From: Aliidongia dinghuensis
GTDB taxonomy: Bacteria > Pseudomonadota > Alphaproteobacteria > ATCC43930 > CGMCC-115725
Reading direction: 5' to 3'
Assembly (NCBI RefSeq): GCF_014643535.1
Contig: NZ_BMJQ01000001.1
Coordinates: 62,001-126,000, forward strand
DNA: 64,000 bases
Under the pieces are notes generated by a model. That model did not search any database. It worked only from the letters and a program-made list of their open reading frames with translations, and was not told the DNA's origin. Numbering within the stretch: the stretch's first letter is position 1; each line of letters opens with the position of its first letter. Positions 1-64,000 of the stretch are shown piece by piece. The position numbers were made by a program, and so were the translations under genes.

Positions 1-43
1 GCGCCGTCGCGCAGGGCAGGGCGCCCCCTCACGGAGATCTATC

Positions 44-1018
44 ATGCGTGCCATCGTCCTCGAGAAATTCGGCGGGCTCGACAGCCTGGTCTACAAGGAC
101 ATTCCGGAGCCGGAGCCCCAGGCCGGCCATGTGGTCATTGAGATCAAGGCGTTCGGCATCAATCATGCCGAAATGCACATGCGCCGGGGCGAATGGGCCG
201 AGGCGGCGCCGGTCAGCGGCATCGAGTGCGTCGGCATCGTGAAATCCTGCCCCGGCGGCGAGTTTCCGGTCGGCGCCAAGGTGGCGGCGCTCATGGGCGG
301 CCTCGGCCGGACGATCAACGGCAGCTACGCCCAATATACCCGTGCGCCGGTCTCGAACGTCGCGCTGATTGAGGCGGACCTGCCGTGGGCGGAACTCGCG
401 GCGATCCCCGAGAGCTATGCGACCGCCTGGACCTGCCTGTTCCGCAACCTCGAGATCAAGGCGGGCCAGCTGCTCGTCATCCGCGGTGCCACCTCCTCGT
501 TCGGCCAGGCGGCACTGAAGCTGGCCGTCAACGCCGGCGCCCGGGTGATTGCGACGACGCGCAACAGAGAGCGCTTCGCGCTGCTGCAGAAGCTCGGCGC
601 CGAACGGTGCGAGGTCGAGCGCCCGGACCTCTCGAAGGATATTGCCGAGGCGAAGCAGATCGATGCCGTGCTCAACCTGGTCGGCAACAGCGTAGCACTC
701 GACTCGCTCGCCATGCTGCGCCGTGGTGGCCGCACGTGCCTGGCTGGCTTTCTGGGTGGGCTCGCCCCGATCCCCGACTTCAACCCGCTCTTGCAGATGC
801 CGAGCGGCGTCCATCTCAGCTTCTTCGGCAGCTTCGTGTTCGGCACGCCGGGCTTCCCGCTGTCGGACGTGCCGCTGCAGCAGATCGCCAAGGACGCCGC
901 GGCCGGCCGGCTCGACGTCACGCCGGTCCGGGTCTTCCGCTTCGACGAGATCCGTGAGGCGCACCGCGTCATGGAGGCGAACGAGGCCGGCGGAAAGATG
1001 GTCGTGGTCCACGACTGA
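44..1018 (+). CDS. MDR-family quinone oxidoreductase-like dehydrogenase
   Basis: 324 residues, the usual length for zinc-free quinone oxidoreductases of the medium-chain dehydrogenase superfamily. The N-terminal GroES-like half carries the family pattern GINHAEMHMRRG. The nucleotide-binding half starts near residue 145 with RGATSSFGQAALKLA, where the usual glycine-rich AxGxxG is replaced by the ATSSFGQ variant seen in some members. No structural-zinc cysteine cluster is visible. It should reduce a quinone, enone or similar carbonyl with NAD(P)H; the substrate is unknown. GGAG lies 6-7 bases before the ATG. The SDR gene follows after 30 bp, so the two are probably co-transcribed. The 43 bases before it show no gene end I can identify. 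Confidence 0.85.
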   Translation: MRAIVLEKFGGLDSLVYKDIPEPEPQAGHVVIEIKAFGINHAEMHMRRGEWAEAAPVSGIECVGIVKSCPGGEFPVGAKVAALMGGLGRTINGSYAQYTRAPVSNVALIEADLPWAELAAIPESYATAWTCLFRNLEIKAGQLLVIRGATSSFGQAALKLAVNAGARVIATTRNRERFALLQKLGAERCEVERPDLSKDIAEAKQIDAVLNLVGNSVALDSLAMLRRGGRTCLAGFLGGLAPIPDFNPLLQMPSGVHLSFFGSFVFGTPGFPLSDVPLQQIAKDAAAGRLDVTPVRVFRFDEIREAHRVMEANEAGGKMVVVHD

Positions 1019-1048
1019 TACGCCCCTGTGCCAGCAAGGAGACATCCC

Positions 1049-1819
1049 ATGTCGCAGTCAGTAGCCATCGTCACCGGCGCCAGCCAGGGCATCGGCCAGG
1101 CGACCGCGATCCGCCTCGCGCACGACTTCACGGGCCTGGTCCTCGTCGCGCGCAACCGGGCCAATCTGGAGGAGACCGCGGCGGCAGCGAAGGCTGCCGG
1201 TGCCGAAGTGCTGGTCATCGATGCCGACCTCGCCGAGCCGTCGGCCGCGCAGGCTGTGGTCGACCAGACCTTGGCGACCTTCGGCCGGATCGACGCGCTG
1301 CTCAACATCGCGGGTGCCGTACCGCAGATCGACCTGTTCGAGATGACCGACGAGCAGTGGGAGCGCGGCCTGGCGCTGAAGCTGCACGGCGCCCGGCGGC
1401 TCACGATCGCCGCATGGCCGGCCTTGAAGGCGGCCAAGGGCTCGGTCGTGCTGATGTCGGGCAACTCGGCCTTGTTCCCGAAGGCGCCCTATGCCGCCGT
1501 CGGTACGATCAATGCCGCGATCGTGGCCTTGGCGAAGGCGTTCTCCGATCGCGGCATCGCCGACGGCGTGCAGGTGAACAGCGTCCTGCCCGGCCCGGTG
1601 ATGACCGGCCGCCGCCGGTCCTATCTCGAGCACTGGGCGCCGCTGCACAACATGACGGTCGAGGCGGCGACGGCCAACTTCCCGAAGGAAGCAGGCATCG
1701 CCCGGTATGGCGAGCCGGCGGAAATCGCCGAGCTGATGGCCTTCCTGGTTTCGCCCGGCGCCCGCTGGATGACTGGCTCGACGCTCCGCATGGACGGCGG
1801 CGAGGTGAAATCCATCTGA
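1049..1819 (+). CDS. SDR-family oxidoreductase with atypical active site
   Basis: 256 residues with a Rossmann fold of the classical short-chain dehydrogenase type: cofactor motif GASQGIGQA near residue 11, NIAGAV in the position of the NNAG motif, and the C-terminal tail with MTGSTLRMDGG. I start at ATG 1049 because AAGGAG at 1036-1041 is well spaced; an in-frame GTG at 1028 would overlap that site. Oddity: the YxxxK signature reads PYAAVGT, so Tyr148 is kept but the catalytic lysine position (152) is glycine. It may be a non-catalytic or altered SDR, or it may use another residue. It is second in a two-gene operon ending at the terminator at 1828. Confidence 0.85.
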   Translation: MSQSVAIVTGASQGIGQATAIRLAHDFTGLVLVARNRANLEETAAAAKAAGAEVLVIDADLAEPSAAQAVVDQTLATFGRIDALLNIAGAVPQIDLFEMTDEQWERGLALKLHGARRLTIAAWPALKAAKGSVVLMSGNSALFPKAPYAAVGTINAAIVALAKAFSDRGIADGVQVNSVLPGPVMTGRRRSYLEHWAPLHNMTVEAATANFPKEAGIARYGEPAEIAELMAFLVSPGARWMTGSTLRMDGGEVKSI

Positions 1820-1827
1820 CGAGGATC

Positions 1828-1858
1828 AAGGGCGGGATCGATCCCGCCCTTTTCTTTT
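1828..1858 (+). terminator. Rho-independent terminator after the MDR/SDR operon
   Basis: A perfect 24-base palindrome at 1828-1851 (arms AAGGGCGGGATC and GATCCCGCCCTT) starts 8 bases after the SDR stop and runs into TTTTCTTTT. This is a canonical intrinsic terminator. Confidence 0.9.
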
Positions 1859-2149
1859 GGGGCGGGAGACCTTCATGCGCGCTTCCAGTCGACTCAATGA
1901 CCGGCATGCGCCGGCACGCTGCCCGCAAGAGGTGCTCGCCGCCGCTTCTGCCGAAGGCCGATCATAGCGACCACGCGGTCTCGAATATTGGGGTCATAAA
2001 AAATAATTTCTCCGGTCAAATAATATTAATTTACTGTTTGGCGCGATCTGTTGAATATCAGTGCGACATCGAAGCGCACGACGTTTTTAAAAATATTTTG
2101 ACGGTGCGGCTCGTCGCAATAATTGATCAAGACGATTTCCCGGTGTGAG
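1859..2149. other. AT-rich intergenic stretch before the alginate-lyase-like gene
   Basis: About 290 bases without a convincing gene. The part from about 1985 to 2110 is markedly AT-rich against the very GC-rich neighbourhood, with runs such as AAAAAATAATTT and TTTTTAAAAATATTTT. It probably carries the promoter and control sites of the secreted-lyase gene. I could not choose a specific -35/-10 pair. Confidence 0.5.
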
Positions 2150-3148
2150 ATGATCCGAAAAGCGAAAGTGGGCGCGGCGCGTCAGTCTACCTCTGGCGGC
2201 GGTCGATGGCGGATTGCGGCCCACGCCCTGGCTGTCTCTGTCGGCCTGTTGATCAGTCATGCGGGCCAAGCGCAGCCGTGCAATGTCCCGCCGCCGCTCG
2301 CCTCGGTCGATGTTCCGGGCTTTTATGACGACCCCGCGGGTTACGGGCGCGCCATCGCGCCGCTCCACGCCTTCATCGAGCAGGTGAACAAGGCGGCCGA
2401 CGCCGGTGATCGCGCCTGTCTCACCGATCTGCTCGGCACATGGGCGCGGGCTGACGCCATGATGGCGCCGATCCGCGGCTACCAGGGCTATTACGAGCGC
2501 TCCTGGGCCGGGACCGACTTCGCGCTGGCGCTGCTCCGCTTCCGCCCGCCGGGGCGGACGGCCTCGGACGTGCCGGCCGTGGTCACGAACTGGCTGGTGC
2601 GGATCGCGGCCGGGACGCGCGATGCCGAGGCGATCAATCACCTGCACAACAATCTCGTCTATTGGGCCGGGCTCGACCTGGCGGCGATCGGCACGCTGGC
2701 GAACCGGCCGGACCTGGTGGATGCCGGCATTGCCCGGGCGCGCGAGGGTGTCCGCGACATCCTGCAGAACGGCACGCTCGAGCGCGAACTGAAGCGGGGC
2801 GATCGGGCGCTGCACTACCATAATTTCGCGCTCATCCCGCTGGTGTTCACCGCCGAGCTCGCCCGGGCGCGCGGCGTCGATCTCTATGCGGAAAACAACG
2901 GCGCGATCCGGCGGTTGGCCGATCTCGTGATCAAGGCCGTGCAGAACCCGGCGAGCTTCGCCGCCTACAGCGCCACGCCGCAGCAGCTCTTCCCCTGGAC
3001 CTTCACCAGCGATCTCGCCTGGATGGAACCGTACGAGGCGCGGTTCCACGATCCGCGCCTGCTCGCGCTGATGGCGCCGCGCCGGCCGTTCATCAATCTT
3101 CGGCTCGGCGGCAACGTCACCGCCGCCTGGCGGCAGGCCGTCGACTGA
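2150..3148 (+). CDS. Secreted alginate-lyase-like (PL5-type) protein
   Basis: 332 residues. A basic N-terminus and a hydrophobic segment ending in HAGQAQ indicate a Sec signal peptide, so it is periplasmic or secreted. The mature part resembles mannuronate-type alginate lyases (AlgL, PL5): an alpha-helical protein with HLHNNLVYWAGLDLAAIG at the place of the AlgL NNHSYW motif, followed by a GTLERELKRGDRALHYHNFA segment typical of the family. The family cleaves mannuronate-rich polysaccharide by beta-elimination. The Ser-Tyr-Trp part of the motif is Val-Tyr-Trp here, so activity on alginate itself is not certain. ATG 2150 follows a weak GTGTGAG; a TTG at 2123 is a less likely start. It converges with the DUF4832-type gene. 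Confidence 0.75.
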   Translation: MIRKAKVGAARQSTSGGGRWRIAAHALAVSVGLLISHAGQAQPCNVPPPLASVDVPGFYDDPAGYGRAIAPLHAFIEQVNKAADAGDRACLTDLLGTWARADAMMAPIRGYQGYYERSWAGTDFALALLRFRPPGRTASDVPAVVTNWLVRIAAGTRDAEAINHLHNNLVYWAGLDLAAIGTLANRPDLVDAGIARAREGVRDILQNGTLERELKRGDRALHYHNFALIPLVFTAELARARGVDLYAENNGAIRRLADLVIKAVQNPASFAAYSATPQQLFPWTFTSDLAWMEPYEARFHDPRLLALMAPRRPFINLRLGGNVTAAWRQAVD

Positions 3149-3190
3149 CGCGAGACGGGCCGTCGTCTTGGCCGTCCGCCACGTCCGCGC

Positions 3191-4915
3191 TCAGCGAGAC
3201 GGCTCCGGGATCGCGATCTTTCCAAGCGAATAGCGGCCATCGGTAAAGCGACCCTCAAGCGCCAGCTGCATCGGGGCCAGATAGCTCGTCGGGTCTGCGA
3301 CCTCGACCTGCAGCTCGTAGGTGCCGGACGGCACGGTCGGCGGCAGCACGACGGTGTCGCGCACGATGAGCGGCGTCTGCGGCGCGAACGGCGCGGCTCC
3401 GGTCGGCAGAACCTGGCGCAGGTCGACGGCGGAGGTCCAGGTGAGCGCCGGCGCCGGTTGTCCTCGCCTCAGCAGCCATAAGCTGTAGCGCACCTGCCAG
3501 GCATCGTAGGCGGGCGTCACGCCGCGATTGAGCCAGCTCGTCTCGACCGAGAGCGTGCCGGCCCCGCTCCGGTCGGCCGTGACGGCAACGCGAGCGGGCG
3601 CGAACCGGTAACCGGCATAGAGCCCGGCGGTGAGGAAGGCCTGCTGCTCGGCCGCCGGATAGGTGCTCCAGTCGGTGCTGCAGAGCGACGCGTTCTTGAT
3701 GGACGCGACATGGGTCGCGAGTACTTCTTCGTCGATGCAGTAGTTCGGGACCGCGCCGTTCCACCCGGCGACCGAGCAGTTGTAGGCGCGCGACCGGTCG
3801 GCCGGCAGGACCTGCTCGAAAGTCTGGCAGGGGAAGGTCGGCGAGGCGCCGTTGCCGTAGGCCTCGGTGACGAACGGGGCCGTCCGCCAGCGGGCGAGGA
3901 TCGCCTGGATGTCGCCGGCGGTATTGCACCCCGGCAGGGCATCCGGGAACTGCCAGTAGAAGGAATTGATGCTGGAACCCAGGCTGTCGCGCCTGAGGCC
4001 GATCGGCTTGCGCTGGCCGGCGAGCGTAAGCGCGTAGCACACCGCATCGCCGTCGTCGGTCAGCATGAGAAGTTGGGTCTTCGGAAAGGCCGAAGCATAG
4101 GCCTGCACGATCTGGGTCTTGCTGGCGGCCGTGCCGGCGGCATAGGCCCCTGCCACACCCTTGTTCGACAGATATTGCTGCTGGTTGATGCTGAAGTAGG
4201 GGGCCGCGACGCCGTAGGGAATGCCCCACTTGTAGTCGGCACTGTCCGGCAGGCCCGCAGTATGCCACTCGCCCCAGCTGCCGTAGAGTCCAATGTCGAC
4301 CCAACCCATCCGCGGATCGCCGTCATAGGCCCGGCCCAGCGCCGCCACCAACGCGGCCATGCGCTGCTGCACATAGGGATCGTTCCAGTCCGGAATGAAA
4401 TAATGGCCTTGCGTCGCGTCCTGAGGATCGAGCGGCAGCAGCCAGCCATGGTCGCGGGTCTCGAGATAGGCTGGCACGTCGGTATAGACCGGATAGCCGT
4501 CGGCGCCCGTCGCGAGGTTGGTGTCGGATTTCTGTTGCGGGTTGAAGGCCATGACGCGGAAGCCGAAGCGATCGCCCTTCGGAAGGGCGGCCAGCACTTT
4601 GTCGATGACCGAGAAGTCGAACTTGCCCGCGCCGGCCGCCTCGAGCGAATGCCATGAAACACGGCCATAGACGTCGACCGGCCGGGCTGGCCAGGGTGCG
4701 GCATTCGTCGCCTTGACCGGCTGCAGCGCCAAGGTCCTGGGATTCTGGAAGAGCCCGGTGTAGAGCCCCGAGAAGGGGTTCGCGATCGGGGCGTCGGGCG
4801 CCAGCTGCTGCGGCTCCAGCACTTGGGTCTGGAGCGGCACCTCCGCCCCGAAGACGGGTGCCGCAAGGACCGACAGGACGCAGAGGGCAGGGAGGCAGCA
4901 GCGCATTTGGAGCAT
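3191..4915 (-). CDS. Secreted DUF4832-type putative glycoside hydrolase
   Basis: 574 residues with a signal peptide ending about APVFGA. The opening NPFSGLYTGL, the barrel segment WVDIGLYGSWGEWHT near residue 205-220 and a C-terminal beta-sandwich (about 455-570) match the DUF4832 layout. That family has a TIM-barrel region related to clan GH-A glycosidases plus a beta domain. The Glu in GSWGEWH is a candidate catalytic acid. Known members are largely uncharacterised. No good ribosome site precedes either ATG 4915 or ATG 4906, so the start is uncertain. It converges with the lyase-like gene 42 bp away, which suggests both act on an extracellular polysaccharide. Confidence 0.7.
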   Translation of the reverse strand: MLQMRCCLPALCVLSVLAAPVFGAEVPLQTQVLEPQQLAPDAPIANPFSGLYTGLFQNPRTLALQPVKATNAAPWPARPVDVYGRVSWHSLEAAGAGKFDFSVIDKVLAALPKGDRFGFRVMAFNPQQKSDTNLATGADGYPVYTDVPAYLETRDHGWLLPLDPQDATQGHYFIPDWNDPYVQQRMAALVAALGRAYDGDPRMGWVDIGLYGSWGEWHTAGLPDSADYKWGIPYGVAAPYFSINQQQYLSNKGVAGAYAAGTAASKTQIVQAYASAFPKTQLLMLTDDGDAVCYALTLAGQRKPIGLRRDSLGSSINSFYWQFPDALPGCNTAGDIQAILARWRTAPFVTEAYGNGASPTFPCQTFEQVLPADRSRAYNCSVAGWNGAVPNYCIDEEVLATHVASIKNASLCSTDWSTYPAAEQQAFLTAGLYAGYRFAPARVAVTADRSGAGTLSVETSWLNRGVTPAYDAWQVRYSLWLLRRGQPAPALTWTSAVDLRQVLPTGAAPFAPQTPLIVRDTVVLPPTVPSGTYELQVEVADPTSYLAPMQLALEGRFTDGRYSLGKIAIPEPSR

Positions 4916-5077
4916 GGGCGCAACCGATCGGAACGAGGACGGCAGGCGATTGCCGAGACGGGTGATCAGGAAGTCGCTGCGCCGACATGTCCAGGGAGGC
5001 CGACCGTCGTCCCCTGTCCGACACCAGAAAAGCCGATCTTCGTTACAACCACAAGATGGCTGGCAAGATGCGCTCGA

Positions 5078-5398
5078 CTATATGTTCGCGACGTCGTCGC
5101 CCGGGCGTGGCTCGCCGCGGTCGTGATGCCGCGACCGTTCCCGCTCGCGCAGCTTTGCGATGGCCGCATCCAGTGCCGCACGACCGGCGGCGATCGCGTC
5201 CTCGCCGACCTCTTTGGCGCGCTCGCTCAATGCGCGAAGCTGGTCCTCGAGCTGCCCCAAGGAACAGTCCCCGGCGTCCATCTCAGCGCGGTCGCAACTC
5301 TCGGACGGGGCCGTCCGGGCCGACCCGGCCGTCGCGGGCGGCACCCAGGCGGCGAAGCATGTCAACACGAGCAGGGCGGCTGTGAGCCTGCGGAACAT
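5078..5398 (-). CDS. Small secreted protein of unknown function
   Basis: 106 residues from ATG 5398, chosen because GGAG sits 7 bases upstream and the signal peptide starts there directly (MFRRLTAALLVL, cleavage near ATA-GS). An ATG 27 bases further up would add an Arg-rich stretch. The mature protein has two cysteines (CDRAEMDAGDC), a central helix with coiled-coil character (about 55-95) and a charged, His/Arg-rich tail. I do not recognise the family. It lies just downstream of the methyltransferase remnant and may share its promoter. Confidence 0.6.
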   Translation of the reverse strand: MFRRLTAALLVLTCFAAWVPPATAGSARTAPSESCDRAEMDAGDCSLGQLEDQLRALSERAKEVGEDAIAAGRAALDAAIAKLRERERSRHHDRGEPRPGDDVANI

Positions 5399-5467
5399 CC
5401 CACGTCTCCGTCGGCGGAGCGTCACGGGCCTAGACTAGACCCGGACCGCCAGCGGCACCAGCGGGGC

Positions 5468-5545
5468 TCATGGAACGGGGCGCGTCGCCAGGATGAGCGG
5501 CGGCGCGTATTCCCAGGCGAGCTGCATCAGTCGTTCCGGAGTCAT
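5468..5545 (-). pseudogene. 25-codon remnant of a class I methyltransferase gene
   Basis: A short frame preceded by a near-perfect ribosome site (AAGGGAGGT at 5551-5559, five bases before ATG 5545). It encodes MTPERLMQLAWEYAPPLI and then seven residues to a TGA. This resembles the N-terminal dimerisation helix of class I SAM-dependent methyltransferases (TPERIMQLAWGYAPPL is typical), after which a family member should continue for about 300 residues. Nothing downstream continues the fold, so I read it as the start of a deleted gene. A short leader peptide is the alternative. Confidence 0.5.
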
Positions 5546-5590
5546 CGGCGACCTCCCTTGCAGGACGGGCGGTTCCTTGAGCCCGGGACG

Positions 5591-5596
5591 ATTATA
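5591..5596 (-). promoter_or_regulatory. Consensus -10 box upstream of the methyltransferase remnant
   Basis: TATAAT on the minus strand, about 46 bases before ATG 5545. No convincing -35 lies 16-18 bases upstream (GCTGTC is the nearest). It may still drive the remnant and the small secreted gene at 5078-5398. Confidence 0.35.
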
Positions 5597-5647
5597 GTCC
5601 GGTTCGGCGCGAGGACAGCCACCGTCCGCGGTCAGCCTGCGCGTGCC

Positions 5648-6709
5648 TCAGGAAGCGAGGCGGATTGCATGGGCGCCGTATTGCTCCGCCATCTGGTCGA
5701 GCGGCACGGGCTTGATGCGGGACGCCTGTCCGGCGGAGCCGAAGGCCTCGAAGCGCGCGCGGCACAGCTCGGTCACGGCCTTGGTCGCGTCGGCGAGGAA
5801 TTTGCGCGGGTCGAACTCATCCGGCTTCTGCGCCATCAGCCGGCGCATGGCGCCGGTCATGGCAAGGCGGATGTCGGTGTCGATGTTGATCTTGCGCACG
5901 CCGTGGCGGATGCCCTCGCGGATTTCCTCGACCGGCACGCCATAGGTCTCCTTGATCGCGCCGCCGTGCTCGCGGATGACGGCGAGCCATTCCTGCGGCA
6001 CCGAGGACGAGCCGTGCATGACGAGATGCGTGTTCGGCAGGCGCTGATGGATCTCGCGGATCCGGTCGATCGCCAGGATGTCGCCGGTCGGCTTGCGCGA
6101 GAACTTGTAGGCGCCGTGGCTCGTGCCGATCGCGATCGCGAGCGCATCGACCCCCGTCTTGGCGACGAAATCGGCCGCCTGGTCCGGATCGGTCAAGAGC
6201 TGGCCGTGCGAGAGCTTGCCCTCGGCGCCCGAGCCGTCTTCCTCGCCGGCTTCGCCCGTCTCGAGCGAGCCCAGGACACCCAGCTCGCCCTCGACCGAGA
6301 CGCCGACCGCATGCGCCATGTCGACCACGGTGCGGGTCACGCGGACATTGTAGTCGTAGCTCGCCGGCGTCTTCATGTCCTCCGTGAGCGAGCCATCCAT
6401 CATGACACTCGTGAAGCCGGCGCGGATCGAGCGCTGGCACACCGCGGGGCTTGCCCCGTGATCCTGGTGCAGCACCACCGGAATGTGCGGCCAGGTCTCG
6501 ACCGCCGCGGCCACGAGATGGCGCAGAAAGGCCTCGCCCGCATATTTCCGGGCGCCGGCCGAGCCTTGCAGGATCACCGGGCTGTCGCAGGCGTCCGCCG
6601 CCGCCATGATCGCCTGGATCTGCTCCATGTTGTTGATGTTGAAGGCGGGCAGTCCGTAGCCGTGCTCGGCCGCGTGGTCGAGCACTTGCCTCATCGATAC
6701 GAGCGCCAT
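5648..6709 (-). CDS. cbbA: Class II fructose-bisphosphate aldolase (Calvin cycle type)
   Basis: 353 residues. It condenses dihydroxyacetone phosphate with glyceraldehyde 3-phosphate, or with erythrose 4-phosphate, in the Calvin cycle. The class II Zn-dependent features are clear: [13 protein letters not shown] near the start, LHQDHG with the catalytic Asp and a Zn-ligand His, the Glu-rich insert [28 protein letters not shown] and VMHGSSSVP with further Zn-ligand His residues, and [11 protein letters not shown] for phosphate binding. Sequence and length match the long class II subtype found in cbb operons. ATG 6709 is preceded by AGGAAGGAGAG. It is the last gene of the cbb operon, 17 bp after cbbT. 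Confidence 0.95.
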
Positions 6710-6726
6710 CCCACTCTCCTTCCTTT

Positions 6727-8781
6727 CTATGAGGGCTGCCGAACGCAGCGGGCCACGGTTTCGGCGATCCGCTCGGCCGTGAAGCCGAAGTGCTGGAACA
6801 GGACGTTCGCCGGGGCGGACGCGCCGAACCGGTCGAGGCCGACAACCGCACCGTCGAGCCCGACATATTTCCACCAGAGGTCGGACGCCCCGGCCTCGAT
6901 CGCGACGCGCGGCACGCCGTCCGGCAGCACCGCGCGGCGATAGGCCAGGTTCTGCCGGTCGAAGACGGTGGTCGACGGCATCGAGACGACGCGGGCGGCA
7001 ATCCCCTGGGCGGCAAGGAGCTCCCGTGCCGCGACGGCCAATGCGACTTCCGAGCCGGTCGCGATCAGCACGACCGCCGGTGCCCAGTGGGCTTCCGCCA
7101 GAATGTAGCCGCCGCGCGCCGCAAGCCCAGCCCGCTCGGGCCCGGCCGCCTGTTCCGGCAGAGCCTGGCGCGACAGCAGCAGGCAGGTCGGGCCATGGCG
7201 CCGCTCGACCGCGGCGCGCCAGGCCACCGCCGTCTCCAGCTGGTCGCACGGGCGCCAGACGTCCATGTTCGGAATGAGGCGGAGCGAGGCCGCATGCTCG
7301 ACCGGCTGGTGCGTCGGTCCGTCCTCGCCGAGCCCGATCGAATCATGGGTCAGCACGAAGATCGACCTGAGGTCCATGAGTGCGGCGAGGCGCAGGCCGT
7401 TGCGCGCATAATCGGAGAAGACGAGGAACGTGCCGCCGAACGGGATGTAGCCGCCGTGGAGCGCCACGCCGTTCATGACCGCCGTCATGCCGAACTCGCG
7501 CACGCCGTAATGCAGGTAGTTGCCGCCCCGCTCACGACTGACCGAACGTGATGCTTGCCAGGCCGTGAGGTTCGAGCCGGTGAGGTCGGCCGAGCCGCCG
7601 AAGAGCTCCGGCAGCTGCGCCGCGAGCGCTTCGATCGCGAGCTGCGATGCCTTGCGGCTGGCGACGCCGCCGGCCGGGCGCGGTTCGGCCAACCAACGAT
7701 CCGCCCAATGGGCGAAGCTTTCGGGCAGTGCGCCCGCCATGCGCCGGCTGAACTCGGCGGCGAGCGCCGGATAGTCCGCGGCATAGGCGGCGAAGCGGCT
7801 GTCCCAATCCTGCTGCGCGCGGGCGCCGGTTGCAGAGGCATCCCAATGGCGGCGCAATTCGTCCGGAACATGGAAGGCCGGGCCTTCGCATCCGAGGACG
7901 GTGCGCGCCTTGGCGGCCTCGTCCGCGCCGAGCGGCGCGCCATGCACCTCGTGCGTGCCGGCGAGCGCCGGCGCGCCCCAGCCGATCACCGTCTTGCAGC
8001 AGATGAGCGTCGGCCGGCCGCAGGGCCGGAGCGCCTCGCGGATCGCGGCATCGATCGCGTCGGCATCATGGCCGTCGACGTCGCGAAGCACGCGCCAGCC
8101 ATAGGCCTCGAAGCGCTTCGGCGTGTCGTCGGCGAACCAGGTCTGGACGTGCCCGTCGATCGAGATGCCGTTGTCGTCGTAGAAGGCGACCAGCTTGCCG
8201 AGGCCGAGAGTGCCGGCGAGCGAGCAGGCCTCGTGCGAGATGCCTTCCATCAGGCAGCCGTCACCCAGGAAGACGAAGGTCCGGTGGTCGACGATCCGAT
8301 GGCCCGGCCGGTTGAACTCTTCGGCGAGCAGCCGCTCGGCGAGCGCCATGCCGACGGCGTTCGCGATCCCCTGGCCGAGCGGCCCGGTCGTGGTCTCGAC
8401 CCCCGGTGTCACCCCCACCTCGGGATGGCCCGGCGTCTGCGACTCCCACTGACGGAAGCGCTGCAGCTCAGCAAGCGGCAGGTCGTACCCGGTCAGATGC
8501 AGCAGGGCATAGAGCAGCATCGAGCCGTGGCCGTTCGACAGTACGAAGCGATCGCGGTCCGGCCAGCGCGGATCGGCCGGATTGTGCTTCAGGTGATCGT
8601 TCCACAGCACCTCGGCGATGTCGGCCATGCCCATCGGCATGCCTGGATGACCGGACTTGGCGGCCTCGACCGCGTCGATCGCCAGCACGCGGAGCGCGTT
8701 CGCCATTGCGCGACGATCGGGCGTGCGGCGATCGGGCGCATGGGGGGCGAAAGCGGGCTCGGTCTGGAACATCGCCGTCAT
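6727..8781 (-). CDS. cbbT: Transketolase
   Basis: 684 residues, normal for the family. It transfers two-carbon ketol units between sugar phosphates to regenerate ribulose 5-phosphate. Visible motifs: [18 protein letters not shown] near residue 43, the thiamine-diphosphate motif [13 protein letters not shown], the dimer-interface segment [17 protein letters not shown], and a C-terminal transketolase domain. The start is ATG 8781 with GGGAGAAGAG upstream; ATG 8772 is also possible. It lies 36 bp after cbbP and 17 bp before cbbA in the same operon. Confidence 0.96.
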
Positions 8782-8817
8782 CGTCTCTTCTCCCGTTTCG
8801 GCCTCATATACTCGGTC

Positions 8818-9693
8818 TCACAGGGCGCGCTTCTTCTGGTCCATGAGCTGCCAGAGCATCGGTGTGAAAATGAGCTGCATGGCGAGCGGCATCTTGCCGC
8901 CCGGGCAGACGATGGTGTTGGGCCGCGACATGAAGCTGTTGTGCAGCATCGACAGCAGGTAGGGAAAATCGATGCCGCGCGGGTTGCGGAACCGGATCAC
9001 CAGCATGCTTTCATCCGCCGTCGGCACGTCGCGTGCGATGAAGGGGTTGGACGTGTCGACCATCGGCACGCGCTGGAAGTTCACGTCCGTGCGCGAGAAT
9101 TGCGGGCAGATATAGTTCACGTAGTCCGGCATGCGCCGGAGGATCGTGTCGACGATCGCTTCCTCGGAATAGCCGCGCACCTTCTTGTCGCGGTGCAGCT
9201 TCTGGATCCATTCCAGATTGACGATCGGCACGACGCCGATGAGCAGGTCGGCGTGGCGCGCGACGTTCACCGTCTCGGTCACGACCGCGCCATGCAGGCC
9301 TTCGTAGAACAGCAGGTCCGTGCCGGACGGGATGTCCTGCCAGGCCGTGAAGGTGCCGGGCGGCTGGTTGAAGGGGGCTGCCTCCTCGTCGTCGTGCAGG
9401 TATTTCCGCACCCGCCCGGTGCCGGTGTCGCCATAGTGGCGGAATAGTTCCTCGAGCTCCTCGAACAGGTTGGAATCCGGGCCGAAATGGCTGAAAACCT
9501 TCTGGCCGCCCTCCTGACTTTCGGCCAGCCGCGCCCGCATTTCCTTGCGGTCGTAGCGATGGAAGGCATCGCCCTCCACGATCGCCGCCGTGATGCGCTC
9601 GCGCCGGAAGATCTGCTGGAAGGTCGTGGTGACGGTCGTGGTGCCGGCACCCGACGAGCCGGTAATGGCGACGACCGGATGTCTCACCGACAT
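8818..9693 (-). CDS. cbbP: Phosphoribulokinase
   Basis: 291 residues, typical of the bacterial (octameric, class I) enzyme. It phosphorylates ribulose 5-phosphate to ribulose 1,5-bisphosphate with ATP, a reaction found only in the Calvin cycle. A P-loop GSSGAGTT lies at residues 12-19, followed by VEGDAFHRYDRKEM with the family's catalytic Asp, and later FYEGLHG and VNLEWIQKLHRDK. GGAGG precedes ATG 9693. The gene starts inside the last codons of cbbF (10-base overlap), which implies translational coupling. Confidence 0.97.
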   Translation of the reverse strand: MSVRHPVVAITGSSGAGTTTVTTTFQQIFRRERITAAIVEGDAFHRYDRKEMRARLAESQEGGQKVFSHFGPDSNLFEELEELFRHYGDTGTGRVRKYLHDDEEAAPFNQPPGTFTAWQDIPSGTDLLFYEGLHGAVVTETVNVARHADLLIGVVPIVNLEWIQKLHRDKKVRGYSEEAIVDTILRRMPDYVNYICPQFSRTDVNFQRVPMVDTSNPFIARDVPTADESMLVIRFRNPRGIDFPYLLSMLHNSFMSRPNTIVCPGGKMPLAMQLIFTPMLWQLMDQKKRAL

Positions 9694-10787
9694 GGCAGGC
9701 CCTCCGCTTCGTTGGCGTCCGCTTGGAACAGCGTCCTTGTGTTGAAGAGCGGCGTGCGGAAGACCAAGGCCTCGCCACGATCGAAGATCTCGTGATAGCG
9801 GACGAGCCGCTCGACCTCCTCGCGGGAGCCCAGGATCACCGGCACACGCTGATGGATCACCTCGGGCACGATGTCGAGGATCGGTTCGCGCCCGGTGCTG
9901 GCGGCGCCGCCCGCCTGCTCGACCAGCATCGCCATCGGGCTCGCCTCGTAGAGCAGGCGGAGCCGCCCCGGACGGGCCGGTACCTTGCGGTCGCGCGGGT
10001 ACATGAAGAGCCCGCCGCGCAAGAGGATGCGATGGACTTCGGCCACCATTGCCGCGATCCAGCGCATGTTGAAGTCGATGCGGCGCGGCCCCGCCCGGCC
10101 CTCGATGCACTCCTCGACATAGCGTCGGACGGGCGGCTCCCAGAAGCGCTCGTTGGACGCGTTCACGGCGAATTCGCACGTCGTCTCGGCGATCCGCAGG
10201 TCGGGGTGGGTGAGGAGGAAGGTGCCGGTCGTGCGGTCGAGCGTGAAGCCGTGGACGCCGGCGCCCAGCGTCAAGACCAGCATCGTCGCCGCCCCGTAGA
10301 GCGCGAAGCCCGCGGCAAGTTGCTGCCGACCGCGCTGAAGGAAATGGGCCGGCAAAAGCTCGCCCGCATCTTCTGGTGCCCGCAGCACCGAGAAGATGGT
10401 GCCGAACGGCATGTTGAGCTCGACGTTGGACGAACCGTCGAGCGGGTCGAAGACGAGGAGATGGCGGCCCCTCGGGGAGCCGGGAGGCAGGCTGTAAGGC
10501 TCCGCCATCTCCTCGGAGACCATGCCGCGGAGTGCCCCGCTCCGCTCGCAGGTCTCCAACATGATTGCGTTGGTGAGGACGTCGATCGGCTTCTGCGCCT
10601 CGCCCTGGACGTTGATCTCCGTTGCGACACCGTCCGTCGTCGCGAGCGTGCCTTGCGCGACGACCGTCGCAATGGACGTGCAGGCGTGCGCCACGCTCTC
10701 GATGAGCGCTGCGAGCTCCTCGTCGATGCAGCCCTGATTCTGGGCCTCCTTGATGAATTGGCCGAGGCTCGTGCACCTGACTGACAT
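9684..10787 (-). CDS. cbbF: Class 1 fructose-1,6-bisphosphatase
   Basis: 367 residues. It removes the 1-phosphate of fructose 1,6-bisphosphate in the Calvin cycle. The metal-binding signature VFDPLDGSSNVE is intact, and TLGAGVHGFTLDRTTGTF and YPRDRK match class 1 enzymes. ATG 10787 has GGGAGGA five bases upstream. It lies 68 bp after cbbX and overlaps cbbP by 10 bases. Confidence 0.96.
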   Translation of the reverse strand: MSVRCTSLGQFIKEAQNQGCIDEELAALIESVAHACTSIATVVAQGTLATTDGVATEINVQGEAQKPIDVLTNAIMLETCERSGALRGMVSEEMAEPYSLPPGSPRGRHLLVFDPLDGSSNVELNMPFGTIFSVLRAPEDAGELLPAHFLQRGRQQLAAGFALYGAATMLVLTLGAGVHGFTLDRTTGTFLLTHPDLRIAETTCEFAVNASNERFWEPPVRRYVEECIEGRAGPRRIDFNMRWIAAMVAEVHRILLRGGLFMYPRDRKVPARPGRLRLLYEASPMAMLVEQAGGAASTGREPILDIVPEVIHQRVPVILGSREEVERLVRYHEIFDRGEALVFRTPLFNTRTLFQADANEAEGLPCR

Positions 10788-10855
10788 GGCTTCCTCCCGT
10801 GAACGTCGTTGCCAGCTTGTGAGGTCGCTGGCTTTTGAAGGCGCGGCTGAAGTCG

Positions 10856-11761
10856 TTAGCTCGTGAAGACGCGGCTTGCCCTGATGTCGGCGGCGGTAAT
10901 CGTCTCCAATGCCTCGCGGTCGAGCGCCCGGTCGAGCTCGGCGAACAGGCGGTTCGCCTGGCGCAACCGTGCCCGGTCGAGCGCGTTGCGGATCGAACGT
11001 GCGTTCGAGAAGCGTGGCTGGCGCATGCGCCGCTCGATATAGTCCTTGAGTGCCACCCGGGCGTCGGCGTCCACGGCATAGTGCATGGTCGCGAGCATCA
11101 ATTCGGCGATGCGGAACAGCTCCTCCCCGGTGTAGTCGGGAAAGTCGATGTGGTGGGCGATCCGCGAGGCCATGCCGGGATTGCTCCGGAAGAACGTCTC
11201 CATGCGGTCCCGGTAGCCGGCGAGGATCACGACGAGATCGTCGCGGTTGTCCTCCATCACCTGGAGCAGGATCTCGATCGCCTCCTGGCCATAGTCGCGC
11301 TCGTTCTCCGGCCGGTAGAGGTAATAGGCCTCGTCGATGAACAGCACGCCGCCCATCGCCCGCTTCAGCACGTCCTTCGTCTTGGGGGCGGTATGGCCGA
11401 TGTACTGGCCGACCAGGTCGTCGCGGGTGACGCTCACCACGTGATTGCGCCGGACATAGCCGAGCCGGTGCAGGATCTCGGCCATGCGCCGCGCCACCGT
11501 CGTCTTGCCCGTGCCCGGATTGCCGGTGAAGCACATGTGTAGCGACGGCGGCTCCGCCTCCAGACCGAGGGCGCGCCGCGCGCGCTCGACGAGCAGAAGG
11601 GCGGCGATCTCCTGGATCCGGCGCTTGACCGGTGCCAGCCCGACAAGCTCGCGGTCGAGCTGCTCGAGCGTTTCGCCGATATTGGTTTCGGCATGGAGCG
11701 CCCGGAGGTCGACCCGGTTGTCGGTAATGGCGCCGTTGGTGATGGCGGCGAGGGCGGTCAT
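10856..11761 (-). CDS. cbbX: CbbX, red-type RuBisCO activase (AAA+ ATPase)
   Basis: 301 residues. CbbX is a hexameric AAA+ motor that threads the C-terminus of red-type RuBisCO large subunits to release inhibitory sugar phosphates. P-loop GNPGTGKT at residues 80-87, Walker B region [13 protein letters not shown], and the CbbX pore-loop segment around [13 protein letters not shown] are all present. Its start overlaps the rpe stop as ATGA (11758-11761). Its presence supports the Form IC (red) assignment of the large subunit. Confidence 0.96.
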
Positions 11762-12474
11762 GCAGCGTCCTCGATAACGGGGCTGTTGGTGAGCGCGCGA
11801 CGCATCGCGCCGATGACCGGCCGGTAACCATCTTCGGCATCGCGGGCGCCGAAGATGGCGGAACCGGCGACGAAGATGTCGGCGCCCGCCGCTGCGACAC
11901 GGCCGATATTGTCGAGTTTGACGCCGCCGTCGACCTCGAGCGCGATCGGCTGGCCGCCGCGGGCGGCATGCGCATCGATGCGGGCGCGCACGGCAGCGAG
12001 CTTGCGAAGCGCCTCGTCGATAAAGATCTGGCCGCCGAAGCCGGGATTGACCGACATGACGAGGATGAGGTCGAGCCGGTCCATCACATGGTCGAGGTGA
12101 TGGAGCGGTGTCGCCGGATTGAGTGCCAGACCCGCCTTGCACCCATGTGTGCGGATGAGGGCGAGCGTGCGGTCGACATGCTCGGAGGCTTCCGGATGGA
12201 AGCTGATAAGGTCGGCACCCGCCTCGGCGAAAGAGGGGACGAGCGCATCGACCGGCTTCACCATGAGGTGCACGTCGATGGGCGCGGTCGTGTGCGGCCG
12301 GAGCGCGGCGCAGACGAGCGGGCCGATCGTCAGGTTCGGCACATAGTGATTGTCCATGACGTCGACATGGATCATGTCGGCGCCGGCCGTCACGACGTCG
12401 CGGACTTCATCCCCGAGCCGGGCGAAGTCGGCGGCGAGGATGCTGGGTGCCAAGAGCGGTGCGCGCCGGCTCAT
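11758..12474 (-). CDS. cbbE: Ribulose-phosphate 3-epimerase
   Basis: 238 residues. It interconverts xylulose 5-phosphate and ribulose 5-phosphate. TIM-barrel motifs of the family are present: [35 protein letters not shown] (metal ligands), [18 protein letters not shown] and LEVDGGV. It overlaps its neighbours on both sides by ATGA: with the cbbS stop at 12471-12474 and with the cbbX start at 11758-11761. The gene is therefore tightly coupled to RuBisCO synthesis. Its position between cbbS and cbbX is unusual (see findings). Confidence 0.95.
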
Positions 12475-12908
12475 GATGCGGAGCTCCGGGCATAACGGGT
12501 GCCGCTCGGGTGCCTCGTGGTGGCATAGCTGCGCACCGCATAGCCGACGCGGCGGCCGGCCCCCTCCGTGCGGACGAGCTCGAAGCCCGGTTCTTCCGCG
12601 GGGCGATCGACGATGAAGGACATGCGCAGCGTCTCGAAGCCCTTGCTCGCATCGAAGGCCAGGAGCCGGATGTACTTGCCGCCATGGGCGGCGCGGCACT
12701 CCTTCAGCTCCATCATGATCCCGGCCGGATCCTTGATGTCGAACATCGGCGTGCCCCACATCGACCAGTAGGTGTTGCGCGGGTGCGGATCGTCGGTGAA
12801 CTCGATGCCGATCGCCCAGCCCTGGCCGAGCGCGTATTCGATCTGCAGCCGGATCTCGTCGTCGGTGAGATCGGGCAGGAAGGAGAATTGTCCTTGGGTG
12901 AGGCGCAT
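12471..12908 (-). CDS. cbbS: RuBisCO small subunit
   Basis: 145 residues. The small subunit caps the L8S8 holoenzyme. It has the red-type form: a short N-terminus ([15 protein letters not shown]), [19 protein letters not shown], and a C-terminal extension after residue 110, typical of red-type small subunits where it forms a beta-hairpin in the central solvent channel. GGAGGAGA stands ahead of ATG 12908. It lies 17 bp after cbbL and ends in an ATGA overlap with rpe. Confidence 0.97.
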
Positions 12909-12925
12909 CGGGGTTCTCCTCCGGC

Positions 12926-14458
<1,533 letters not shown>

Positions 14459-14505
14459 CTATCGGCTGGACATCACAGGGGAAAACAAAATATCCTGCCA
14501 CTTAT

Positions 14506-14523
14506 ATCAAGGGATCACTTGAT
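14506..14523. promoter_or_regulatory. Candidate CbbR operator between cbbL and cbbR
   Basis: A perfect inverted repeat, ATCAAG-N6-CTTGAT, lies 13 bases before the cbbR ATG and about 100 bases before cbbL. It includes a T-N11-A pattern (T14505 to A14517), the core of LysR-type sites. CbbR proteins classically bind between their own gene and cbbL, activating the operon and repressing themselves. Binding here is inferred. Confidence 0.5.
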
Positions 14524-14535
14524 GATGGACAGCCC

Positions 14536-15507
14536 ATGCGGCATGTGACGATCCGCCAGCTCCAGCTTTTCGTCGCCGCGGCGGAGACGCTGTCCTTCGC
14601 GCGCGTGGCCGAAAACCTCCATCTGACGCCGGCGGGCGTGTCGTTCCAGATCAAGCAGATCGAGGCGCTGTCGGGCTTCGCGCTGTTCGAGCGTGTCGGC
14701 AAGAAGGCGGCGCTGACCGAGGCCGGGCGGACGCTGCTCGGCCATGCCAAGCAGGTCCTTCGCTCGCTCGAGGACGCCGACCAGGCGATGATGGCGCTCA
14801 AAGGGTTGACGGGCGGCCAGGTGACGATCGGCCTCGTCTCGACCGCTAAATACCTGGTCCCGCACATGCTGGCCCGCTTCCGCGCGGAGCACCCGGGCAT
14901 CGTCATTCACCTGCGCGAGGGGAACCGGCGGGAGATCAACAGCGCGATTGTCAATGGCGAGATCGATCTGGCGGTGATGGGGCAGCCGCTGCCCGGCGTC
15001 GATGTTACGGCCGAACCTTTCGCGCCACATCCCTCGGTCATCATCGCGGCGCCCGACCATCCGCTGGCGGCCTATCCGCCCGCCGACCAGCCCCTGCTGC
15101 CGGCCGGATTGCTCGCTGGCGAGAATTTTGTCCTGCGCGAGGAAGGCTCCGGCACGCGCGCGCTGTTCGACCGCTTCTTCGACCGGGCCGGTTTCGCACC
15201 GCGCGTCGCGATGATGACGAGCAGCAACGAGACCATCAAGCAGGCGGTCATGGCCGGCATGGGTGTCGCCCTCATCTCGGGCCACACGATCGGGCTCGAG
15301 CTGCGGCTGGGTCTGCTGACGACGCTGGCCGTCGAGGGCTTCCCGCTGATGCGGTCCTGGTTCGTCGCGCACCGGCGCAACATGCCGCTGCTGCCGGTGC
15401 ACAGACATCTCCGCTCGTTCTTCCTCGAGAAGGGCGAGAGCATCATCGACGAGCTCGATCGCGACTATCGGCGGCTCGCCGCCGCGGGGGCAATCCCGGC
15501 GAGCTAA
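14536..15507 (+). CDS. cbbR: CbbR, LysR-type regulator of the cbb operon
   Basis: 323 residues. An N-terminal winged HTH (RQLQLFVAAAETLSFARVA, then LHLTPAGVSFQIKQIEAL) is followed by a LysR effector domain. The divergent position directly upstream of cbbL is the classic CbbR arrangement. The family senses metabolites such as phosphoenolpyruvate, NADPH or ribulose bisphosphate. It probably acts through the inverted repeat at 14506-14523. It converges with the MFS gene, with only 13 bp between stops. Confidence 0.93.
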   Translation: MRHVTIRQLQLFVAAAETLSFARVAENLHLTPAGVSFQIKQIEALSGFALFERVGKKAALTEAGRTLLGHAKQVLRSLEDADQAMMALKGLTGGQVTIGLVSTAKYLVPHMLARFRAEHPGIVIHLREGNRREINSAIVNGEIDLAVMGQPLPGVDVTAEPFAPHPSVIIAAPDHPLAAYPPADQPLLPAGLLAGENFVLREEGSGTRALFDRFFDRAGFAPRVAMMTSSNETIKQAVMAGMGVALISGHTIGLELRLGLLTTLAVEGFPLMRSWFVAHRRNMPLLPVHRHLRSFFLEKGESIIDELDRDYRRLAAAGAIPAS

Positions 15508-15520
15508 GCTCCAATCCCGA

Positions 15521-16876
15521 TCAGTGCGCCAGCGAGGCGTCGATCGCCCGGACGGGCACGCGGTGCCGGCCGAGGGCGAAGACCGCAGTCGATGCCAGCA
15601 GGGCCGGCACGACGGCGGCCAGCACGACGTCCTCTGTGCCCCAGCCCGCACCCAGCAGCAGGCCGCCCGCGACCGGGCCGATGATCGACCCGATGCGGCC
15701 GACGCCGAGCGCCCAGCCGACACCCGTGGAGCGGATGGCCGTCGGATAAACGCCGGCCGCGAGCGCGTTCATGCCGATCTGCGCGCCGACCACGCCGAAC
15801 CCGGCGAGGAAAGTGGCCGGCATCAGGACCCACAAGTCGGATGCCGAGAAGGCGACGACCGCGATGAAGGCCGCCGAGGCGGCATAGGCGCTGCCCAGCA
15901 CAAGGTGAGGGTTGAGCCGGTCGATCATCCGGCCGAGCGCGATGGCGCCGACCACGCCGCCCAGGTTCAGCACGGCGGTGGACAGGATGGCGACCCGCAT
16001 CGGCAGGCCGGTGCCGCGCAGTAGAGAGGGGAGCCAGTTCACCAGGAAATACATGACCAGCAGGTTCATGAAGAAGGCGACCCACAAGAGCGCCGTGGTG
16101 CGCGCCCGGCCTTCCAGGAACAGCTCGGCGACGGGGAAGCCCTCCACCGCCGGCTCGTTCAGCCGGCACACGGCGTCCGGTGCCGCTTGCGCGATGAGCG
16201 ACGGGTCGAGGTGGGCGAGGATCGCCCGGACCCGTTCGGCCGGCGCGCCGCGCGCCACCAGATAGCGCACGGATTCCGGCATCCAGACGGCCAGCAGCAA
16301 CAGGATCGCGAGCGGCGCCACGCCGCCCGTGACGAAGACCGAAGGCCAGCCGTAGGCCGCGATCAGCGGCGCGCTGATCAGGCCGCCGACCGTGGATCCG
16401 AACGGGAAGCCGCAGAACATGACGGTGACCAGCGTCGCGCGCAGCCGCGATGGGGAATATTCGGCGGTGAGTGCGATGATGTTTGGCATGGCGCCGCCGA
16501 GGCCGAGACCGGTGAGCAAGCGATAGAGCAGCAGCTGGTCCATCGAGTGCGCCGAGGCGGTGACGAGCGAGAACAGGCCGAATATCAGGATAGACAGCAG
16601 GATGACGCGCTTCCGCCCGAAAAAGTCGGCCGCCGGACTGAGGATGAAGGCGCCGAGGGTCAGGCCGGCGAGACCCGCGCCGAAGATGGTGCCGAAACCG
16701 GCGATATTCATCCGCCATTGCTCGGCAATGACCGGGGCGACATAGGCAATCGCCTGCGTGTCGAACCCGTCGAGCAGCGCGATCAGCGCGCAGAGCGCCG
16801 TGATGATGAAATGAAACCGTCCGAACCGCGCGCGTTCGATGGTCGCGGCCACGTCGATGATGCGAGCTTGCGACAT
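15521..16876 (-). CDS. MFS transporter, aromatic acid:H+ symporter type
   Basis: 451 residues with about 12 membrane segments. The start FHFIITALCALIALLDGFDTQ matches the aromatic acid:H+ symporter (AAHS) family, which includes benzoate and 4-hydroxybenzoate carriers with the DGFDT motif in helix 1. FGRKRVI in loop 2-3 is the MFS signature. It sits 129 bp downstream of the ferredoxin gene on the same strand, so it probably imports the substrate of the ring-hydroxylating dioxygenase. GGGAGGG precedes ATG 16876. Confidence 0.88.
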   Translation of the reverse strand: MSQARIIDVAATIERARFGRFHFIITALCALIALLDGFDTQAIAYVAPVIAEQWRMNIAGFGTIFGAGLAGLTLGAFILSPAADFFGRKRVILLSILIFGLFSLVTASAHSMDQLLLYRLLTGLGLGGAMPNIIALTAEYSPSRLRATLVTVMFCGFPFGSTVGGLISAPLIAAYGWPSVFVTGGVAPLAILLLLAVWMPESVRYLVARGAPAERVRAILAHLDPSLIAQAAPDAVCRLNEPAVEGFPVAELFLEGRARTTALLWVAFFMNLLVMYFLVNWLPSLLRGTGLPMRVAILSTAVLNLGGVVGAIALGRMIDRLNPHLVLGSAYAASAAFIAVVAFSASDLWVLMPATFLAGFGVVGAQIGMNALAAGVYPTAIRSTGVGWALGVGRIGSIIGPVAGGLLLGAGWGTEDVVLAAVVPALLASTAVFALGRHRVPVRAIDASLAH

Positions 16877-17005
16877 AGGTCGCGTCCCTCCCTGGATTGT
16901 TGTTTTCGGAGCTAGCCCTGGCGCGTTGGCTCGCGCCTTTAATGCTCCTCTAATTCACGGCTCCTGCCGTCATCTCGCGCGCGGGTGGCCCCGGCGGCGA
17001 TGTGG

Positions 17006-17326
17006 TCATGCCGCGGGTTCCTCGACCTGGATGTGGACGAAGCCGTCCTCGACCTTTACCGGGAAGCTGCGGACCGGCTGGGTGCAGGGGGCGCCGGCGG
17101 GCGCACCGGTGCGCACGTCGAACAGGCCCTGGTGCAGCGGGCACTCGATCAAGTGCCCGTCCAGATAGCCGTCGGACAGGAAGGCCTGGCCGTGCGTGCA
17201 GATGTCGGAGGTGGCGAAATACGTGCCGTCCACGGCATAGACGGCGATGCGCCGCCCGTTCGCCGTGGCGCTGGCGATGCCGTCCGCATCGACGGCGGCG
17301 GTCTCGATGGTCTTGATCCAGTTCAT
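17006..17326 (-). CDS. Rieske [2Fe-2S] ferredoxin of a ring-hydroxylating dioxygenase
   Basis: 106 residues, the normal length. Cluster ligands are Cys43 and His45 in CTHG, and Cys62 and His65 in CPLHQG. It shuttles electrons from the flavoprotein reductase to the terminal oxygenase. It starts 11 bp after the beta-subunit stop; the GAGG ribosome site overlaps that stop. Size and context match AndAb of the three-component anthranilate dioxygenases. Confidence 0.92.
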   Translation of the reverse strand: MNWIKTIETAAVDADGIASATANGRRIAVYAVDGTYFATSDICTHGQAFLSDGYLDGHLIECPLHQGLFDVRTGAPAGAPCTQPVRSFPVKVEDGFVHIQVEEPAA

Positions 17327-17337
17327 GGGGCGGTCCT

Positions 17338-17835
17338 CTACGCGGGATAGACGAGGCTGTTTGCGATCATCTCGGAATCGAAGACGACGACGCGCGCCTT
17401 GAAGCGCAGGCGGTCCTCGTCCTCCACGATCACGTCATGGCAGGTGCCGCACAGCACGATCGACGGCTGCTGGTCGATCAGCGTCTGCACCATCAGCAGG
17501 TTGTGCCGGGTGCCGATACCCTCAGCCGTCCGCGTCATGCGCAGCGGGCCGGGGAAACGGCGGTAGTAGCGCGGCGCGTACATCTGCGTCTTCAGGAGGC
17601 CGGTGACGCGATCCTGCAGCATGCCCCGGCTTTCCGCCTGCATGGTCGAGAGCGTGTAGCCCCGCTCGAAATTCTCGCGCGGGATGACGCGGTAGAGGCA
17701 TTCCGCCGTGAAGAAGTCCGGCCATTCCGCCAGCCGCACGTCGTCGAGCGCGTCGTAATAGGCGTCGTACAGGTCCCGTACGCGGGCGCGCAGGATGGTG
17801 TCGACGGCGGACGCCTCGCTTGCTGTCGCGGTCAT
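17338..17835 (-). CDS. Ring-hydroxylating dioxygenase small (beta) subunit
   Basis: 165 residues with the beta-subunit (NTF2-like, SnoaL-type) fold: YYDALDDVRLAEWPDFFT near the start and a later RTRHN-like segment GTRHNLLMVQTL. It is structural, forming the alpha3beta3 core with the Rieske alpha subunit. Its ATG overlaps the alpha stop (ATGA at 17832-17835), which implies coupled, equimolar synthesis. Closest in layout to AndAd or NagH. Confidence 0.9.
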   Translation of the reverse strand: MTATASEASAVDTILRARVRDLYDAYYDALDDVRLAEWPDFFTAECLYRVIPRENFERGYTLSTMQAESRGMLQDRVTGLLKTQMYAPRYYRRFPGPLRMTRTAEGIGTRHNLLMVQTLIDQQPSIVLCGTCHDVIVEDEDRLRFKARVVVFDSEMIANSLVYPA

Positions 17836-19076
17836 AGCCCCATCACCTCGCGCCAATAGCGGTACATGCCGCGGATCGCCGTTTCGGTGACCATGTGGTC
17901 GGTCGGCGCGATCTCGCGGCCGCCCATCAGCACGAGCGCCGCCTCGTCCGCGGCGGCGGAGAAGCCCTGCTGGCTCATCTCGATGACCTCGCCGTCGTCG
18001 GCGGAAACGAAGCCGGCCGGGCCAAACAGGTTCGCCTGGCGGGTGCGCCGGAGCCGCATCTCCGGCGTGTCATCGGCGTAGCACCAGTGCGTCCAGTGGA
18101 AGTCGAAGCCGTTCGGCCCCTTGGGCACGATCTGCCGCGTGGTGAGCGAGTTCACCTGCTGCTGCAGGATGACGCTCGGGAAGACGGTGATCATGCCGAC
18201 CGTCTCGTCGCCGGGGAATTCCTTCACCACGTCGAGGATGCGCGGGTCGGCCAGTTTCAGGTCGCCCTGGAAGTTGCGCATGTCGGTGGTGACGTCGTTC
18301 ACCTCCTGCTCGCCCTTGCGGCTGATCAGGATGCCGTGGCGGCCGGTGTCGTCGATGTCGACCGCGGACTTCTGGTCGGCGCGGAACAGGCCGAAGGTGA
18401 CGAAGAACACGTGCAGCAGGCCCGCGTGATACGGGTCCTTGATGTTCTCCTGCATCAGCTTCCAGTTGGCCGGGATGTGCTGGCGGTTATAGCCCAGCAC
18501 CTCGAGCTTCCGCCCGTCATAGACGCGCGTGTAGTGCTTCCAGAACTTCTCGCCGAGATATTCCCGGAACGGCGGCGTCTCGTCGGAGAAGGTTGCCCAG
18601 ACTACGCCGTTCACCACCTCGACCCGCAAGCGGTTGAGGCCGTGCCGGGCCGGATCGAAGTCGGCCGGCATGCCGCCCTGGCGGCGCACGCCGCGGCGGA
18701 ACGGCACGCCGATCAGCTTGCCGCTGAGATCGTAGGCCCATTGGTGATAGGGGCAGAGCAGGTCCTTGGCGTGGCCTGAACGCGACTGGCAGAACTTCAC
18801 GCCGCGGTGCGCGCAGCGGTTTTCCACCACGCTGATCTCGTCCTCGGTGCTGCGCACCACGATCACCGGACGCTCGCCCAGCGTGGTCGTCTTGAAGTCG
18901 CCGACGTTCGGAATTTCCGCTTCCAGCGCGCAATAGAGCCAGTGCGGTCCGTACCAGATCCGCTCCAGCTCGCGGCGGTAGACCGCGTCGTCCGTATAGA
19001 CCCAGTAGGGAACCTTTCCCGTCTCCCCGGCATCCCAGATCCGGTCGGCGGGTGGCGCCGTCATGTCTTCCGGCAT
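17832..19076 (-). CDS. Ring-hydroxylating dioxygenase alpha subunit (AndAc/NagG-like)
   Basis: 414 residues. Rieske cluster ligands are Cys88 and His90 (CAHRG) and Cys108 and His111 (CPYHQW). The mononuclear iron site shows His217 and His222 with the bridging Asp214 in KDPYHAGLLH. This subunit adds O2 to an aromatic ring using electrons from the linked ferredoxin and reductase. Length and gene set (alpha, beta, ferredoxin, reductase) match anthranilate 1,2-dioxygenase AndAcAdAbAa. Salicylate 5-hydroxylase NagGH is the main alternative, so the substrate (anthranilate, salicylate or a relative) is inferred. GGAGG precedes ATG 19076. It is divergent from the reductase. Confidence 0.88.
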   Translation of the reverse strand: MPEDMTAPPADRIWDAGETGKVPYWVYTDDAVYRRELERIWYGPHWLYCALEAEIPNVGDFKTTTLGERPVIVVRSTEDEISVVENRCAHRGVKFCQSRSGHAKDLLCPYHQWAYDLSGKLIGVPFRRGVRRQGGMPADFDPARHGLNRLRVEVVNGVVWATFSDETPPFREYLGEKFWKHYTRVYDGRKLEVLGYNRQHIPANWKLMQENIKDPYHAGLLHVFFVTFGLFRADQKSAVDIDDTGRHGILISRKGEQEVNDVTTDMRNFQGDLKLADPRILDVVKEFPGDETVGMITVFPSVILQQQVNSLTTRQIVPKGPNGFDFHWTHWCYADDTPEMRLRRTRQANLFGPAGFVSADDGEVIEMSQQGFSAAADEAALVLMGGREIAPTDHMVTETAIRGMYRYWREVMGL

Positions 19077-19109
19077 CGCTTCCTCCGTACGCCTCGATCA
19101 TGCGAGTGT

Positions 19110-19143
19110 TTGCATATTGTGATATGATTTGTATTATGTGCAA
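19110..19143 (+). promoter_or_regulatory. Promoter and palindromic operator between dioxygenase and reductase genes
   Basis: In the divergent spacer, TTGCAT (19110-19115) and TATTAT (19132-19137) are spaced by 16 bases and face the reductase gene. The same stretch is bounded by an imperfect inverted repeat (TTGCATAT to ATGTGCAA) and contains CATAT-N4-ATATG (19113-19126). The linked IclR-type regulator is the natural candidate to bind here. Confidence 0.45.
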
Positions 19144-19207
19144 CGACAGCCGGTCAAGCCCGTTTTCACGGCGCTGCCGAGCCGGCAGGAGGATCAGGGA
19201 GAACGGC

Positions 19208-20506
19208 ATGAGCAGAGGTGCAGTCATCGTCGGGGCCGGCCAGGCCGGCGGACGCGCGGCCATGCTGCTGGCCGAGCGCGGCTATCCCGGCCCGGTCATG
19301 CTGATCGGGGCCGAGCCCTTGCCGCCCTACGAGCGCCCGCCGCTATCGAAGGACATGCTGGCCGACCCCGCCGCAGCGCCGGCCTTCCTGGCTGCGGCAG
19401 ATGAATACGAGCGGCTGGGCGTCCGGATGATGCTCGGCCGACGGGTGGTGTCGATCGACCGGGCGGCGCGGCGCGTGGTACTCGATGACGGGACAACCGT
19501 GCCCTACCGGCAGCTCGTGCTCGCGACCGGCGGCCGGCCGCGCCATCTGCCGTTCCAGCTGCAGCGGTTGCAGACCCTGCGCACGGTCGATGACGTCCAC
19601 GCCATCGCGGCACAGGCGGCGGGCGCAAGGTCCGTGCTGGTCATCGGCGGCGGCGTCATCGGGCTGGAGGTCGCAGCGACGCTGCGCATCAAGGGGCTGG
19701 CCGTCACCGTGGTGGAGATCGGCTCCCGTCTGCTGGGGCGCAACTTCCCCCATCCCGTCGCCGCTTTGATTGCCGAACGTCACCGCGCCCGGGGCGTGGA
19801 CATCCGAACCGGCCTCCGCGTCCGCACGATGTGGGAGGACGCGGCGGGCGTGCACGCGACGCTGTCCAACGACGAGACCATTACCGCCGACTTCGCTGTC
19901 GCCGGCATCGGCATCGTGCCGGACACCGGCTTGGCGCAGGACGCCGGTCTCATCGTCGACGATGGCGTGGTGGTCGATGAGGCCATGCGTAGTTCAGATC
20001 CGGCGATCTTCGCGATCGGCGACATGGCCGCGCAAGCCGGCGCCGACGGGCGCTTCGCGCGCTACGAGACCTGGCAGAACGCCAATGTCACCGCGGAGCG
20101 CGCGGCGGCCGCCATCCTGGGCGAGGCGCTGCCGCCGCGGGACGCGCCGTGGTTCTGGACCGACCAGTTCGACCTGAACGTCCAGCTCGCCGGCCGGACC
20201 GGGCCGGAGGTCGAGGGCGCCCGTATCGTCGAGCAGGGCTCGACCGTCGCAGGCGGGCGGGTGTTCCTGCTGATCGAGGGGCGGCGGCTTGCCGGGGTGG
20301 CGGCGGTCAATGCCGGGCGCGACATGAGCGTCTGCCGGCGCCTGGTCGCCGCCGAGGTGGAACTACCGGACGGCTTCGTGGCGGCCGAGGTCTTCGACGC
20401 CCGCGCCGCCCGCGCGCTGCTCGGGAGTTCCCGGGTCGGCGGTTCCCGGGTCAGCGGCCCTCAGGCCAATGCATCTCAGGCCAGCGCCCACCCAGTCGAT
20501 GCGTGA
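19208..20506 (+). CDS. FAD-dependent ferredoxin reductase of the dioxygenase system
   Basis: 432 residues from ATG 19208, which is preceded by AGGGAG. An FAD-binding GAGQAGG lies at residues 9-15, PPYERPPLSK follows as in BphA4-type reductases, then the NAD(P)-binding GGGVIGLEVA near 150, and FAIGDMA for the flavin. It passes electrons from NADH to the Rieske ferredoxin. Relatives are about 400-410 residues. The extra C-terminal tail is low-complexity (GSSRVGGSRVSG then Gln/Ala/Ser-rich), comes from short direct repeats, and overlaps the convergent IclR gene by 56 bases. The gene may have been extended by loss of its original stop. Confidence 0.9.
   Translation: MSRGAVIVGAGQAGGRAAMLLAERGYPGPVMLIGAEPLPPYERPPLSKDMLADPAAAPAFLAAADEYERLGVRMMLGRRVVSIDRAARRVVLDDGTTVPYRQLVLATGGRPRHLPFQLQRLQTLRTVDDVHAIAAQAAGARSVLVIGGGVIGLEVAATLRIKGLAVTVVEIGSRLLGRNFPHPVAALIAERHRARGVDIRTGLRVRTMWEDAAGVHATLSNDETITADFAVAGIGIVPDTGLAQDAGLIVDDGVVVDEAMRSSDPAIFAIGDMAAQAGADGRFARYETWQNANVTAERAAAAILGEALPPRDAPWFWTDQFDLNVQLAGRTGPEVEGARIVEQGSTVAGGRVFLLIEGRRLAGVAAVNAGRDMSVCRRLVAAEVELPDGFVAAEVFDARAARALLGSSRVGGSRVSGPQANASQASAHPVDA
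20427..20456 (+). repeat. 15-bp tandem duplication at the reductase C-terminus
   Basis: Two adjacent 15-base units at 20427-20441 and 20442-20456 (GTTCCCGGGTCGGCG, with one change in the second). They encode the repeated SRVGG/SRVSG. CTCAGGCCA also occurs twice just after. Confidence 0.75.
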
Positions 20507-21233
20507 CCTCCTGGCCGGCGGCGATGAGGCGCTGCTTCACGGCGGCGTCCGCGTCGACCGCGAAGCTCTGCGATGCGATGGCGGACATCACGAGCACGAG
20601 CTGGCCCTGCACGTTGAATATCGGCACGGCGTAAGCTCTGAGGCCGGGAATGATCGTGCCGTCCACGGCGGCGATCAGGTCGCGCCGCACCTGCTGGCGC
20701 AGCGCGTCGATGTCGACCGGGCCGTTCGTTCGCTCGAGCACCAGCTCGCGCTGCAGGAAGTCGGAGACATAGGTCTCGTTGAGGAAGGCGAGGAACACGC
20801 GGCCCGTCGCCGACATGGTGAGCGACAGCCGGGAGCCGATGGCGAGCGTCGTGTAGACGGGTGGGGAGCCCGGATACCAGCGCACGATGGTCGGGCCCAG
20901 GTCCGACCAGATGGCGAGCAGAATGGTGCGCCCGGTGGCCGCCACGACCTCTTGGGCAACTTGGCTCGCCTCCTCGAACACGTCGAGCCGTGCCATCGCT
21001 GCGAGGCCGAGCCGCAGGGCGCCGGCGTGCAGGTCGTAGAGCGCCGTCGCCGGGTCCTGCCTCAGGAAGCCCGTGTTGACGAAGCTCGCGAGATAGCGGT
21101 GCGCCTGGCTCGCCGACAGGTCGCTGGCCTTGGCGACCTCGGACAAGGTGCTTGGCCGGCCCAGCTTGACGAGCGCGTCCAGCACGCCGACGCCGATCTC
21201 GACCGACTGGATCCCCTTGCGCTTGCCGACCAT
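20451..21233 (-). CDS. IclR-family transcriptional regulator
   Basis: 260 residues. The N-terminal winged HTH (VGVLDALVKLGRPSTLSEVA, then LSASQAHRYLASFVNTGFL) and the C-terminal effector-binding domain are those of the IclR family. Members commonly control aromatic-degradation operons and bind ring-cleavage intermediates. Its place between the reductase gene and the binding-protein gene suggests control of one or both. It lies 110 bp downstream of the binding-protein gene on the same strand. Its last 56 bases are antisense to the reductase tail. Confidence 0.9.
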   Translation of the reverse strand: MVGKRKGIQSVEIGVGVLDALVKLGRPSTLSEVAKASDLSASQAHRYLASFVNTGFLRQDPATALYDLHAGALRLGLAAMARLDVFEEASQVAQEVVAATGRTILLAIWSDLGPTIVRWYPGSPPVYTTLAIGSRLSLTMSATGRVFLAFLNETYVSDFLQRELVLERTNGPVDIDALRQQVRRDLIAAVDGTIIPGLRAYAVPIFNVQGQLVLVMSAIASQSFAVDADAAVKQRLIAAGQEVTHRLGGRWPEMHWPEGR

Positions 21234-21343
21234 GCGAACCGCCTCTGCTGCGTTACCGGCGGCACCATAGCCGCTGCGGTGCCGTCGAAAAAGCGGCCCG
21301 GCAGAGCGCTATCCCCCAATAAAGACAGGAAAGACAGGCGCTC

Positions 21344-22402
21344 TCAGCGCAGCGGCGGCGCGTAGAGCAGGCCGCCCTTGCTCCAGAGCTCGTTCAGGCC
21401 GCGGGCGAGCTTGAGCGGCCCGTTGGCGCCGACGGTCCGGTCGAATATCTCGCCGTAATTGCCGACCTGGCGGATCGCCCGGTAAGCCCACCGCTCGTCG
21501 AGGCCGAGCGCCTTGCCGTTGCCCGGCGTCACGCCCAAGAGGCGCTGCACTGTCGGATCGCTGCTCTTCAGGCCCTCGTCGACATTGGCGCGGGTCAGGC
21601 CATGCTCCTCCGCGTCGACGAGCGCGAAGACGGTCCAGCGGATGATGTCGAGCCATTGGTCGTCGCCGGCGCGGACGGCCGGCGCCAGCGGTTCCTTCGA
21701 GATGATTTCAGGCAGGATCATGTAGTCGTCCGGGTTGCTGGCCCGGGTGATGCGCACGCCGGCCAGGCCCGAGGCGTCGGTCGTCAACGCATCGCACCGG
21801 CCGGCGAAGAAGGCGCCTTCGATTTCGTCCTCGCTCTCGATCACCACGGTCTTCAGTGTGAGATTGTTCTTGCGGAAATAGTCGGCGAGGTTGAGCTCGG
21901 TCGTGGTGCCCGGCTGGACGCAGATCGTGGCGCCCGACAGTTCCTTGGCGCTCTTCACGCCCAGCTTCTTCGAAACCATGAAGCCCTGGCCGTCGTAGAA
22001 GATGGTGGGGCCGAACACCAGCCCCAGCTGTGCCTCGCGCGTCAGCGACCAGGTCGTGTTGCGGGCGAGCAGGTCGACCTCGCCCGACTGGAGCGCCGTG
22101 AAGCGCTGCTCGGGCGACAGCGGCTCGAACTTGACCTTGCCGGCATCGCCCAGCACGGCCGCGGCCAAGGCGTGGCAGATCTCGACGTCGATGCCGGCGT
22201 AGTTGCCCTGGCTGTCGGCCAGCGAGAAGCCGGCGATGCCGGTCGAGATGCCGCACTTGACCACGCCGCGCGCCTTCACCGTGTCGAGCGTCGCGGCCTG
22301 GGCAGCGCTGCCGATGACTGCTGCCAGCACGACTGTTGCGAGCACGACTGTTGCGAGCACGACTGGTGCGAGCACGGCGGCGGCAAGAAACCTGATCATC
22401 AT
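21344..22402 (-). CDS. Amino-acid ABC transporter substrate-binding protein (AapJ-like)
   Basis: 352 residues. After a long hydrophobic signal peptide (cleaved near SAAQA), the mature part starts VKARGVVKCGISTGIAGFS and continues as a family 3 solute-binding protein of the general L-amino-acid type: LARNTTWSLTREAQLG, ATICVQPGTTTELNL, and a C-terminal RQVGNYGEIFDR. It should bind polar amino acids in the periplasm. No permease or ATPase gene is next to it, so it is an orphan or serves a transporter elsewhere. The signal peptide contains an in-frame five-residue repeat. Two adjacent ATG codons (22402 and 22399) could start it. Confidence 0.9.
   Translation of the reverse strand: MMIRFLAAAVLAPVVLATVVLATVVLAAVIGSAAQAATLDTVKARGVVKCGISTGIAGFSLADSQGNYAGIDVEICHALAAAVLGDAGKVKFEPLSPEQRFTALQSGEVDLLARNTTWSLTREAQLGLVFGPTIFYDGQGFMVSKKLGVKSAKELSGATICVQPGTTTELNLADYFRKNNLTLKTVVIESEDEIEGAFFAGRCDALTTDASGLAGVRITRASNPDDYMILPEIISKEPLAPAVRAGDDQWLDIIRWTVFALVDAEEHGLTRANVDEGLKSSDPTVQRLLGVTPGNGKALGLDERWAYRAIRQVGNYGEIFDRTVGANGPLKLARGLNELWSKGGLLYAPPLR
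22326..22370 (-). repeat. Three 15-bp tandem repeats inside a signal-peptide sequence
   Basis: Units at 22326-22340 and 22341-22355 are identical (AGCACGACTGTTGCG on the plus strand) and 22356-22370 differs by one base. They encode VVLAT, VVLAT and VVLAP in the hydrophobic core of the binding protein's signal peptide. The reading frame is kept. Confidence 0.85.
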
Positions 22403-22438
22403 GATCTCCCGATGCGGGCTCGCGGCACCGATGCTGGT

Positions 22439-23284
22439 CTACGCGATATAGAACGCCAGCGTCCTGAGCTCGATGCTCTCGCGCGGCAGAACGTCGGCCG
22501 GCGCGGTCGGGTCTTCGAACGCGGTATGCGGCGCGAAGCGGGCCCGACCGTCCGTGGCGGAATCGTAGCACTTGAGCAGCAGGGCTTCATCCACGCGCAT
22601 TTCCGGGACGTAGAACCAGCGATGCGCCGGATTGAAGCGGACCGCGTAGGTTTCCCCTGTCCGGTCCGGATAGACGAGATCGGACGCGACCAAATCCTGG
22701 AAGGCGACGCTGCGCGCGTCGCACACGGCGAGCGGGGCATCGCGCAACGGGCCGCGGATCGGCCGCCAGACATTGATCACCGAGAAGCGCCGGCGCAGCA
22801 GCGCATCCGCTTCCTCGCCCAGCAGATCCCGCACCCGCTGCGGCCCCGACTTGACGGTGTAGTCGTTGTGCACCCGAGGTACCGGCTGGCGCGGCGCGCC
22901 GGCGGTGCGGTCGGCCGTGTCTGGCAGGCGACGCCGGATCGTGTGGTCGAACACCAGCACGCGCGCGGCGCCGGTTGCCGCCGCCACCAGCCGCTCAGCC
23001 TCCGGGTAATAGACCTGGCGCAGGGCGTCCTCGTCATAGAAATCGCCGACGGCGCTCTGGTGATCGACGAGCGCCAGCCCCTCCTCATCGAGCGAAAGCC
23101 GGTCGGCGAACGGACGGGCGTTGGAGATCGCCAGGCGGTGCGGCTCGTAGACGGCGTTGTTCTGCGGGATGCCCGGCGGCGGCTCATAGGTGTAGTTCCG
23201 TGGCTTCTCCGTCATGGCGGCGAGATAGTTCAGCACCGCCTCGACACGCGGCAGGCTTTCGATTTGGGCGGCAGACAGGCTCAT
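22439..23284 (-). CDS. CmcJ/NvfI-family putative oxidoreductase
   Basis: 281 residues. The sequence fits the CmcJ/NvfI family (related to cephamycin CmcJ and fungal gibberellin desaturase-like proteins): an N-terminal region with NARPFADRLSLDEEG, a central VLVFDHTIRRR, then PVPRVHNDYT with a His-x-Asp iron-ligand-like pair, FSVINVWRPIRGPL, and a C-terminal FAPHTAFEDP where a third His may sit, ending RESIELRTLAF. Members are likely Fe(II)/2-oxoglutarate-type oxygenases; the substrate is unknown. It ends 36 bp before the binding-protein gene and probably forms an operon with it. Confidence 0.8.
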   Translation of the reverse strand: MSLSAAQIESLPRVEAVLNYLAAMTEKPRNYTYEPPPGIPQNNAVYEPHRLAISNARPFADRLSLDEEGLALVDHQSAVGDFYDEDALRQVYYPEAERLVAAATGAARVLVFDHTIRRRLPDTADRTAGAPRQPVPRVHNDYTVKSGPQRVRDLLGEEADALLRRRFSVINVWRPIRGPLRDAPLAVCDARSVAFQDLVASDLVYPDRTGETYAVRFNPAHRWFYVPEMRVDEALLLKCYDSATDGRARFAPHTAFEDPTAPADVLPRESIELRTLAFYIA

Positions 23285-23455
23285 GATCGTTTCACCCGAT
23301 GGCTGGGGTGGCGCCGGCGCCGAGGCCGCGCGCTCGAGAGGCAGATATCGTCACCTCCAAGCGCATTTCAACGATATTTTTCAGTGTATTTTTAAAATAA
23401 ACAATAACAATATGTTGTATTGAGTCGTAGCAACCCTCCTGCAGATGCCCCGGCG
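23285..23455 (-). promoter_or_regulatory. AT-rich upstream region of the CmcJ-like gene
   Basis: 171 bases between two minus-strand genes. 23355-23425 is strongly AT-rich. A possible minus-strand promoter is TTGTTA and TACACT with 16 bases between. CAATA/TATTG form five-base arms at 23402-23422. No gene is seen. Confidence 0.3.
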
Positions 23456-24502
23456 CTAGGCCGTCCCGGACGGCGTCGCGTAGAGCCCGAGGCTCTCGAA
23501 CGGGCCGATATCGAAGCCCTTCTTGCGGCCCGCGACCGCCCGCCCTTGGCCGAAGGCTTTCTGCAGGCGCGCGTTTTCCTCGGCGACGAGCGTGTCCGCG
23601 TCCGCGCCGACCAGGTCCGGGCTCGTGAGCGCCAGGCGTTTGAAAAAAGTATAGGCCTCCTCGGCCTTTGCGCTCGTCGTCTTCGGGTCGTGCAACAGCG
23701 CGCGCAGGCTGTCGTGGGCGCTGCGCAGGTCCGGGATCGACGCCCAGTCGGCGCGCCGTGTCTCGGCCTCGATGCTGAACACGAAATAGGGATAGTCCGC
23801 CAACTTGTCGTTCTTCTCGAACTGCAGGCGGAACGACTCGTCGAAGCGGAGGCTGCTGCCGTCGACCAGGTGGGAGGGCGCGTCGGTGACGAGGTAATAG
23901 CCCGTCTCGACCGGCGAAAAGCCGTGGGCGAGCCCGACCGCGAGGGTGGAATGATTCTCGAGCCCGAGCAGCCGTTCCGCTCCCTTCTTGAGCGGCTCGA
24001 CGAACGGTGCCGCCGCGGTCACGAAGCTGACGCCGGCCGCCTTCGACATGGTCATGAGCACGTCGAGAAACGGCTCGGCCAGATCCGACGATTGCACGGC
24101 GAAGAGGCCGATCTCCACGGTCATGTTGCCGCCGCGATAGGGCACGGGGCCCAGCACCGGCACATCCTTCAGCAGGATGCGATCCGCATGCTTCGGGTCC
24201 GGCCCCGCCAGCTTCGAGGGCGTCGAGATGGACTGGAACTGGGCCTCGCCGGTCCGGCTGTCCGCGAGCGTCGCGTTGGTGTGGATGCACCCGTAATATT
24301 TCTTCCAGGCGATGCGGCTGTTGACGATGCGCAGCGATTTCAGGCGGACCTGGACATAGTGCTTGTCGCGCTCGAGCGTGAGGGGCTGCGCGACGATCGA
24401 GAGCTGCGCCGCCGTCAAGCGCCGAACCGTCGGCTCCGTGTTCCGCTCGCGCACGGCCCACGCAATGACGCTCTTGGCCTTCTCGCCGATGCCGAGCCGC
24501 AT
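23456..24502 (-). CDS. Unrecognised protein, partner of the trypsin-like protease
   Basis: 348 residues from ATG 24502, one base after the protease stop, so the two genes are almost certainly one transcriptional and translational unit. I recognise no family. There is no signal peptide. An N-terminal helical stretch (about 1-30) leads into what look like beta strands (LTLERDKHYVQVRLKSLRIV, then NMTVEIGLFAVQ). A moderately hydrophobic segment around MSKAAGVSFVTAAAPFVEPL (about 150-180) could bind a membrane or pack in a core. A further beta-rich part and a charged helical end (about 250-320) follow. It may be a substrate, scaffold or effector of the protease; this is inference from linkage alone. 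Confidence 0.65.
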   Translation of the reverse strand: MRLGIGEKAKSVIAWAVRERNTEPTVRRLTAAQLSIVAQPLTLERDKHYVQVRLKSLRIVNSRIAWKKYYGCIHTNATLADSRTGEAQFQSISTPSKLAGPDPKHADRILLKDVPVLGPVPYRGGNMTVEIGLFAVQSSDLAEPFLDVLMTMSKAAGVSFVTAAAPFVEPLKKGAERLLGLENHSTLAVGLAHGFSPVETGYYLVTDAPSHLVDGSSLRFDESFRLQFEKNDKLADYPYFVFSIEAETRRADWASIPDLRSAHDSLRALLHDPKTTSAKAEEAYTFFKRLALTSPDLVGADADTLVAEENARLQKAFGQGRAVAGRKKGFDIGPFESLGLYATPSGTA

Positions 24503-24503
24503 G

Positions 24504-25532
24504 TCAGTACTCCAGGTCCAGCAGTTCGTAGACGGAGTGGGCCCAGACCCACGACGAATAGGCGGGGGTGGCGTTGCGGCCGGTGACCTCGAGCGCGAAG
24601 CCGACAATGTAGTCGTCGTCGCTGATCAAGGCCGCGCCCGAATCGCCTTGGTCGGTGATCGGCGGCGTGTAGATCTTGAGCTGATTGTATTTCGTCACGT
24701 TGGGGGCGGCCAAATCCCAGCCGGTGACGTTGGTGCTGTTCAGCCCGGTCGTGAGCCCCTCGTATTCGGCGCCCTGGTTGCCGCGCGGCAGCTTGTTTGC
24801 GAGCGGGCCCTTGGCGCCCTTGCTGCCCGGGTTCGCCGTCGTCGTGACTTCGATGAAGCAGCTGTCGGACACTTTGTTGCGCCGCACAACCGTGCCGCTG
24901 ACGCCATCAACCGTCACGTGCTTGTTGGAGCCGACTGCGTGGAGCGCCGCGGTCACGCCTGAGCGCTTCTTCTTGTCGATCGCGGCGACGCCGGCGGTCG
25001 AATCGCCGTATGACCCGGTCAGCGGGTCGACCTTCCAGACAGAGGGCGGCGCGTTGACGGCGGAGGTCGTCGGCCGTTGCGCGATCACGGCGCCGAACGG
25101 CTGCCCCGCGAACGCCTCGATGGCAATGAGGGGCCCCAGGGTGTGGAAGGGCGGGGGTGCCTCCAGCAGATCGGTGAAATTCAGCCAGCCCTCGATGAGG
25201 TCGGACGACGACGGCTTGATGTCGATCACCCACGTCTGTTCATCGCGCAACGAGTGCAGCATGACGAGGTCGTAACGGCGGTTGACGCTTCTGAGGGCGA
25301 CGATCTGCTCCGTTCGCGCCAGCTCGTGAAACGGAAATCCGCGGGCGGTGAGCGCCCGTTGGAACGCGGGGGAATGGGCCAGCGCCTGCAGCGCCATCGT
25401 CGCGATGAGCGCCCGCGCGCGTTGCGTATCCTCGCCGGTGCCGGCCGCAAGGGCCCGGCAGGCGGGGCCTGCGGTTTCGAGATCGATGCCGTCTTGTCCG
25501 CCAATCAGAGTCGTCAACGAGTCGAAGCTCAT
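24504..25532 (-). CDS. Trypsin-like serine protease with helical N-terminal domain
   Basis: 342 residues from ATG 25532, which has GGAGG upstream; an ATG 18 bases earlier is less likely. The C-terminal half (about 180-342) looks like a compact trypsin-like protease: Ser298 in QGDSGAALI and then strand YIVGFALEV, His198 in TAALHAVG, and Asp223 in VSDSCFIEV as triad candidates. His-Asp and Asp-Ser spacings are shorter than in trypsin. The N-terminal part (about 1-180) has an alpha-helical repeat-like start and then a segment (RRYDLVMLHSLRDEQTWVID) I cannot assign. There is no signal peptide, so it is probably cytoplasmic. It is first in a two-gene unit. Confidence 0.75.
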   Translation of the reverse strand: MSFDSLTTLIGGQDGIDLETAGPACRALAAGTGEDTQRARALIATMALQALAHSPAFQRALTARGFPFHELARTEQIVALRSVNRRYDLVMLHSLRDEQTWVIDIKPSSSDLIEGWLNFTDLLEAPPPFHTLGPLIAIEAFAGQPFGAVIAQRPTTSAVNAPPSVWKVDPLTGSYGDSTAGVAAIDKKKRSGVTAALHAVGSNKHVTVDGVSGTVVRRNKVSDSCFIEVTTTANPGSKGAKGPLANKLPRGNQGAEYEGLTTGLNSTNVTGWDLAAPNVTKYNQLKIYTPPITDQGDSGAALISDDDYIVGFALEVTGRNATPAYSSWVWAHSVYELLDLEY

Positions 25533-25570
25533 GCGCGCCTCCAACAGCACTCGCGCTGCGAGAGCATTAC

Positions 25571-25590
25571 ATTACCGGATTCGCGGTAAT
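25571..25590. promoter_or_regulatory. Inverted repeat upstream of the protease gene
   Basis: ATTACCG-N6-CGGTAAT, perfect seven-base arms, 38 bases before the protease ATG and about 107 before the PEBP-like gene on the other strand. It has operator-like geometry. The regulator is unknown. Confidence 0.4.
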
Positions 25591-25696
25591 CGTTCACCGG
25601 GGAATGTCTCCGCCGGGCATGATCGTTTTGGGGTGGGGTGTTCTCGTTTATGGTCGAACGCGAACACGAGACGAAGCAACCGAGGAGGAGGATCGG

Positions 25697-26098
25697 ATGC
25701 TGAAACGACTGGGGGCTGTTGCGATGGTGCTGGCGGTGGCGGTGGCGGGCGCCGGTGCGGCGCAGGCGCAATCTCCTGCCTTCTCCGTCGATTTCACCTG
25801 GCAGGGCACGACGTCGTGCTTCGATCCGAAATCGCCGCCGTTTACTCTCGGCGGCGTGCCCGGCGGGACGAAGGCGCTCAAGTTCGCGATGAAGGACCTG
25901 GACGCGCCGACCTATCCGCACGGCGGCGGATCGATCGCCTATGACGGGCAGAGCGAGGTGCGCCGAGGCGCCTTCTCCTATCAGGGGCCCTGTCCGCCCG
26001 ACGGCCAGCACAGCTATCAATGGACCGTGGAGGCGCTCGACGGAAATGGCCGGACGCTCGCGCGCGCCATTGTCACCAAGAAATTCCCCGAACGATGA
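25697..26098 (+). CDS. Secreted PEBP-like (YbhB/YbcL family) protein
   Basis: 133 residues with a signal peptide ending GAAQAQ. Two hallmark motifs of the phosphatidylethanolamine-binding protein superfamily are present: MKDLDAPTYPHGG (D-x-DAP) and FSYQGPCPPDGQHSYQW (GPCPP-G-H-Y). Bacterial relatives such as YbhB and YbcL are about 160-180 residues; this one lacks part of the middle between the two motifs but reads as one intact frame. The function of bacterial members is poorly known (ligand binding, sometimes host signalling). GAGGAGGAG precedes ATG 25697. Confidence 0.85.
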   Translation: MLKRLGAVAMVLAVAVAGAGAAQAQSPAFSVDFTWQGTTSCFDPKSPPFTLGGVPGGTKALKFAMKDLDAPTYPHGGGSIAYDGQSEVRRGAFSYQGPCPPDGQHSYQWTVEALDGNGRTLARAIVTKKFPER

Positions 26099-26283
26099 AG
26101 CGGACGGTCGAATGATCCGCCGGCCGGAAGGTCGACCGGGCCATGGGCGGTGTTTTGGTGGTACCCTATATCCTGAACGAACTTGTCGGCTGCGGCGTTA
26201 AGGCAACTGGACGTCGGCACACCGGCACCGGGCCGTGTGGTAGCGTTTATTGTGGGCTCGCTTGTTTTGAGAGGAGGACGGCC

Positions 26284-26626
26284 GGTGATACGCATGTGCG
26301 GCTTGTCGCTGCTGCTCATCGTCGTGTCCATTCTCGGCCTGCCCGTCAAGGCGGCGCCGCCACCGAATGCCGACCCGGCGCTCAGCCCCTGGTTCGAAAG
26401 CCTGCGCCAGCCCGGCACCGGCATCAGCTGCTGCTCGATCGCCGATTGCCGGCCGGCGGATTATCGGACCACGCCCAACGGGTACGAAGTGTGGATCGAC
26501 AACCGTTGGCAGCCGGTGCCGCCGGAGAAGGTGCTGCAGCGCGCCGACAACCCGGTCGGCCGCGCCATCGTCTGCTGGACGAAGCAGGTCGGCATCATGT
26601 GCTTCGTCCGGGCGCCGGAGACATGA
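26284..26626 (+). CDS. Small secreted cysteine-rich protein of unknown function
   Basis: 114 residues from GTG 26284. I chose this start because AGGAGG at 26272-26277 is six bases away; ATG 26294 would be 16 bases away. A signal peptide (CGLSLLLIVVSILGLPVKA) is followed by a compact domain with four conserved-looking cysteines: GISCCSIADC near residue 50 and later AIVCWTKQVGIMCFV. I believe similar CCS-x2-DC proteins occur as hypothetical exported proteins in alphaproteobacteria, but I cannot name a family. The cysteines suggest disulfides in the periplasm. Confidence 0.7.
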
Positions 26627-26676
26627 CGACAGACGTAACGGCGTAGTATTGCAGCCAAGCGACAGGACCGACCCGG

Positions 26677-28731
26677 CTATTTCCGGCGCGGCTTCTTGCG
26701 CGCGGTGTGCCGGTTGCACCAGTCGACGAATTCCTTGTACCAGAGCCGGGAGTTCTGCGGCTTCAGGATCCAGTGGTTCTCGTCGGGGAAGAACACGAGC
26801 CGGGCCGGCACGTCCTTGGCGCGCAGCGTGTTGTAGTAGGCCAGCCCCTGGTAATAGGGCACGCGGTAGTCGAGCTCGCCGTGCATGACGAGCGTCGGCG
26901 TCGCGAAATGCCGGGCGTAGTGATGCGGCGACTGGCGCAGCACCGCCGCCTCGTCCTCCCAGGCAAAGGCGCCCAGTTCCTTGCCGAGCCAGAAATAGCC
27001 GTCCGAGCCCATCATCGAGACCCAGTCGAAGCAGCCGGCGTGGCAGACATAGGCCTTGTACCGGTCGCCCCGAACATTGCCGTTCATATAGGCAACCATG
27101 TAGCCGCCGTAGCTGCCACCGGTCGCGACCACGCGGTCCGGGTCGATGGTGCCGGTCGCGAGCATATGGTCGGTGCCGGCCTCGATGTCGGCGAGCTCGC
27201 GCCGGCCCCAATCGGCGTTGATTGATGAGACGAACGCCTGCCCGCGGCCGGTCGAGCCGTGATAATTGACCGCCGCCACGACATAGCCGGCGGCGGCGAA
27301 GAGCTGCATGTTCCAGCGCCAGTGCCAGCCGTCGGTGACGCAGGTATGCGGGCCGCCGTGGATGACCTGCATCAGCGGCCATTTCGCCTTGCCGGGCTTG
27401 GCGGCGTCGAAGCCGGGCGGCGTCATGACCCACATCTGCACCGGGTCGCCGTCTGAGCCCTTGATCGTGACCGACTGGCTCTGCCCGAGTGCCAGCCGGT
27501 GGAGCAGCTTTGCGTTCAGCCGCTCGATCGCGCGCTCGCGGCTGCCGTCGCTGGCGGCGGCGAACAGGGCCGGCGGGTGGGACAGCGACGAGCGGGCATA
27601 GACGAGCGTGCGGCCGTCCGCCGACAGGCAGAGGTCGCCGGCGGTGCCGCCGTGCCCGGGGCCGCGGACGAGTTCCTCAGGCGTGCCGCCCGCGAGGCCG
27701 ATCCGCCAGATCGGCTGGGCCACCTCGCTCTCGGCGGCGAAATAGAGCGACTGGCTGTCGGCGGCCCAGACGAGTGGGGCCGCGACGCCGCGGTCCCAGC
27801 CCTCGGTCAACGGTGAGATCCGGCCGTTCGCCCGGTCGATGAGCCAGGCGCGATCCTGCTCGTTGTAGCGCTTGCCGACATGGCTCGACAGGAACGCCAG
27901 CCACTTGCCGTCGGGCGAATAGCGCGGCGTGCCGTTGATGCGCTCGCCGTCGATGGCGCCCGCGCCCGTCAGGTTCGTCCATTTCCCGCTCTTCACCTCC
28001 AGCGCCACGATCTGGGTCAGCGAGAAGGCGCGCGGATCGGGGTCGAAATCATAGGCGAATGCGATCTCGCGGCCGTCCGGGCTGATGTCGAACATGCCGG
28101 CGCCCGGATCCTGCGCCGGCAGGTAAAAGCGGGTGCCGGCGAACAGGTCGCGCGTCTTGCCGGTCTCGACGTCGACGACATGCAGGTGCGGCTTGCGGCC
28201 GCGCGGATACCAATGGTCCCAGAAACGGTAGTGGTTCTCCTCGACGATGGTCGCCTTGACCTTGTCGTTCTTCTCCTGGCGAAGCCGCTTTGCCTGCGCC
28301 TTCTCGTTGCCGAGCTCCGGCCAGACCCAGGACAGGAAAACGAGGCGCCGGCTGTCCGGAAACCAGCGTGGCTCGAAGGCGCCGGTCGCGAGGTTGGTGA
28401 CGCGCCGGGCCTCGCCGCCATCGGCCGCGATCAGATAGATCTGTTCCTCCTCGTCGGCGTCCTTGGTCTCGCCGCGCTTCGAGACGAAGGCGATCCATTT
28501 GCCGTCGGGCGACCATTGCGGATCGGCATCCTTCCGGCCGCGCGTCAGCTGCCGTTGCGTGCGCCCGTCGGTCGCGAACAGCCAGAGCTCGCTCGTGCTC
28601 TCGTTCTTGTCCATGTCGTAGCGCGTGACCGCAGCGCAGGCCCAGCGCCCGTCGGGCGACAGGGTCGGCGACCCGAGGCGTTTCAGGGACCAGAGATCGT
28701 CGATCGTGATCGGACGCGCGGAAGACGGCAT
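26677..28731 (-). CDS. S9-family peptidase (acylaminoacyl-peptidase / DPP type)
   Basis: 684 residues. The N-terminal beta-propeller (about 1-420) contains repeated SPDGRW and SPDGKW blades. The C-terminal alpha/beta-hydrolase domain carries the nucleophile Ser540 in GGSYGGY, an Asp in HGELDYRVPY and His653 in DENHW. These are the triad and layout of prolyl-oligopeptidase-family enzymes, which cut short peptides. There is no signal peptide, so it is likely cytoplasmic and involved in peptide turnover. It is a stand-alone gene. Confidence 0.93.
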   Translation of the reverse strand: MPSSARPITIDDLWSLKRLGSPTLSPDGRWACAAVTRYDMDKNESTSELWLFATDGRTQRQLTRGRKDADPQWSPDGKWIAFVSKRGETKDADEEEQIYLIAADGGEARRVTNLATGAFEPRWFPDSRRLVFLSWVWPELGNEKAQAKRLRQEKNDKVKATIVEENHYRFWDHWYPRGRKPHLHVVDVETGKTRDLFAGTRFYLPAQDPGAGMFDISPDGREIAFAYDFDPDPRAFSLTQIVALEVKSGKWTNLTGAGAIDGERINGTPRYSPDGKWLAFLSSHVGKRYNEQDRAWLIDRANGRISPLTEGWDRGVAAPLVWAADSQSLYFAAESEVAQPIWRIGLAGGTPEELVRGPGHGGTAGDLCLSADGRTLVYARSSLSHPPALFAAASDGSRERAIERLNAKLLHRLALGQSQSVTIKGSDGDPVQMWVMTPPGFDAAKPGKAKWPLMQVIHGGPHTCVTDGWHWRWNMQLFAAAGYVVAAVNYHGSTGRGQAFVSSINADWGRRELADIEAGTDHMLATGTIDPDRVVATGGSYGGYMVAYMNGNVRGDRYKAYVCHAGCFDWVSMMGSDGYFWLGKELGAFAWEDEAAVLRQSPHHYARHFATPTLVMHGELDYRVPYYQGLAYYNTLRAKDVPARLVFFPDENHWILKPQNSRLWYKEFVDWCNRHTARKKPRRK

Positions 28732-28835
28732 GGAGCTGCACCCGGTGATTGTGGGGGCGCGAGTTTAGACATGGTCCGCCCCGCAAACCACTGGACTCAA
28801 ATCACCTGCCTCAAATCACGGGCGTTCGCCTCAAA

Positions 28836-30077
28836 TCATGTGCGTTCGACAGTGCGGATGTCGATGCGCGAGGTCAGTGTCCGGTGCACCGGGCACCGGT
28901 CGGCGATCTCCATCAGGCGGGCACGGGCGGCCGGGTCGAGAGGGCCAACAAGCGTGATCTCGCGGTCGATCACGTCGAGCTTGCCGTCCTTGCTCTCGCA
29001 AGTCACGCAATCCTCGACATGTTCGCGATGATGGCGGAGCGCTACGCGGACGCGTTCCAGCGGCAGCTGCTTGCGGTCGGCATAGAGCCGGAGCGTCATC
29101 GCTGTGCAGGCGCCGAGCGCCGTCAGCAGGAAATCATAGGGGCCGGGTCCGACGTCGCCGCCGCCGACGGCGACCGGCTCGTCGGCGAGGAAGCGGTGGC
29201 GGCCGGCGCTCACCTGCTGATCGAGCGCACCGCGCCGCGTCTCCTCGACCACGACAAGGCCCGGCTCCTCAGCGGACTCATCCGCCGCCTCGGCCGCCAC
29301 TTCGTCCCCTGGGGCGGCGTCGGGCAGGTAGCGTGCCGCCCATTGCGCGATCAGGCCTGCGGCATATTCCGCGTCGGCCGCGCGGGCCAGCAGATGGTCG
29401 GCCTCGTCGAGCGAGACGAAGCTCTTCGGATGGCGCGCGGCAGCGAAGATCGCCCGCGCATTCTCGACGTCGACGATCCGGTCGACGGGCGAATGCAGGA
29501 TCAGGAGCGGCCGGCCCAGGTGCTGGATGCGCTGCTGCTGGTCCTGCGCACGGACATCGTCGAGGAAGCTGCGTCGGATCGTGAAGGGGCGGCCGGCGAG
29601 GTTGACCCTGGCCTCGCCCCGGGCTTCGATCTCGTCCGCCCGGTCGGCGAACAGACCGATAATATGGGCGACGTCGAACGGGGCGGCGATGGTCGCGACC
29701 GCACGCACCTCGGGTGCGGCCTCCGCCGCGGCCAGCACCGCCGCGCCGCCCAGGCTGTGGCCGACGAGCAGGCTCGCCGTCCGGCCGGTTGCCCGCATAT
29801 GGTCGAGCGCTGCCTTGAGGTCGGCGAGGTTGGTGCTGAAATTGGTGTTGGCGAAATCGCCGCCGCTGCCGCCCAAGCCCGTGAAGTCGAACCTGACGGT
29901 CGCAATGCCGCGCTCTGCGAGGGCGGCGGCAATGCGCGCTGCGACATGGATGTCCTTGCCGCAGGTAAAGCAATGGGCGAACAGCGCATAGGCGCGCACC
30001 GGCCCGGCCGGCAGGTCCAGCCGGGCGGCGAGGCGGTGTCCTTCTGCACTCGGGAAATCGAACCGCTCGACCGACAT
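28836..30077 (-). CDS. Alpha/beta hydrolase - OsmC fusion protein
   Basis: 413 residues. Residues 1 to about 250 form an alpha/beta hydrolase with LVGHSLGG as nucleophile elbow and the CFTCGKD segment usual for these fusions. A linker leads to an OsmC/Ohr-like domain (about 270-413) with GPGPYDFLLTALGACTAMTL and EDCVTCES, supplying the redox-active cysteines. OsmC domains reduce organic peroxides; the joined hydrolase may act on peroxidised esters. This two-domain protein is a known but little-studied family. CGGAGG precedes ATG 30077. A terminator separates it from the upstream MFS gene. Confidence 0.9.
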   Translation of the reverse strand: MSVERFDFPSAEGHRLAARLDLPAGPVRAYALFAHCFTCGKDIHVAARIAAALAERGIATVRFDFTGLGGSGGDFANTNFSTNLADLKAALDHMRATGRTASLLVGHSLGGAAVLAAAEAAPEVRAVATIAAPFDVAHIIGLFADRADEIEARGEARVNLAGRPFTIRRSFLDDVRAQDQQQRIQHLGRPLLILHSPVDRIVDVENARAIFAAARHPKSFVSLDEADHLLARAADAEYAAGLIAQWAARYLPDAAPGDEVAAEAADESAEEPGLVVVEETRRGALDQQVSAGRHRFLADEPVAVGGGDVGPGPYDFLLTALGACTAMTLRLYADRKQLPLERVRVALRHHREHVEDCVTCESKDGKLDVIDREITLVGPLDPAARARLMEIADRCPVHRTLTSRIDIRTVERT

Positions 30078-30096
30078 CTGCGCCTCCGCTTCGGCA

Positions 30097-30121
30097 AAAG
30101 GGCGCCCCGCCGGGGGGCACC
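30097..30121 (-). terminator. Rho-independent terminator after the DHA2-type MFS gene
   Basis: On the minus strand GGTGCCCC and GGGGCGCC pair (one G-U) around a CCGGC loop, followed by CTTTT. It begins 7 bases after the MFS stop and ends before the ribosome site of the hydrolase/OsmC gene. Confidence 0.7.
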
Positions 30122-30128
30122 GGCCATG

Positions 30129-31586
30129 CTATCGCGGGCGGGCGCACGCCGCAAAAGGGAGCTTCGGCAACCAGAGGGACAGGATGCCGCCCAGGGCCAG
30201 GAGGGCCACATTGCAGCCAAGGGCGATCGTAAAGGCATGCGCATAGTCGGCGCTGGTCCCGCCGGCGCCGAGCACGCCGTAGAACACGCCGCCGATGATG
30301 GCGACGCCCAGGGCCGAGGCGATCTGGAAGGTCGAGATCATGATGCCGGACGCGAGCCCGGCGTGGCGCGGGTCGATACCGCCGATCACGGCCGCGATGA
30401 TCGACGGCATGACCGTGCCGAACCCGATGCCGGCGCAGGCGAGACCCCATTCGAGCGTGCCCGTGAGCTCTCCGCCTGGCAGCACGCCGCTCGCGGCGAG
30501 CGCCGCGGTGCCGAAGCCCGCCACCTGCAGCGCGAAACCGATGGTGAGCGCACGGGGGCCGAGCCGGCGCATCACCGGAGCGGAGACGAGCGAGGCCGCG
30601 AAATAGCCGACGGCATAGGGCAGTGTCGCGATGCCGGCCTGAAGCGGCGACAGATGGCGACCGGTTTGCAGATAGATCGCGAAGGTCAGGTAGAAGGCCG
30701 ACAGCATGTAGAGCGCCGTCGCGATCAGGAGGCCGATGAGGAACCCGCGCTCGCGGAACAGTGCCAGCTCGACGAGCGGCGCGCCGCCGCGGTTGGTGAG
30801 CCGGCTTTCTGCCCGGATGAACAGCGCAAGGGCGCCCGGCGACAGGATCAGCATTGCGACGATCCAATGCGGCCAACCGGTCTCGCGCCCTTCGACCAGC
30901 GGATAGACCAGGAGGCCGAGCGTGAGCGACAGCAGCAGGACGCCAGGCAGGTCGAGCCTCTGGGCGTGGGCTGCGCGCGAATCCTTGAGGAACAGGAGCG
31001 CGCCGATGAATGCCGCCAACCCGACCGGCACGTTGATGAGGAAGATCGCCTGCCAGGTGAAGCCCAAGGGGTGGGCCGTCACCAGCACGCCGCCCAGGAT
31101 CTGCCCGCAGATGTTGGCGAGGCCGAAGGTGGCGCCATAGAGCGCGAACGCCCGGCCCTGTTCCGCCGGCGGAAATGAGACGCGGATCGACGCCAGCACC
31201 TGCGGCGCCATGATCGTCGCGGCGAGCGCCTGCAGGATGCGGCTCGCGATCAGCATGCCGGGCGAGCCCGCTGTACCGCACAGCACGGACGCCACGGTGA
31301 ACCCGGCGACGCCGATCATGAACATCCGCTTGCGGCCATAGAGGTCGCCGAGCCGGCCGCCGGTGATGAGGAACACTGCATAAGTCGCGGCATAGGCCGA
31401 GATCACGAACTCCAACGCGGCCGGCGAGGCGCCGAGGCTTCGCTGGATCTCCGGCAGGGCCAGGTTGACGACGGTAAAGTCGAGGATCGGCAGAAAGGCG
31501 CCGGTCAGCAGGACCGTCAGCGCGAGCCAGCGCCGAGCGTCCCGCTCCGGTTCCATGACGGGGGTATCGGCTTCGACGGCACTCAT
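30129..31586 (-). CDS. MFS drug-efflux transporter, DHA2 (14-TMS) type
   Basis: 485 residues with about 14 membrane segments. The opening LTGAFLPILDFTVVNLALP is the DHA2/EmrB-QacA signature (LD-x-TIVNVALP), followed by GGRLGDLYGRKRMF for the MFS loop 2-3 motif. It should export hydrophobic or cationic compounds by proton exchange. ATG 31586 is preceded by AGGAG. It starts 36 bp after the amidase stop on the same strand, so the two may be co-transcribed. Confidence 0.9.
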   Translation of the reverse strand: MSAVEADTPVMEPERDARRWLALTVLLTGAFLPILDFTVVNLALPEIQRSLGASPAALEFVISAYAATYAVFLITGGRLGDLYGRKRMFMIGVAGFTVASVLCGTAGSPGMLIASRILQALAATIMAPQVLASIRVSFPPAEQGRAFALYGATFGLANICGQILGGVLVTAHPLGFTWQAIFLINVPVGLAAFIGALLFLKDSRAAHAQRLDLPGVLLLSLTLGLLVYPLVEGRETGWPHWIVAMLILSPGALALFIRAESRLTNRGGAPLVELALFRERGFLIGLLIATALYMLSAFYLTFAIYLQTGRHLSPLQAGIATLPYAVGYFAASLVSAPVMRRLGPRALTIGFALQVAGFGTAALAASGVLPGGELTGTLEWGLACAGIGFGTVMPSIIAAVIGGIDPRHAGLASGIMISTFQIASALGVAIIGGVFYGVLGAGGTSADYAHAFTIALGCNVALLALGGILSLWLPKLPFAACARPR

Positions 31587-31622
31587 CGACCGCTCCTGCA
31601 AAAGATGCCCGGGAAAGGGGGC

Positions 31623-33026
31623 CTAGAGCGCTGGATGGCGCCGATGCCAATCGGTCGCCCGCTGAAAGGCATCGCCTGCGCGCACGAGCAGCGGCTCGTC
31701 GAGATGCCGCGCCACGAGCTGGAAGGAGAGCGGCATCCCCCTCGCGGTGAAGCCGCCCGGCAGCGTGAGCGTCGGCCCGCCCCACATGTCGAAGGGAGCG
31801 GCGAAGCGCAGAAAGCCCAGCAATCCTTCCGCCGTCGCGAAGAGCTCGGCCTCTTGGGCGATGGTGAAGTCGCTCAGCGGCTGGGTCGGGATGAGCAGCA
31901 GGTCGATGGAAGCGAACAGCTGCGTCAGCGCGCCGGCATAGGCGAGGCGCCCATGATGCGCTTTCATCACGTCGACGGCATCGGCGGCACGGCCTGTTTC
32001 GAGCAGCTGTGCGAGGCCGCCATACTCCGACGCCCGGGCGGGATAGGTCGTCTCGTGCACGATCGCCGCCTCAACGGCACAGAGCGTTGCCCAGGCTTCG
32101 GTGACCGCCTGCGCCGGCGGCACCCGGACCGCGGTGATGGTGGCACCCAAGCCTCGCAGAACCCGCTCCGCATCGCGCACCGCCGCAACGACGTCGGGAT
32201 CGCAATCCTCCTCGTTGTAGGCGGCATCGACGCCGATGCGGATGCCGTCGAGCTGCCCACCGAGCTGCCCACCAAGTCCGGCCAGATAGTCCGGCACCGG
32301 GGCCGGCAGGCTGGTGGGATCCTCGGGATCGAGGCCGGCGATGACGCCCAGCATTGCGCCGGCATCGGCCGCGGACCGCGTCATCGGGCCAATGTGATCG
32401 AGACTGTCGGCGAGCGCGAAGACGCCGTATCGGCTGACCCGGCCCCAGGTCGGCTTCAGACCCGTAATGCCGTTTGCCGCGGAGGGAAAGCGGATCGATC
32501 CGCCGGTGTCGCTGCCGAGCGCGCCGAAGCATAGCCCGGCGGCGACTGCGACGCCGGAACCGCTCGACGAGGCGCCGGCGTAATAATCCGCGTGCCACGG
32601 ATTGCGCGGCGGCGTCACCGTCGGATGATGCGTGACGAACGCGCCTTCGGTCAGTTGCAGCTTGCCCAGCAGCACGGCGCCCGCGTTCGTCAGCCGCTTC
32701 ACGACCGTGGCATCGAGCGCCGGCACGCGGTCCCGGTGGAGTGCCGTGCCGGCGGCGGTGACGATGCCGGCGGTGTCGCAGATGTCCTTGACCGCAATGG
32801 GAATGCCGTGCAGCGGCCCACGATAGCGTCCGGCGGCGATCTCCTCTTCTGCCCGGGCCGCCTGCGCCAGGGCCAGATCCGGCGTCAGGGTCGCATAGGC
32901 CTGCAGCGAAGGCTCGAGGTGGGCGATGCGTTCGACGAGCGCGCGGGTCAGCGCCACGGGAGAGAGCTTGCGGGCCCTGATGGCCGCCGCCGTCTCGAGC
33001 AGAGTCGCATAATGCAGTTCGGTCAT
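31623..33026 (-). CDS. Amidase-signature-family amidase
   Basis: 467 residues, normal length. The Ser-cisSer-Lys triad is visible: Lys in GIPIAVKDICDT, the Gly/Ser-rich signature GASSSGSGVAVAAGL, and the nucleophile region GSDTGGSIRFP. It hydrolyses an amide to acid and ammonia; the substrate cannot be told. It is divergent from a LysR gene that probably controls it. A 12-base tandem duplication (32250-32273) adds a repeated GGQL in a loop. Confidence 0.92.
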   Translation of the reverse strand: MTELHYATLLETAAAIRARKLSPVALTRALVERIAHLEPSLQAYATLTPDLALAQAARAEEEIAAGRYRGPLHGIPIAVKDICDTAGIVTAAGTALHRDRVPALDATVVKRLTNAGAVLLGKLQLTEGAFVTHHPTVTPPRNPWHADYYAGASSSGSGVAVAAGLCFGALGSDTGGSIRFPSAANGITGLKPTWGRVSRYGVFALADSLDHIGPMTRSAADAGAMLGVIAGLDPEDPTSLPAPVPDYLAGLGGQLGGQLDGIRIGVDAAYNEEDCDPDVVAAVRDAERVLRGLGATITAVRVPPAQAVTEAWATLCAVEAAIVHETTYPARASEYGGLAQLLETGRAADAVDVMKAHHGRLAYAGALTQLFASIDLLLIPTQPLSDFTIAQEAELFATAEGLLGFLRFAAPFDMWGGPTLTLPGGFTARGMPLSFQLVARHLDEPLLVRAGDAFQRATDWHRRHPAL

Positions 33027-33123
33027 CGATCGCCTCGCTTGTCGTCCCGTCGCGCTCTGCGGAGCGGCGCGAACAAGAGCAACCTAGCGGGCTCTTGAAG
33101 ATAATATAATAGAATGGTTAAAT

Positions 33124-33147
33124 ATATCAGAAATAACGATTGGATAT
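33124..33147. promoter_or_regulatory. Candidate LysR site between amidase and LysR genes
   Basis: ATATC-N14-GATAT inside an AT-rich 129-bp divergent spacer that also holds TATAAT at 33105-33110 (plus strand). This is a plausible but weak operator call. Confidence 0.25.
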
Positions 33148-33155
33148 GATTCGCC

Positions 33156-34010
33156 ATGGCGCTGGATGTCGACGCGGTGCAGGCGTTCGTGCTGGTCGCC
33201 GATCTGCAGAGCTTCACGCGCGCCGCCGAGGCGCTCGACACCTCGCAGGCGGCGGTCAGCGTCAAGCTGAAGCGGCTTGAGGATCGGCTGGGGGCGAAGC
33301 TGATCGAGCGGACGCCGCGGCTGGTCCGTCTCTCGTCCCGCGGCGCAGCCTTCCTGGGCGTCGCGCGGGAGTTCATTGCCGCCCATGAACGCGCCGTCGC
33401 CGGCCTCGCCGCAGCGCCGCAGCGCTTGTCGCTCGGCATCAGCGACCATGTTGCCGGGCCGGAGCTGCCCGTGCTGCTCGCGCGGCTGCATGCCTACGAA
33501 CCGTCACTCGTCATCGAGGTGCAGATCGATGCCTCGCGTCACCTGCTGGATGCCTTCGAGCGCGGGGCGCTCGATGCGGCGATCATTCGCCGCGAGGACG
33601 ACCGCCGCGACGGCGAAGTGCTGGCGCCTGAGCGTTTCGGCTGGTTTGCCGCAGCCGGCTACGAACATCGGCAGGGCGATGCGATCCGGCTGGCTTCTCT
33701 CGCGCCGTCCTGCGGCGTGCGCAACATCGCGACACGCGCGCTCGACGCGGCCGGTATCGGCTGGACGGAGGTCTTCGTGGGCGGGGGCATGGCCGCCGTC
33801 TCGGCGGCCGTCTCGGCCGGCCTGGCGATCGCGGCGCTCGCCTATCGCGTGGCCCCGATTGGCACCGTCGAGGTCGGCGAACGCCTCGGCCTGCCGGCGC
33901 TACCCGTCTCCGAGATCGTGCTGCATTCGACCCTGACGGACGCGCGCTCGCGCGGCGCGCTTCGCACACTCGCCGCCGCCTTTCGCGAGCATCGCGCGCC
34001 GACGACCTGA
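33156..34010 (+). CDS. LysR-family transcriptional regulator
   Basis: 284 residues. An N-terminal HTH (VQAFVLVADLQSFTRAAEAL, then TSQAAVSVKLKRLEDRLG) is followed by a LysR effector-binding domain. It is divergent from the amidase gene, with which it probably forms a regulator-target pair; the amidase/MFS unit is the likely target. Confidence 0.9.
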   Translation: MALDVDAVQAFVLVADLQSFTRAAEALDTSQAAVSVKLKRLEDRLGAKLIERTPRLVRLSSRGAAFLGVAREFIAAHERAVAGLAAAPQRLSLGISDHVAGPELPVLLARLHAYEPSLVIEVQIDASRHLLDAFERGALDAAIIRREDDRRDGEVLAPERFGWFAAAGYEHRQGDAIRLASLAPSCGVRNIATRALDAAGIGWTEVFVGGGMAAVSAAVSAGLAIAALAYRVAPIGTVEVGERLGLPALPVSEIVLHSTLTDARSRGALRTLAAAFREHRAPTT

Positions 34011-34080
34011 CATCACCGTTTGCATTGCAGCGAAACCGCACGCCACAATGGCAGACCAGTGCGCATGCCTGAGGGAAACA

Positions 34081-34500
34081 ATGGATCGGCAGAGCGAGAT
34101 GACGGAAAAGCTCGCGGTTATCACACCCCACCCCTCCGCCTTCAACGAGGCAGTGGGGCTGCGCCTCGTCGACTGGATCGAGGGCCGGGCGACGGTCGAG
34201 CTCGACGTGACCGGCGACCACCTGAACCGCAGTGGCTATGTCCATGGCGGCGTGCTCATGACGCTGATCGATGTCGCCTGCGGCTATGCCGGCACCTGGT
34301 CGCCGACCGCCGAGGGCGCTCGGCTCTGTGTGACGCTCGACCTTACGACCAGCTTCGTGGCGCCGGCGTGCGGCGGCCGGCTCACCACCGTCGCGACCGT
34401 CACCGGCGGCGGGCGCAAGATTTATTTCGCGCGGGCCGAGGTCCGCGACGAGGCGGGCCAACTGCTCGCCATGGGCCAGGGTTCATTCCGCTATCGGTGA
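34081..34500 (+). CDS. PaaI-type hotdog thioesterase
   Basis: 139 residues from ATG 34081, which has GAGGGA upstream; ATG 34048 in frame is less likely. The hotdog fold signature is clear: NRSGYVHGGVLMTLIDVACGYAG with the HGG-x-x-x-x-x-D active-site pattern, then TLDLTTSFVAPA. It hydrolyses acyl- or aryl-CoA thioesters. It stands alone, 70 bp after a LysR gene. Confidence 0.88.
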   Translation: MDRQSEMTEKLAVITPHPSAFNEAVGLRLVDWIEGRATVELDVTGDHLNRSGYVHGGVLMTLIDVACGYAGTWSPTAEGARLCVTLDLTTSFVAPACGGRLTTVATVTGGGRKIYFARAEVRDEAGQLLAMGQGSFRYR

Positions 34501-34637
34501 GCGGGCGCCGACGTGTTGGGTAGATGGCGAGAATGCCGGATATTCTCCGCTCGTCTGCCGTGCGGTTTCATGGGATAGTTGTGCTTCCATCGGACGGCAC
34601 CAAGTGCCGCTGAACCGCTGCCCTTAAAGGTGCGCCC

Positions 34638-34820
34638 ATGTCGATTTCCCCCGTTTCATCGCTGCTTTCCTCGTCGCCGCTCACCGCGTCGACCGCCGTC
34701 GGCGTGCAGAATTCCGTGCTGCACACCTCGATCGGCCAGCGTGCGATCAAGGACCAGATCGATCTCAGCAAGGAAGCCGTGGCCCTGCTCGTCGGCGGTG
34801 CCGCACCCGCCGCGAAATAA
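34638..34820 (+). CDS. Small YjfB-like protein
   Basis: 60 residues. A Ser-rich start (MSISPVSSLLSSSPL) is followed by a helix VQNSVLHTSIGQRAIKDQID and then EAVALLVGG. Size, N-terminus and helical end resemble the YjfB putative motility-protein family. The match is by eye and weak. AAAGGTG precedes the ATG. No motility gene is nearby. Confidence 0.5.
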   Translation: MSISPVSSLLSSSPLTASTAVGVQNSVLHTSIGQRAIKDQIDLSKEAVALLVGGAAPAAK

Positions 34821-34860
34821 TTCCGCGGGCACTGATGCCGGACGCTAGGATGCGCCCGGC

Positions 34861-35673
34861 ATGCCGCAGTTCTTTCGCATAGACGATCCTGACGACCCGC
34901 GCATCGCGGCCTATCGCGATGTCCGCGAGCGCGATCTGGTCGGTCGCGACCGCCAGTTCATGGCCGAGGGCGAGGTCGTCCTGAACGTGCTGGTCGCAAG
35001 CGCCCGGCACCGTATGGCGTCGGCGCTGATCGTCGACAAGCGGCTGGAACGGCTGAAGCCGCTGCTGACCGATCTCCCCGACGAGATCCCGATCTATGGC
35101 GCGTCGCAGGCGGTCATGGACCGGATTGCCGGCTTCCCGATGCATCGCGGCATCCTTGCGATTGGTGAGTGCACCGATCCGCCGTCCGCCGAGGCGCTGC
35201 TCGAGGGCCTGGGGCCGCGCGCGCTCGTGGTCCTGCTCGTCGGCATCGCCAACCACGACAATATGGGTGGCATCTTCCGCAACGCCGCCGCGTTCGGCGC
35301 CGATGCGGTGTTGCTCGACGCCACCTGCTGCGACCCGCTCTATCGCAAGGCGATCCGTGTCTCAGTCGGCGCCAGCCTGATGGTCCCCTTCGCCCGGCTC
35401 GCGACGGGGCAGGACCCGGTGGCGTTGCTTGATCGTTGCGGCTTCGAAACCTTATCGCTGAGCCCCGCCGGTGCGACGCCGCTGGCCGGGCTCGCCCGTG
35501 CGCCGCGGGTGGCGGCGCTGTTCGGCACCGAGGGGCCGGGCCTGCCGGCCGAGCTGCTCACCCGTACCCGCACCATCGCCATCCCTATGGCCGGCGGCTT
35601 CGACAGCCTCAATGTCGCGACGACGAGCGGCATCGTGCTGCATCATCTGGCCTGCGTGGCGCAAGAAGCCTGA
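34861..35673 (+). CDS. TrmH/SpoU-family RNA methyltransferase
   Basis: 270 residues. An N-terminal substrate-binding part precedes the SPOUT catalytic domain with its three motifs: GIANHDNMGGIFRNAAAFGA (motif 1), LFGTEGPGLP (motif 2) and IPMAGGFDSLNVATTSGIVL (motif 3, trefoil knot). It should 2'-O-methylate ribose in rRNA or tRNA; the target is unknown. The start is 40 bp after the small YjfB-like gene. Confidence 0.92.
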   Translation: MPQFFRIDDPDDPRIAAYRDVRERDLVGRDRQFMAEGEVVLNVLVASARHRMASALIVDKRLERLKPLLTDLPDEIPIYGASQAVMDRIAGFPMHRGILAIGECTDPPSAEALLEGLGPRALVVLLVGIANHDNMGGIFRNAAAFGADAVLLDATCCDPLYRKAIRVSVGASLMVPFARLATGQDPVALLDRCGFETLSLSPAGATPLAGLARAPRVAALFGTEGPGLPAELLTRTRTIAIPMAGGFDSLNVATTSGIVLHHLACVAQEA

Positions 35674-35681
35674 TCGGCTGA

Positions 35682-36671
35682 TCACACCGTCACGACGATC
35701 TTGCCGAACTGTTCGTTTGACTCAAGGAAGCGATGCGCGTCGACGATCCGGTCGAACGGAAAACTCTTGGCGATGATCGGGCGGAGCGCACCTGACGCCA
35801 GCCCGTCGAGGATGAAGGCCTTGGCGGCCGCGAGCAGCACTTGGTCGCCGGTGATCTCGTAGACGCGATAACCGCGCAGAGTCAGGGATTTGCTCAGCAC
35901 GGTGAACAGGGGGAAGGGCGTCGGCTCGGCGCTCAAGCCGCCGTATTCGATGAGGATGCCGCCCAGCGCCATCGCCGCCGCCAACGGCTCGAAGATCGGG
36001 CCGCCGATCGCATCCAGGACGACCCGGACGCCGGCCGGCCCAGCGATTTCCTTCAGCCGGAACTCTAGACCGTCTTCCTCCAGCACGATGACCTGCTGAG
36101 CGCCGGCCTCGCGCAGGGCCGCCGCCTTGGCGGCGGTGCGCGTGACCGCGATCGGGATCGCGCCGATCAAGTTGGCGATCTGGATCGCAGCCAGCCCGAC
36201 GCTGCTCGATGCCGCGGTAACCACGACGGGCTCGTCCTTCAGGAGCTTGGCAAGCTGGATCAGCGCGCCATAGGCGGTGAGATAGGGCATCCACACGGCC
36301 GCCGCTTCTTCCCAGCTGAGCGACGGTGGATGCTTGACCACAAGGGCTGCCGGAAAGGTGACAAGCTCGCCATACGCGGGCCAGCGGGCCATCGACAACG
36401 GCGGCACGATGCTGACGGCGTCGCCCGGTGCCACATCATCGACGCCGTCGCCGATCCGCTCGACGATGCCCGCCGCCTCGAGGCCGAGCCCGGATGGCAG
36501 CGTCGGCGTCTCGATATAGCGGCCGGTGCGCAGCAGCGCCTCGGCGCGATTGAGGCCCAAGGCCTTGACGCGGATCTGCACCTCGCCCCGGCCGGGGGCC
36601 GGCACCCCGATCTCCTCGATGCGCAGTACCTCGGGGCCGCCCAGCTCATGGAAGCGAACGATGCGGGTCAT
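35682..36671 (-). CDS. MDR-family zinc-independent alcohol dehydrogenase/quinone reductase
   Basis: 329 residues from ATG 36671 (GGAGTGG upstream). GroES-like N-terminal domain with IRVKALGLNRAEALLRTG, nucleotide-binding region around VTAASSSVGLAAIQIANLIGA, and C-terminal KIVVTV. Zinc ligands are absent. It is similar in type to the dehydrogenase at 44-1018 but clearly a different gene. It is divergent from the LysR gene at 36774 across about 100 bp, so that regulator probably controls it. Confidence 0.88.
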   Translation of the reverse strand: MTRIVRFHELGGPEVLRIEEIGVPAPGRGEVQIRVKALGLNRAEALLRTGRYIETPTLPSGLGLEAAGIVERIGDGVDDVAPGDAVSIVPPLSMARWPAYGELVTFPAALVVKHPPSLSWEEAAAVWMPYLTAYGALIQLAKLLKDEPVVVTAASSSVGLAAIQIANLIGAIPIAVTRTAAKAAALREAGAQQVIVLEEDGLEFRLKEIAGPAGVRVVLDAIGGPIFEPLAAAMALGGILIEYGGLSAEPTPFPLFTVLSKSLTLRGYRVYEITGDQVLLAAAKAFILDGLASGALRPIIAKSFPFDRIVDAHRFLESNEQFGKIVVTV

Positions 36672-36773
36672 GATGGCCACTCCAAAAGAATTGAATGGAA
36701 TGAGCTATGCCATCGCCACCGACGTGGATAAATGTGGGGATAGGCAGATCACTAAAAATCAATGGTTTTGAAT

Positions 36774-37673
36774 ATGGACCGCCTCATGAGCATGGCCGTG
36801 TTCGTCAAGGCCGTCGATCTGGGCTCGTTCGCCGCCGCGGCTGCAGCGCTCGACCTGTCCGGGCCGATGGTCGGCAAGCATGTCCGGTTTCTGGAAGAGC
36901 GCCTGGGCGTGCGCCTTCTCAACCGAACCACGCGCCGCCAGAGCCTGACCGAGTTCGGGCGCGCCTATTACGAGCGCTGCCGCGTGGTGCTTGCCGAGGC
37001 CGAGGCCGCGGATGCGCTTGCGGCCGATCAATTGTCCGAGCCGCGCGGCACGCTCAGGGTCACCATGCCGGTGCATTTCGGCCGGCGCTGCGTCATGCCC
37101 ATCCTGCTCGACCTCGCGCGGCGGTACCCAGCACTGGAGCTCGACCTTACGCTCAGCGATCGCGTTGCCGACCTGGCGGAGCAAGGCTACGACCTCGCCG
37201 TCCGGACCGGCGGCTTGGAGGACAGGGCCGGGGTGATCGCCCGCCGCGTCGCGCGCCAGCGCATGGTGGTCTGCGCGTCGCCGTCCTACCTCGAGCGGCA
37301 CCCGGCGCCACGACGGATCGAGGATCTCGAAGAACACCAGGCCATCGTCTATCGCCGGGCGGGCCGGGTGGCGCCCTGGCTGTTTCCGCGCCCGGACGGG
37401 GAGCCCGCTGAGGTCGCGCCGGTGAGCCGCTGGCGGCTCGACGATCTCGACGCGATCGCCGATGTGGCGGCTACCGGCATCGGGCTCGCCTGGCTACCCT
37501 ACTGGCTGGTGCGGGAGCGGATCGAGGCGGGCGCGCTCGTGCCGCTGCTGCCGGACCAGCCGGGCTTTCTCTACGATTGCCATGCGCTGTGGCTGCAGAC
37601 GCCGCACCTGCCGCTCAAGGTCCGCCTCGCCGTCGACGCCTTGGCGGCGGCCCTGCCGAGGTTCATGGCGTAA
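36774..37673 (+). CDS. LysR-family transcriptional regulator
   Basis: 299 residues from ATG 36774 (MDRLMSMAVFVKAVDLGSF, a standard LysR opening); ATG 36762 would add four residues. HTH around DLSGPMVGKHVRFLEERLG, then an effector domain in the style of the CrgA/AaeR group. No strong ribosome site is seen. Divergent from the MDR gene at 35682-36671, its likely target. Confidence 0.9.
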   Translation: MDRLMSMAVFVKAVDLGSFAAAAAALDLSGPMVGKHVRFLEERLGVRLLNRTTRRQSLTEFGRAYYERCRVVLAEAEAADALAADQLSEPRGTLRVTMPVHFGRRCVMPILLDLARRYPALELDLTLSDRVADLAEQGYDLAVRTGGLEDRAGVIARRVARQRMVVCASPSYLERHPAPRRIEDLEEHQAIVYRRAGRVAPWLFPRPDGEPAEVAPVSRWRLDDLDAIADVAATGIGLAWLPYWLVRERIEAGALVPLLPDQPGFLYDCHALWLQTPHLPLKVRLAVDALAAALPRFMA

Positions 37674-37682
37674 GGCGCGCCC

Positions 37683-38585
37683 TCACATCGGTTGGGCCAC
37701 CCGGATCGGGGCGGCCTTGTCGAGCGGGACATAGCCGTCGGGCAGCGCATAGGCGAACGGCTTCGCCCCGAAGTTCAGGTCAATGACGCCGTCGGGCAGG
37801 CCTGTCAGCGAGACGCTGGACGACAGCTTCGCGACATAGGGCCGGCCGAGCTTCAGATCGGGCGCATTGGCGCTGCCCGGCTGGCTTTGCCAGGCGCCGT
37901 TCGTGCGGAGGTAAAGCTTGCCGACGTCGAGGTCGACGGCGATCCCGATGTTCCGCGTGGCGTCGCCGGCATTCCGCTTGCGGATGGCCTGCAGGCTGCC
38001 CGTGTTGCCGGCGCCGTCGCCCTGAACGCCAATGAAGATCGTGCTTTCGCTGATCTTGGCCAGGGCGCCGACATCGATCGTCGCCTCGAAATACCATTTG
38101 CCGTTCGAGGGCTTGTGGTTCGCGATCAGATCATAGACATCGGCTTCCGATGCGGCCGAGGCCGACGCTGCCGCGGTTGCCGGGGCCGGGGCGGCGGCAG
38201 GGGCGCTCGCCGCCCCGGCCTGCTCTGCCGTCAATTCGGCGACCCGTTGGTTGGTGAAACGCACGACGCAGACCGTCTTGCCGAAATCGGTCAGCAGGTT
38301 CGCGAACCATTTCTCGCGATCGGTTTCCTTGCTGGCGCTCTGGCAGGTCTGGTCGCGTAGCTTCAGCCACTGAATCTGCTGGGTGCGCAGCGCTGCCTTG
38401 CCGGCGTCGTCGCGGCTCGCGCGGAGGGCCTGGTAAAGGTCGTTAATGGTCTTGTCCGCCGCGCGCAATTCCTGGCCGATGCATTCGGCACGCTCCTGAT
38501 CCGTCGCGGCATTGTCGCAATCCGCGCGGGCGACCGCGATCTGGGCAAAACTCAGCAGCAGCGCGGCGATGAGAAGCTTGGACAT
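37683..38585 (-). CDS. Periplasmic LprI-like / SPRY-like fusion protein
   Basis: 300 residues. The signal peptide is cleaved near ARA-DC. Residues 23 to about 110 resemble the LprI N-terminal domain (DUF1311, lysozyme-inhibitor-like): DQERAECIGQELRAADKTIN, WLKLRDQTC, with four cysteines. An Ala/Pro-rich linker (about 120-148) leads to a C-terminal domain (about 155-295) that reads as SPRY/B30.2: GKWYFEATI, IFIGVQGDG, IGIAVDLDVGKLYLRTNGAW and LNFGAKPFAYALPDGY. SPRY domains bind proteins. The combination in an exported bacterial protein is uncommon. GGAG lies five bases before ATG 38585; ATG 38588 is adjacent. Confidence 0.75.
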   Translation of the reverse strand: MSKLLIAALLLSFAQIAVARADCDNAATDQERAECIGQELRAADKTINDLYQALRASRDDAGKAALRTQQIQWLKLRDQTCQSASKETDREKWFANLLTDFGKTVCVVRFTNQRVAELTAEQAGAASAPAAAPAPATAAASASAASEADVYDLIANHKPSNGKWYFEATIDVGALAKISESTIFIGVQGDGAGNTGSLQAIRKRNAGDATRNIGIAVDLDVGKLYLRTNGAWQSQPGSANAPDLKLGRPYVAKLSSSVSLTGLPDGVIDLNFGAKPFAYALPDGYVPLDKAAPIRVAQPM

Positions 38586-38693
38586 CATAGCTCCGAAGAC
38601 CGGCGGTCAGATGCCACGATACTGCCTCCGGTTGAGATTTTCGGTCAAGCTCGACCGGGCCCGAATGATCGGTTCTGAGGCCACTGGTCGGGT

Positions 38694-39596
38694 TCACCCC
38701 TCCGGCATGAACAGCGCGCGCGCCGCCCGCGCCTCGCGGGCGATGAAGTCGCCGGTGGCGCGGATACGCGGCAGGTCGTGCAAGTCGGCGTGGGTGATGA
38801 GCCAGAAGGTGCGGACGATCGAGATCGTCTCCAGCACCGGCACCAGGCCCGGCGCGCCCGCCGTCATGAAATCGGGCAGCACGCAGAGCCCGATGCCGGC
38901 CAAGGTCGCCTGCAACTGGGCGATCAGCGTCGAGCTGCGGAACTGCGGCACGACGCCGGGGGCGACGAGCGGCAGATAGTCGAGCTCCGGCGTGAAGATG
39001 AAATCCTCGACATAGCCGATGAGCGCGTGGGCCTTCAGGTCCTCCGGCCGCTCGATCGGCAGGTGGGCCGCGAGATAGGCCGGCGCGGCATAAAGGCCCA
39101 GGCGATAGTCGGTGAGCTTGCGGGCATAGAGCCGGCCCTCGGTCGGGCGTGACAGGCCGATCGCGATGTCGGCCTCGCGCTTCGACAGGCTGAAGATGCG
39201 CGGCAGCGCCACGAGCTCGGGCCGGAGCTCCGGATGTTCCGTGATCAGGCTACCGATGCGCGGTGCCAGGAAATAGCTGCCGAAGCCGTCGGGCGCGCCG
39301 ATCCGGACCGTGCCCGAGACGAGCGGCCCGTCGCCCTGGATCTCCTTGTGCGCGGCGAATGCCGTGCGCTCCATCGCTTCGGCGGTGACGAGCAAGCGCC
39401 GGCCGGCGGATGTGAGCCCGTAGCCTTGCGGGCTTCGTTCGAACAGCGGCGTTGCAAGCGCCCGTTCGAGCGCCGCGATGCGCCGGCTTACCGTGGTGTG
39501 GTCCTGCCGAAGCCGCGTCGCCGCCGCGGTCAGCCGGCCAGTGCGTGCGACCGCCAGGAAATAGCGCAGGTCATCCCAATTGAAATTGCTGCTCAT
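38694..39596 (-). CDS. LysR-family transcriptional regulator
   Basis: 300 residues from ATG 39596 ([20 protein letters not shown], a typical opening of the GcvA/DsdC-like LysR subgroup). [21 protein letters not shown], then an effector domain. The gene downstream on the same strand is the LprI/SPRY fusion, 108 bp away. No divergent partner gene is next to it, so the target is unclear. Confidence 0.9.
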
Positions 39597-40250
39597 GTGC
39601 GGCAGCAACCCGGTGCAAGCCGACGAATGTCGCTATGTCTCTGCCGGAAAGGGGGCCGAATGCCGACTTCGCCGCCGGGTGACGGCTTGGCTTGCATCAA
39701 AGTCGCCAAAAACGGCGAACGGCGGTCGGGATTGCTCCTGCCGCCGTCCTGTCCGTTCATCACGGGCCTTGCCAATCCTCGCTCGACCCTGCGGTGCGTT
39801 ACTGCGCACCGTCTTGTCTCGCTTGGATCGGTGTGCGGCCAGTCGAAACCGGTCGTAACGCTGCTTGTCTCATATTCCGGCGTGATCGTCAAGAACTGTT
39901 TTTGCGTTGCGGTATCCAGAAACCGCAAACCGGTGATCCGATCGAAGCCGTCCTCGAGAGTCATGGGAAGCTCGGCACAGTGGGTCTGCAGAAATCCACA
40001 TACCAGAAGCGACGGGAAAATGACATGCGTGGGGATACGAGTGATGCGCCTAGCTCCTCCGTCATCCCGCGCAGGCGGGAATCCAGGCGCTACACGCGGG
40101 AGCGCGGAAAAGAATCATATCGTCGCAGACGCGGCTCTTGGGCTGGATTCCCGCCTCCGCGGGAATGACAGCAAAGGAGTGGCGGCAGTAAGATCTGGGA
40201 AAAAGACCAATACCCGATTGCCGAATGCGCAGTCGAAGGAGCGATACGGG
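39597..40250. other. Long gene-poor intergenic region
   Basis: About 650 bases with no convincing gene. It contains the palindromic repeat element at 40061-40169. A 123-codon open frame on the minus strand (39593-39964) has no recognisable motif or ribosome site. The promoter of the valine-degradation genes should lie near the right end. Confidence 0.5.
40061..40169. repeat. Palindromic extragenic repeat, copy 1
   Basis: GTCATCCCGCGCAGGCGGGA followed by ATCCAG at the left is mirrored by CTGGATTCCCGCCTCCGCGG then GAATGAC at the right, with about 55 bases between. In translation such elements give the familiar VIPAEAGIQ signature. A second copy lies at 42311-42393. Confidence 0.8.
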
Positions 40251-41393
40251 ATGGAATTCGACCTTTCGGAAGACCAGCAGGCGTTCCAGGAGACGGCGCG
40301 CAGCTTCGCGCGCGAGGTGCTCTTGCCCGGTGCCGCGCGCTGGGACGAGGAGAAGCAGTTCCCGGAGGCGGAGCTGCGCCAGGCGGCGGCCTTGGGCTTC
40401 GCCGGCATCTATGTGCGGGACGACATCGGCGGCTCGGGCCTCTCGCGCCTCGACGCGGCGCTGATCTTCGAAGAGCTGGCGGCGGCCGATCCGTCGACCG
40501 CGGCCTATCTCTCGATCCACAACATGGTCGCCTGGATGATCGACCGGTTCGGCGACGACGCCGTGCGCCGGCGCTTCCTGCCGACGCTCATCTCGATGGA
40601 GCATTTCGCGAGCTATTGCCTGACCGAGCCCGGCTCCGGCTCGGACGCGGCCTCGCTCTCGACCCGGGCGGAGCGGGACGGCGACCATTACGTGCTGAAC
40701 GGCGGCAAGGCCTTCATCTCGGGCGGCGGACGCAGCGAGGTCTATGCCGTCATGGTGCGCACCGGCGGGCCGGGGCCGAAGGGCATCTCCTGCGTGCTGG
40801 TCGAGAAGGGCACGCCGGGCCTGTCGTTCGGCAAGCAGGAAAAGAAGCTCGGCTGGAACTCGCAGCCGACGTGCCAGCTGATCTTCGAGGACGCCCGAGT
40901 GCCGGTCGCGAACCGGATCGGTGCGGAGGGAGAGGGCTTCAAGATCGCCATGGCGGGCCTCGACGGCGGGCGCGTCAACATCGGCGCCTGCTCGCTCGGC
41001 GGGGCGCGCGCCTGCCTCGAGGCCGCGCGCGGCTACATGGGAGAGCGCAAGCAGTTCGGCAAACACCTGGCCGAATTCCAGGCGCTGCAGTTCAAGCTCG
41101 CCGACATGGCGACCGAGCTCGACGCCGCGCGGCTCATGATCCATCGCGCCGCATCCTCGCTCGACCAGAAGCATCCGGACGCAACGCTCCGCTGCGCCAT
41201 GGCGAAGCGCCTTGCGACCGACGTCGGCTTCAAGGTCGTGAACGACGCGCTGCAGCTGCACGGCGGCTACGGCTACATCAAGGAATACCCGATCGAGCGC
41301 TATCTCAGGGACTTGCGTGTCCATCAGATCCTCGAGGGGACCAACGAAATCATGCGCGTGATCATCGCGCGCCGCCTGTTGGAGAACGCCTAA
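40251..41393 (+). CDS. Acyl-CoA dehydrogenase, probably isobutyryl-CoA dehydrogenase
   Basis: 380 residues, normal length. Motifs: [14 protein letters not shown] (flavin contact), [46 protein letters not shown], and the C-terminal [19 protein letters not shown], where the Glu of EGT would be the catalytic base. The close match in style to ACAD8 and the next gene (3-hydroxyisobutyrate dehydrogenase) suggest it oxidises isobutyryl-CoA to methacrylyl-CoA in valine breakdown. AAGGAG stands about 10 bases before ATG 40251. Confidence 0.9.
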
Positions 41394-41396
41394 ATC

Positions 41397-42299
41397 ATGA
41401 GCAAGATCGCATTCATCGGCCTCGGCAACATGGGCGGCCCCATGGCCGCGAACCTGGCCAAGGCCGGCCACGAGGTCATGGGCTTCGACATGGTCAAGGC
41501 CTCGATCGAGGTGTTCGTCGGGCACGGCGGCAAGGCGGCGGCCTCGGCTGCGGCGGCGGTCGCCGCGGCCGAGGTGGTCGTCACCATGCTGCCGGCCGGC
41601 CCGCATGTGCGCGGCGCCTATCTCGACACCCAGGGCATCCTGGCGGCCGCCAAGCCGGGCGCACTCTTGATCGATTGCTCGACCATCGACGTGGAATCCG
41701 CACGTGCGGTCGCGGCGGCCGCGACCGACAAGGGCTTCGCCATGATCGACGCGCCGGTCTCGGGCGGCACCGGCGGGGCCACCGCGGGCACGCTCACCTT
41801 CATGGTCGGCGGTCCCGACGCGGCGGTCGGCCGGGCGCGGCCCTATCTCGAGCAGATGGGCAAGACCATCGTCCATTGCGGCGGCCCCGGCACCGGCCAG
41901 GCGGCCAAGATCTGCAACAACATGATCCTCGGCATCTCCATGGCCGCCGTGTGCGAGGCCTTCGCGCTTGCCGAGAAGCTCGGCCTCGACGCGCAGAAGC
42001 TCTACGACGTGAGCTCGAAGTCGTCGGGGCAATGCTGGTCCTTGACGACCTATTGCCCGACGCCGGGCCCGGTGCCGACGGCGCCGTCGAACCGCGGCTA
42101 TGCGCCGGGCTTCACCGCCGACATGATGCTGAAGGACCTGAAGCTCGCCCAGCAGGCGGCCCAGGCGACCGGTGCCGTGACACCCATGGGCGCCGAGGCC
42201 GCGACCGTCTACCAGCTCTTGTCGGCCGCCGGCGGCGGCGCCAAGGACTTCTCGGTCGTGCTGCCCTACCTCAGGGGCAAGCTCGGCGAAGTGCTCTAA
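41397..42299 (+). CDS. mmsB: 3-hydroxyisobutyrate dehydrogenase
   Basis: 300 residues. NAD-binding GLGNMGGPMAANLAKAGH at the N-terminus, substrate-binding motif DAPVSGGTGGATAGTL, and GGPGTGQAAKICNNMILG with the catalytic Lys. It oxidises 3-hydroxyisobutyrate to methylmalonate semialdehyde in valine catabolism. It starts three bases after the acyl-CoA dehydrogenase stop, so the two are one operon; GGAG in the end of that gene serves as ribosome site. Confidence 0.94.
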   Translation: MSKIAFIGLGNMGGPMAANLAKAGHEVMGFDMVKASIEVFVGHGGKAAASAAAAVAAAEVVVTMLPAGPHVRGAYLDTQGILAAAKPGALLIDCSTIDVESARAVAAAATDKGFAMIDAPVSGGTGGATAGTLTFMVGGPDAAVGRARPYLEQMGKTIVHCGGPGTGQAAKICNNMILGISMAAVCEAFALAEKLGLDAQKLYDVSSKSSGQCWSLTTYCPTPGPVPTAPSNRGYAPGFTADMMLKDLKLAQQAAQATGAVTPMGAEAATVYQLLSAAGGGAKDFSVVLPYLRGKLGEVL

Positions 42300-42310
42300 G
42301 TCCTCTCTGT

Positions 42311-42393
42311 CGTCATCCCCGCGGAGGCGGGGATCCAGGGTGGCCGCGCGACGTCGCCTGTTGCCCTGGATTCCCGCCTTCGCGGGGATGACG
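42311..42393. repeat. Palindromic extragenic repeat, copy 2
   Basis: CGTCATCCCCGCGGAGGCGG then GGATCCAGG at the left and CCTGGATTCCCGCCTTCGCG then GGGATGACG at the right. It is the same type as the element at 40061-40169 but with a shorter interior. It lies between mmsB and the aldehyde dehydrogenase gene and could form a strong hairpin in the transcript. Confidence 0.8.
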
Positions 42394-42425
42394 GAATGAA
42401 AACCTGATCCACAGGAGTTTCGTCC

Positions 42426-43916
<1,491 letters not shown>

Positions 43917-43943
43917 TCTGTCCCACTACTGGGTCCAGCCGGA

Positions 43944-43983
43944 TAAAAATCGGGCGGAGCGGCCGTTAATGGCCCTCCGCCCG
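43944..43983 (-). terminator. Rho-independent terminator for the PA14/glycosidase gene
   Basis: CGGGCGGAG and CTCCGCCCG pair as the outer stem and GGCC/GGCC as the inner, around a short loop. On the minus strand the hairpin is followed by ATTTTTAT. It lies between the convergent aldehyde dehydrogenase and PA14-type genes, 82 bases after the latter's stop. Confidence 0.7.
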
Positions 43984-44065
43984 AAGTTCATTAGACGATG
44001 AGGAGGACCTTCAGACTGGACCCGATCGATTAATGACGGGTTAGCGAAAGGTCAGCCCTCAAGAT

Positions 44066-46567
44066 TTATTTGGTCGCCGTCTTTGCGGTAGTGGTCGTGG
44101 TCGCCTTGGTCACCATCAATTTGGTGAGGCTGGTGCCGGCGCTCGACAGGTTGCGGACCATGATGCCGTGCAGGCCCACCGGCAGGGTGCCGGTCCAGCT
44201 GCCTGTCGCAATCGGCGCGCCGTCGAGCCGGATCTGCACCGCAGCCGGGTTGGCGGCATCCGTGGTGATCGTGAAGCTGCCGGCCGTCTCAACGTTGACC
44301 GACCAGGAGATGTAGTCGCCGACATGGGCGAGCGTGCCGGTCGACGTGCCCGACGGGGTGACACCCATCGCGAACGACACCGGGATGTTGCCGGCGTCGA
44401 TCGGCAGCGGCCAGGCGAAGCTGCTCGCCGGGCGGGCGGCCGAGATCGCGGCCAGGATCGCCTGCATCTTCGGCGTGTTCTGGTCGGCGATCGTCGGGCT
44501 GGCGACGCCGTAGGAGGTGAGGCCGGCCGAGTTGAACACGAAGGGCGTGCCGCCGCCCAGCTGGAAGAACTTGTTGATCGCCGTGGTTTCGAAGCCCTGG
44601 GCGTTCGGGTCGGTGTCGGCCGCGAGCTGGACCGCCGTCGGATTATCCCCACCGACCTCGAAGCCGCCCTCGTAACCCATCTCGTGCAGCCCGAAGCCCA
44701 GCGCCCAGATCGCATCGCCCTCGGTCGAGGGATTGGTGACGCTGCCCGCATAGATGGCACTCACCGTGCTGCCGCTGGCGGCGGTCGACGTCTGGTACCA
44801 GCCGGCGCCGCCGCCCCACAGGTAGTAATTGGCCGGATGCGGGCTTGCGACATGGGCAACGCCGTCGGCGTTGTCGTAGTAGTTCTCGAGATATGTCAGC
44901 CCGATCGCCGCCGTGTTGTTGGCGTTGCCGTACTGCCATTCGAACACGGGCCGGACGCGCGTCATCATCCCGCCGTCACCCCACACGGCGCGGAACAGGC
45001 TGCTGATCCTGACCGTCCGGTCGACGACGCGGCGCTTCGCCCAGACCGTCTGGTCGGTCGAGCCGTCGTAGTTAAGCGGCGAGCCGCCGGCTGCGACCGC
45101 GGCGTTGGCCAGGCTCTGGTTGGCGGACGACTGCTGATAGGCGCCGTTCCACAGCTCGTTGCCGTATTCGACATAGACCTTGAGGTTGGAATTGAGCGGC
45201 GGATAGACGGGATTGGCCTGCGCGCTCGTATAGGGATTGGTGCCGTCGCTGCCGAATGCCAAGAGCTGCGCCAACTTGGTCACGTAGTCGTCGTCGACAT
45301 AGGCCGGTATATTGATCCAGACGTCCTTGCCGGTCTCGTTGGCGAGCGCCACCAGATATTCGAGCGAGCCGCCCTTGCCCTGCCAGCCGTAGCCCGAGAC
45401 CGCCTGGTATTGCGAGCCCAGGCCCGGCGTCACGCGATCGGCCCAATGCTGCTGCTTGTTGCCGTTGATCGCCAGGTAATCCATGAAGCGGATGCCGGTG
45501 AAATAGGACAGGAACGACTTGTACTGGGCGCTGAACAGCTCGCCCGCGGCATGGGTCGTGGCCGAGCCGGGCGCCACCGGCCGCAGGATCTGCAGATTGG
45601 TGATGCCCGAGCCGACGGCCGAGGTCGCGGTGCGTTGGCTCTGGCCGAAGCCGAGCGTGGCGGTGGTCGGTGCGCTCGCGGCGGCGACGGTCCAGGTCGC
45701 GCTCGTGGTGTTGGTCGCGGCGTCGTAGCCGACGCCCGCCGGCAGGACCGAGCCGTAGCTGACGCCGCCGACCGAGAAGCTGCCGAGGTTGGCCCAGTCC
45801 GTCACCTGGGCTTCGCCCGCGAAGCTCAGCTGGTAGGTGCCGTCGAGCTCACGGCCGCTCGACCAGACCGGCAGCGTCGCATCGGCAAGCGGCCAGCCCT
45901 GCGCGTCGACCGCGACCGTCTGCTGGGTGTTGGAATAGGCGGTGAAGGCACCGGCCTGCTTCATGAGGTCGGCGAACATGTTGCCAGGCTCGCCCGGTAG
46001 CGCCACCGCGCCGTTGATGCCGAGCGGCGTCGCAGCCTCGATGACCTGGAACGGGATGCTCGGGCTCGACCAGCCGAGCTGCAGCCGCCCGCTCGTCGCG
46101 GGCTGCCAGTAATGCACGCAGATGTCGTAGGACGTGCCGGCGGTCAGCGCCACGGCCTTCTGCCCGGTCTTGGTGCCGTTGGCGTAGTCGGCATAGAGCG
46201 TGGTCCAGGCGGTGGTGCCGGTCGGCCGGTAATAGAGTGCGACGCCGCCGGTCGCGATGACCTGGAACGTATAGGTCTCGCTCGTGGCCGCCATCACCTG
46301 GCCGGTCCAGCTGCCGGAAAAGCTTGACCAGCCTTTCGTGTTGAACTCGGGCGAGAGCGAGCCGCCGGGGCCGGTTGCGTTCCAGCTGAAATCGATGCGC
46401 GTGTCGCGCCGCTGGAATGCCGGGTTCGTGACGCCGGCGGCGCCGGACTGGTACTGGCCGACGAAGCCGCCCCAGAGCACGCCTTGTGCCTCAGCCGGGC
46501 TGCTGACGGTCGCTAAGGACAAAGAGAGAGCGATCGCGCCCGAGAGCGCGTTAAATTTCCCGATCAT
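44066..46567 (-). CDS. Large secreted PA14-domain / glycoside-hydrolase-like protein
   Basis: 833 residues. The signal peptide ends near AEAQG. A PA14-like carbohydrate-binding domain follows (about 30-180: WSSFSGSWTGQVMAATSETY, FQVIATGGVALYY, YDICVHYWQ). A middle beta region (about 185-340) leads to an alpha/beta part (about 340-700) with two candidate catalytic glutamates typical of clan GH-A barrels: Glu471 in VEYGNELWNG and Glu633 in GYEGGFEVGGD. A C-terminal CBM-like beta domain (about 715-815) precedes a Thr/Lys-rich tail. It probably cleaves or binds an extracellular polysaccharide. It lies upstream of the exopolysaccharide locus on the same strand as its first genes. I cannot name a GH family. 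Confidence 0.75.
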   Translation of the reverse strand: MIGKFNALSGAIALSLSLATVSSPAEAQGVLWGGFVGQYQSGAAGVTNPAFQRRDTRIDFSWNATGPGGSLSPEFNTKGWSSFSGSWTGQVMAATSETYTFQVIATGGVALYYRPTGTTAWTTLYADYANGTKTGQKAVALTAGTSYDICVHYWQPATSGRLQLGWSSPSIPFQVIEAATPLGINGAVALPGEPGNMFADLMKQAGAFTAYSNTQQTVAVDAQGWPLADATLPVWSSGRELDGTYQLSFAGEAQVTDWANLGSFSVGGVSYGSVLPAGVGYDAATNTTSATWTVAAASAPTTATLGFGQSQRTATSAVGSGITNLQILRPVAPGSATTHAAGELFSAQYKSFLSYFTGIRFMDYLAINGNKQQHWADRVTPGLGSQYQAVSGYGWQGKGGSLEYLVALANETGKDVWINIPAYVDDDYVTKLAQLLAFGSDGTNPYTSAQANPVYPPLNSNLKVYVEYGNELWNGAYQQSSANQSLANAAVAAGGSPLNYDGSTDQTVWAKRRVVDRTVRISSLFRAVWGDGGMMTRVRPVFEWQYGNANNTAAIGLTYLENYYDNADGVAHVASPHPANYYLWGGGAGWYQTSTAASGSTVSAIYAGSVTNPSTEGDAIWALGFGLHEMGYEGGFEVGGDNPTAVQLAADTDPNAQGFETTAINKFFQLGGGTPFVFNSAGLTSYGVASPTIADQNTPKMQAILAAISAARPASSFAWPLPIDAGNIPVSFAMGVTPSGTSTGTLAHVGDYISWSVNVETAGSFTITTDAANPAAVQIRLDGAPIATGSWTGTLPVGLHGIMVRNLSSAGTSLTKLMVTKATTTTTAKTATK

Positions 46568-46957
46568 GCCGCTTCAGCCCATCAGAGGAGAGGCAATGCT
46601 CGTGACATGGCAGCTCTGCCGCAGCCGGTCGGGGGCGAAATAATCGCGCCCGAGTTCGCTGCAGAGTTCGATGTTCACGACCTTGTTGCCGACGTCCCCA
46701 AAATGGTCACAGGCAGTTAATAGAGTCTAAAACCGTGCTCAACCGGCAGGATCTAAATATTTGACATTATAGATAAATTGACTCGTCAAAGTATCCATAA
46801 ATAAGAAAAAGCCTTAGACCGATTCTCGTATTTTTATATTATGCGCGAAAAAGGAGAAAAAATAGAACTTGCAATGACGCAGGATAGAATCGCGACGCCG
46901 CAGCCGGTGAGGGCTGCGGCGTCGCGCTCGTCCAGGTCAGGGATTGCGAGTGTTGCG
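46568..46957. other. AT-rich intergenic region between the glycosidase-like and acyltransferase genes
   Basis: 390 bases without a gene. 46700-46880 is strongly AT-rich (ATTTGACATTATAGATAAATT and similar runs), unlike the surroundings. It probably holds the promoter of the secreted glycosidase-like gene, and at its right end the terminator of the acyltransferase operon. Confidence 0.5.
46891..46926 (-). terminator. Strong hairpin downstream of the acyltransferase gene
   Basis: Perfect 15-base arms (CGCGACGCCGCAGCC / GGCTGCGGCGTCGCG) with a six-base loop, 32 bases after the acyltransferase stop. On the minus strand it is followed by ATTCTATCC, only partly T-rich. It is a probable terminator for the flippase-to-acyltransferase operon. 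Confidence 0.65.
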
Positions 46958-48175
46958 TCAGCCGACGTCGGCGTCGCGCGGCCTGGGGGCCGCCTGCACG
47001 GTGACCGGTGCCGCGGCCGGGGCGAGCAGGAACAGTGCCCGCCAGTCGCGGCTGCGGCCGAACTCGATGAAGCGATAGGACAAGGCCCCGACGGCGAGCA
47101 GCAGGAACAGGAAGATCGGCAGCGTCCGCGCCAGATCGTCGAGCGGGGCCGCCTCGGCCTGGAAGAGATTGCGCAGCAGCGGCTCGTGCCAGACGTAGAG
47201 GCTGAAGCACATCATGCCCAGCACCTGGATCGGCCGGTTGGCGAAGGCGGCGCGCAGCCAGCCGCGCTCGAGCGACAGGAGGCCGGCGAGGACGGCGGCG
47301 AAACCGATCGCCATGAGGTCGGGGAAGAAGATCTCGATCCAGCGCTCGAGCCAGTGGGCGGCCGTCATGCCGAGCGCCAGGATCAGCGCGCCGCCGAGCG
47401 TCACGAGGCGCGGCCAGCGGACGCGGATGCCGGCGACATAGGCCTCTGCCAGTGCCATGCCGACCGCGAAGATCTCGAGATTGGCGGTGAGCCCCATCGT
47501 CAGCGGCTGGATCGGGTGGGCCGGCGAGAGCGCGATGCCGAGCGCGCGCGAGACGAGGCTGAGGACCGTCGCAGAGAGGATCGTGCGGACGGCGCCCCAG
47601 CGCCGGAATGCGATGATCATGGCCGGGAACAGGATGCTGAACCAGATCTCGACGCCCAGGGACCAGAGCGGCGGGTTCAGATGCGGCTCGAAGCCGTGCG
47701 GCGCGAAGGTGAAGAGCGCGCCCGCAATCGAGATCAGTTCGAGCGGCAGGCGCAGGTCGTGCACCGGCGGCACCTGGTTCAGCACCAGGCAGAGCAGGGC
47801 GACGATATAGTAGAGCGGCAGCAGGCGGGCCGCGCGCCGGCGATAGAAGGCACGAGCGTCGGCAGCACTCCGCATCGTCGCCCGGCCGCGCGCGAACGGC
47901 AGGTAGAGCACGAAGCCCGACAGCACGAAAAACAGCAGCACGCCGGTCCAGCCGTAGGCGAGGAAGTACAGCCGGTCGGTCACCGCCGCGGGCAGGGCGA
48001 TGACGCTGCCGGCCTTGAAATAGAGCCCGAACAGATGTTGCCAGACGACGGCGACGATGGCGGCGCCGCGCAGGCCATTAACGACGTCGAGCTTGCCGTC
48101 GGCCGGCTTGACTTGCGGCTGGTTCTGGCTCCGGCTCTGATTCTGGGCGGCGTCAGGCATGTTCTGCGGTTGCAT
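46958..48175 (-). CDS. Membrane acyltransferase (acyltransferase_3 / OafA type)
   Basis: 405 residues with about ten membrane segments. The family opening DVVNGLRGAAIVAVVWQHLFG includes the Arg and His of the active site, and YGWTGVLLFFVLSGFVLYLPF, YRRRAARLLPLYY and LWSLGVEIWFSILFP follow in the usual order. It transfers an acyl group (acetyl, succinyl or similar) to a sugar of the exopolysaccharide at the inner membrane. A short Gln/Asn-rich N-terminus precedes the first helix. It overlaps the GT4 gene upstream by 23 bases and is last in its operon. Confidence 0.92.
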   Translation of the reverse strand: MQPQNMPDAAQNQSRSQNQPQVKPADGKLDVVNGLRGAAIVAVVWQHLFGLYFKAGSVIALPAAVTDRLYFLAYGWTGVLLFFVLSGFVLYLPFARGRATMRSAADARAFYRRRAARLLPLYYIVALLCLVLNQVPPVHDLRLPLELISIAGALFTFAPHGFEPHLNPPLWSLGVEIWFSILFPAMIIAFRRWGAVRTILSATVLSLVSRALGIALSPAHPIQPLTMGLTANLEIFAVGMALAEAYVAGIRVRWPRLVTLGGALILALGMTAAHWLERWIEIFFPDLMAIGFAAVLAGLLSLERGWLRAAFANRPIQVLGMMCFSLYVWHEPLLRNLFQAEAAPLDDLARTLPIFLFLLLAVGALSYRFIEFGRSRDWRALFLLAPAAAPVTVQAAPRPRDADVG

Positions 48176-49424
48176 GGGGCACCTCGCCCAAAAGGATCAG
48201 GAGTTGCTCGGTCAGGTAGGCCTGGTCGAAATGGCGCCGTACCCAGGCACTGCCGGCGCTGCCCATGGGCGTCCAGCGTTCCGGCCGGCGCGCGAGCTCG
48301 ATCATCGCTTCTGCCAGCGCCGGCGGGTCGCGTTCCGGCACCAGGACGCCGGTCTCGCCGTCGACGAGACCCTCGGGGAAGCCGTTGTGGTTGCTGGCAA
48401 TGACCGGCATGCCCAGCGCCTGGGCCTCCTGCAGCACCAGGCCCTGACCCTCGACGTCGCCGGACGGCGCCGACGTGCTGGCCAGCACGAAGATATCGGC
48501 GGCGTCTGCGAGGCGCGCCACATCTTCCTGCGTGCGCCGGCCCAGAAGCTCGACATGGCCGCCGAGATCGAGGCGCGCAATTGCGGCTTCGAGGGCAGGG
48601 CGCGTCGGCCCTTCGCCGATGATGGCGAGGCTCGCGTCCACACCGGCCGCGCGGACCAGCGCCAGCGCCTCGATCGCGTAGACATGGCCCTTCTTCTCGA
48701 CCAGCCGGCCGATCGACAGGAAGCGGACGGCCCGACCGCCAGCACCACTGCGCGCACGGAACGGAAAGCGATCCGGGTAGAGCCCGACCGGCACGCGCAC
48801 GGTGCGCGCCTCGGGCGCGCCGATCTCCAGGATGCGCCGGCGGGTGTAGTTGGTATTGGCGACGAACAGGTCGCCGCGCTTGAACAGCCGGCGATAGATG
48901 TCGGGCCCCTGCGCCTGCACCCGCTCCGAAAAGTCGTAGCCGTGGAAGAAGGTCACAAGCCGCCCACGGATGAGTCCCAGGTCGGCGAGCCAGGTGCCGA
49001 ACTGGCCGTTCGGCGCGAAATGGCAGAACACGTGGTCGAAGCCGAGCGGCTGGCTGCCGAGGTCGACCGCGGCCATGACCAGCCGGATGAAGTCGTAGGG
49101 GCTCGGCAGTGCGCCGGCTCCGAGCGCCCGCAGCAGAATGCGCAGGGTCGCGATCGGATGCGCCAGCAGGTAGAGCAGGTCGAACGCGCGGCCGGCCCGC
49201 GGGCGGGGCACGCCGATCCGGATGAGCCGTGCCGCTTCGAGGATGCGGCGGGTCGCCCCGTGCAGGCGGCTCGCGTCGGGCACGCCGCGGCCGAACGACA
49301 GGATCGTGACGTCGATGCTGCGGTCGAGCAGCGACAGGATCTGGTTGTCGATGAACGTCTCCGAGATCGCCGGATAATTGTCCAGCAACAGGGCGATGCG
49401 CAGGGTCTTGCTGTCGCGCGGCAT
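48153..49424 (-). CDS. Glycosyltransferase family 4
   Basis: 423 residues with a GT-B fold. The N-terminal half starts RIALLLDNYPAISETFIDNQ (the PxxSETFI motif of WcaL/AmsK-like colanic-acid-type enzymes) and has FHGYDFSERV. The C-terminal half has FLSIGRLVEKKGHVYAIEAL and the EGQGLVLQEAQALGMPVIA donor-site motif with the E-x7-E pattern. It adds a sugar to the lipid-linked repeat unit on the cytoplasmic face. It sits 12 bp after the GT2 gene. Confidence 0.93.
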   Translation of the reverse strand: MPRDSKTLRIALLLDNYPAISETFIDNQILSLLDRSIDVTILSFGRGVPDASRLHGATRRILEAARLIRIGVPRPRAGRAFDLLYLLAHPIATLRILLRALGAGALPSPYDFIRLVMAAVDLGSQPLGFDHVFCHFAPNGQFGTWLADLGLIRGRLVTFFHGYDFSERVQAQGPDIYRRLFKRGDLFVANTNYTRRRILEIGAPEARTVRVPVGLYPDRFPFRARSGAGGRAVRFLSIGRLVEKKGHVYAIEALALVRAAGVDASLAIIGEGPTRPALEAAIARLDLGGHVELLGRRTQEDVARLADAADIFVLASTSAPSGDVEGQGLVLQEAQALGMPVIASNHNGFPEGLVDGETGVLVPERDPPALAEAMIELARRPERWTPMGSAGSAWVRRHFDQAYLTEQLLILLGEVPHATAEHA

Positions 49425-49436
49425 CAGCGGGTCGCC

Positions 49437-50477
49437 TTAATGGGCCACAGGGGCGCCCCCCTGGATCTCGCGTGCGGCGGACGCCGATGCGGGGCCCCCG
49501 CCGGGCACGGGTTGTCCGGGCTCGGGCGCACGGAGCGCCGTCGGCCGCAGGCGCTCCTCGATCCGGTTCAGGAATTCGGCGACGGCGAAATAGCGCGCCT
49601 TGCCGAGACCGGCACGCGCCATCAGGTAAAGCGCCAGCCGCTTCACCGACCGCGGCTTCGCCCGCCAGTTCCGGCCGAGCAGGCGCGCGCCATAGTCTGA
49701 GCGGCCCATCTGCACGAAGATCTCGCCGAGCGTGCTCGTGAACAGCGCCGGATCGACCGAGCCATCGCGGAAATAGTGCCGGAGATGGGTCCGGTACATA
49801 TAGAGATGGCCGGTCAGCCGGTTGCGGCCCGAGGACGTGATGCGGCCGTTAGGCGCGATATAGAGCGTGGTCAGGAGCTCCGGCACGCAAGCGAAACGGG
49901 TGATGGCCGAGAGCCGGACCCACAGCTCCCAGTCCTGGCAGGACTTCAGGGTGGGCACGAAACCGCCGACCGCCTTGAGCAGGTCACGCCGGACGAGAGC
50001 GCAGGAGGTCGAGCCCACGACATTGTGGTTCATGAGCGCCAGGCGGATGTCGCCAGCCTCGGTCGCCCGGCTGACGCCGCACGGCTGGCCGGCCTCGGTC
50101 AGGCTGGCGATGCCGGTATAGGCGGCGCCGTAGCGCGGCCCGCTCGCCTCGAGGGCGGCCAGCTGGCGGGCGATCTTCTCCGGATGCCAGACGTCGTCGC
50201 TGTCGAGGAAGGCGACATAGGTGCCCTCCGCGAGATCGATGCCGCGGTTGCGCGCCGCGGCAGCACCCATGTTGCGCTCGAGCGGATGGAAGCGGAACGG
50301 CACCGGGCAGCTGAAGCCGGCGGCCCATTCGGCGGTCCCGTCGGTCGAGCCGTCGTCGACCACGATGATCTCCAGCGCCGGATGGCTTTGCGCCACCACG
50401 CTGGCGATCGCTCGCGGCAGGCAATGGCGCCGGTTGAAGCTCGGGATCACGACGGAGACGAGCGGGGGCGAGGACAT
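49437..50477 (-). CDS. Glycosyltransferase family 2
   Basis: 346 residues from ATG 50477 (AAGGA upstream). GT-A fold: VSVVIPSFNRRHCLPRAIAS, IIVVDDGSTDGT, the metal-binding AFLDSDDVWHPEK (D-x-D), and SCQDWELWVRLS for the catalytic base region (ED/QDW). It transfers a sugar from a nucleotide donor during repeat-unit assembly. The C-terminal 30 residues are low-complexity (Gly/Pro/Ala). It lies 14 bp after the flippase gene. Confidence 0.92.
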   Translation of the reverse strand: MSSPPLVSVVIPSFNRRHCLPRAIASVVAQSHPALEIIVVDDGSTDGTAEWAAGFSCPVPFRFHPLERNMGAAAARNRGIDLAEGTYVAFLDSDDVWHPEKIARQLAALEASGPRYGAAYTGIASLTEAGQPCGVSRATEAGDIRLALMNHNVVGSTSCALVRRDLLKAVGGFVPTLKSCQDWELWVRLSAITRFACVPELLTTLYIAPNGRITSSGRNRLTGHLYMYRTHLRHYFRDGSVDPALFTSTLGEIFVQMGRSDYGARLLGRNWRAKPRSVKRLALYLMARAGLGKARYFAVAEFLNRIEERLRPTALRAPEPGQPVPGGGPASASAAREIQGGAPVAH

Positions 50478-50491
50478 CGGCGTTCCTTGCT

Positions 50492-51937
50492 TCAGGCGCG
50501 GGAGGAGAGAAGGCCGGCGATCAAGCCGACATCGTTGCGGCGGAAGGCGAGCGTCAGGCCGCCATAGGCGACGGCGCCGACCGCAAGTTCGAGGAGGAGC
50601 AGCGGCACGCCGGCGACCAGGCCCTGCGTGTCGACGAGCCGGACCAACAGGCCCATGCCGAGCGCCAATGTGATCGCCGGGGCGAAGGAGGCGACATATT
50701 CTTTGAACACCGGGCCCAGCACCGGCTCGATCAGCCAGCGATAGACCGCGAGCACGACCAGCAGGTTGATCCCGACCAGCACCCAGGTCGCCGGCAGCAG
50801 GCCGAAGGCGGCGAGGCAGCCGGCGTAGACCGGCACCTGGATCGCGAACTGCACGAGCGTCCAGTAGAACGAGCGGTCGGCCCGGCCAACGGCCAGGATC
50901 AGCGAGCCCACCGGATTGTTGATCGTGCGCGCCATGGCGATGATCGAGCACAGCTCGACCAGCGGAATGGCCGGAACCCATTTGTCGCCGAGCAGCAGCG
51001 GCACCGCATGGGGCGCGATCGCGGCAAAGCCGAACAGGAGCGGCGCGTTGGTCGTCGAGAGCAGCTTGGTCACGACCAGGAAACCGCGCTTCAGGGCCGA
51101 CGGGTCGTTCTGCTTCTTGGCGAACACCGGAAAGGCGACGTTGGTGATGATCGGGTTGATGCGGTAGACCGGCTCCACGATCAGCATCCAGGCCATGTTG
51201 TAGTAGCCGAGCGGCTGTGGCCCGAGGAGTGCGCCGATCAGGAACTGATCGAGCCGGAGATTGATGTAGTTCACCGCCCGGTCGCCGACCTGGAACAGGC
51301 CGAACTGCATGAAGTGCCGGATTTCGGCATAGTGCAGGCGAAACTCGATCTTGATGAGCGAGCGGCCGGCGAGCCACAGGAACAGGCTGCGCAAGGTCGC
51401 GGTCAGGAGCTGCGAGAGTACCAGCGCATAGATGCCGACGCCTGCCCACAGCAAGGCAGCGGCGCTGGCGGCGCTCAAGAGGTTGGCGCCGAGCTCGACC
51501 CGGCCCAGCCGCTCGAACTGCAGGTTCTTCTGCAGGAGCGCCTGGAAGGTCTGGCCGATGGGGGCCACGGCGAAATTGGCGGCGGCGACCAGCAGCATGC
51601 CGATGAGCTCTGGCTGGCGGTAGCCGTAGGCGATGACCGGCGCCAGGACGGCGAAGAGGGCGGCGACACCGCAGCCGAACAGCAGGTTGAACCAGTAGAG
51701 GCTCGAGAGCTGGCGGCCGTCGGCGTCCTGCTTCGCGATGATGCCCTGAGTGACGCCGGCATCTGCGAAGATATAGGCGAAGCCCAGCACCAGGTTGACG
51801 ATGGCGAACAGGCCGAGCTCGAACGGCGGCAGCATGCGCGCGGCGAACAAGGTCACGCCGAAGCGCGCGGCGATGTTCGACACCGTGGTCGCCGCGGTCC
51901 AGCGGACCGATTTCAAGGCTTTGACGCGCAGACTCAT
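50492..51937 (-). CDS. Wzx-type polysaccharide flippase (MOP superfamily)
   Basis: 481 residues with about 14 membrane segments. The start KSVRWTAATTVSNIAARFGV and ARMLPPFELGLFAIVNLVLG match the WzxC/polysaccharide-synthesis family of the MOP superfamily, as do FGLFQVGDRAVNYI and LGPQPLGYYNMAWML in the middle. It should flip undecaprenyl-linked repeat units to the periplasm. It is first in the operon of flippase, GT2, GT4 and acyltransferase. The upstream ribosome site is weak; an upstream extension would be Arg-rich and is unlikely. Confidence 0.92.
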   Translation of the reverse strand: MSLRVKALKSVRWTAATTVSNIAARFGVTLFAARMLPPFELGLFAIVNLVLGFAYIFADAGVTQGIIAKQDADGRQLSSLYWFNLLFGCGVAALFAVLAPVIAYGYRQPELIGMLLVAAANFAVAPIGQTFQALLQKNLQFERLGRVELGANLLSAASAAALLWAGVGIYALVLSQLLTATLRSLFLWLAGRSLIKIEFRLHYAEIRHFMQFGLFQVGDRAVNYINLRLDQFLIGALLGPQPLGYYNMAWMLIVEPVYRINPIITNVAFPVFAKKQNDPSALKRGFLVVTKLLSTTNAPLLFGFAAIAPHAVPLLLGDKWVPAIPLVELCSIIAMARTINNPVGSLILAVGRADRSFYWTLVQFAIQVPVYAGCLAAFGLLPATWVLVGINLLVVLAVYRWLIEPVLGPVFKEYVASFAPAITLALGMGLLVRLVDTQGLVAGVPLLLLELAVGAVAYGGLTLAFRRNDVGLIAGLLSSRA

Positions 51938-52242
51938 TGCGGTTCGATCGTCCTTCGACGCCGGAGACGTGGGCACCCGTTGCCGGGCAGGGGAGCGGCT
52001 GTGCCGGCGGACGAGGCCCGCCCTCCGGAAAAGGGCAGATCGGACGGTCGGGTCGCGGTCTCGGCCGGGCCGCACGGGATTCCGGCGCCTTGCGCGTATT
52101 TTGCTCGGTTGGGGGAACGTTCCGGGCGTGAGAGCGGTTCCCAGCTGGAGTGCGAGAAAACGCAGGTGCAGCATTGCATCCTTAGCGTGTATTCTATCTC
52201 TCGCCGGAGCACGTTGCCCATCCAGCTATCAACAGGTGTGTA
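51938..52242. other. Divergent promoter region, flippase versus methyltransferase
   Basis: 305 bases without a gene, between start codons of two divergent units. The right half is less GC-rich. TTGCAT at 52174 could be a -35 for the methyltransferase gene, but no well-spaced -10 was found. Confidence 0.4.
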
Positions 52243-52965
52243 ATGCCGGACACGAAAGCCCGTCCGATCGTGCATTTCGTCAAGCAGGTGCCGCTCGTCG
52301 GCCCGGTCGCCCGCTCGATCGCCCGGCTGCCGCCGGTCGAACGGTGGCGCCGGCAGATGTCGTTCCACAGCTCGGCCGACTATTGGGATGCACGTTACCG
52401 GGCAGGCGGCACCTCCGGCGCCGGTTCCTACGGGCGTCTCGCCACCTTCAAGGCCGAGGTGCTGAATGAGTTCGTGCGCGCGCGCGGCATCCGCTCGGTG
52501 ATCGAGTTCGGCTGCGGTGATGGTGCCCAGCTGGCGCTTGCAGACTATCCCGCCTATGTCGGGATCGACGTCTCGCCGGCGGCCGTCAGGATGTGCCGGG
52601 AACGCTTCGCCGGGGACCCGACCAAGCAGTTCCACGTCTTGGGCAGCATCCCGCCCGAGCTCGGGCCGTTCGGCCTCGTCCTGTCGCTCGACGTCATCTA
52701 CCATCTGGTCGAGGACACGACGTTCGATGCCTACATGCGCGGCCTGTTCGACCACGCGTCCGACCATGTCGTGATCTATGCGAGCGATCGGGACGCGCCC
52801 GGCACGTCGCCCCATGTCCGCCATCGCTCGTTCACGCCGTGGGTGGCGCGGCACCGGACGGACTGGCAACACGCCCACACGATCCCGAACCGCTACCCGT
52901 TCGACGCGGCCGATCCCGACGAGACGTCGTTCGCCGATTTCCATTTCTTCGAACCCCGGCGGTAG
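52243..52965 (+). CDS. Class I SAM-dependent methyltransferase
   Basis: 240 residues. Motif I VIEFGCGDGAQLAL near residue 87, then YVGIDVSPAAV (acidic ribose contact), and GLVLSLDVIYHLVED for motif IV/post-I. Similar enzymes occur in exopolysaccharide and O-antigen clusters, where they methylate sugar hydroxyls or small precursors. It is a single-gene unit divergent from the flippase operon and converging with the tyrosine-kinase gene. Confidence 0.85.
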   Translation: MPDTKARPIVHFVKQVPLVGPVARSIARLPPVERWRRQMSFHSSADYWDARYRAGGTSGAGSYGRLATFKAEVLNEFVRARGIRSVIEFGCGDGAQLALADYPAYVGIDVSPAAVRMCRERFAGDPTKQFHVLGSIPPELGPFGLVLSLDVIYHLVEDTTFDAYMRGLFDHASDHVVIYASDRDAPGTSPHVRHRSFTPWVARHRTDWQHAHTIPNRYPFDAADPDETSFADFHFFEPRR

Positions 52966-52989
52966 CGCCGCGGCGGCGGGCGGACGCTA

Positions 52990-55212
52990 TTACCGGCTGT
53001 AGCCGGAATAGACGTCCTGGCCCGTCGCCTTCTCGACCTTGGTCAGGATGATGCCGGTCGGCATGTCCGGATCGAGCGCCAGGCGGCGCAGCGCCTCACG
53101 CACCAGGCGCTGGCGCGTACGCTTCCACGACACGATGAGCGCCACCGCGTCGACCGAGCGGGCGAGCAGCATGGCGTCCGGCACGCGCATGACCGGCGGG
53201 GAGTCGATGACGATATAGTCGTACTCCCGCCGCGCATCGCGCAGCACCGCGCCCAGCCCGTCGGACTCGAGCATCGGCGCCAGCCGGTCGGTGTCTTCGG
53301 TCGCCGTCAGGTAGTTGAGGCCCGTCAGGTCGTCGACGCCGACCCAGTCGCGCCAGCCGGCCGGATCGTCGAGGAAGCTCGGCTGCCCCGGCCGCGACGG
53401 CGGCGGCAGCACCGTCTCGAGCGTCGGACGGCGGAAATCGCACTCGACCAGCAGTACGCGGCAGCCATCGCGCGCGGCGAGCCGCGCGAAGGACAGCGCG
53501 AACGAGGTCTTGCCCTCGCCCGGCACGGCGGAGCTCACCAGGATCGTCTTCAGCGACCGCCCCTCGGACGCCCAGCGGAGCTTCGCCCGGAAGGCGCGCA
53601 GCGTCTCGGCGACCGGCGAGGTCGGGTTGTCGACGACATAGCGGTGCGGCAGGCGCTTGCGGCCGAGGTTGCGCACCATGGGCAGGGCTGCGAGGCCCGG
53701 CAGGCCGGTCACGGTGCGGACCTGCTCCAGGCTCTCGAAGCCATGGTCGAGCTGGGCATAGAGAATGGAGCCTGCGATCGCGATCAGGCTGCCGGCGAAG
53801 GCCGCGAGCAGCGCCATGAGCGTGATCTTCGGGCTCGATGGATGCAGCGGCACCTCGGCGGACGAGATCATGCGGGCGTTGGCCTGCTGGATGTCCTGCG
53901 GCTTCGCCGTCTGCGCCACGCGCAGCATGAACTCGTCATAGACCTTGCGCTTGCTCTGGGCGTCGTCGTTCAGCCGCTGCAGCTGGTCCTGGGCCGCCGA
54001 GCTGGCGGTCGCCTTGGCGTTGAGCGTGGCGATCTGCTGGACCAGGCTCGACTCACGCGCCCGGGTCACGTCGACCTGGCCCCTGAGCGAGCTCACGACC
54101 TTGTCGATTTCCCGGTTGATCGCCGACTGCAGGCCGGCGACCTGCTGGTTGGCGGCCTTGAGGTCGGGATGGTTCGGGCCGACGCGGCTGCGCAAGTCGG
54201 ACTGGTTGCGCGCGGCTTCCGCCTCCTGCGCGCGCAGCGCCTGGATGACCGGCGATGCCAGGACGTTGCTATTGGCGGCGACGCCGCCCTGCTTGGCGGC
54301 GATCGCCTGGTTGTATTGCGCTTCGGCCGCTGCCCGGTCGGCCCGCGCGGTCGCGAGCTGGCCATTGAGCTCGGCCACCTGCTGGCCGGCGACGGTGCCC
54401 TGCGGCGTGACCAAGAGGCCGGTCTTGTTGGTGAAGTCCTGGACCTTCTGCTCGGACTCGAGCATCTGCTTGCGCAGTTCCTCGCCGCGTACGTCGAGCG
54501 ACTGGTTCGCCTCGATCGTTGCGGCCCGGTTTTCCGAGACGTACTGGTCGAGATATGTGCGGATGAGCGTGTTGACGACCTGGGCCGAGATCTCGGGCGT
54601 CTCGCTCTTGTAGGTGATCGAGATGACGTAGTCGCGGCCGTCGTTCACCAGGTCGAGATTTTTCGTGAGCGTATACAGCACGCCTTCATGGATCGCGGCC
54701 TGCGGATCGCCCACCTGCTTCTGCGGCCCGCGCATCAGCCCCTGGATGAACGGGATGGGGTTGAGCCGGGCCAGGAGGCTGTCGTCCTCGGGCTTCAGCG
54801 TCGGATTGAACTCCGGCACCTGGTCGAGGTGCAGCTTGTCGGCGACGGCGTTCAGCACCTGCCGCGAGCTCATGACTGCCATCTCGCTGCGGACGAGCGC
54901 CTGGTCGCCGGTCGGCGTGACGAGCGTCTCGAGCTCCGGGATCGACATCTTGCGGGTCGCGACCACCACGGCGCCGTCGGCGGTGTATTTCGGCGTCAGC
55001 TGCTTGGCGACCAGCACAGTTACCGCCATCGCCGCAAGGGCCGTCGCGCAAATGACCCAGCGCCGACGCCACAAGAGGGCGCCCATGCCGAGGATCGTCG
55101 TGGTTTCGATCGCGGGCGGCGCGAAGCTGTCGAGCGCCGGATGCTCAATCAGGGCGCCGCGGCGATAAATCGGGGCCGATGGCAGCCCGCTGCCGCTGGT
55201 GGCGTCGGTCAT
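52990..55212 (-). CDS. Wzc/GumC-type tyrosine autokinase and chain-length determinant
   Basis: 740 residues. A cytoplasmic N-terminus and one membrane helix (about 55-75) lead into a periplasmic Wzz domain and a long coiled-coil (about 200-420), with GNVR-type region near 430 and a second helix about 460-485 (ITLMALLAAFAGSLIAIAGS). The cytoplasmic BY-kinase domain has Walker A VPGEGKTS at 563-570, Walker A' LLVECDFRRPTL and Walker B YDYIVIDSPP. The Tyr cluster is short (VYSGYSR at the very end), as in GumC/ExoP rather than Wzc. It controls polymer length and export by cycles of autophosphorylation. Confidence 0.94.
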   Translation of the reverse strand: MTDATSGSGLPSAPIYRRGALIEHPALDSFAPPAIETTTILGMGALLWRRRWVICATALAAMAVTVLVAKQLTPKYTADGAVVVATRKMSIPELETLVTPTGDQALVRSEMAVMSSRQVLNAVADKLHLDQVPEFNPTLKPEDDSLLARLNPIPFIQGLMRGPQKQVGDPQAAIHEGVLYTLTKNLDLVNDGRDYVISITYKSETPEISAQVVNTLIRTYLDQYVSENRAATIEANQSLDVRGEELRKQMLESEQKVQDFTNKTGLLVTPQGTVAGQQVAELNGQLATARADRAAAEAQYNQAIAAKQGGVAANSNVLASPVIQALRAQEAEAARNQSDLRSRVGPNHPDLKAANQQVAGLQSAINREIDKVVSSLRGQVDVTRARESSLVQQIATLNAKATASSAAQDQLQRLNDDAQSKRKVYDEFMLRVAQTAKPQDIQQANARMISSAEVPLHPSSPKITLMALLAAFAGSLIAIAGSILYAQLDHGFESLEQVRTVTGLPGLAALPMVRNLGRKRLPHRYVVDNPTSPVAETLRAFRAKLRWASEGRSLKTILVSSAVPGEGKTSFALSFARLAARDGCRVLLVECDFRRPTLETVLPPPSRPGQPSFLDDPAGWRDWVGVDDLTGLNYLTATEDTDRLAPMLESDGLGAVLRDARREYDYIVIDSPPVMRVPDAMLLARSVDAVALIVSWKRTRQRLVREALRRLALDPDMPTGIILTKVEKATGQDVYSGYSR

Positions 55213-55311
55213 ACGCGAGATCCTATCTCAACATCGGCGGAGGGCCTTGCCCAGGCCCAAATACTACGCCGACATGGTGGTGCTAGTCACCTCGCGTAAA
55301 CGATCGAACTC

Positions 55312-55692
55312 CTAATTCGTTGCACTGCACACAATAAGAATTATTGCCCCGGCCGCAAACACGCCGCCGCAGAGCAGCGCCTTGAACGCGCCGCGCAGGA
55401 CGCGGGTCATGCCGGTGACACCCTCGAGCGCGCGGCGGTCAGCCGAACGGGTCTCGCGGCCCATGAGCAAAACCATGTAGAACGAGAAGCCGAAGATCGT
55501 GTAGCTGTCGCGGATGTCGATCGGATGGCGGCCGATCGGCCGCGTGCCGAAGGCGCGCTTCAACGCCATGAACTGGCTCGCCGTAAAGGACCCGGCGATC
55601 GAGGGGCCGACGCGATTGGCAAGAATCTTGAAGAACGGGTCGACGTCGTCGGCCTGCGGCATCAAGATCTCGGCTTCGGTCTCCGCGGACAT
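55312..55692 (-). CDS. Small membrane protein of unknown function in the EPS locus
   Basis: 126 residues from ATG 55692 (GGGAG eight bases upstream). The first 80 residues are soluble-looking with no clear motif (VDPFFKILANRVGPSIAG, then RHPIDIRDSYTIFGFSFYMVL). A C-terminal hydrophobic segment (ALLCGGVFAAGAIILIVCSA) would anchor it in the inner membrane. I do not recognise the family. It lies 99 bp upstream of the tyrosine autokinase gene on the same strand and is probably transcribed with it, which suggests a role in chain-length control or export. Confidence 0.7.
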   Translation of the reverse strand: MSAETEAEILMPQADDVDPFFKILANRVGPSIAGSFTASQFMALKRAFGTRPIGRHPIDIRDSYTIFGFSFYMVLLMGRETRSADRRALEGVTGMTRVLRGAFKALLCGGVFAAGAIILIVCSATN

Positions 55693-55880
55693 GCTGCTGG
55701 CTCCCGTGGCGCGATTTAACCGGCCACGTTCAAGAAGAAACTTTTTGACGGACCCCGTTTCCGGCACGCCTCCGCGCGCACCGCCTGAAGTCCGCCGGCG
55801 GAACAAATTCGAGCGGGCGATGGAGCGACTTTGGCCTCAAAACCGTTGACAAGGGCTTAAGCAGACGAGAGCGAATTTCG

Positions 55881-57218
55881 ATGGATACAACGCTAGGATC
55901 GGTGGGGATCGAGCGCCGATGGCGCGGCACGGCGACGCGGCAGGGCACGATCGTCTCGAGCGTGCTCGCGGCGATGCTGAGTTCGTGCCTGTTCCTGACG
56001 CGTTTCGCGCTGACGGTCGGCAAAAGCGAATTGTCGCTGGCGCTTGTCGTCGTGCTGTGCGGCACGGCGCTCCTGGTCTTGACCGGCTCGATCCGGATCA
56101 GCCCGAGCCGCCTCGGGCTCTTCGGCGTGGCGGCGGCGACGCTGCTGCTGTCGGTGATGCTGAGCGGCGGCAGCCAGCCGTCCTACATGTCGTTCGCCAA
56201 TCTGCTGCTGCTCTATGCCTGCTGGATCTTCGTGGTGCCGGACGACCGGCAGTTCGCCATGGTGATCACCACCGTTCGGCGCATGCTGCTCATCATCGCG
56301 ATCGCCGGCATCCTGCAGTTCTTCGCCCAGGTCGGGATCCACTCGCAGACGCTGTTCAACTGGGACGTCCTGCCGCGCGCGGTGATCAGCCATGGCTTCA
56401 ACTACGTCATCCCGGCGCCGGGGCTGGGCGGGCTCAACAAGTCGAACGGCTTCTTTCTGCTCGAGCCGTCGAGCCTGTCGCAGATGATGGCGATCGCCAT
56501 CATTCTCGAGCTCGAATTCTATCGCGTGTCCTGGCGGATCGGCGTGCTGGCCGCAGCCCTGGCGCTTGCCCTTTCCGGCACGGGTCTCGTGCTGTTCTGC
56601 GCGATCGTGCCGCTGTTGCTGCTGCGCCGGGGCTTTGGCGGCGTGCTGCTGGTGGCGGTGCCGGCCGTCATCCTGCTGGGCTTGATCGTGGCCGGGCCCA
56701 AGCTCGCGCTGCTGCTCGACCGCGTGCAGGAGTTCCACTCGGACCAGTCGAGCGGCTTCGCGCGCTTCCTGTCGCCGTTCTTCCTGTTCAGCGACTTCCT
56801 CTATCCGCACCTGCAGACGACGCTGTTCGGCATGGGGCCGGGCGCGATCGAAACCTTCACGAACAAGACGGCCTACCTGATCCACGACCCGACCTGGGGC
56901 AAGCTCATCTTCGAATACGGCTTCCTCGGCGCCGTGCCCCTCTCGATCTTTGTCGGATATTGCTTCTTTGCCGGCGCGCGCTCGGTCTGGCTCGCAAGCG
57001 CGCTGTTCGTCAATTACCTGCTGCTCGGCGGCAACCTGGTCGATGCCCGACTGCAGGCGATGATCCTGGCCCTGGTCGTCCTGCAGAACCGGCCGCGCGA
57101 CGTCCGCGGGGCCACCGTCCGGTCGGTGATGCCTGGTGCGCCCATGCCCCGCGCGCCCATGCCGGGCGTCAGAACTGCAGCGCCAGGCTCACATAGTCCG
57201 GTGCGCAGGGTCCGCTGA
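55881..57218 (+). CDS. O-antigen-ligase-like / Wzy-type polymerase
   Basis: 445 residues with about 11 membrane segments and a large periplasmic loop (about 155-205: FNYVIPAPGLGGLNKSNGFF, then EPSSLSQMMA). Conserved-looking GMGPGAIETFTNK and the late HDPTWGKLIFEYGFLG place it in the Wzy_C / O-antigen ligase-like superfamily. It should polymerise flipped repeat units in the periplasm. The C-terminal tail has a short Pro-rich repeat (MPGAPMPRAPMPG) and overlaps the antisense lipoprotein gene by 50 bases. It is divergent from the autokinase operon. Confidence 0.85.
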   Translation: MDTTLGSVGIERRWRGTATRQGTIVSSVLAAMLSSCLFLTRFALTVGKSELSLALVVVLCGTALLVLTGSIRISPSRLGLFGVAAATLLLSVMLSGGSQPSYMSFANLLLLYACWIFVVPDDRQFAMVITTVRRMLLIIAIAGILQFFAQVGIHSQTLFNWDVLPRAVISHGFNYVIPAPGLGGLNKSNGFFLLEPSSLSQMMAIAIILELEFYRVSWRIGVLAAALALALSGTGLVLFCAIVPLLLLRRGFGGVLLVAVPAVILLGLIVAGPKLALLLDRVQEFHSDQSSGFARFLSPFFLFSDFLYPHLQTTLFGMGPGAIETFTNKTAYLIHDPTWGKLIFEYGFLGAVPLSIFVGYCFFAGARSVWLASALFVNYLLLGGNLVDARLQAMILALVVLQNRPRDVRGATVRSVMPGAPMPRAPMPGVRTAAPGSHSPVRRVR

Positions 57219-57300
57219 GCTTGAGCGAGCCGTCCCGGCTCGCGCAGCCGGCGACTACGGCCAGTGCGAAGAGCAGGCCCGCGATCCGCAGCAACCCCAT
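57169..57300 (-). CDS. Small lipoprotein, antisense-overlapping the polymerase gene
   Basis: 43 residues, MGLLRIAGLLFALAVVAGC then ASRDGSLKLSG and PCAPDYVSLALQF. The start is a textbook lipoprotein signal with lipobox VVAGC (Cys19), and GGAGG lies six to seven bases before ATG 57300. The Ala after the Cys favours outer-membrane sorting. A second Cys sits in GPCAPDYV. The last 50 bases overlap the end of the polymerase gene on the other strand. I do not recognise the family. Proximity to export genes suggests a small accessory of polysaccharide secretion. Confidence 0.65.
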   Translation of the reverse strand: MGLLRIAGLLFALAVVAGCASRDGSLKLSGPCAPDYVSLALQF

Positions 57301-57429
57301 GGCAGCCTCCGCCGAAATCCTTCAGCCGACATAGGGAAGTGGCGCCGCCGCCTGCTGCGGTCAATAGGGGCTGCGGTTAATGAGGGCTGCGGAGGGACGC
57401 CGCTCTTGGCCCGTGTATCGTCGGTCCGG

Positions 57430-58593
57430 TCAGGCGTCCGCCGGCAGGGTGCGGCTCTGGCTGCGCCGGTCGATGAGGCCCTTGGCGAGCGCGGCGAGCC
57501 GGTGATAGTGCCGCTCGAACAGGAACCAGAAGACCCAGGCACCGACGTTCGCGATCACCAGGATTTCGACGAAGGTGCCGACGTCGTGGTGCGTGGGCGA
57601 GGGCCGGTGCACGGCGAACCACATCAGCACCGTGTAGTGGATGAGGTAGAGCGAATAGCTGTAGTCGGCGATCCGGTCGATCGCCCGGCTGACGAAGCGC
57701 GGCACCGTGACCGGCGCCACGCCCAGCAGGAAGAAGCCGCCGAACAGGATGCCGGCCGTGAAGACCGCGAACTGCAGGTCGTAGATCCGCGTGTCGGTCA
57801 CGAACGCCCGGCCGGCGAGCAGCATCGCCGACAGCAGGATCCCGACCGTGAGGAACCAGGCCCAGCGACCGCGGCCCGGCAGCGCCTGCGGCCCGCCGCG
57901 CCGCATCAGCCGGTCCTGCGCCCAGGCAGCGGCAGCGCCGGTCGCCCAGACGAAGCTCAGGCACTGGCCGACGCCGCCCATGGCGTTGTAGATCGGCACG
58001 ATGCCGACCAAGGCCAGGATCAGGAGGTCGCGCACGGCGAGGCGCCGGAGCCGCGTCACGAAGAAGGCGAGATAGCCGAAGGTGAGATAGATCCACCATT
58101 CGATCGCCACGGTCCAGAACGGCCGGCCCGAGCCGAACGCCTCGATGAACCAGGGCCGATCGGGGCTGCCAAGCCTGCGCAGGATCTGGAACACCGGGAA
58201 TTCCTGCAGCATCACCAGGTTGCCGAGCCACTGCAGCGGCGTCGAGCTTGCCGCATAGGGATAAGCCGGCAGGTCGTGCATCAGGCTGTCGACCAGCGCC
58301 ACCAGCACCAGCGCCGGCAGGTAGGCCGAGAAGATGCGGCAGAACCGGTCGATCACGTAATGGCCGAAGCGATAGTCGGACCGGTCGCGCTTCTGCCGTA
58401 CGCTGAGCGCAATGAGAAAGCCCGAGAGCAGAAAGAACACGAGCACGCCGAACTGCTCCCAGCGGCCGCCGCGGTCGTGGCCGGCGAGGAAATAGGCCGT
58501 GCTGTGGCCGACGAGGACGATCTGGGCGGCGAGCGCGCGGACCAGATTGAGATAATCGACCTGGCAGGGCGCCAGCTTGACGGAGTGGGCCAT
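57430..58593 (-). CDS. Membrane acyltransferase (acyltransferase_3 family), second copy
   Basis: 387 residues with about ten membrane segments. VDYLNLVRALAAQIVLVGHS carries the family Arg and His, and GVLVFFLLSGFLIALSV and FWTVAIEWWIYLTFGYLAF follow. It should decorate the polymer with an acyl group. It differs from the acyltransferase at 46958-48175, so the polymer may carry two kinds of substituent. Its ATG shares one base with the stop of the GT2 gene upstream (TGATG), which implies coupling. Confidence 0.92.
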   Translation of the reverse strand: MAHSVKLAPCQVDYLNLVRALAAQIVLVGHSTAYFLAGHDRGGRWEQFGVLVFFLLSGFLIALSVRQKRDRSDYRFGHYVIDRFCRIFSAYLPALVLVALVDSLMHDLPAYPYAASSTPLQWLGNLVMLQEFPVFQILRRLGSPDRPWFIEAFGSGRPFWTVAIEWWIYLTFGYLAFFVTRLRRLAVRDLLILALVGIVPIYNAMGGVGQCLSFVWATGAAAAWAQDRLMRRGGPQALPGRGRWAWFLTVGILLSAMLLAGRAFVTDTRIYDLQFAVFTAGILFGGFFLLGVAPVTVPRFVSRAIDRIADYSYSLYLIHYTVLMWFAVHRPSPTHHDVGTFVEILVIANVGAWVFWFLFERHYHRLAALAKGLIDRRSQSRTLPADA

Positions 58594-59564
58594 CAGGAAC
58601 GGTGGGCTGCAGGGTGGGCCGCGAGCAGGCTGCGCAGCGCGCGGCGGATCGCCTTGCCGGGCCTGAGCGCCGAGGCGAGAGCCAAGTAGGCGTAAGCCGT
58701 GGTCTTGCGCCCGCCGACGAGTGCAGTGGTCGAGCGCCGGTAAAGCCCGTCCGACATGAGCTGCGCCCGCAAGGCCAAGCGCTCGCCGATCGGCCGGCGC
58801 CGCTCGTGCTCGAGGAACGCGTCATAGCTGAGCGTTGGCCGGCCGTCCCGTGCCGCATAGAAATTATGATAGGTCCAGCGCACGCTCATGAACTGCCGGG
58901 TCGCCGTGCGCGCCGAGATCGCGCCCGCATGGACGCGGTAGTGCAGCAGGATCTCCGGCTGGATCAGGATCGGCGCGCCGGTCGCCAGCATGCGTGCGAA
59001 CAGGTCGACGTCCTCGGCAGGTTCGGCCGCCGAATTGTAGCCGCCGAGGTCGACGGCCGCCCGCCGGCGGAAGATCATGCTCGGGTGCAGGAAGCTCAAA
59101 GGCTCGCGCGCCTCGATGAAGCGGGTGAGTTCGTCGCGCGTGCGCGGCAGCGGCATGCGGCTCCCATGGCTGCACCCGTCGGTATCGATGATCTCGTAAT
59201 AGCTGCCCGCCGCGATCAGGTCCGGGTTGGCCACGACGAAGGCCAATTGCCGCTCGAGCCGCTCGGGCAGCATCAGGTCGTCGCAATCGAGCCGGGCGAT
59301 CCAGTCGGCCCGCGATGCCGCGATGCCGCGGTTCAGCGTGTCGGCGATGCCGGAGTTGGACTTGGCGATCGGACGGATGCGCGCATCGCGCTGGGCATAG
59401 TGCTGGATGATCCGGGCGCTGTCGTCGGTCGAGCCGTCGTCGACCAGGATCAGCTCGAAGTCGCCCAGCGTCTGGTCGAGCACGCTGTCGATCGAGGCGG
59501 CGAGATATGCGGCCCCGTTATAGATCGGCATCACGACGGAGACGCGTGGTGCGGCGGATGTCAT
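58593..59564 (-). CDS. Glycosyltransferase family 2, second copy
   Basis: 323 residues with a GT-A fold: VSVVMPIYNGAAYLAASIDS, FELILVDDGSTDDSA, WIARLDCDDLMLPERLE (D-x-D), and AEPAEDVDLFARML for the catalytic base region. It starts a two-gene unit with the acyltransferase. It differs from the GT2 at 49437-50477. Confidence 0.93.
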   Translation of the reverse strand: MTSAAPRVSVVMPIYNGAAYLAASIDSVLDQTLGDFELILVDDGSTDDSARIIQHYAQRDARIRPIAKSNSGIADTLNRGIAASRADWIARLDCDDLMLPERLERQLAFVVANPDLIAAGSYYEIIDTDGCSHGSRMPLPRTRDELTRFIEAREPLSFLHPSMIFRRRAAVDLGGYNSAAEPAEDVDLFARMLATGAPILIQPEILLHYRVHAGAISARTATRQFMSVRWTYHNFYAARDGRPTLSYDAFLEHERRRPIGERLALRAQLMSDGLYRRSTTALVGGRKTTAYAYLALASALRPGKAIRRALRSLLAAHPAAHRS

Positions 59565-59863
59565 AGGTCGGCTTCCAGCAGCAGAAACGGATGAAGGTGC
59601 GGCTGGTCAACGCCAGACCCTAGCCGAAGGGTCCCGAAATGTCGCCCGGCTTTTCATCGATTGCTCCCTAAATTCCACAAAAACGGGCGTGCGCTGCGGG
59701 AACGAACCGGTCACCACCTTGTTTGCGTGGCGCGTCTCGGGGAAATATGTCGATATTGCGCCGCACAAACGGCGTGCCGAACGTCTCAGAATCTTGCGCT
59801 TTGAGGATCTTGCCACTGCGGGCCGCACTCCGTGCCTCGCGCCGATCGCGAGGGGATTTCACG
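59565..59863. other. Divergent spacer between GT2 and GT8-like genes
   Basis: About 300 bases. It would hold promoters in both directions. In-frame upstream starts of the GT8-like gene at 59723 or 59747 would extend coding into it, but the added residues are Arg-rich and look non-coding. Confidence 0.35.
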
Positions 59864-60808
59864 GTGCCAGCGAAGCTTCAGCCATCCGAGCAGCAACCGG
59901 GCAAACTGCTGATCGTCAGCTCGTCCGACACGAAGTTTTTCGGTCTGCTCAAGGACATGATCCTGTCGCTCGAGCGACTGGCGCGCCAGCCGGCGAGCCG
60001 GATCCCGGCTTACGCCCTAGGCATCGTCGACCTGGGTCTGTCGGACGAGGATCGCGCCTGGCTCGCCGAGCGGGATGCGATGATCGTGGCACCCCGGCCG
60101 CATATGGGCGCGGGCTCGCTCGACCGGCCGCTCGAGCTTGCGTTCCTGGTGCGGCCGTTCCTGCCGGAATATTTCCCCGGCTACGACATCTATTGCTGGA
60201 TCGATTCCGACGTCTGGCTGCAGAACGAGGACGCAGTGCTGGGGCTCGTCGACGGGGCGGCCGAAGCGGGCATGGCGATCGCCCACGAGAACGAGCGCGC
60301 CTATCGCTTCCAGCGCTGGCTGTTTCTGTGGACGGCGAAGCATTTCGTCCTGGGATACGGCCCGTTCCGCGGCGCATGGCTCTTGACCCGGCCGCATCTC
60401 AACGCCGGCATGTTCGCGATCCGCGCCGGGGCACCGCATTGGGCGGCCTGGGCGCGACGCTACAAGGCCGCGATCGACAAGACCGGCAAGATCACGCCGC
60501 ACGATCAGTTCGCGCTCAACCAGGCGATCTATCAGGACCGGCTGCCGACCCGCTTCCTCGATGCCAGCGCCAACTGGATCTGCGATCGCGGTGTGCCGAT
60601 GTGGAACGACGAGGCCGGCGCCTTCTGCCGGCCTTACGCGCCCTATGAGACGATCTCGGCCTTGCATCTGGCCGGCCCGGGCAAGCGGACGGCCTATCGG
60701 ATCGCACGCACCGGCGGCGGCTCGTTTACGACCATGATCCGGTATGGTGCCGCACCTGTGCCGGCGCCGGCGGCCGAACCGGCCGGCCTGTCGGTTGCGG
60801 CGCATTGA
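59864..60808 (+). CDS. GT8-like glycosyltransferase
   Basis: 314 residues if started at GTG 59864, preferred because GAGGGG lies eight bases upstream and the conserved domain begins soon after (KLLIVSSSDTKFFGLLKDM). ATG 59747 is the alternative. The D-x-D motif is CWIDSDVW (Asp114 and Asp116). NAGMFAIRAG and DQFALNQAIYQ resemble acceptor and metal-binding parts of GT8-type enzymes. It transfers a sugar in repeat-unit assembly. It lies 13 bp before the next GT4 gene. Confidence 0.75.
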   Translation: MPAKLQPSEQQPGKLLIVSSSDTKFFGLLKDMILSLERLARQPASRIPAYALGIVDLGLSDEDRAWLAERDAMIVAPRPHMGAGSLDRPLELAFLVRPFLPEYFPGYDIYCWIDSDVWLQNEDAVLGLVDGAAEAGMAIAHENERAYRFQRWLFLWTAKHFVLGYGPFRGAWLLTRPHLNAGMFAIRAGAPHWAAWARRYKAAIDKTGKITPHDQFALNQAIYQDRLPTRFLDASANWICDRGVPMWNDEAGAFCRPYAPYETISALHLAGPGKRTAYRIARTGGGSFTTMIRYGAAPVPAPAAEPAGLSVAAH

Positions 60809-60821
60809 GGGGGCGGTCCGG

Positions 60822-62015
60822 ATGCGCGTTGCCCTGATCGATCCGTCGCTCTTCACGCTGCCCTATGACGAACGGCTGGCCGAGGCGCTGCTGCGGCGCG
60901 GCCACCGGGTCGAGTTCTTCGGCAAGGCCCTGGGGCCGCGCGACGCGCCGCCGCAGAGCGTGCCGCTGCGCCAGCATTTCTATCGCGAGCTCAACACCCT
61001 CGGCGTCGACCACTGGCCTCGCGTGCCGGCAAAGCTCGCGAAAGGCTTCTTCCATGCGCGCGCCATGGCGTCGCTTGCCCGGCAGCTCGCGCGCGAACGG
61101 CCCGACGTCATCCATTTCCAATGGGTGCCGCTGCCGGTGGTCGACCGCCTGTTCCTCGGGCGCTTCGCCCGGGTGGCACCCCTCGTCATCACCTGCCACG
61201 ATTCGCAGCCGTTCAACGCCAATCCGGGCGCTGCGGTGCAGCGGCTGGGGGCCACCACGATCCTGACGCGCTTCGACCGGGTCATCATCCACACCGAGCA
61301 GGCGCGGCCGCGGCTTGCCGCCTATGGCGTCGAGGCGCGACGGGTGCAGCGCATCGCGCATGGCTTCCTCGACGAATCGGCGCCGACGGCCCCACCGCCC
61401 GCGATCGAGGCGGGGCGTCCGGTGCGCTTCCTGCTGTTCGGCAAGATCAAGCCCTACAAGGGCATCGACCTGATGATCGAGGCCGTGAAGCGCCTCGCCC
61501 CGGAGACGCGGCGGCAGGTCGAAGTCCTGGTCATCGGCAAGCCCTACATGGACACGGCGCCGCTGGCCGCCGCCGCGGCCGGCATGCCCGAGATCCGCTT
61601 CGACTTCCGCTTCGTGCCGGACGAGGAGATGGCCCATCTGTTCCGCTGGGCCGACGTGCTGGCCTTTCCCTATCGCGAGATCGAGATGAGCGGGGTGCTG
61701 ATGGCGGCGCTCAAGACGGCGCGTCCCATGGTCGCCTCCAACATCGGCGGCTTTGCGGAATTGCTCACCGATGGCGAGACCGGCTTCCTGGTGCCGCCGG
61801 GCGAGGTCGCAGGCCTTGCCCGGGCGATCCAGCGGTTGGTCGAGGAGCCCGAGACCCGCGCGCGCATGGCCGCGGGCCTGGTCGACCTCGTCCGCGCGAT
61901 CCCGAGCTGGGACACGATCGCGGCCGAGACGGAAGGGCTTTACGCCGAAGCGATCGCCGAACGGCGCGCGGCCGAGGGCCGGCCGATCGGCGCGGCAGCC
62001 TCGCGGGCCCTCTAG
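60822..62015 (+). CDS. Glycosyltransferase family 4, second copy
   Basis: 397 residues with a GT-B fold: MRVALIDPSLFTLPYDERLA at the N-terminus, PLVITCHDSQPFNANPG in the acceptor half, and FLLFGKIKPYKGIDLMIEAV and EMSGVLMAALKTARPMVA in the donor half (E-x7-E variant). It follows the GT8-like gene on the same strand and probably acts in the same pathway. GAGGGGG precedes ATG 60822. Confidence 0.92.
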   Translation: MRVALIDPSLFTLPYDERLAEALLRRGHRVEFFGKALGPRDAPPQSVPLRQHFYRELNTLGVDHWPRVPAKLAKGFFHARAMASLARQLARERPDVIHFQWVPLPVVDRLFLGRFARVAPLVITCHDSQPFNANPGAAVQRLGATTILTRFDRVIIHTEQARPRLAAYGVEARRVQRIAHGFLDESAPTAPPPAIEAGRPVRFLLFGKIKPYKGIDLMIEAVKRLAPETRRQVEVLVIGKPYMDTAPLAAAAAGMPEIRFDFRFVPDEEMAHLFRWADVLAFPYREIEMSGVLMAALKTARPMVASNIGGFAELLTDGETGFLVPPGEVAGLARAIQRLVEEPETRARMAAGLVDLVRAIPSWDTIAAETEGLYAEAIAERRAAEGRPIGAAASRAL

Positions 62016-62147
62016 TCGCGGGTCATTTGGCGGCGGTCGTCAGCCGCCAGCGTCGAGCCGCGTCCAGGCGAGCGTTTGGCCCGATGGGCAGGTAATCGGA
62101 TTTAGATACGGGCGATCCAAGGTCGCGGTGCGACGCCGGCGGCGCCG

Positions 62148-62180
62148 CCCCCGGCAAGGCGGCGATCGCCTTGCCGGGGG
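62148..62180. terminator. Hairpin between convergent GT4 and export-lipoprotein genes
   Basis: Perfect 13-base arms (CCCCCGGCAAGGC / GCCTTGCCGGGGG) with a seven-base loop. No T-run follows on either side. It could stop both convergent transcripts, perhaps with Rho. Confidence 0.5.
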
Positions 62181-62215
62181 CCGCGTGCGCGAAGGCTTCG
62201 CTGGCGCGCGCTCGC

Positions 62216-62812
62216 TCAGAACCAGCGTTCCGGCACGATCACCGTGTCGCCCGGCTCGATGCCGGTCGACTGATCGGCCGTATATTGCTGGTGCTGCGGA
62301 TCGCCATGGCGGATCACGCGCAGGTCTTCCTTCTTGGCGCGGTAGGTGTAGCCGCCGGCGAGCGCCACGGCGTTGATGGCGCGCAGGTCGCCCGACCAGT
62401 CGTAGCTGCCGGGCTTCGCCACCTCGCCCACGACATAGACCGGCAGGTGATGCGTCACCACGACCGAGACGCTCGGGTTGACGACGATGCCGCCGCGGCC
62501 GAGCCGGTCGCGCAGCGCCCCTTCGGCCTGCATCGGCGTGAGGCCGGCGACCTTGGTGCGGCCGGCCAGCAGGACCGAGACTTCGCCGCTATCGTCGATC
62601 ACTTGTTCGCCGGTCAATTGGTCCTGGCCGAACACGGTGATGGACACGGTGTCGCCGACATGGAGGAGGTTCGCATCGGTGGTCGCTTCCGGGGCGTTGG
62701 GCGGCGCCGTTTCGGCGCAGCCGGCGACCAGGCCTGCCAGCGCCAGGCCGAGCAGGGGGGCTCCGAAGCGGGGAGCGAAGCGGGCAGCTATGTTGGAGCC
62801 TGCGCGAGGCAT
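62216..62812 (-). CDS. Wza-type polysaccharide export lipoprotein (OPX)
   Basis: 198 residues, within the range of short OPX proteins such as GumB and HfsD. Lipobox LAGLVAGC (Cys32). The poly-export domain has LLHVGDTVSITVFGQDQLTG, ISGE-like DDSGEVSVLLAGRTKVAGLT, and an SLBB-type region VYVVGEVAKPGSYDWSG. It sits at the outer membrane and works with the tyrosine autokinase to export the polymer. It lies 25 bp downstream of the barrel-protein gene, same strand. Confidence 0.94.
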   Translation of the reverse strand: MPRAGSNIAARFAPRFGAPLLGLALAGLVAGCAETAPPNAPEATTDANLLHVGDTVSITVFGQDQLTGEQVIDDSGEVSVLLAGRTKVAGLTPMQAEGALRDRLGRGGIVVNPSVSVVVTHHLPVYVVGEVAKPGSYDWSGDLRAINAVALAGGYTYRAKKEDLRVIRHGDPQHQQYTADQSTGIEPGDTVIVPERWF

Positions 62813-62837
62813 GGTGTGGTTCCCTTCTGATCCGGCC

Positions 62838-64000
62838 TCAGAACTGCTTCTTGAAGGTCAGCATGAGGATGTTGTCGTTGAAGGTGCGGCTGGCATTGGA
62901 CGTGAGGTTTTGGAACATGTAGTCGACGCCCACGATGAAGCCGCGGAGCGCCTCGTACTCCACGCGCCCGTCCGTCGAGATGATGTCGTAGCGGCGCGTG
63001 GATTTCTGCAGCGTGCGGGCATCGTAGCTCGCGGAGGCCTTGAGCAGCAGGTCGCGCTTCAGCTCATGGCTGACCGTCAGCGTCGTCATGTCGTGGACGT
63101 AGCCGGGGCTCTCCGCGAACAGATCCTCGAAATATTCGTGGGTGAACTTGATGTCGGCCTGCGTAAGGTCCGTCGGCGACCAGAGCAGGTCCAAGACCAC
63201 GTCCGGCTTGTTGATCGTGCCGTAGCGCGGGTCGGCGTAATCCTGCGTCTGCCAGCCGCCGGTGATCGAGATCAGGAACAGGCTGTCGATATCGAACACG
63301 AAGCCCGCATCGCTGCGCACGCCGTTGCTGTCGCGGTGGAAGCCCGAGGCGTCGGTCTCGCGGCCGAAGGTGCGGCCGTCGGGGCGGATCTCCAGGAAGG
63401 CCTTCTGCTGGCCGAAGAACGTATGGTCGTACCGGACGTCGCCGAAGATCTCCTGGCGGTCGCGGTCGTTCGTGATGATCTGGCCCTGGGAGCCGAAGGA
63501 CTGGTCGAAGATGCTCTGGTTGACGCCCATCGTGACGGTCACGAGGTTGCTGGACCCGTTGCCGAGAGCAACGCCGGTCTCACCGTCGTAGAGCAGGTAG
63601 GTCGCGGGCTGGAAGCCGTTGATCGTGTTCGGATCGCTGCGCGGCACGGACAGGCGCTGCACGCCGCCCTGTGCGAACAGGCTGACGTCCCGGCCGATCT
63701 GGTCCGAGAGGTTGAGGCGCGCGCCGCCCTGCCAATAATCCTCGTTCGGCAGCGTGATATAGCGGCGCTCCTGATAGTTCAGGTCGAGCAGCGCCCGGAA
63801 GCCGTCGTAGTGGTAGTCGCCGCTGATCCGCCCGCCGTAGTCGACGAAGCCGTCGCCTTTGACCCCGGTCTGCTGGGCGAAGACGTTGTCGTTGTATCCC
63901 AAATCTGCCACGGCGGATGCCTGGAACGACACGGCGCCGATCTGCGTTCCTGGGACCGAGGTGCGTCGGTCGAATCTGTCCTGCAGCAGCTCGTGCGGAC
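62838..64000 (-). CDS. Outer-membrane beta-barrel protein (BBP2-like), 5' end outside the window
   Basis: At least 386 residues; the frame stays open to the window edge, so the true start and signal peptide are not visible. It shows many amphipathic strands, the family opening VADLGYNDNVFAQQ, repeated aromatic strand ends and a C-terminal FKKQF with terminal Phe typical of outer-membrane proteins. It matches the putative beta-barrel porin 2 group, found in Wzy-type EPS loci (VpsM-like) where it may provide the outer-membrane channel for short OPX proteins. An internal GTG at 63932 is an unlikely start because upstream codons continue family-like sequence. Confidence 0.85.
   Translation of the reverse strand, partial: PHELLQDRFDRRTSVPGTQIGAVSFQASAVADLGYNDNVFAQQTGVKGDGFVDYGGRISGDYHYDGFRALLDLNYQERRYITLPNEDYWQGGARLNLSDQIGRDVSLFAQGGVQRLSVPRSDPNTINGFQPATYLLYDGETGVALGNGSSNLVTVTMGVNQSIFDQSFGSQGQIITNDRDRQEIFGDVRYDHTFFGQQKAFLEIRPDGRTFGRETDASGFHRDSNGVRSDAGFVFDIDSLFLISITGGWQTQDYADPRYGTINKPDVVLDLLWSPTDLTQADIKFTHEYFEDLFAESPGYVHDMTTLTVSHELKRDLLLKASASYDARTLQKSTRRYDIISTDGRVEYEALRGFIVGVDYMFQNLTSNASRTFNDNILMLTFKKQF

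Follow-up and report, generated by a model that had tools for sequence, protein, structure and literature searches.

A 43-codon candidate lipoprotein gene, conserved at the protein level, ends inside a putative polymerase gene of a polymer locus

The open reading frame at 57169–57300 on the minus strand of the window (the whole 64-kb stretch of DNA that was analysed) is almost certainly a real gene, and its product is very probably a membrane-anchored lipoprotein. As read from the translation of the window, the frame runs from ATG to TGA over 43 codons, and the product encoded from 57300 to 57169 is MGLLRIAGLLFALAVVAGCASRDGSLKLSGPCAPDYVSLALQF, which falls into two parts as MGLLRIAGLLFALAVVAGC-ASRDGSLKLSGPCAPDYVSLALQF. 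Homologues were identified in two other genomes. The genus was sampled as two genomes, the window's own (G000) and a sister genome taken as the MAG Rhodospirillales bacterium RYN_449 (G001, contig JAQGIC010000041.1), and the gene is present in both; the third genome, taken as the MAG MJ-time_bin-3365 (G013, CAIUCF), belongs to another genus of the same family. Comparison of these copies suggests an orphan, lineage-restricted minimal lipoprotein that would act as an accessory tethered peptide binding an envelope partner encoded elsewhere, a reading that we regard as about an even call. The features on which the argument draws are as follows.

52990–55212, minus strand: Wzc-like protein with Wzz and GNVR domains above the Pfam cut-off (Pfam, NCBIfam)
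55312–55806, minus strand: small protein, membrane-like by eye, between the polymerase and the Wzc-like gene (open reading frame)
55881–57218, plus strand: putative Wzy-type polymerase (position and membrane-protein character)
57169–57300, minus strand: lipoprotein gene with type II signal peptide, lipid Cys19 and 24-residue tail (open reading frame, homologues in G001 and G013, codon test)
57169–57218, both genes: convergent antisense overlap of 50 nt between the lipoprotein gene and the 3' end of the polymerase frame (open reading frame coordinates)
57172–57219, minus strand: conserved tail LSGPCAPDYVSLALQF, residues 28–43 (comparison of copies from three genomes)
57244–57300, minus strand: signal peptide and lipobox V-A-G-C, residues 1–19 (translation, chance scan)
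57306–57310, minus strand: Shine-Dalgarno GGAGG, 5 nt 5' of the ATG (sequence)
57430–58593, minus strand: acyltransferase (PF01757), separated by 129 nt from the lipoprotein gene downstream of it (Pfam)
58593–59564, minus strand: family 2 glycosyltransferase (PF00535), start of a putative three-gene unit (Pfam)
62838–63932, minus strand: outer-membrane beta-barrel (PF10082, BBP2_2) with C-terminus ...NDNILMLTFKKQF (Pfam)

The preliminary description of this DNA had placed here a 43-residue lipoprotein gene antisense to the end of the polymerase gene, with a strong ribosome site and a TGA stop inside the polymerase gene, and all of this was borne out: the reading frame and its V-A-G-C lipobox were recovered, GGAGG lies 5 nt 5' of the ATG, and the gene ends at 57169 while the polymerase frame runs on to 57218. 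The overlap thus makes 50 of the gene's 132 nt antisense-coding and leaves the signal peptide and linker outside. A lipoprotein signal consists of a charged n-region, a hydrophobic core and a lipobox of the form [LVI][ASTVI][GAS]C. In the window copy, Arg5 stands ahead of the hydrophobic core and is followed by the lipobox V-A-G-C19; the mature peptide is predicted to comprise 25 residues and carries a second cysteine, Cys32. The window copy fits the strict pattern and the G001 copy a looser one only, as its lipobox reads L-G-G-C with a glycine at −2 outside the strict set; GGAGG precedes the ATG in G001 as well. The looser pattern did not detect the G013 copy, whose lipobox is imperfect (C-A-A-C, with Cys at −3). 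A strict scan of the 64-kb window for ATG-started lipobox frames of 30–80 aa returned three, and a ribosome-site match together with a hydrophobic core was present in the 57169–57300 frame only. None of 85 lipobox frames combined both features in 20 random 64-kb sequences drawn from a Markov-1 model, which carry the base-to-base frequencies of the window. The last base of the glycosyltransferase gene is the first base of the acyltransferase gene. A search of 57000–57600 for sigma-70 promoters and terminators gave no match, as shuffled sequences hardly ever did either, so that a single transcript starting at the glycosyltransferase is likely.

The copy in the sister genome gives evidence that this frame is kept as a protein. 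It encodes 51 aa (MTKLGSVGVRLAGVLIGLVLLGGCMDSRKMQDSLKLSGPCAPNYVSLALQF), sits between an acyltransferase that is 81% identical and a convergent polymerase that is 72–73% identical to those of the window, and overlaps the polymerase gene by 56 nt, in a gene order that reads by eye the same as in the window. Lack of protein-level conservation in relatives carrying the locus had been named beforehand as the observation that would count against the gene, and such conservation was found in this 51-aa protein, encoded at the matching site. The two copies agree at 48 of the 60 bases of their final 20 codons, with 11 codons identical, 8 synonymous and 1 nonsynonymous (D to N), and the 12 substitutions fall at third (8), first (3) and second (1) positions. 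When the same 12 substitutions were placed randomly, one residue change or fewer arose with P of about 1e-5 (mean 7.2 changes), a figure that is somewhat flattered by the choice of this block for its gap-free alignment. The five other frames of the same block gave 0, 1, 1, 1 and 5 synonymous changes of 9; in the polymerase frame, each of the nine differing codons alters the meaning, and the nine include the polymerase stop and one codon past it. At the level of codon comparison, this pattern demonstrates purifying selection on the lipoprotein reading frame. The polymerase itself is poorly conserved past QNRPRDV (residue 408), so that the overlap would constrain mainly the lipoprotein frame. 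Taken together, the codon test and the poor conservation of the polymerase end indicate that selection keeps the lipoprotein and that the polymerase merely runs into its gene.

The third copy is diverged and lies in a different setting. In G013 the gene encodes MATRLLRNLAAAALLMGLCAACQSADTIHLSGPCAPDMIRLHTAF and occurs on two contigs, which are seemingly variants of one locus; over the whole gene these differ by seven synonymous codons and one nonsynonymous codon (M to V, in the signal peptide), a pattern that again points to a kept protein. All three genomes encode an identical LSGPCAP motif, which is separated from the stop by nine residues, the last of them Phe in each copy. On the 5' side of the G013 gene and on the same strand lie genes for a molybdopterin enzyme, an iron-sulfur subunit, an ethylbenzene-dehydrogenase-like subunit and a nitrate-reductase-delta-like chaperone, so that the lipoprotein gene stands at the end of a molybdoenzyme operon; on the 3' side follow a protein without a Pfam match and then an enoyl-CoA hydratase. 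The G013 genome gave no match to the polymerase at E ≤ 1e-5 and none to the acyltransferase at E ≤ 1e-20. A search for the molybdoenzyme chaperone (E ≤ 1e-10) matched 2 of 39 genomes of the family, one being G013 itself, too few to tie the lipoprotein to the molybdoenzyme operon.

In order to see how far the family reaches, profile and pattern searches were compared at several taxonomic depths. With a full-length profile, convincing copies were found in 3 of 43 genomes of the order (G000, G001 and G013); 15 further genomes gave only matches at E 0.004–0.1, in which mostly the signal-peptide part was matched. In an even draw of 385 genomes of the class that did not include G013, convincing copies were confined to G000 and G001. 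The full-length profile, with at most 18 candidates scored per genome, listed 12 of these 385 genomes at E ≤ 0.01, and the 10 other matches (E 1.3e-4 to 0.0097) again covered mostly the signal-peptide part, within open frames of 191–649 aa. A tail-only profile listed 229 of the 385 genomes at E ≤ 1, with a best E of 0.004 beyond G000 and G001, and inspection by eye found no small lipoprotein at 27 of the 28 other loci that it gave. Within the family, a single-protein search listed 20 of 39 genomes at E ≤ 1, where the matches beyond the three copies (best E 0.0076) were taken as chance. In a collection of genome contigs, 13 stretches fitted the peptide pattern and three loci in two genomes (RYN_449 and MJ-time_bin-3365) were confirmed, while none of 19 pattern matches in viral contigs was. 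Plasmids searched with the window protein and phages searched with the G001 protein gave no match at E ≤ 1, and in PHROGs nothing matched P0001 or P0004, while P0005 had two weak N-terminal matches (E 0.05 and 0.15) that were taken as chance. Six sequences from solved structures (E 0.14–0.98), animal-type fatty acid synthases, were taken as chance.

No Pfam family matched any of the three copies at E ≤ 10, entericidin and the other small lipoproteins in Pfam included. In NCBIfam, the G001 and G013 copies had no match and the window copy had one listing far below the cut-off, to the Lpp/OprI-type alanine-zipper lipoproteins (NF040598), which covers residues 4–23 in the signal peptide region at E 0.096 but reaches 13.2 bits against a cut-off of 43. 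LSGPCAP was not found in a literature search, and among the matches listed no title or opening of an abstract on small lipoproteins in polymer loci or with barrel signals concerned this gene. By these searches the gene is family-restricted, with three loci known, all within one family, and it appears to represent a small lipoprotein family without a description found here and with no specific known family matched.

On the preferred reading, signal peptidase II would leave a 25-residue lipopeptide. An Ala at +2 directs a lipoprotein to the outer membrane by the Lol rule of E. coli, and the Ala at +2 would send this lipopeptide there as well; an outer-membrane location is the probable one. The linker after the lipid cysteine varies among the copies (ASRDG, MDSRKMQD and QSAD) and may be a free spacer, whereas the conserved C-terminal end, a proline-flanked cysteine (GPCAP) and then a short stretch that closes with Phe, could be a docking peptide for an envelope partner. 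The GPCAP cysteine could form a disulfide, and docking might perhaps proceed in this way. A spacer that varies in length and sequence ahead of a fixed end is as expected of a tethered docking peptide. Docking through the cysteine tail in particular is a tentative proposal, on which we would place somewhat less than even trust.

That the partner would be a beta-barrel is improbable. The beta-signal of outer-membrane barrels comprises a terminal aromatic residue and hydrophobic residues at −3, −5 and −7. These positions are F, L, L and V in the window and G001 copies; G013 has T at −3, and hydrophobic residues at −5 and −7 before the final Phe are present in all three. The tail end resembles the closing strand of outer-membrane barrels, such as that of the barrel of the locus (...NDNILMLTFKKQF), which we treat as a lead only. 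AlphaFold modelled the 43-residue product with low confidence (pLDDT 60); the model has a short helix at residues 36–41 and no strand there, and this helix speaks weakly against a barrel signal. A lipid-anchored mimic, whose last strand would pose as a barrel end in order to recruit or gate the barrel assembly machinery or to seal a barrel, acting at various secretion or enzyme loci, is a long shot.

The foremost alternative to the tethered peptide for a partner encoded elsewhere is a dedicated part in polymer export or modification, in which it would be co-produced with the acyltransferase and act where a Wzc-Wza-barrel pathway reaches the outer membrane, which we consider possible but on the unlikely side. 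The gene occupies the same place in both genomes of the genus, lies downstream of a family 2 glycosyltransferase and the acyltransferase on the same strand, and belongs to a locus that encodes an outer-membrane barrel. Klebsiella RmpD is a small protein. It is likened to the present product by description as a capsule-system protein, not by sequence, and comes from a similar type of locus; RmpD is reported to interact with Wzc, on which it can act (PMC10294653). In G013, however, the gene has a molybdoenzyme operon as its neighbour, and that genome gave no match to the polymerase (E ≤ 1e-5) or to the acyltransferase (E ≤ 1e-20); the gene is therefore not absent where the polymer locus is absent. 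The reverse search weighs only lightly against such a part. A diverged polymerase, 29–32% identical, is encoded in four more distant genomes (G022, G032, G037 and G038), although the G022 relative contains three internal stops, and lipoprotein profile matches in these four were weak only (E 0.006–0.1, open frames of 125–600 aa). No convincing homologue was present in G032, G037 and G038, which have both polymerase and acyltransferase in diverged form (weak profile matches, E 0.04–0.1); there the two genes lie on separate contigs. The loci of the four genomes are not the same as that of the window. A lipobox scan near the distant polymerase and acyltransferase genes (flanks of up to 1.5 kb) gave matches in 5 of 7 loci and no real signal peptide by eye, and it is weak as a negative since the same pattern missed the G013 copy with its Cys at −3.

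The likeness to prmB of the Sphingomonas promonan locus also bears on an export role. It is a small orphan reading frame in an alphaproteobacterial polymer locus, although it is 64 aa long and is likened by description rather than sequence, and its deletion reportedly left colony morphology and polymer production unchanged (PMC11340318). The lack of effect is a warning against assuming function from place. The earlier suggestion of a small envelope component of polymer export therefore finds no support as a specific role, given a homologue beside the molybdoenzyme operon and no polymerase or acyltransferase match in that genome; exclusive service to polymer export is likewise not supported by the comparison of loci. 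The gene lies with the polymer locus in the genus, yet appears not to be bound to the polymer pathway in evolution. Its occurrence in two settings, polymer locus and molybdoenzyme operon, favors a general envelope role over a dedicated export part, a thin case with one locus of the second kind.

Instead of docking to a partner encoded elsewhere through its tail, the product might be a helper of the LptM type, binding an outer-membrane barrel during assembly and aiding its disulfide formation; we find this distinctly unlikely. LptM, formerly YifL (Pfam PF13627), is also short and lipid-anchored, with a G-P motif that closely follows the lipid cysteine, and the present product recalls it in size, lipid anchor and this motif. 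LptM is described as a lipoprotein that joins LptD and LptE at BAM and stabilizes a form of LptD in which native disulfides are acquired (PMC10567701). None of the three copies matched PF13627 at E ≤ 10, however, and the genomic place is different. In G001 another lipoprotein gene is the LptM-like one (PF13627 E 0.006, 20 bits where the family cut-off is 27.3), and it is flanked by genes taken by eye as argH and lysA; neither G013 nor the 150 scored candidates (of 153) in G000 matched PF13627 at E ≤ 0.1. An argH-lysA neighbourhood is typical of this gene class, and with an LptM-like gene in that place the copy considered here is unlikely to be the LptM of G001. Small membrane-active peptides, such as entericidin or those for bacteriocin release, share the size class and architecture, but this reading has a very slim chance, as no Pfam family matched and searches of viral contigs, plasmids and phages confirmed no relative. 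That the stretch, at the meeting point of two convergent genes, is instead a conserved DNA or RNA element without protein function has a negligible likelihood given that 8 of 12 substitutions are in third positions with residues kept, as likewise in the G013 variants, that no terminator-like hairpin was found and that the third locus lies elsewhere.

The find is a modest one, one more orphan small lipoprotein in three genomes. It nevertheless describes a protein gene under selection that annotation could easily overlook, given its small size and its overlap with a longer gene, and LSGPCAP near the stop provides a clear motif for searches by others. If the tail binds an envelope machine, the peptide would offer a ready-made probe of very small size for studying it.

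Several observations concern the surrounding genes. In the Wzc-like protein, tyrosine-kinase families scored below the NCBIfam cut-off. The putative polymerase matched no Pfam or NCBIfam family at E ≤ 1, and its structural model (pLDDT 37) was too poor to use; at E ≤ 10 there was no Pfam match for it, its G001 orthologue or its G038 relative, and the G037 and G032 relatives had Pfam matches far below the cut-off only, two of them in G032 (E 0.3 and 0.55). The acyltransferase also showed a spurious-looking match to a Luteovirus P0 profile (E 0.0012, below the cut-off). The small protein at 55312–55806 (minus strand), with no Pfam match at E ≤ 0.001, is conserved by eye in G001 (L031, 9044–9508), and the ethylbenzene-dehydrogenase-like molybdoenzyme operon of G013 spans L112, 972–6100. 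A protein of the locus encoded at 59723–60808 (plus strand) is present by eye in G001 and had a sub-threshold Glyco_transf_8 match (E 0.17); it perhaps represents an undescribed glycosyltransferase group. Finally, the C-terminus of the polymerase (57120–57175) contains a short repeat, MPGAPMPRAPMPG, which the sister genome lacks and which was gained or lost in one of the two lineages.
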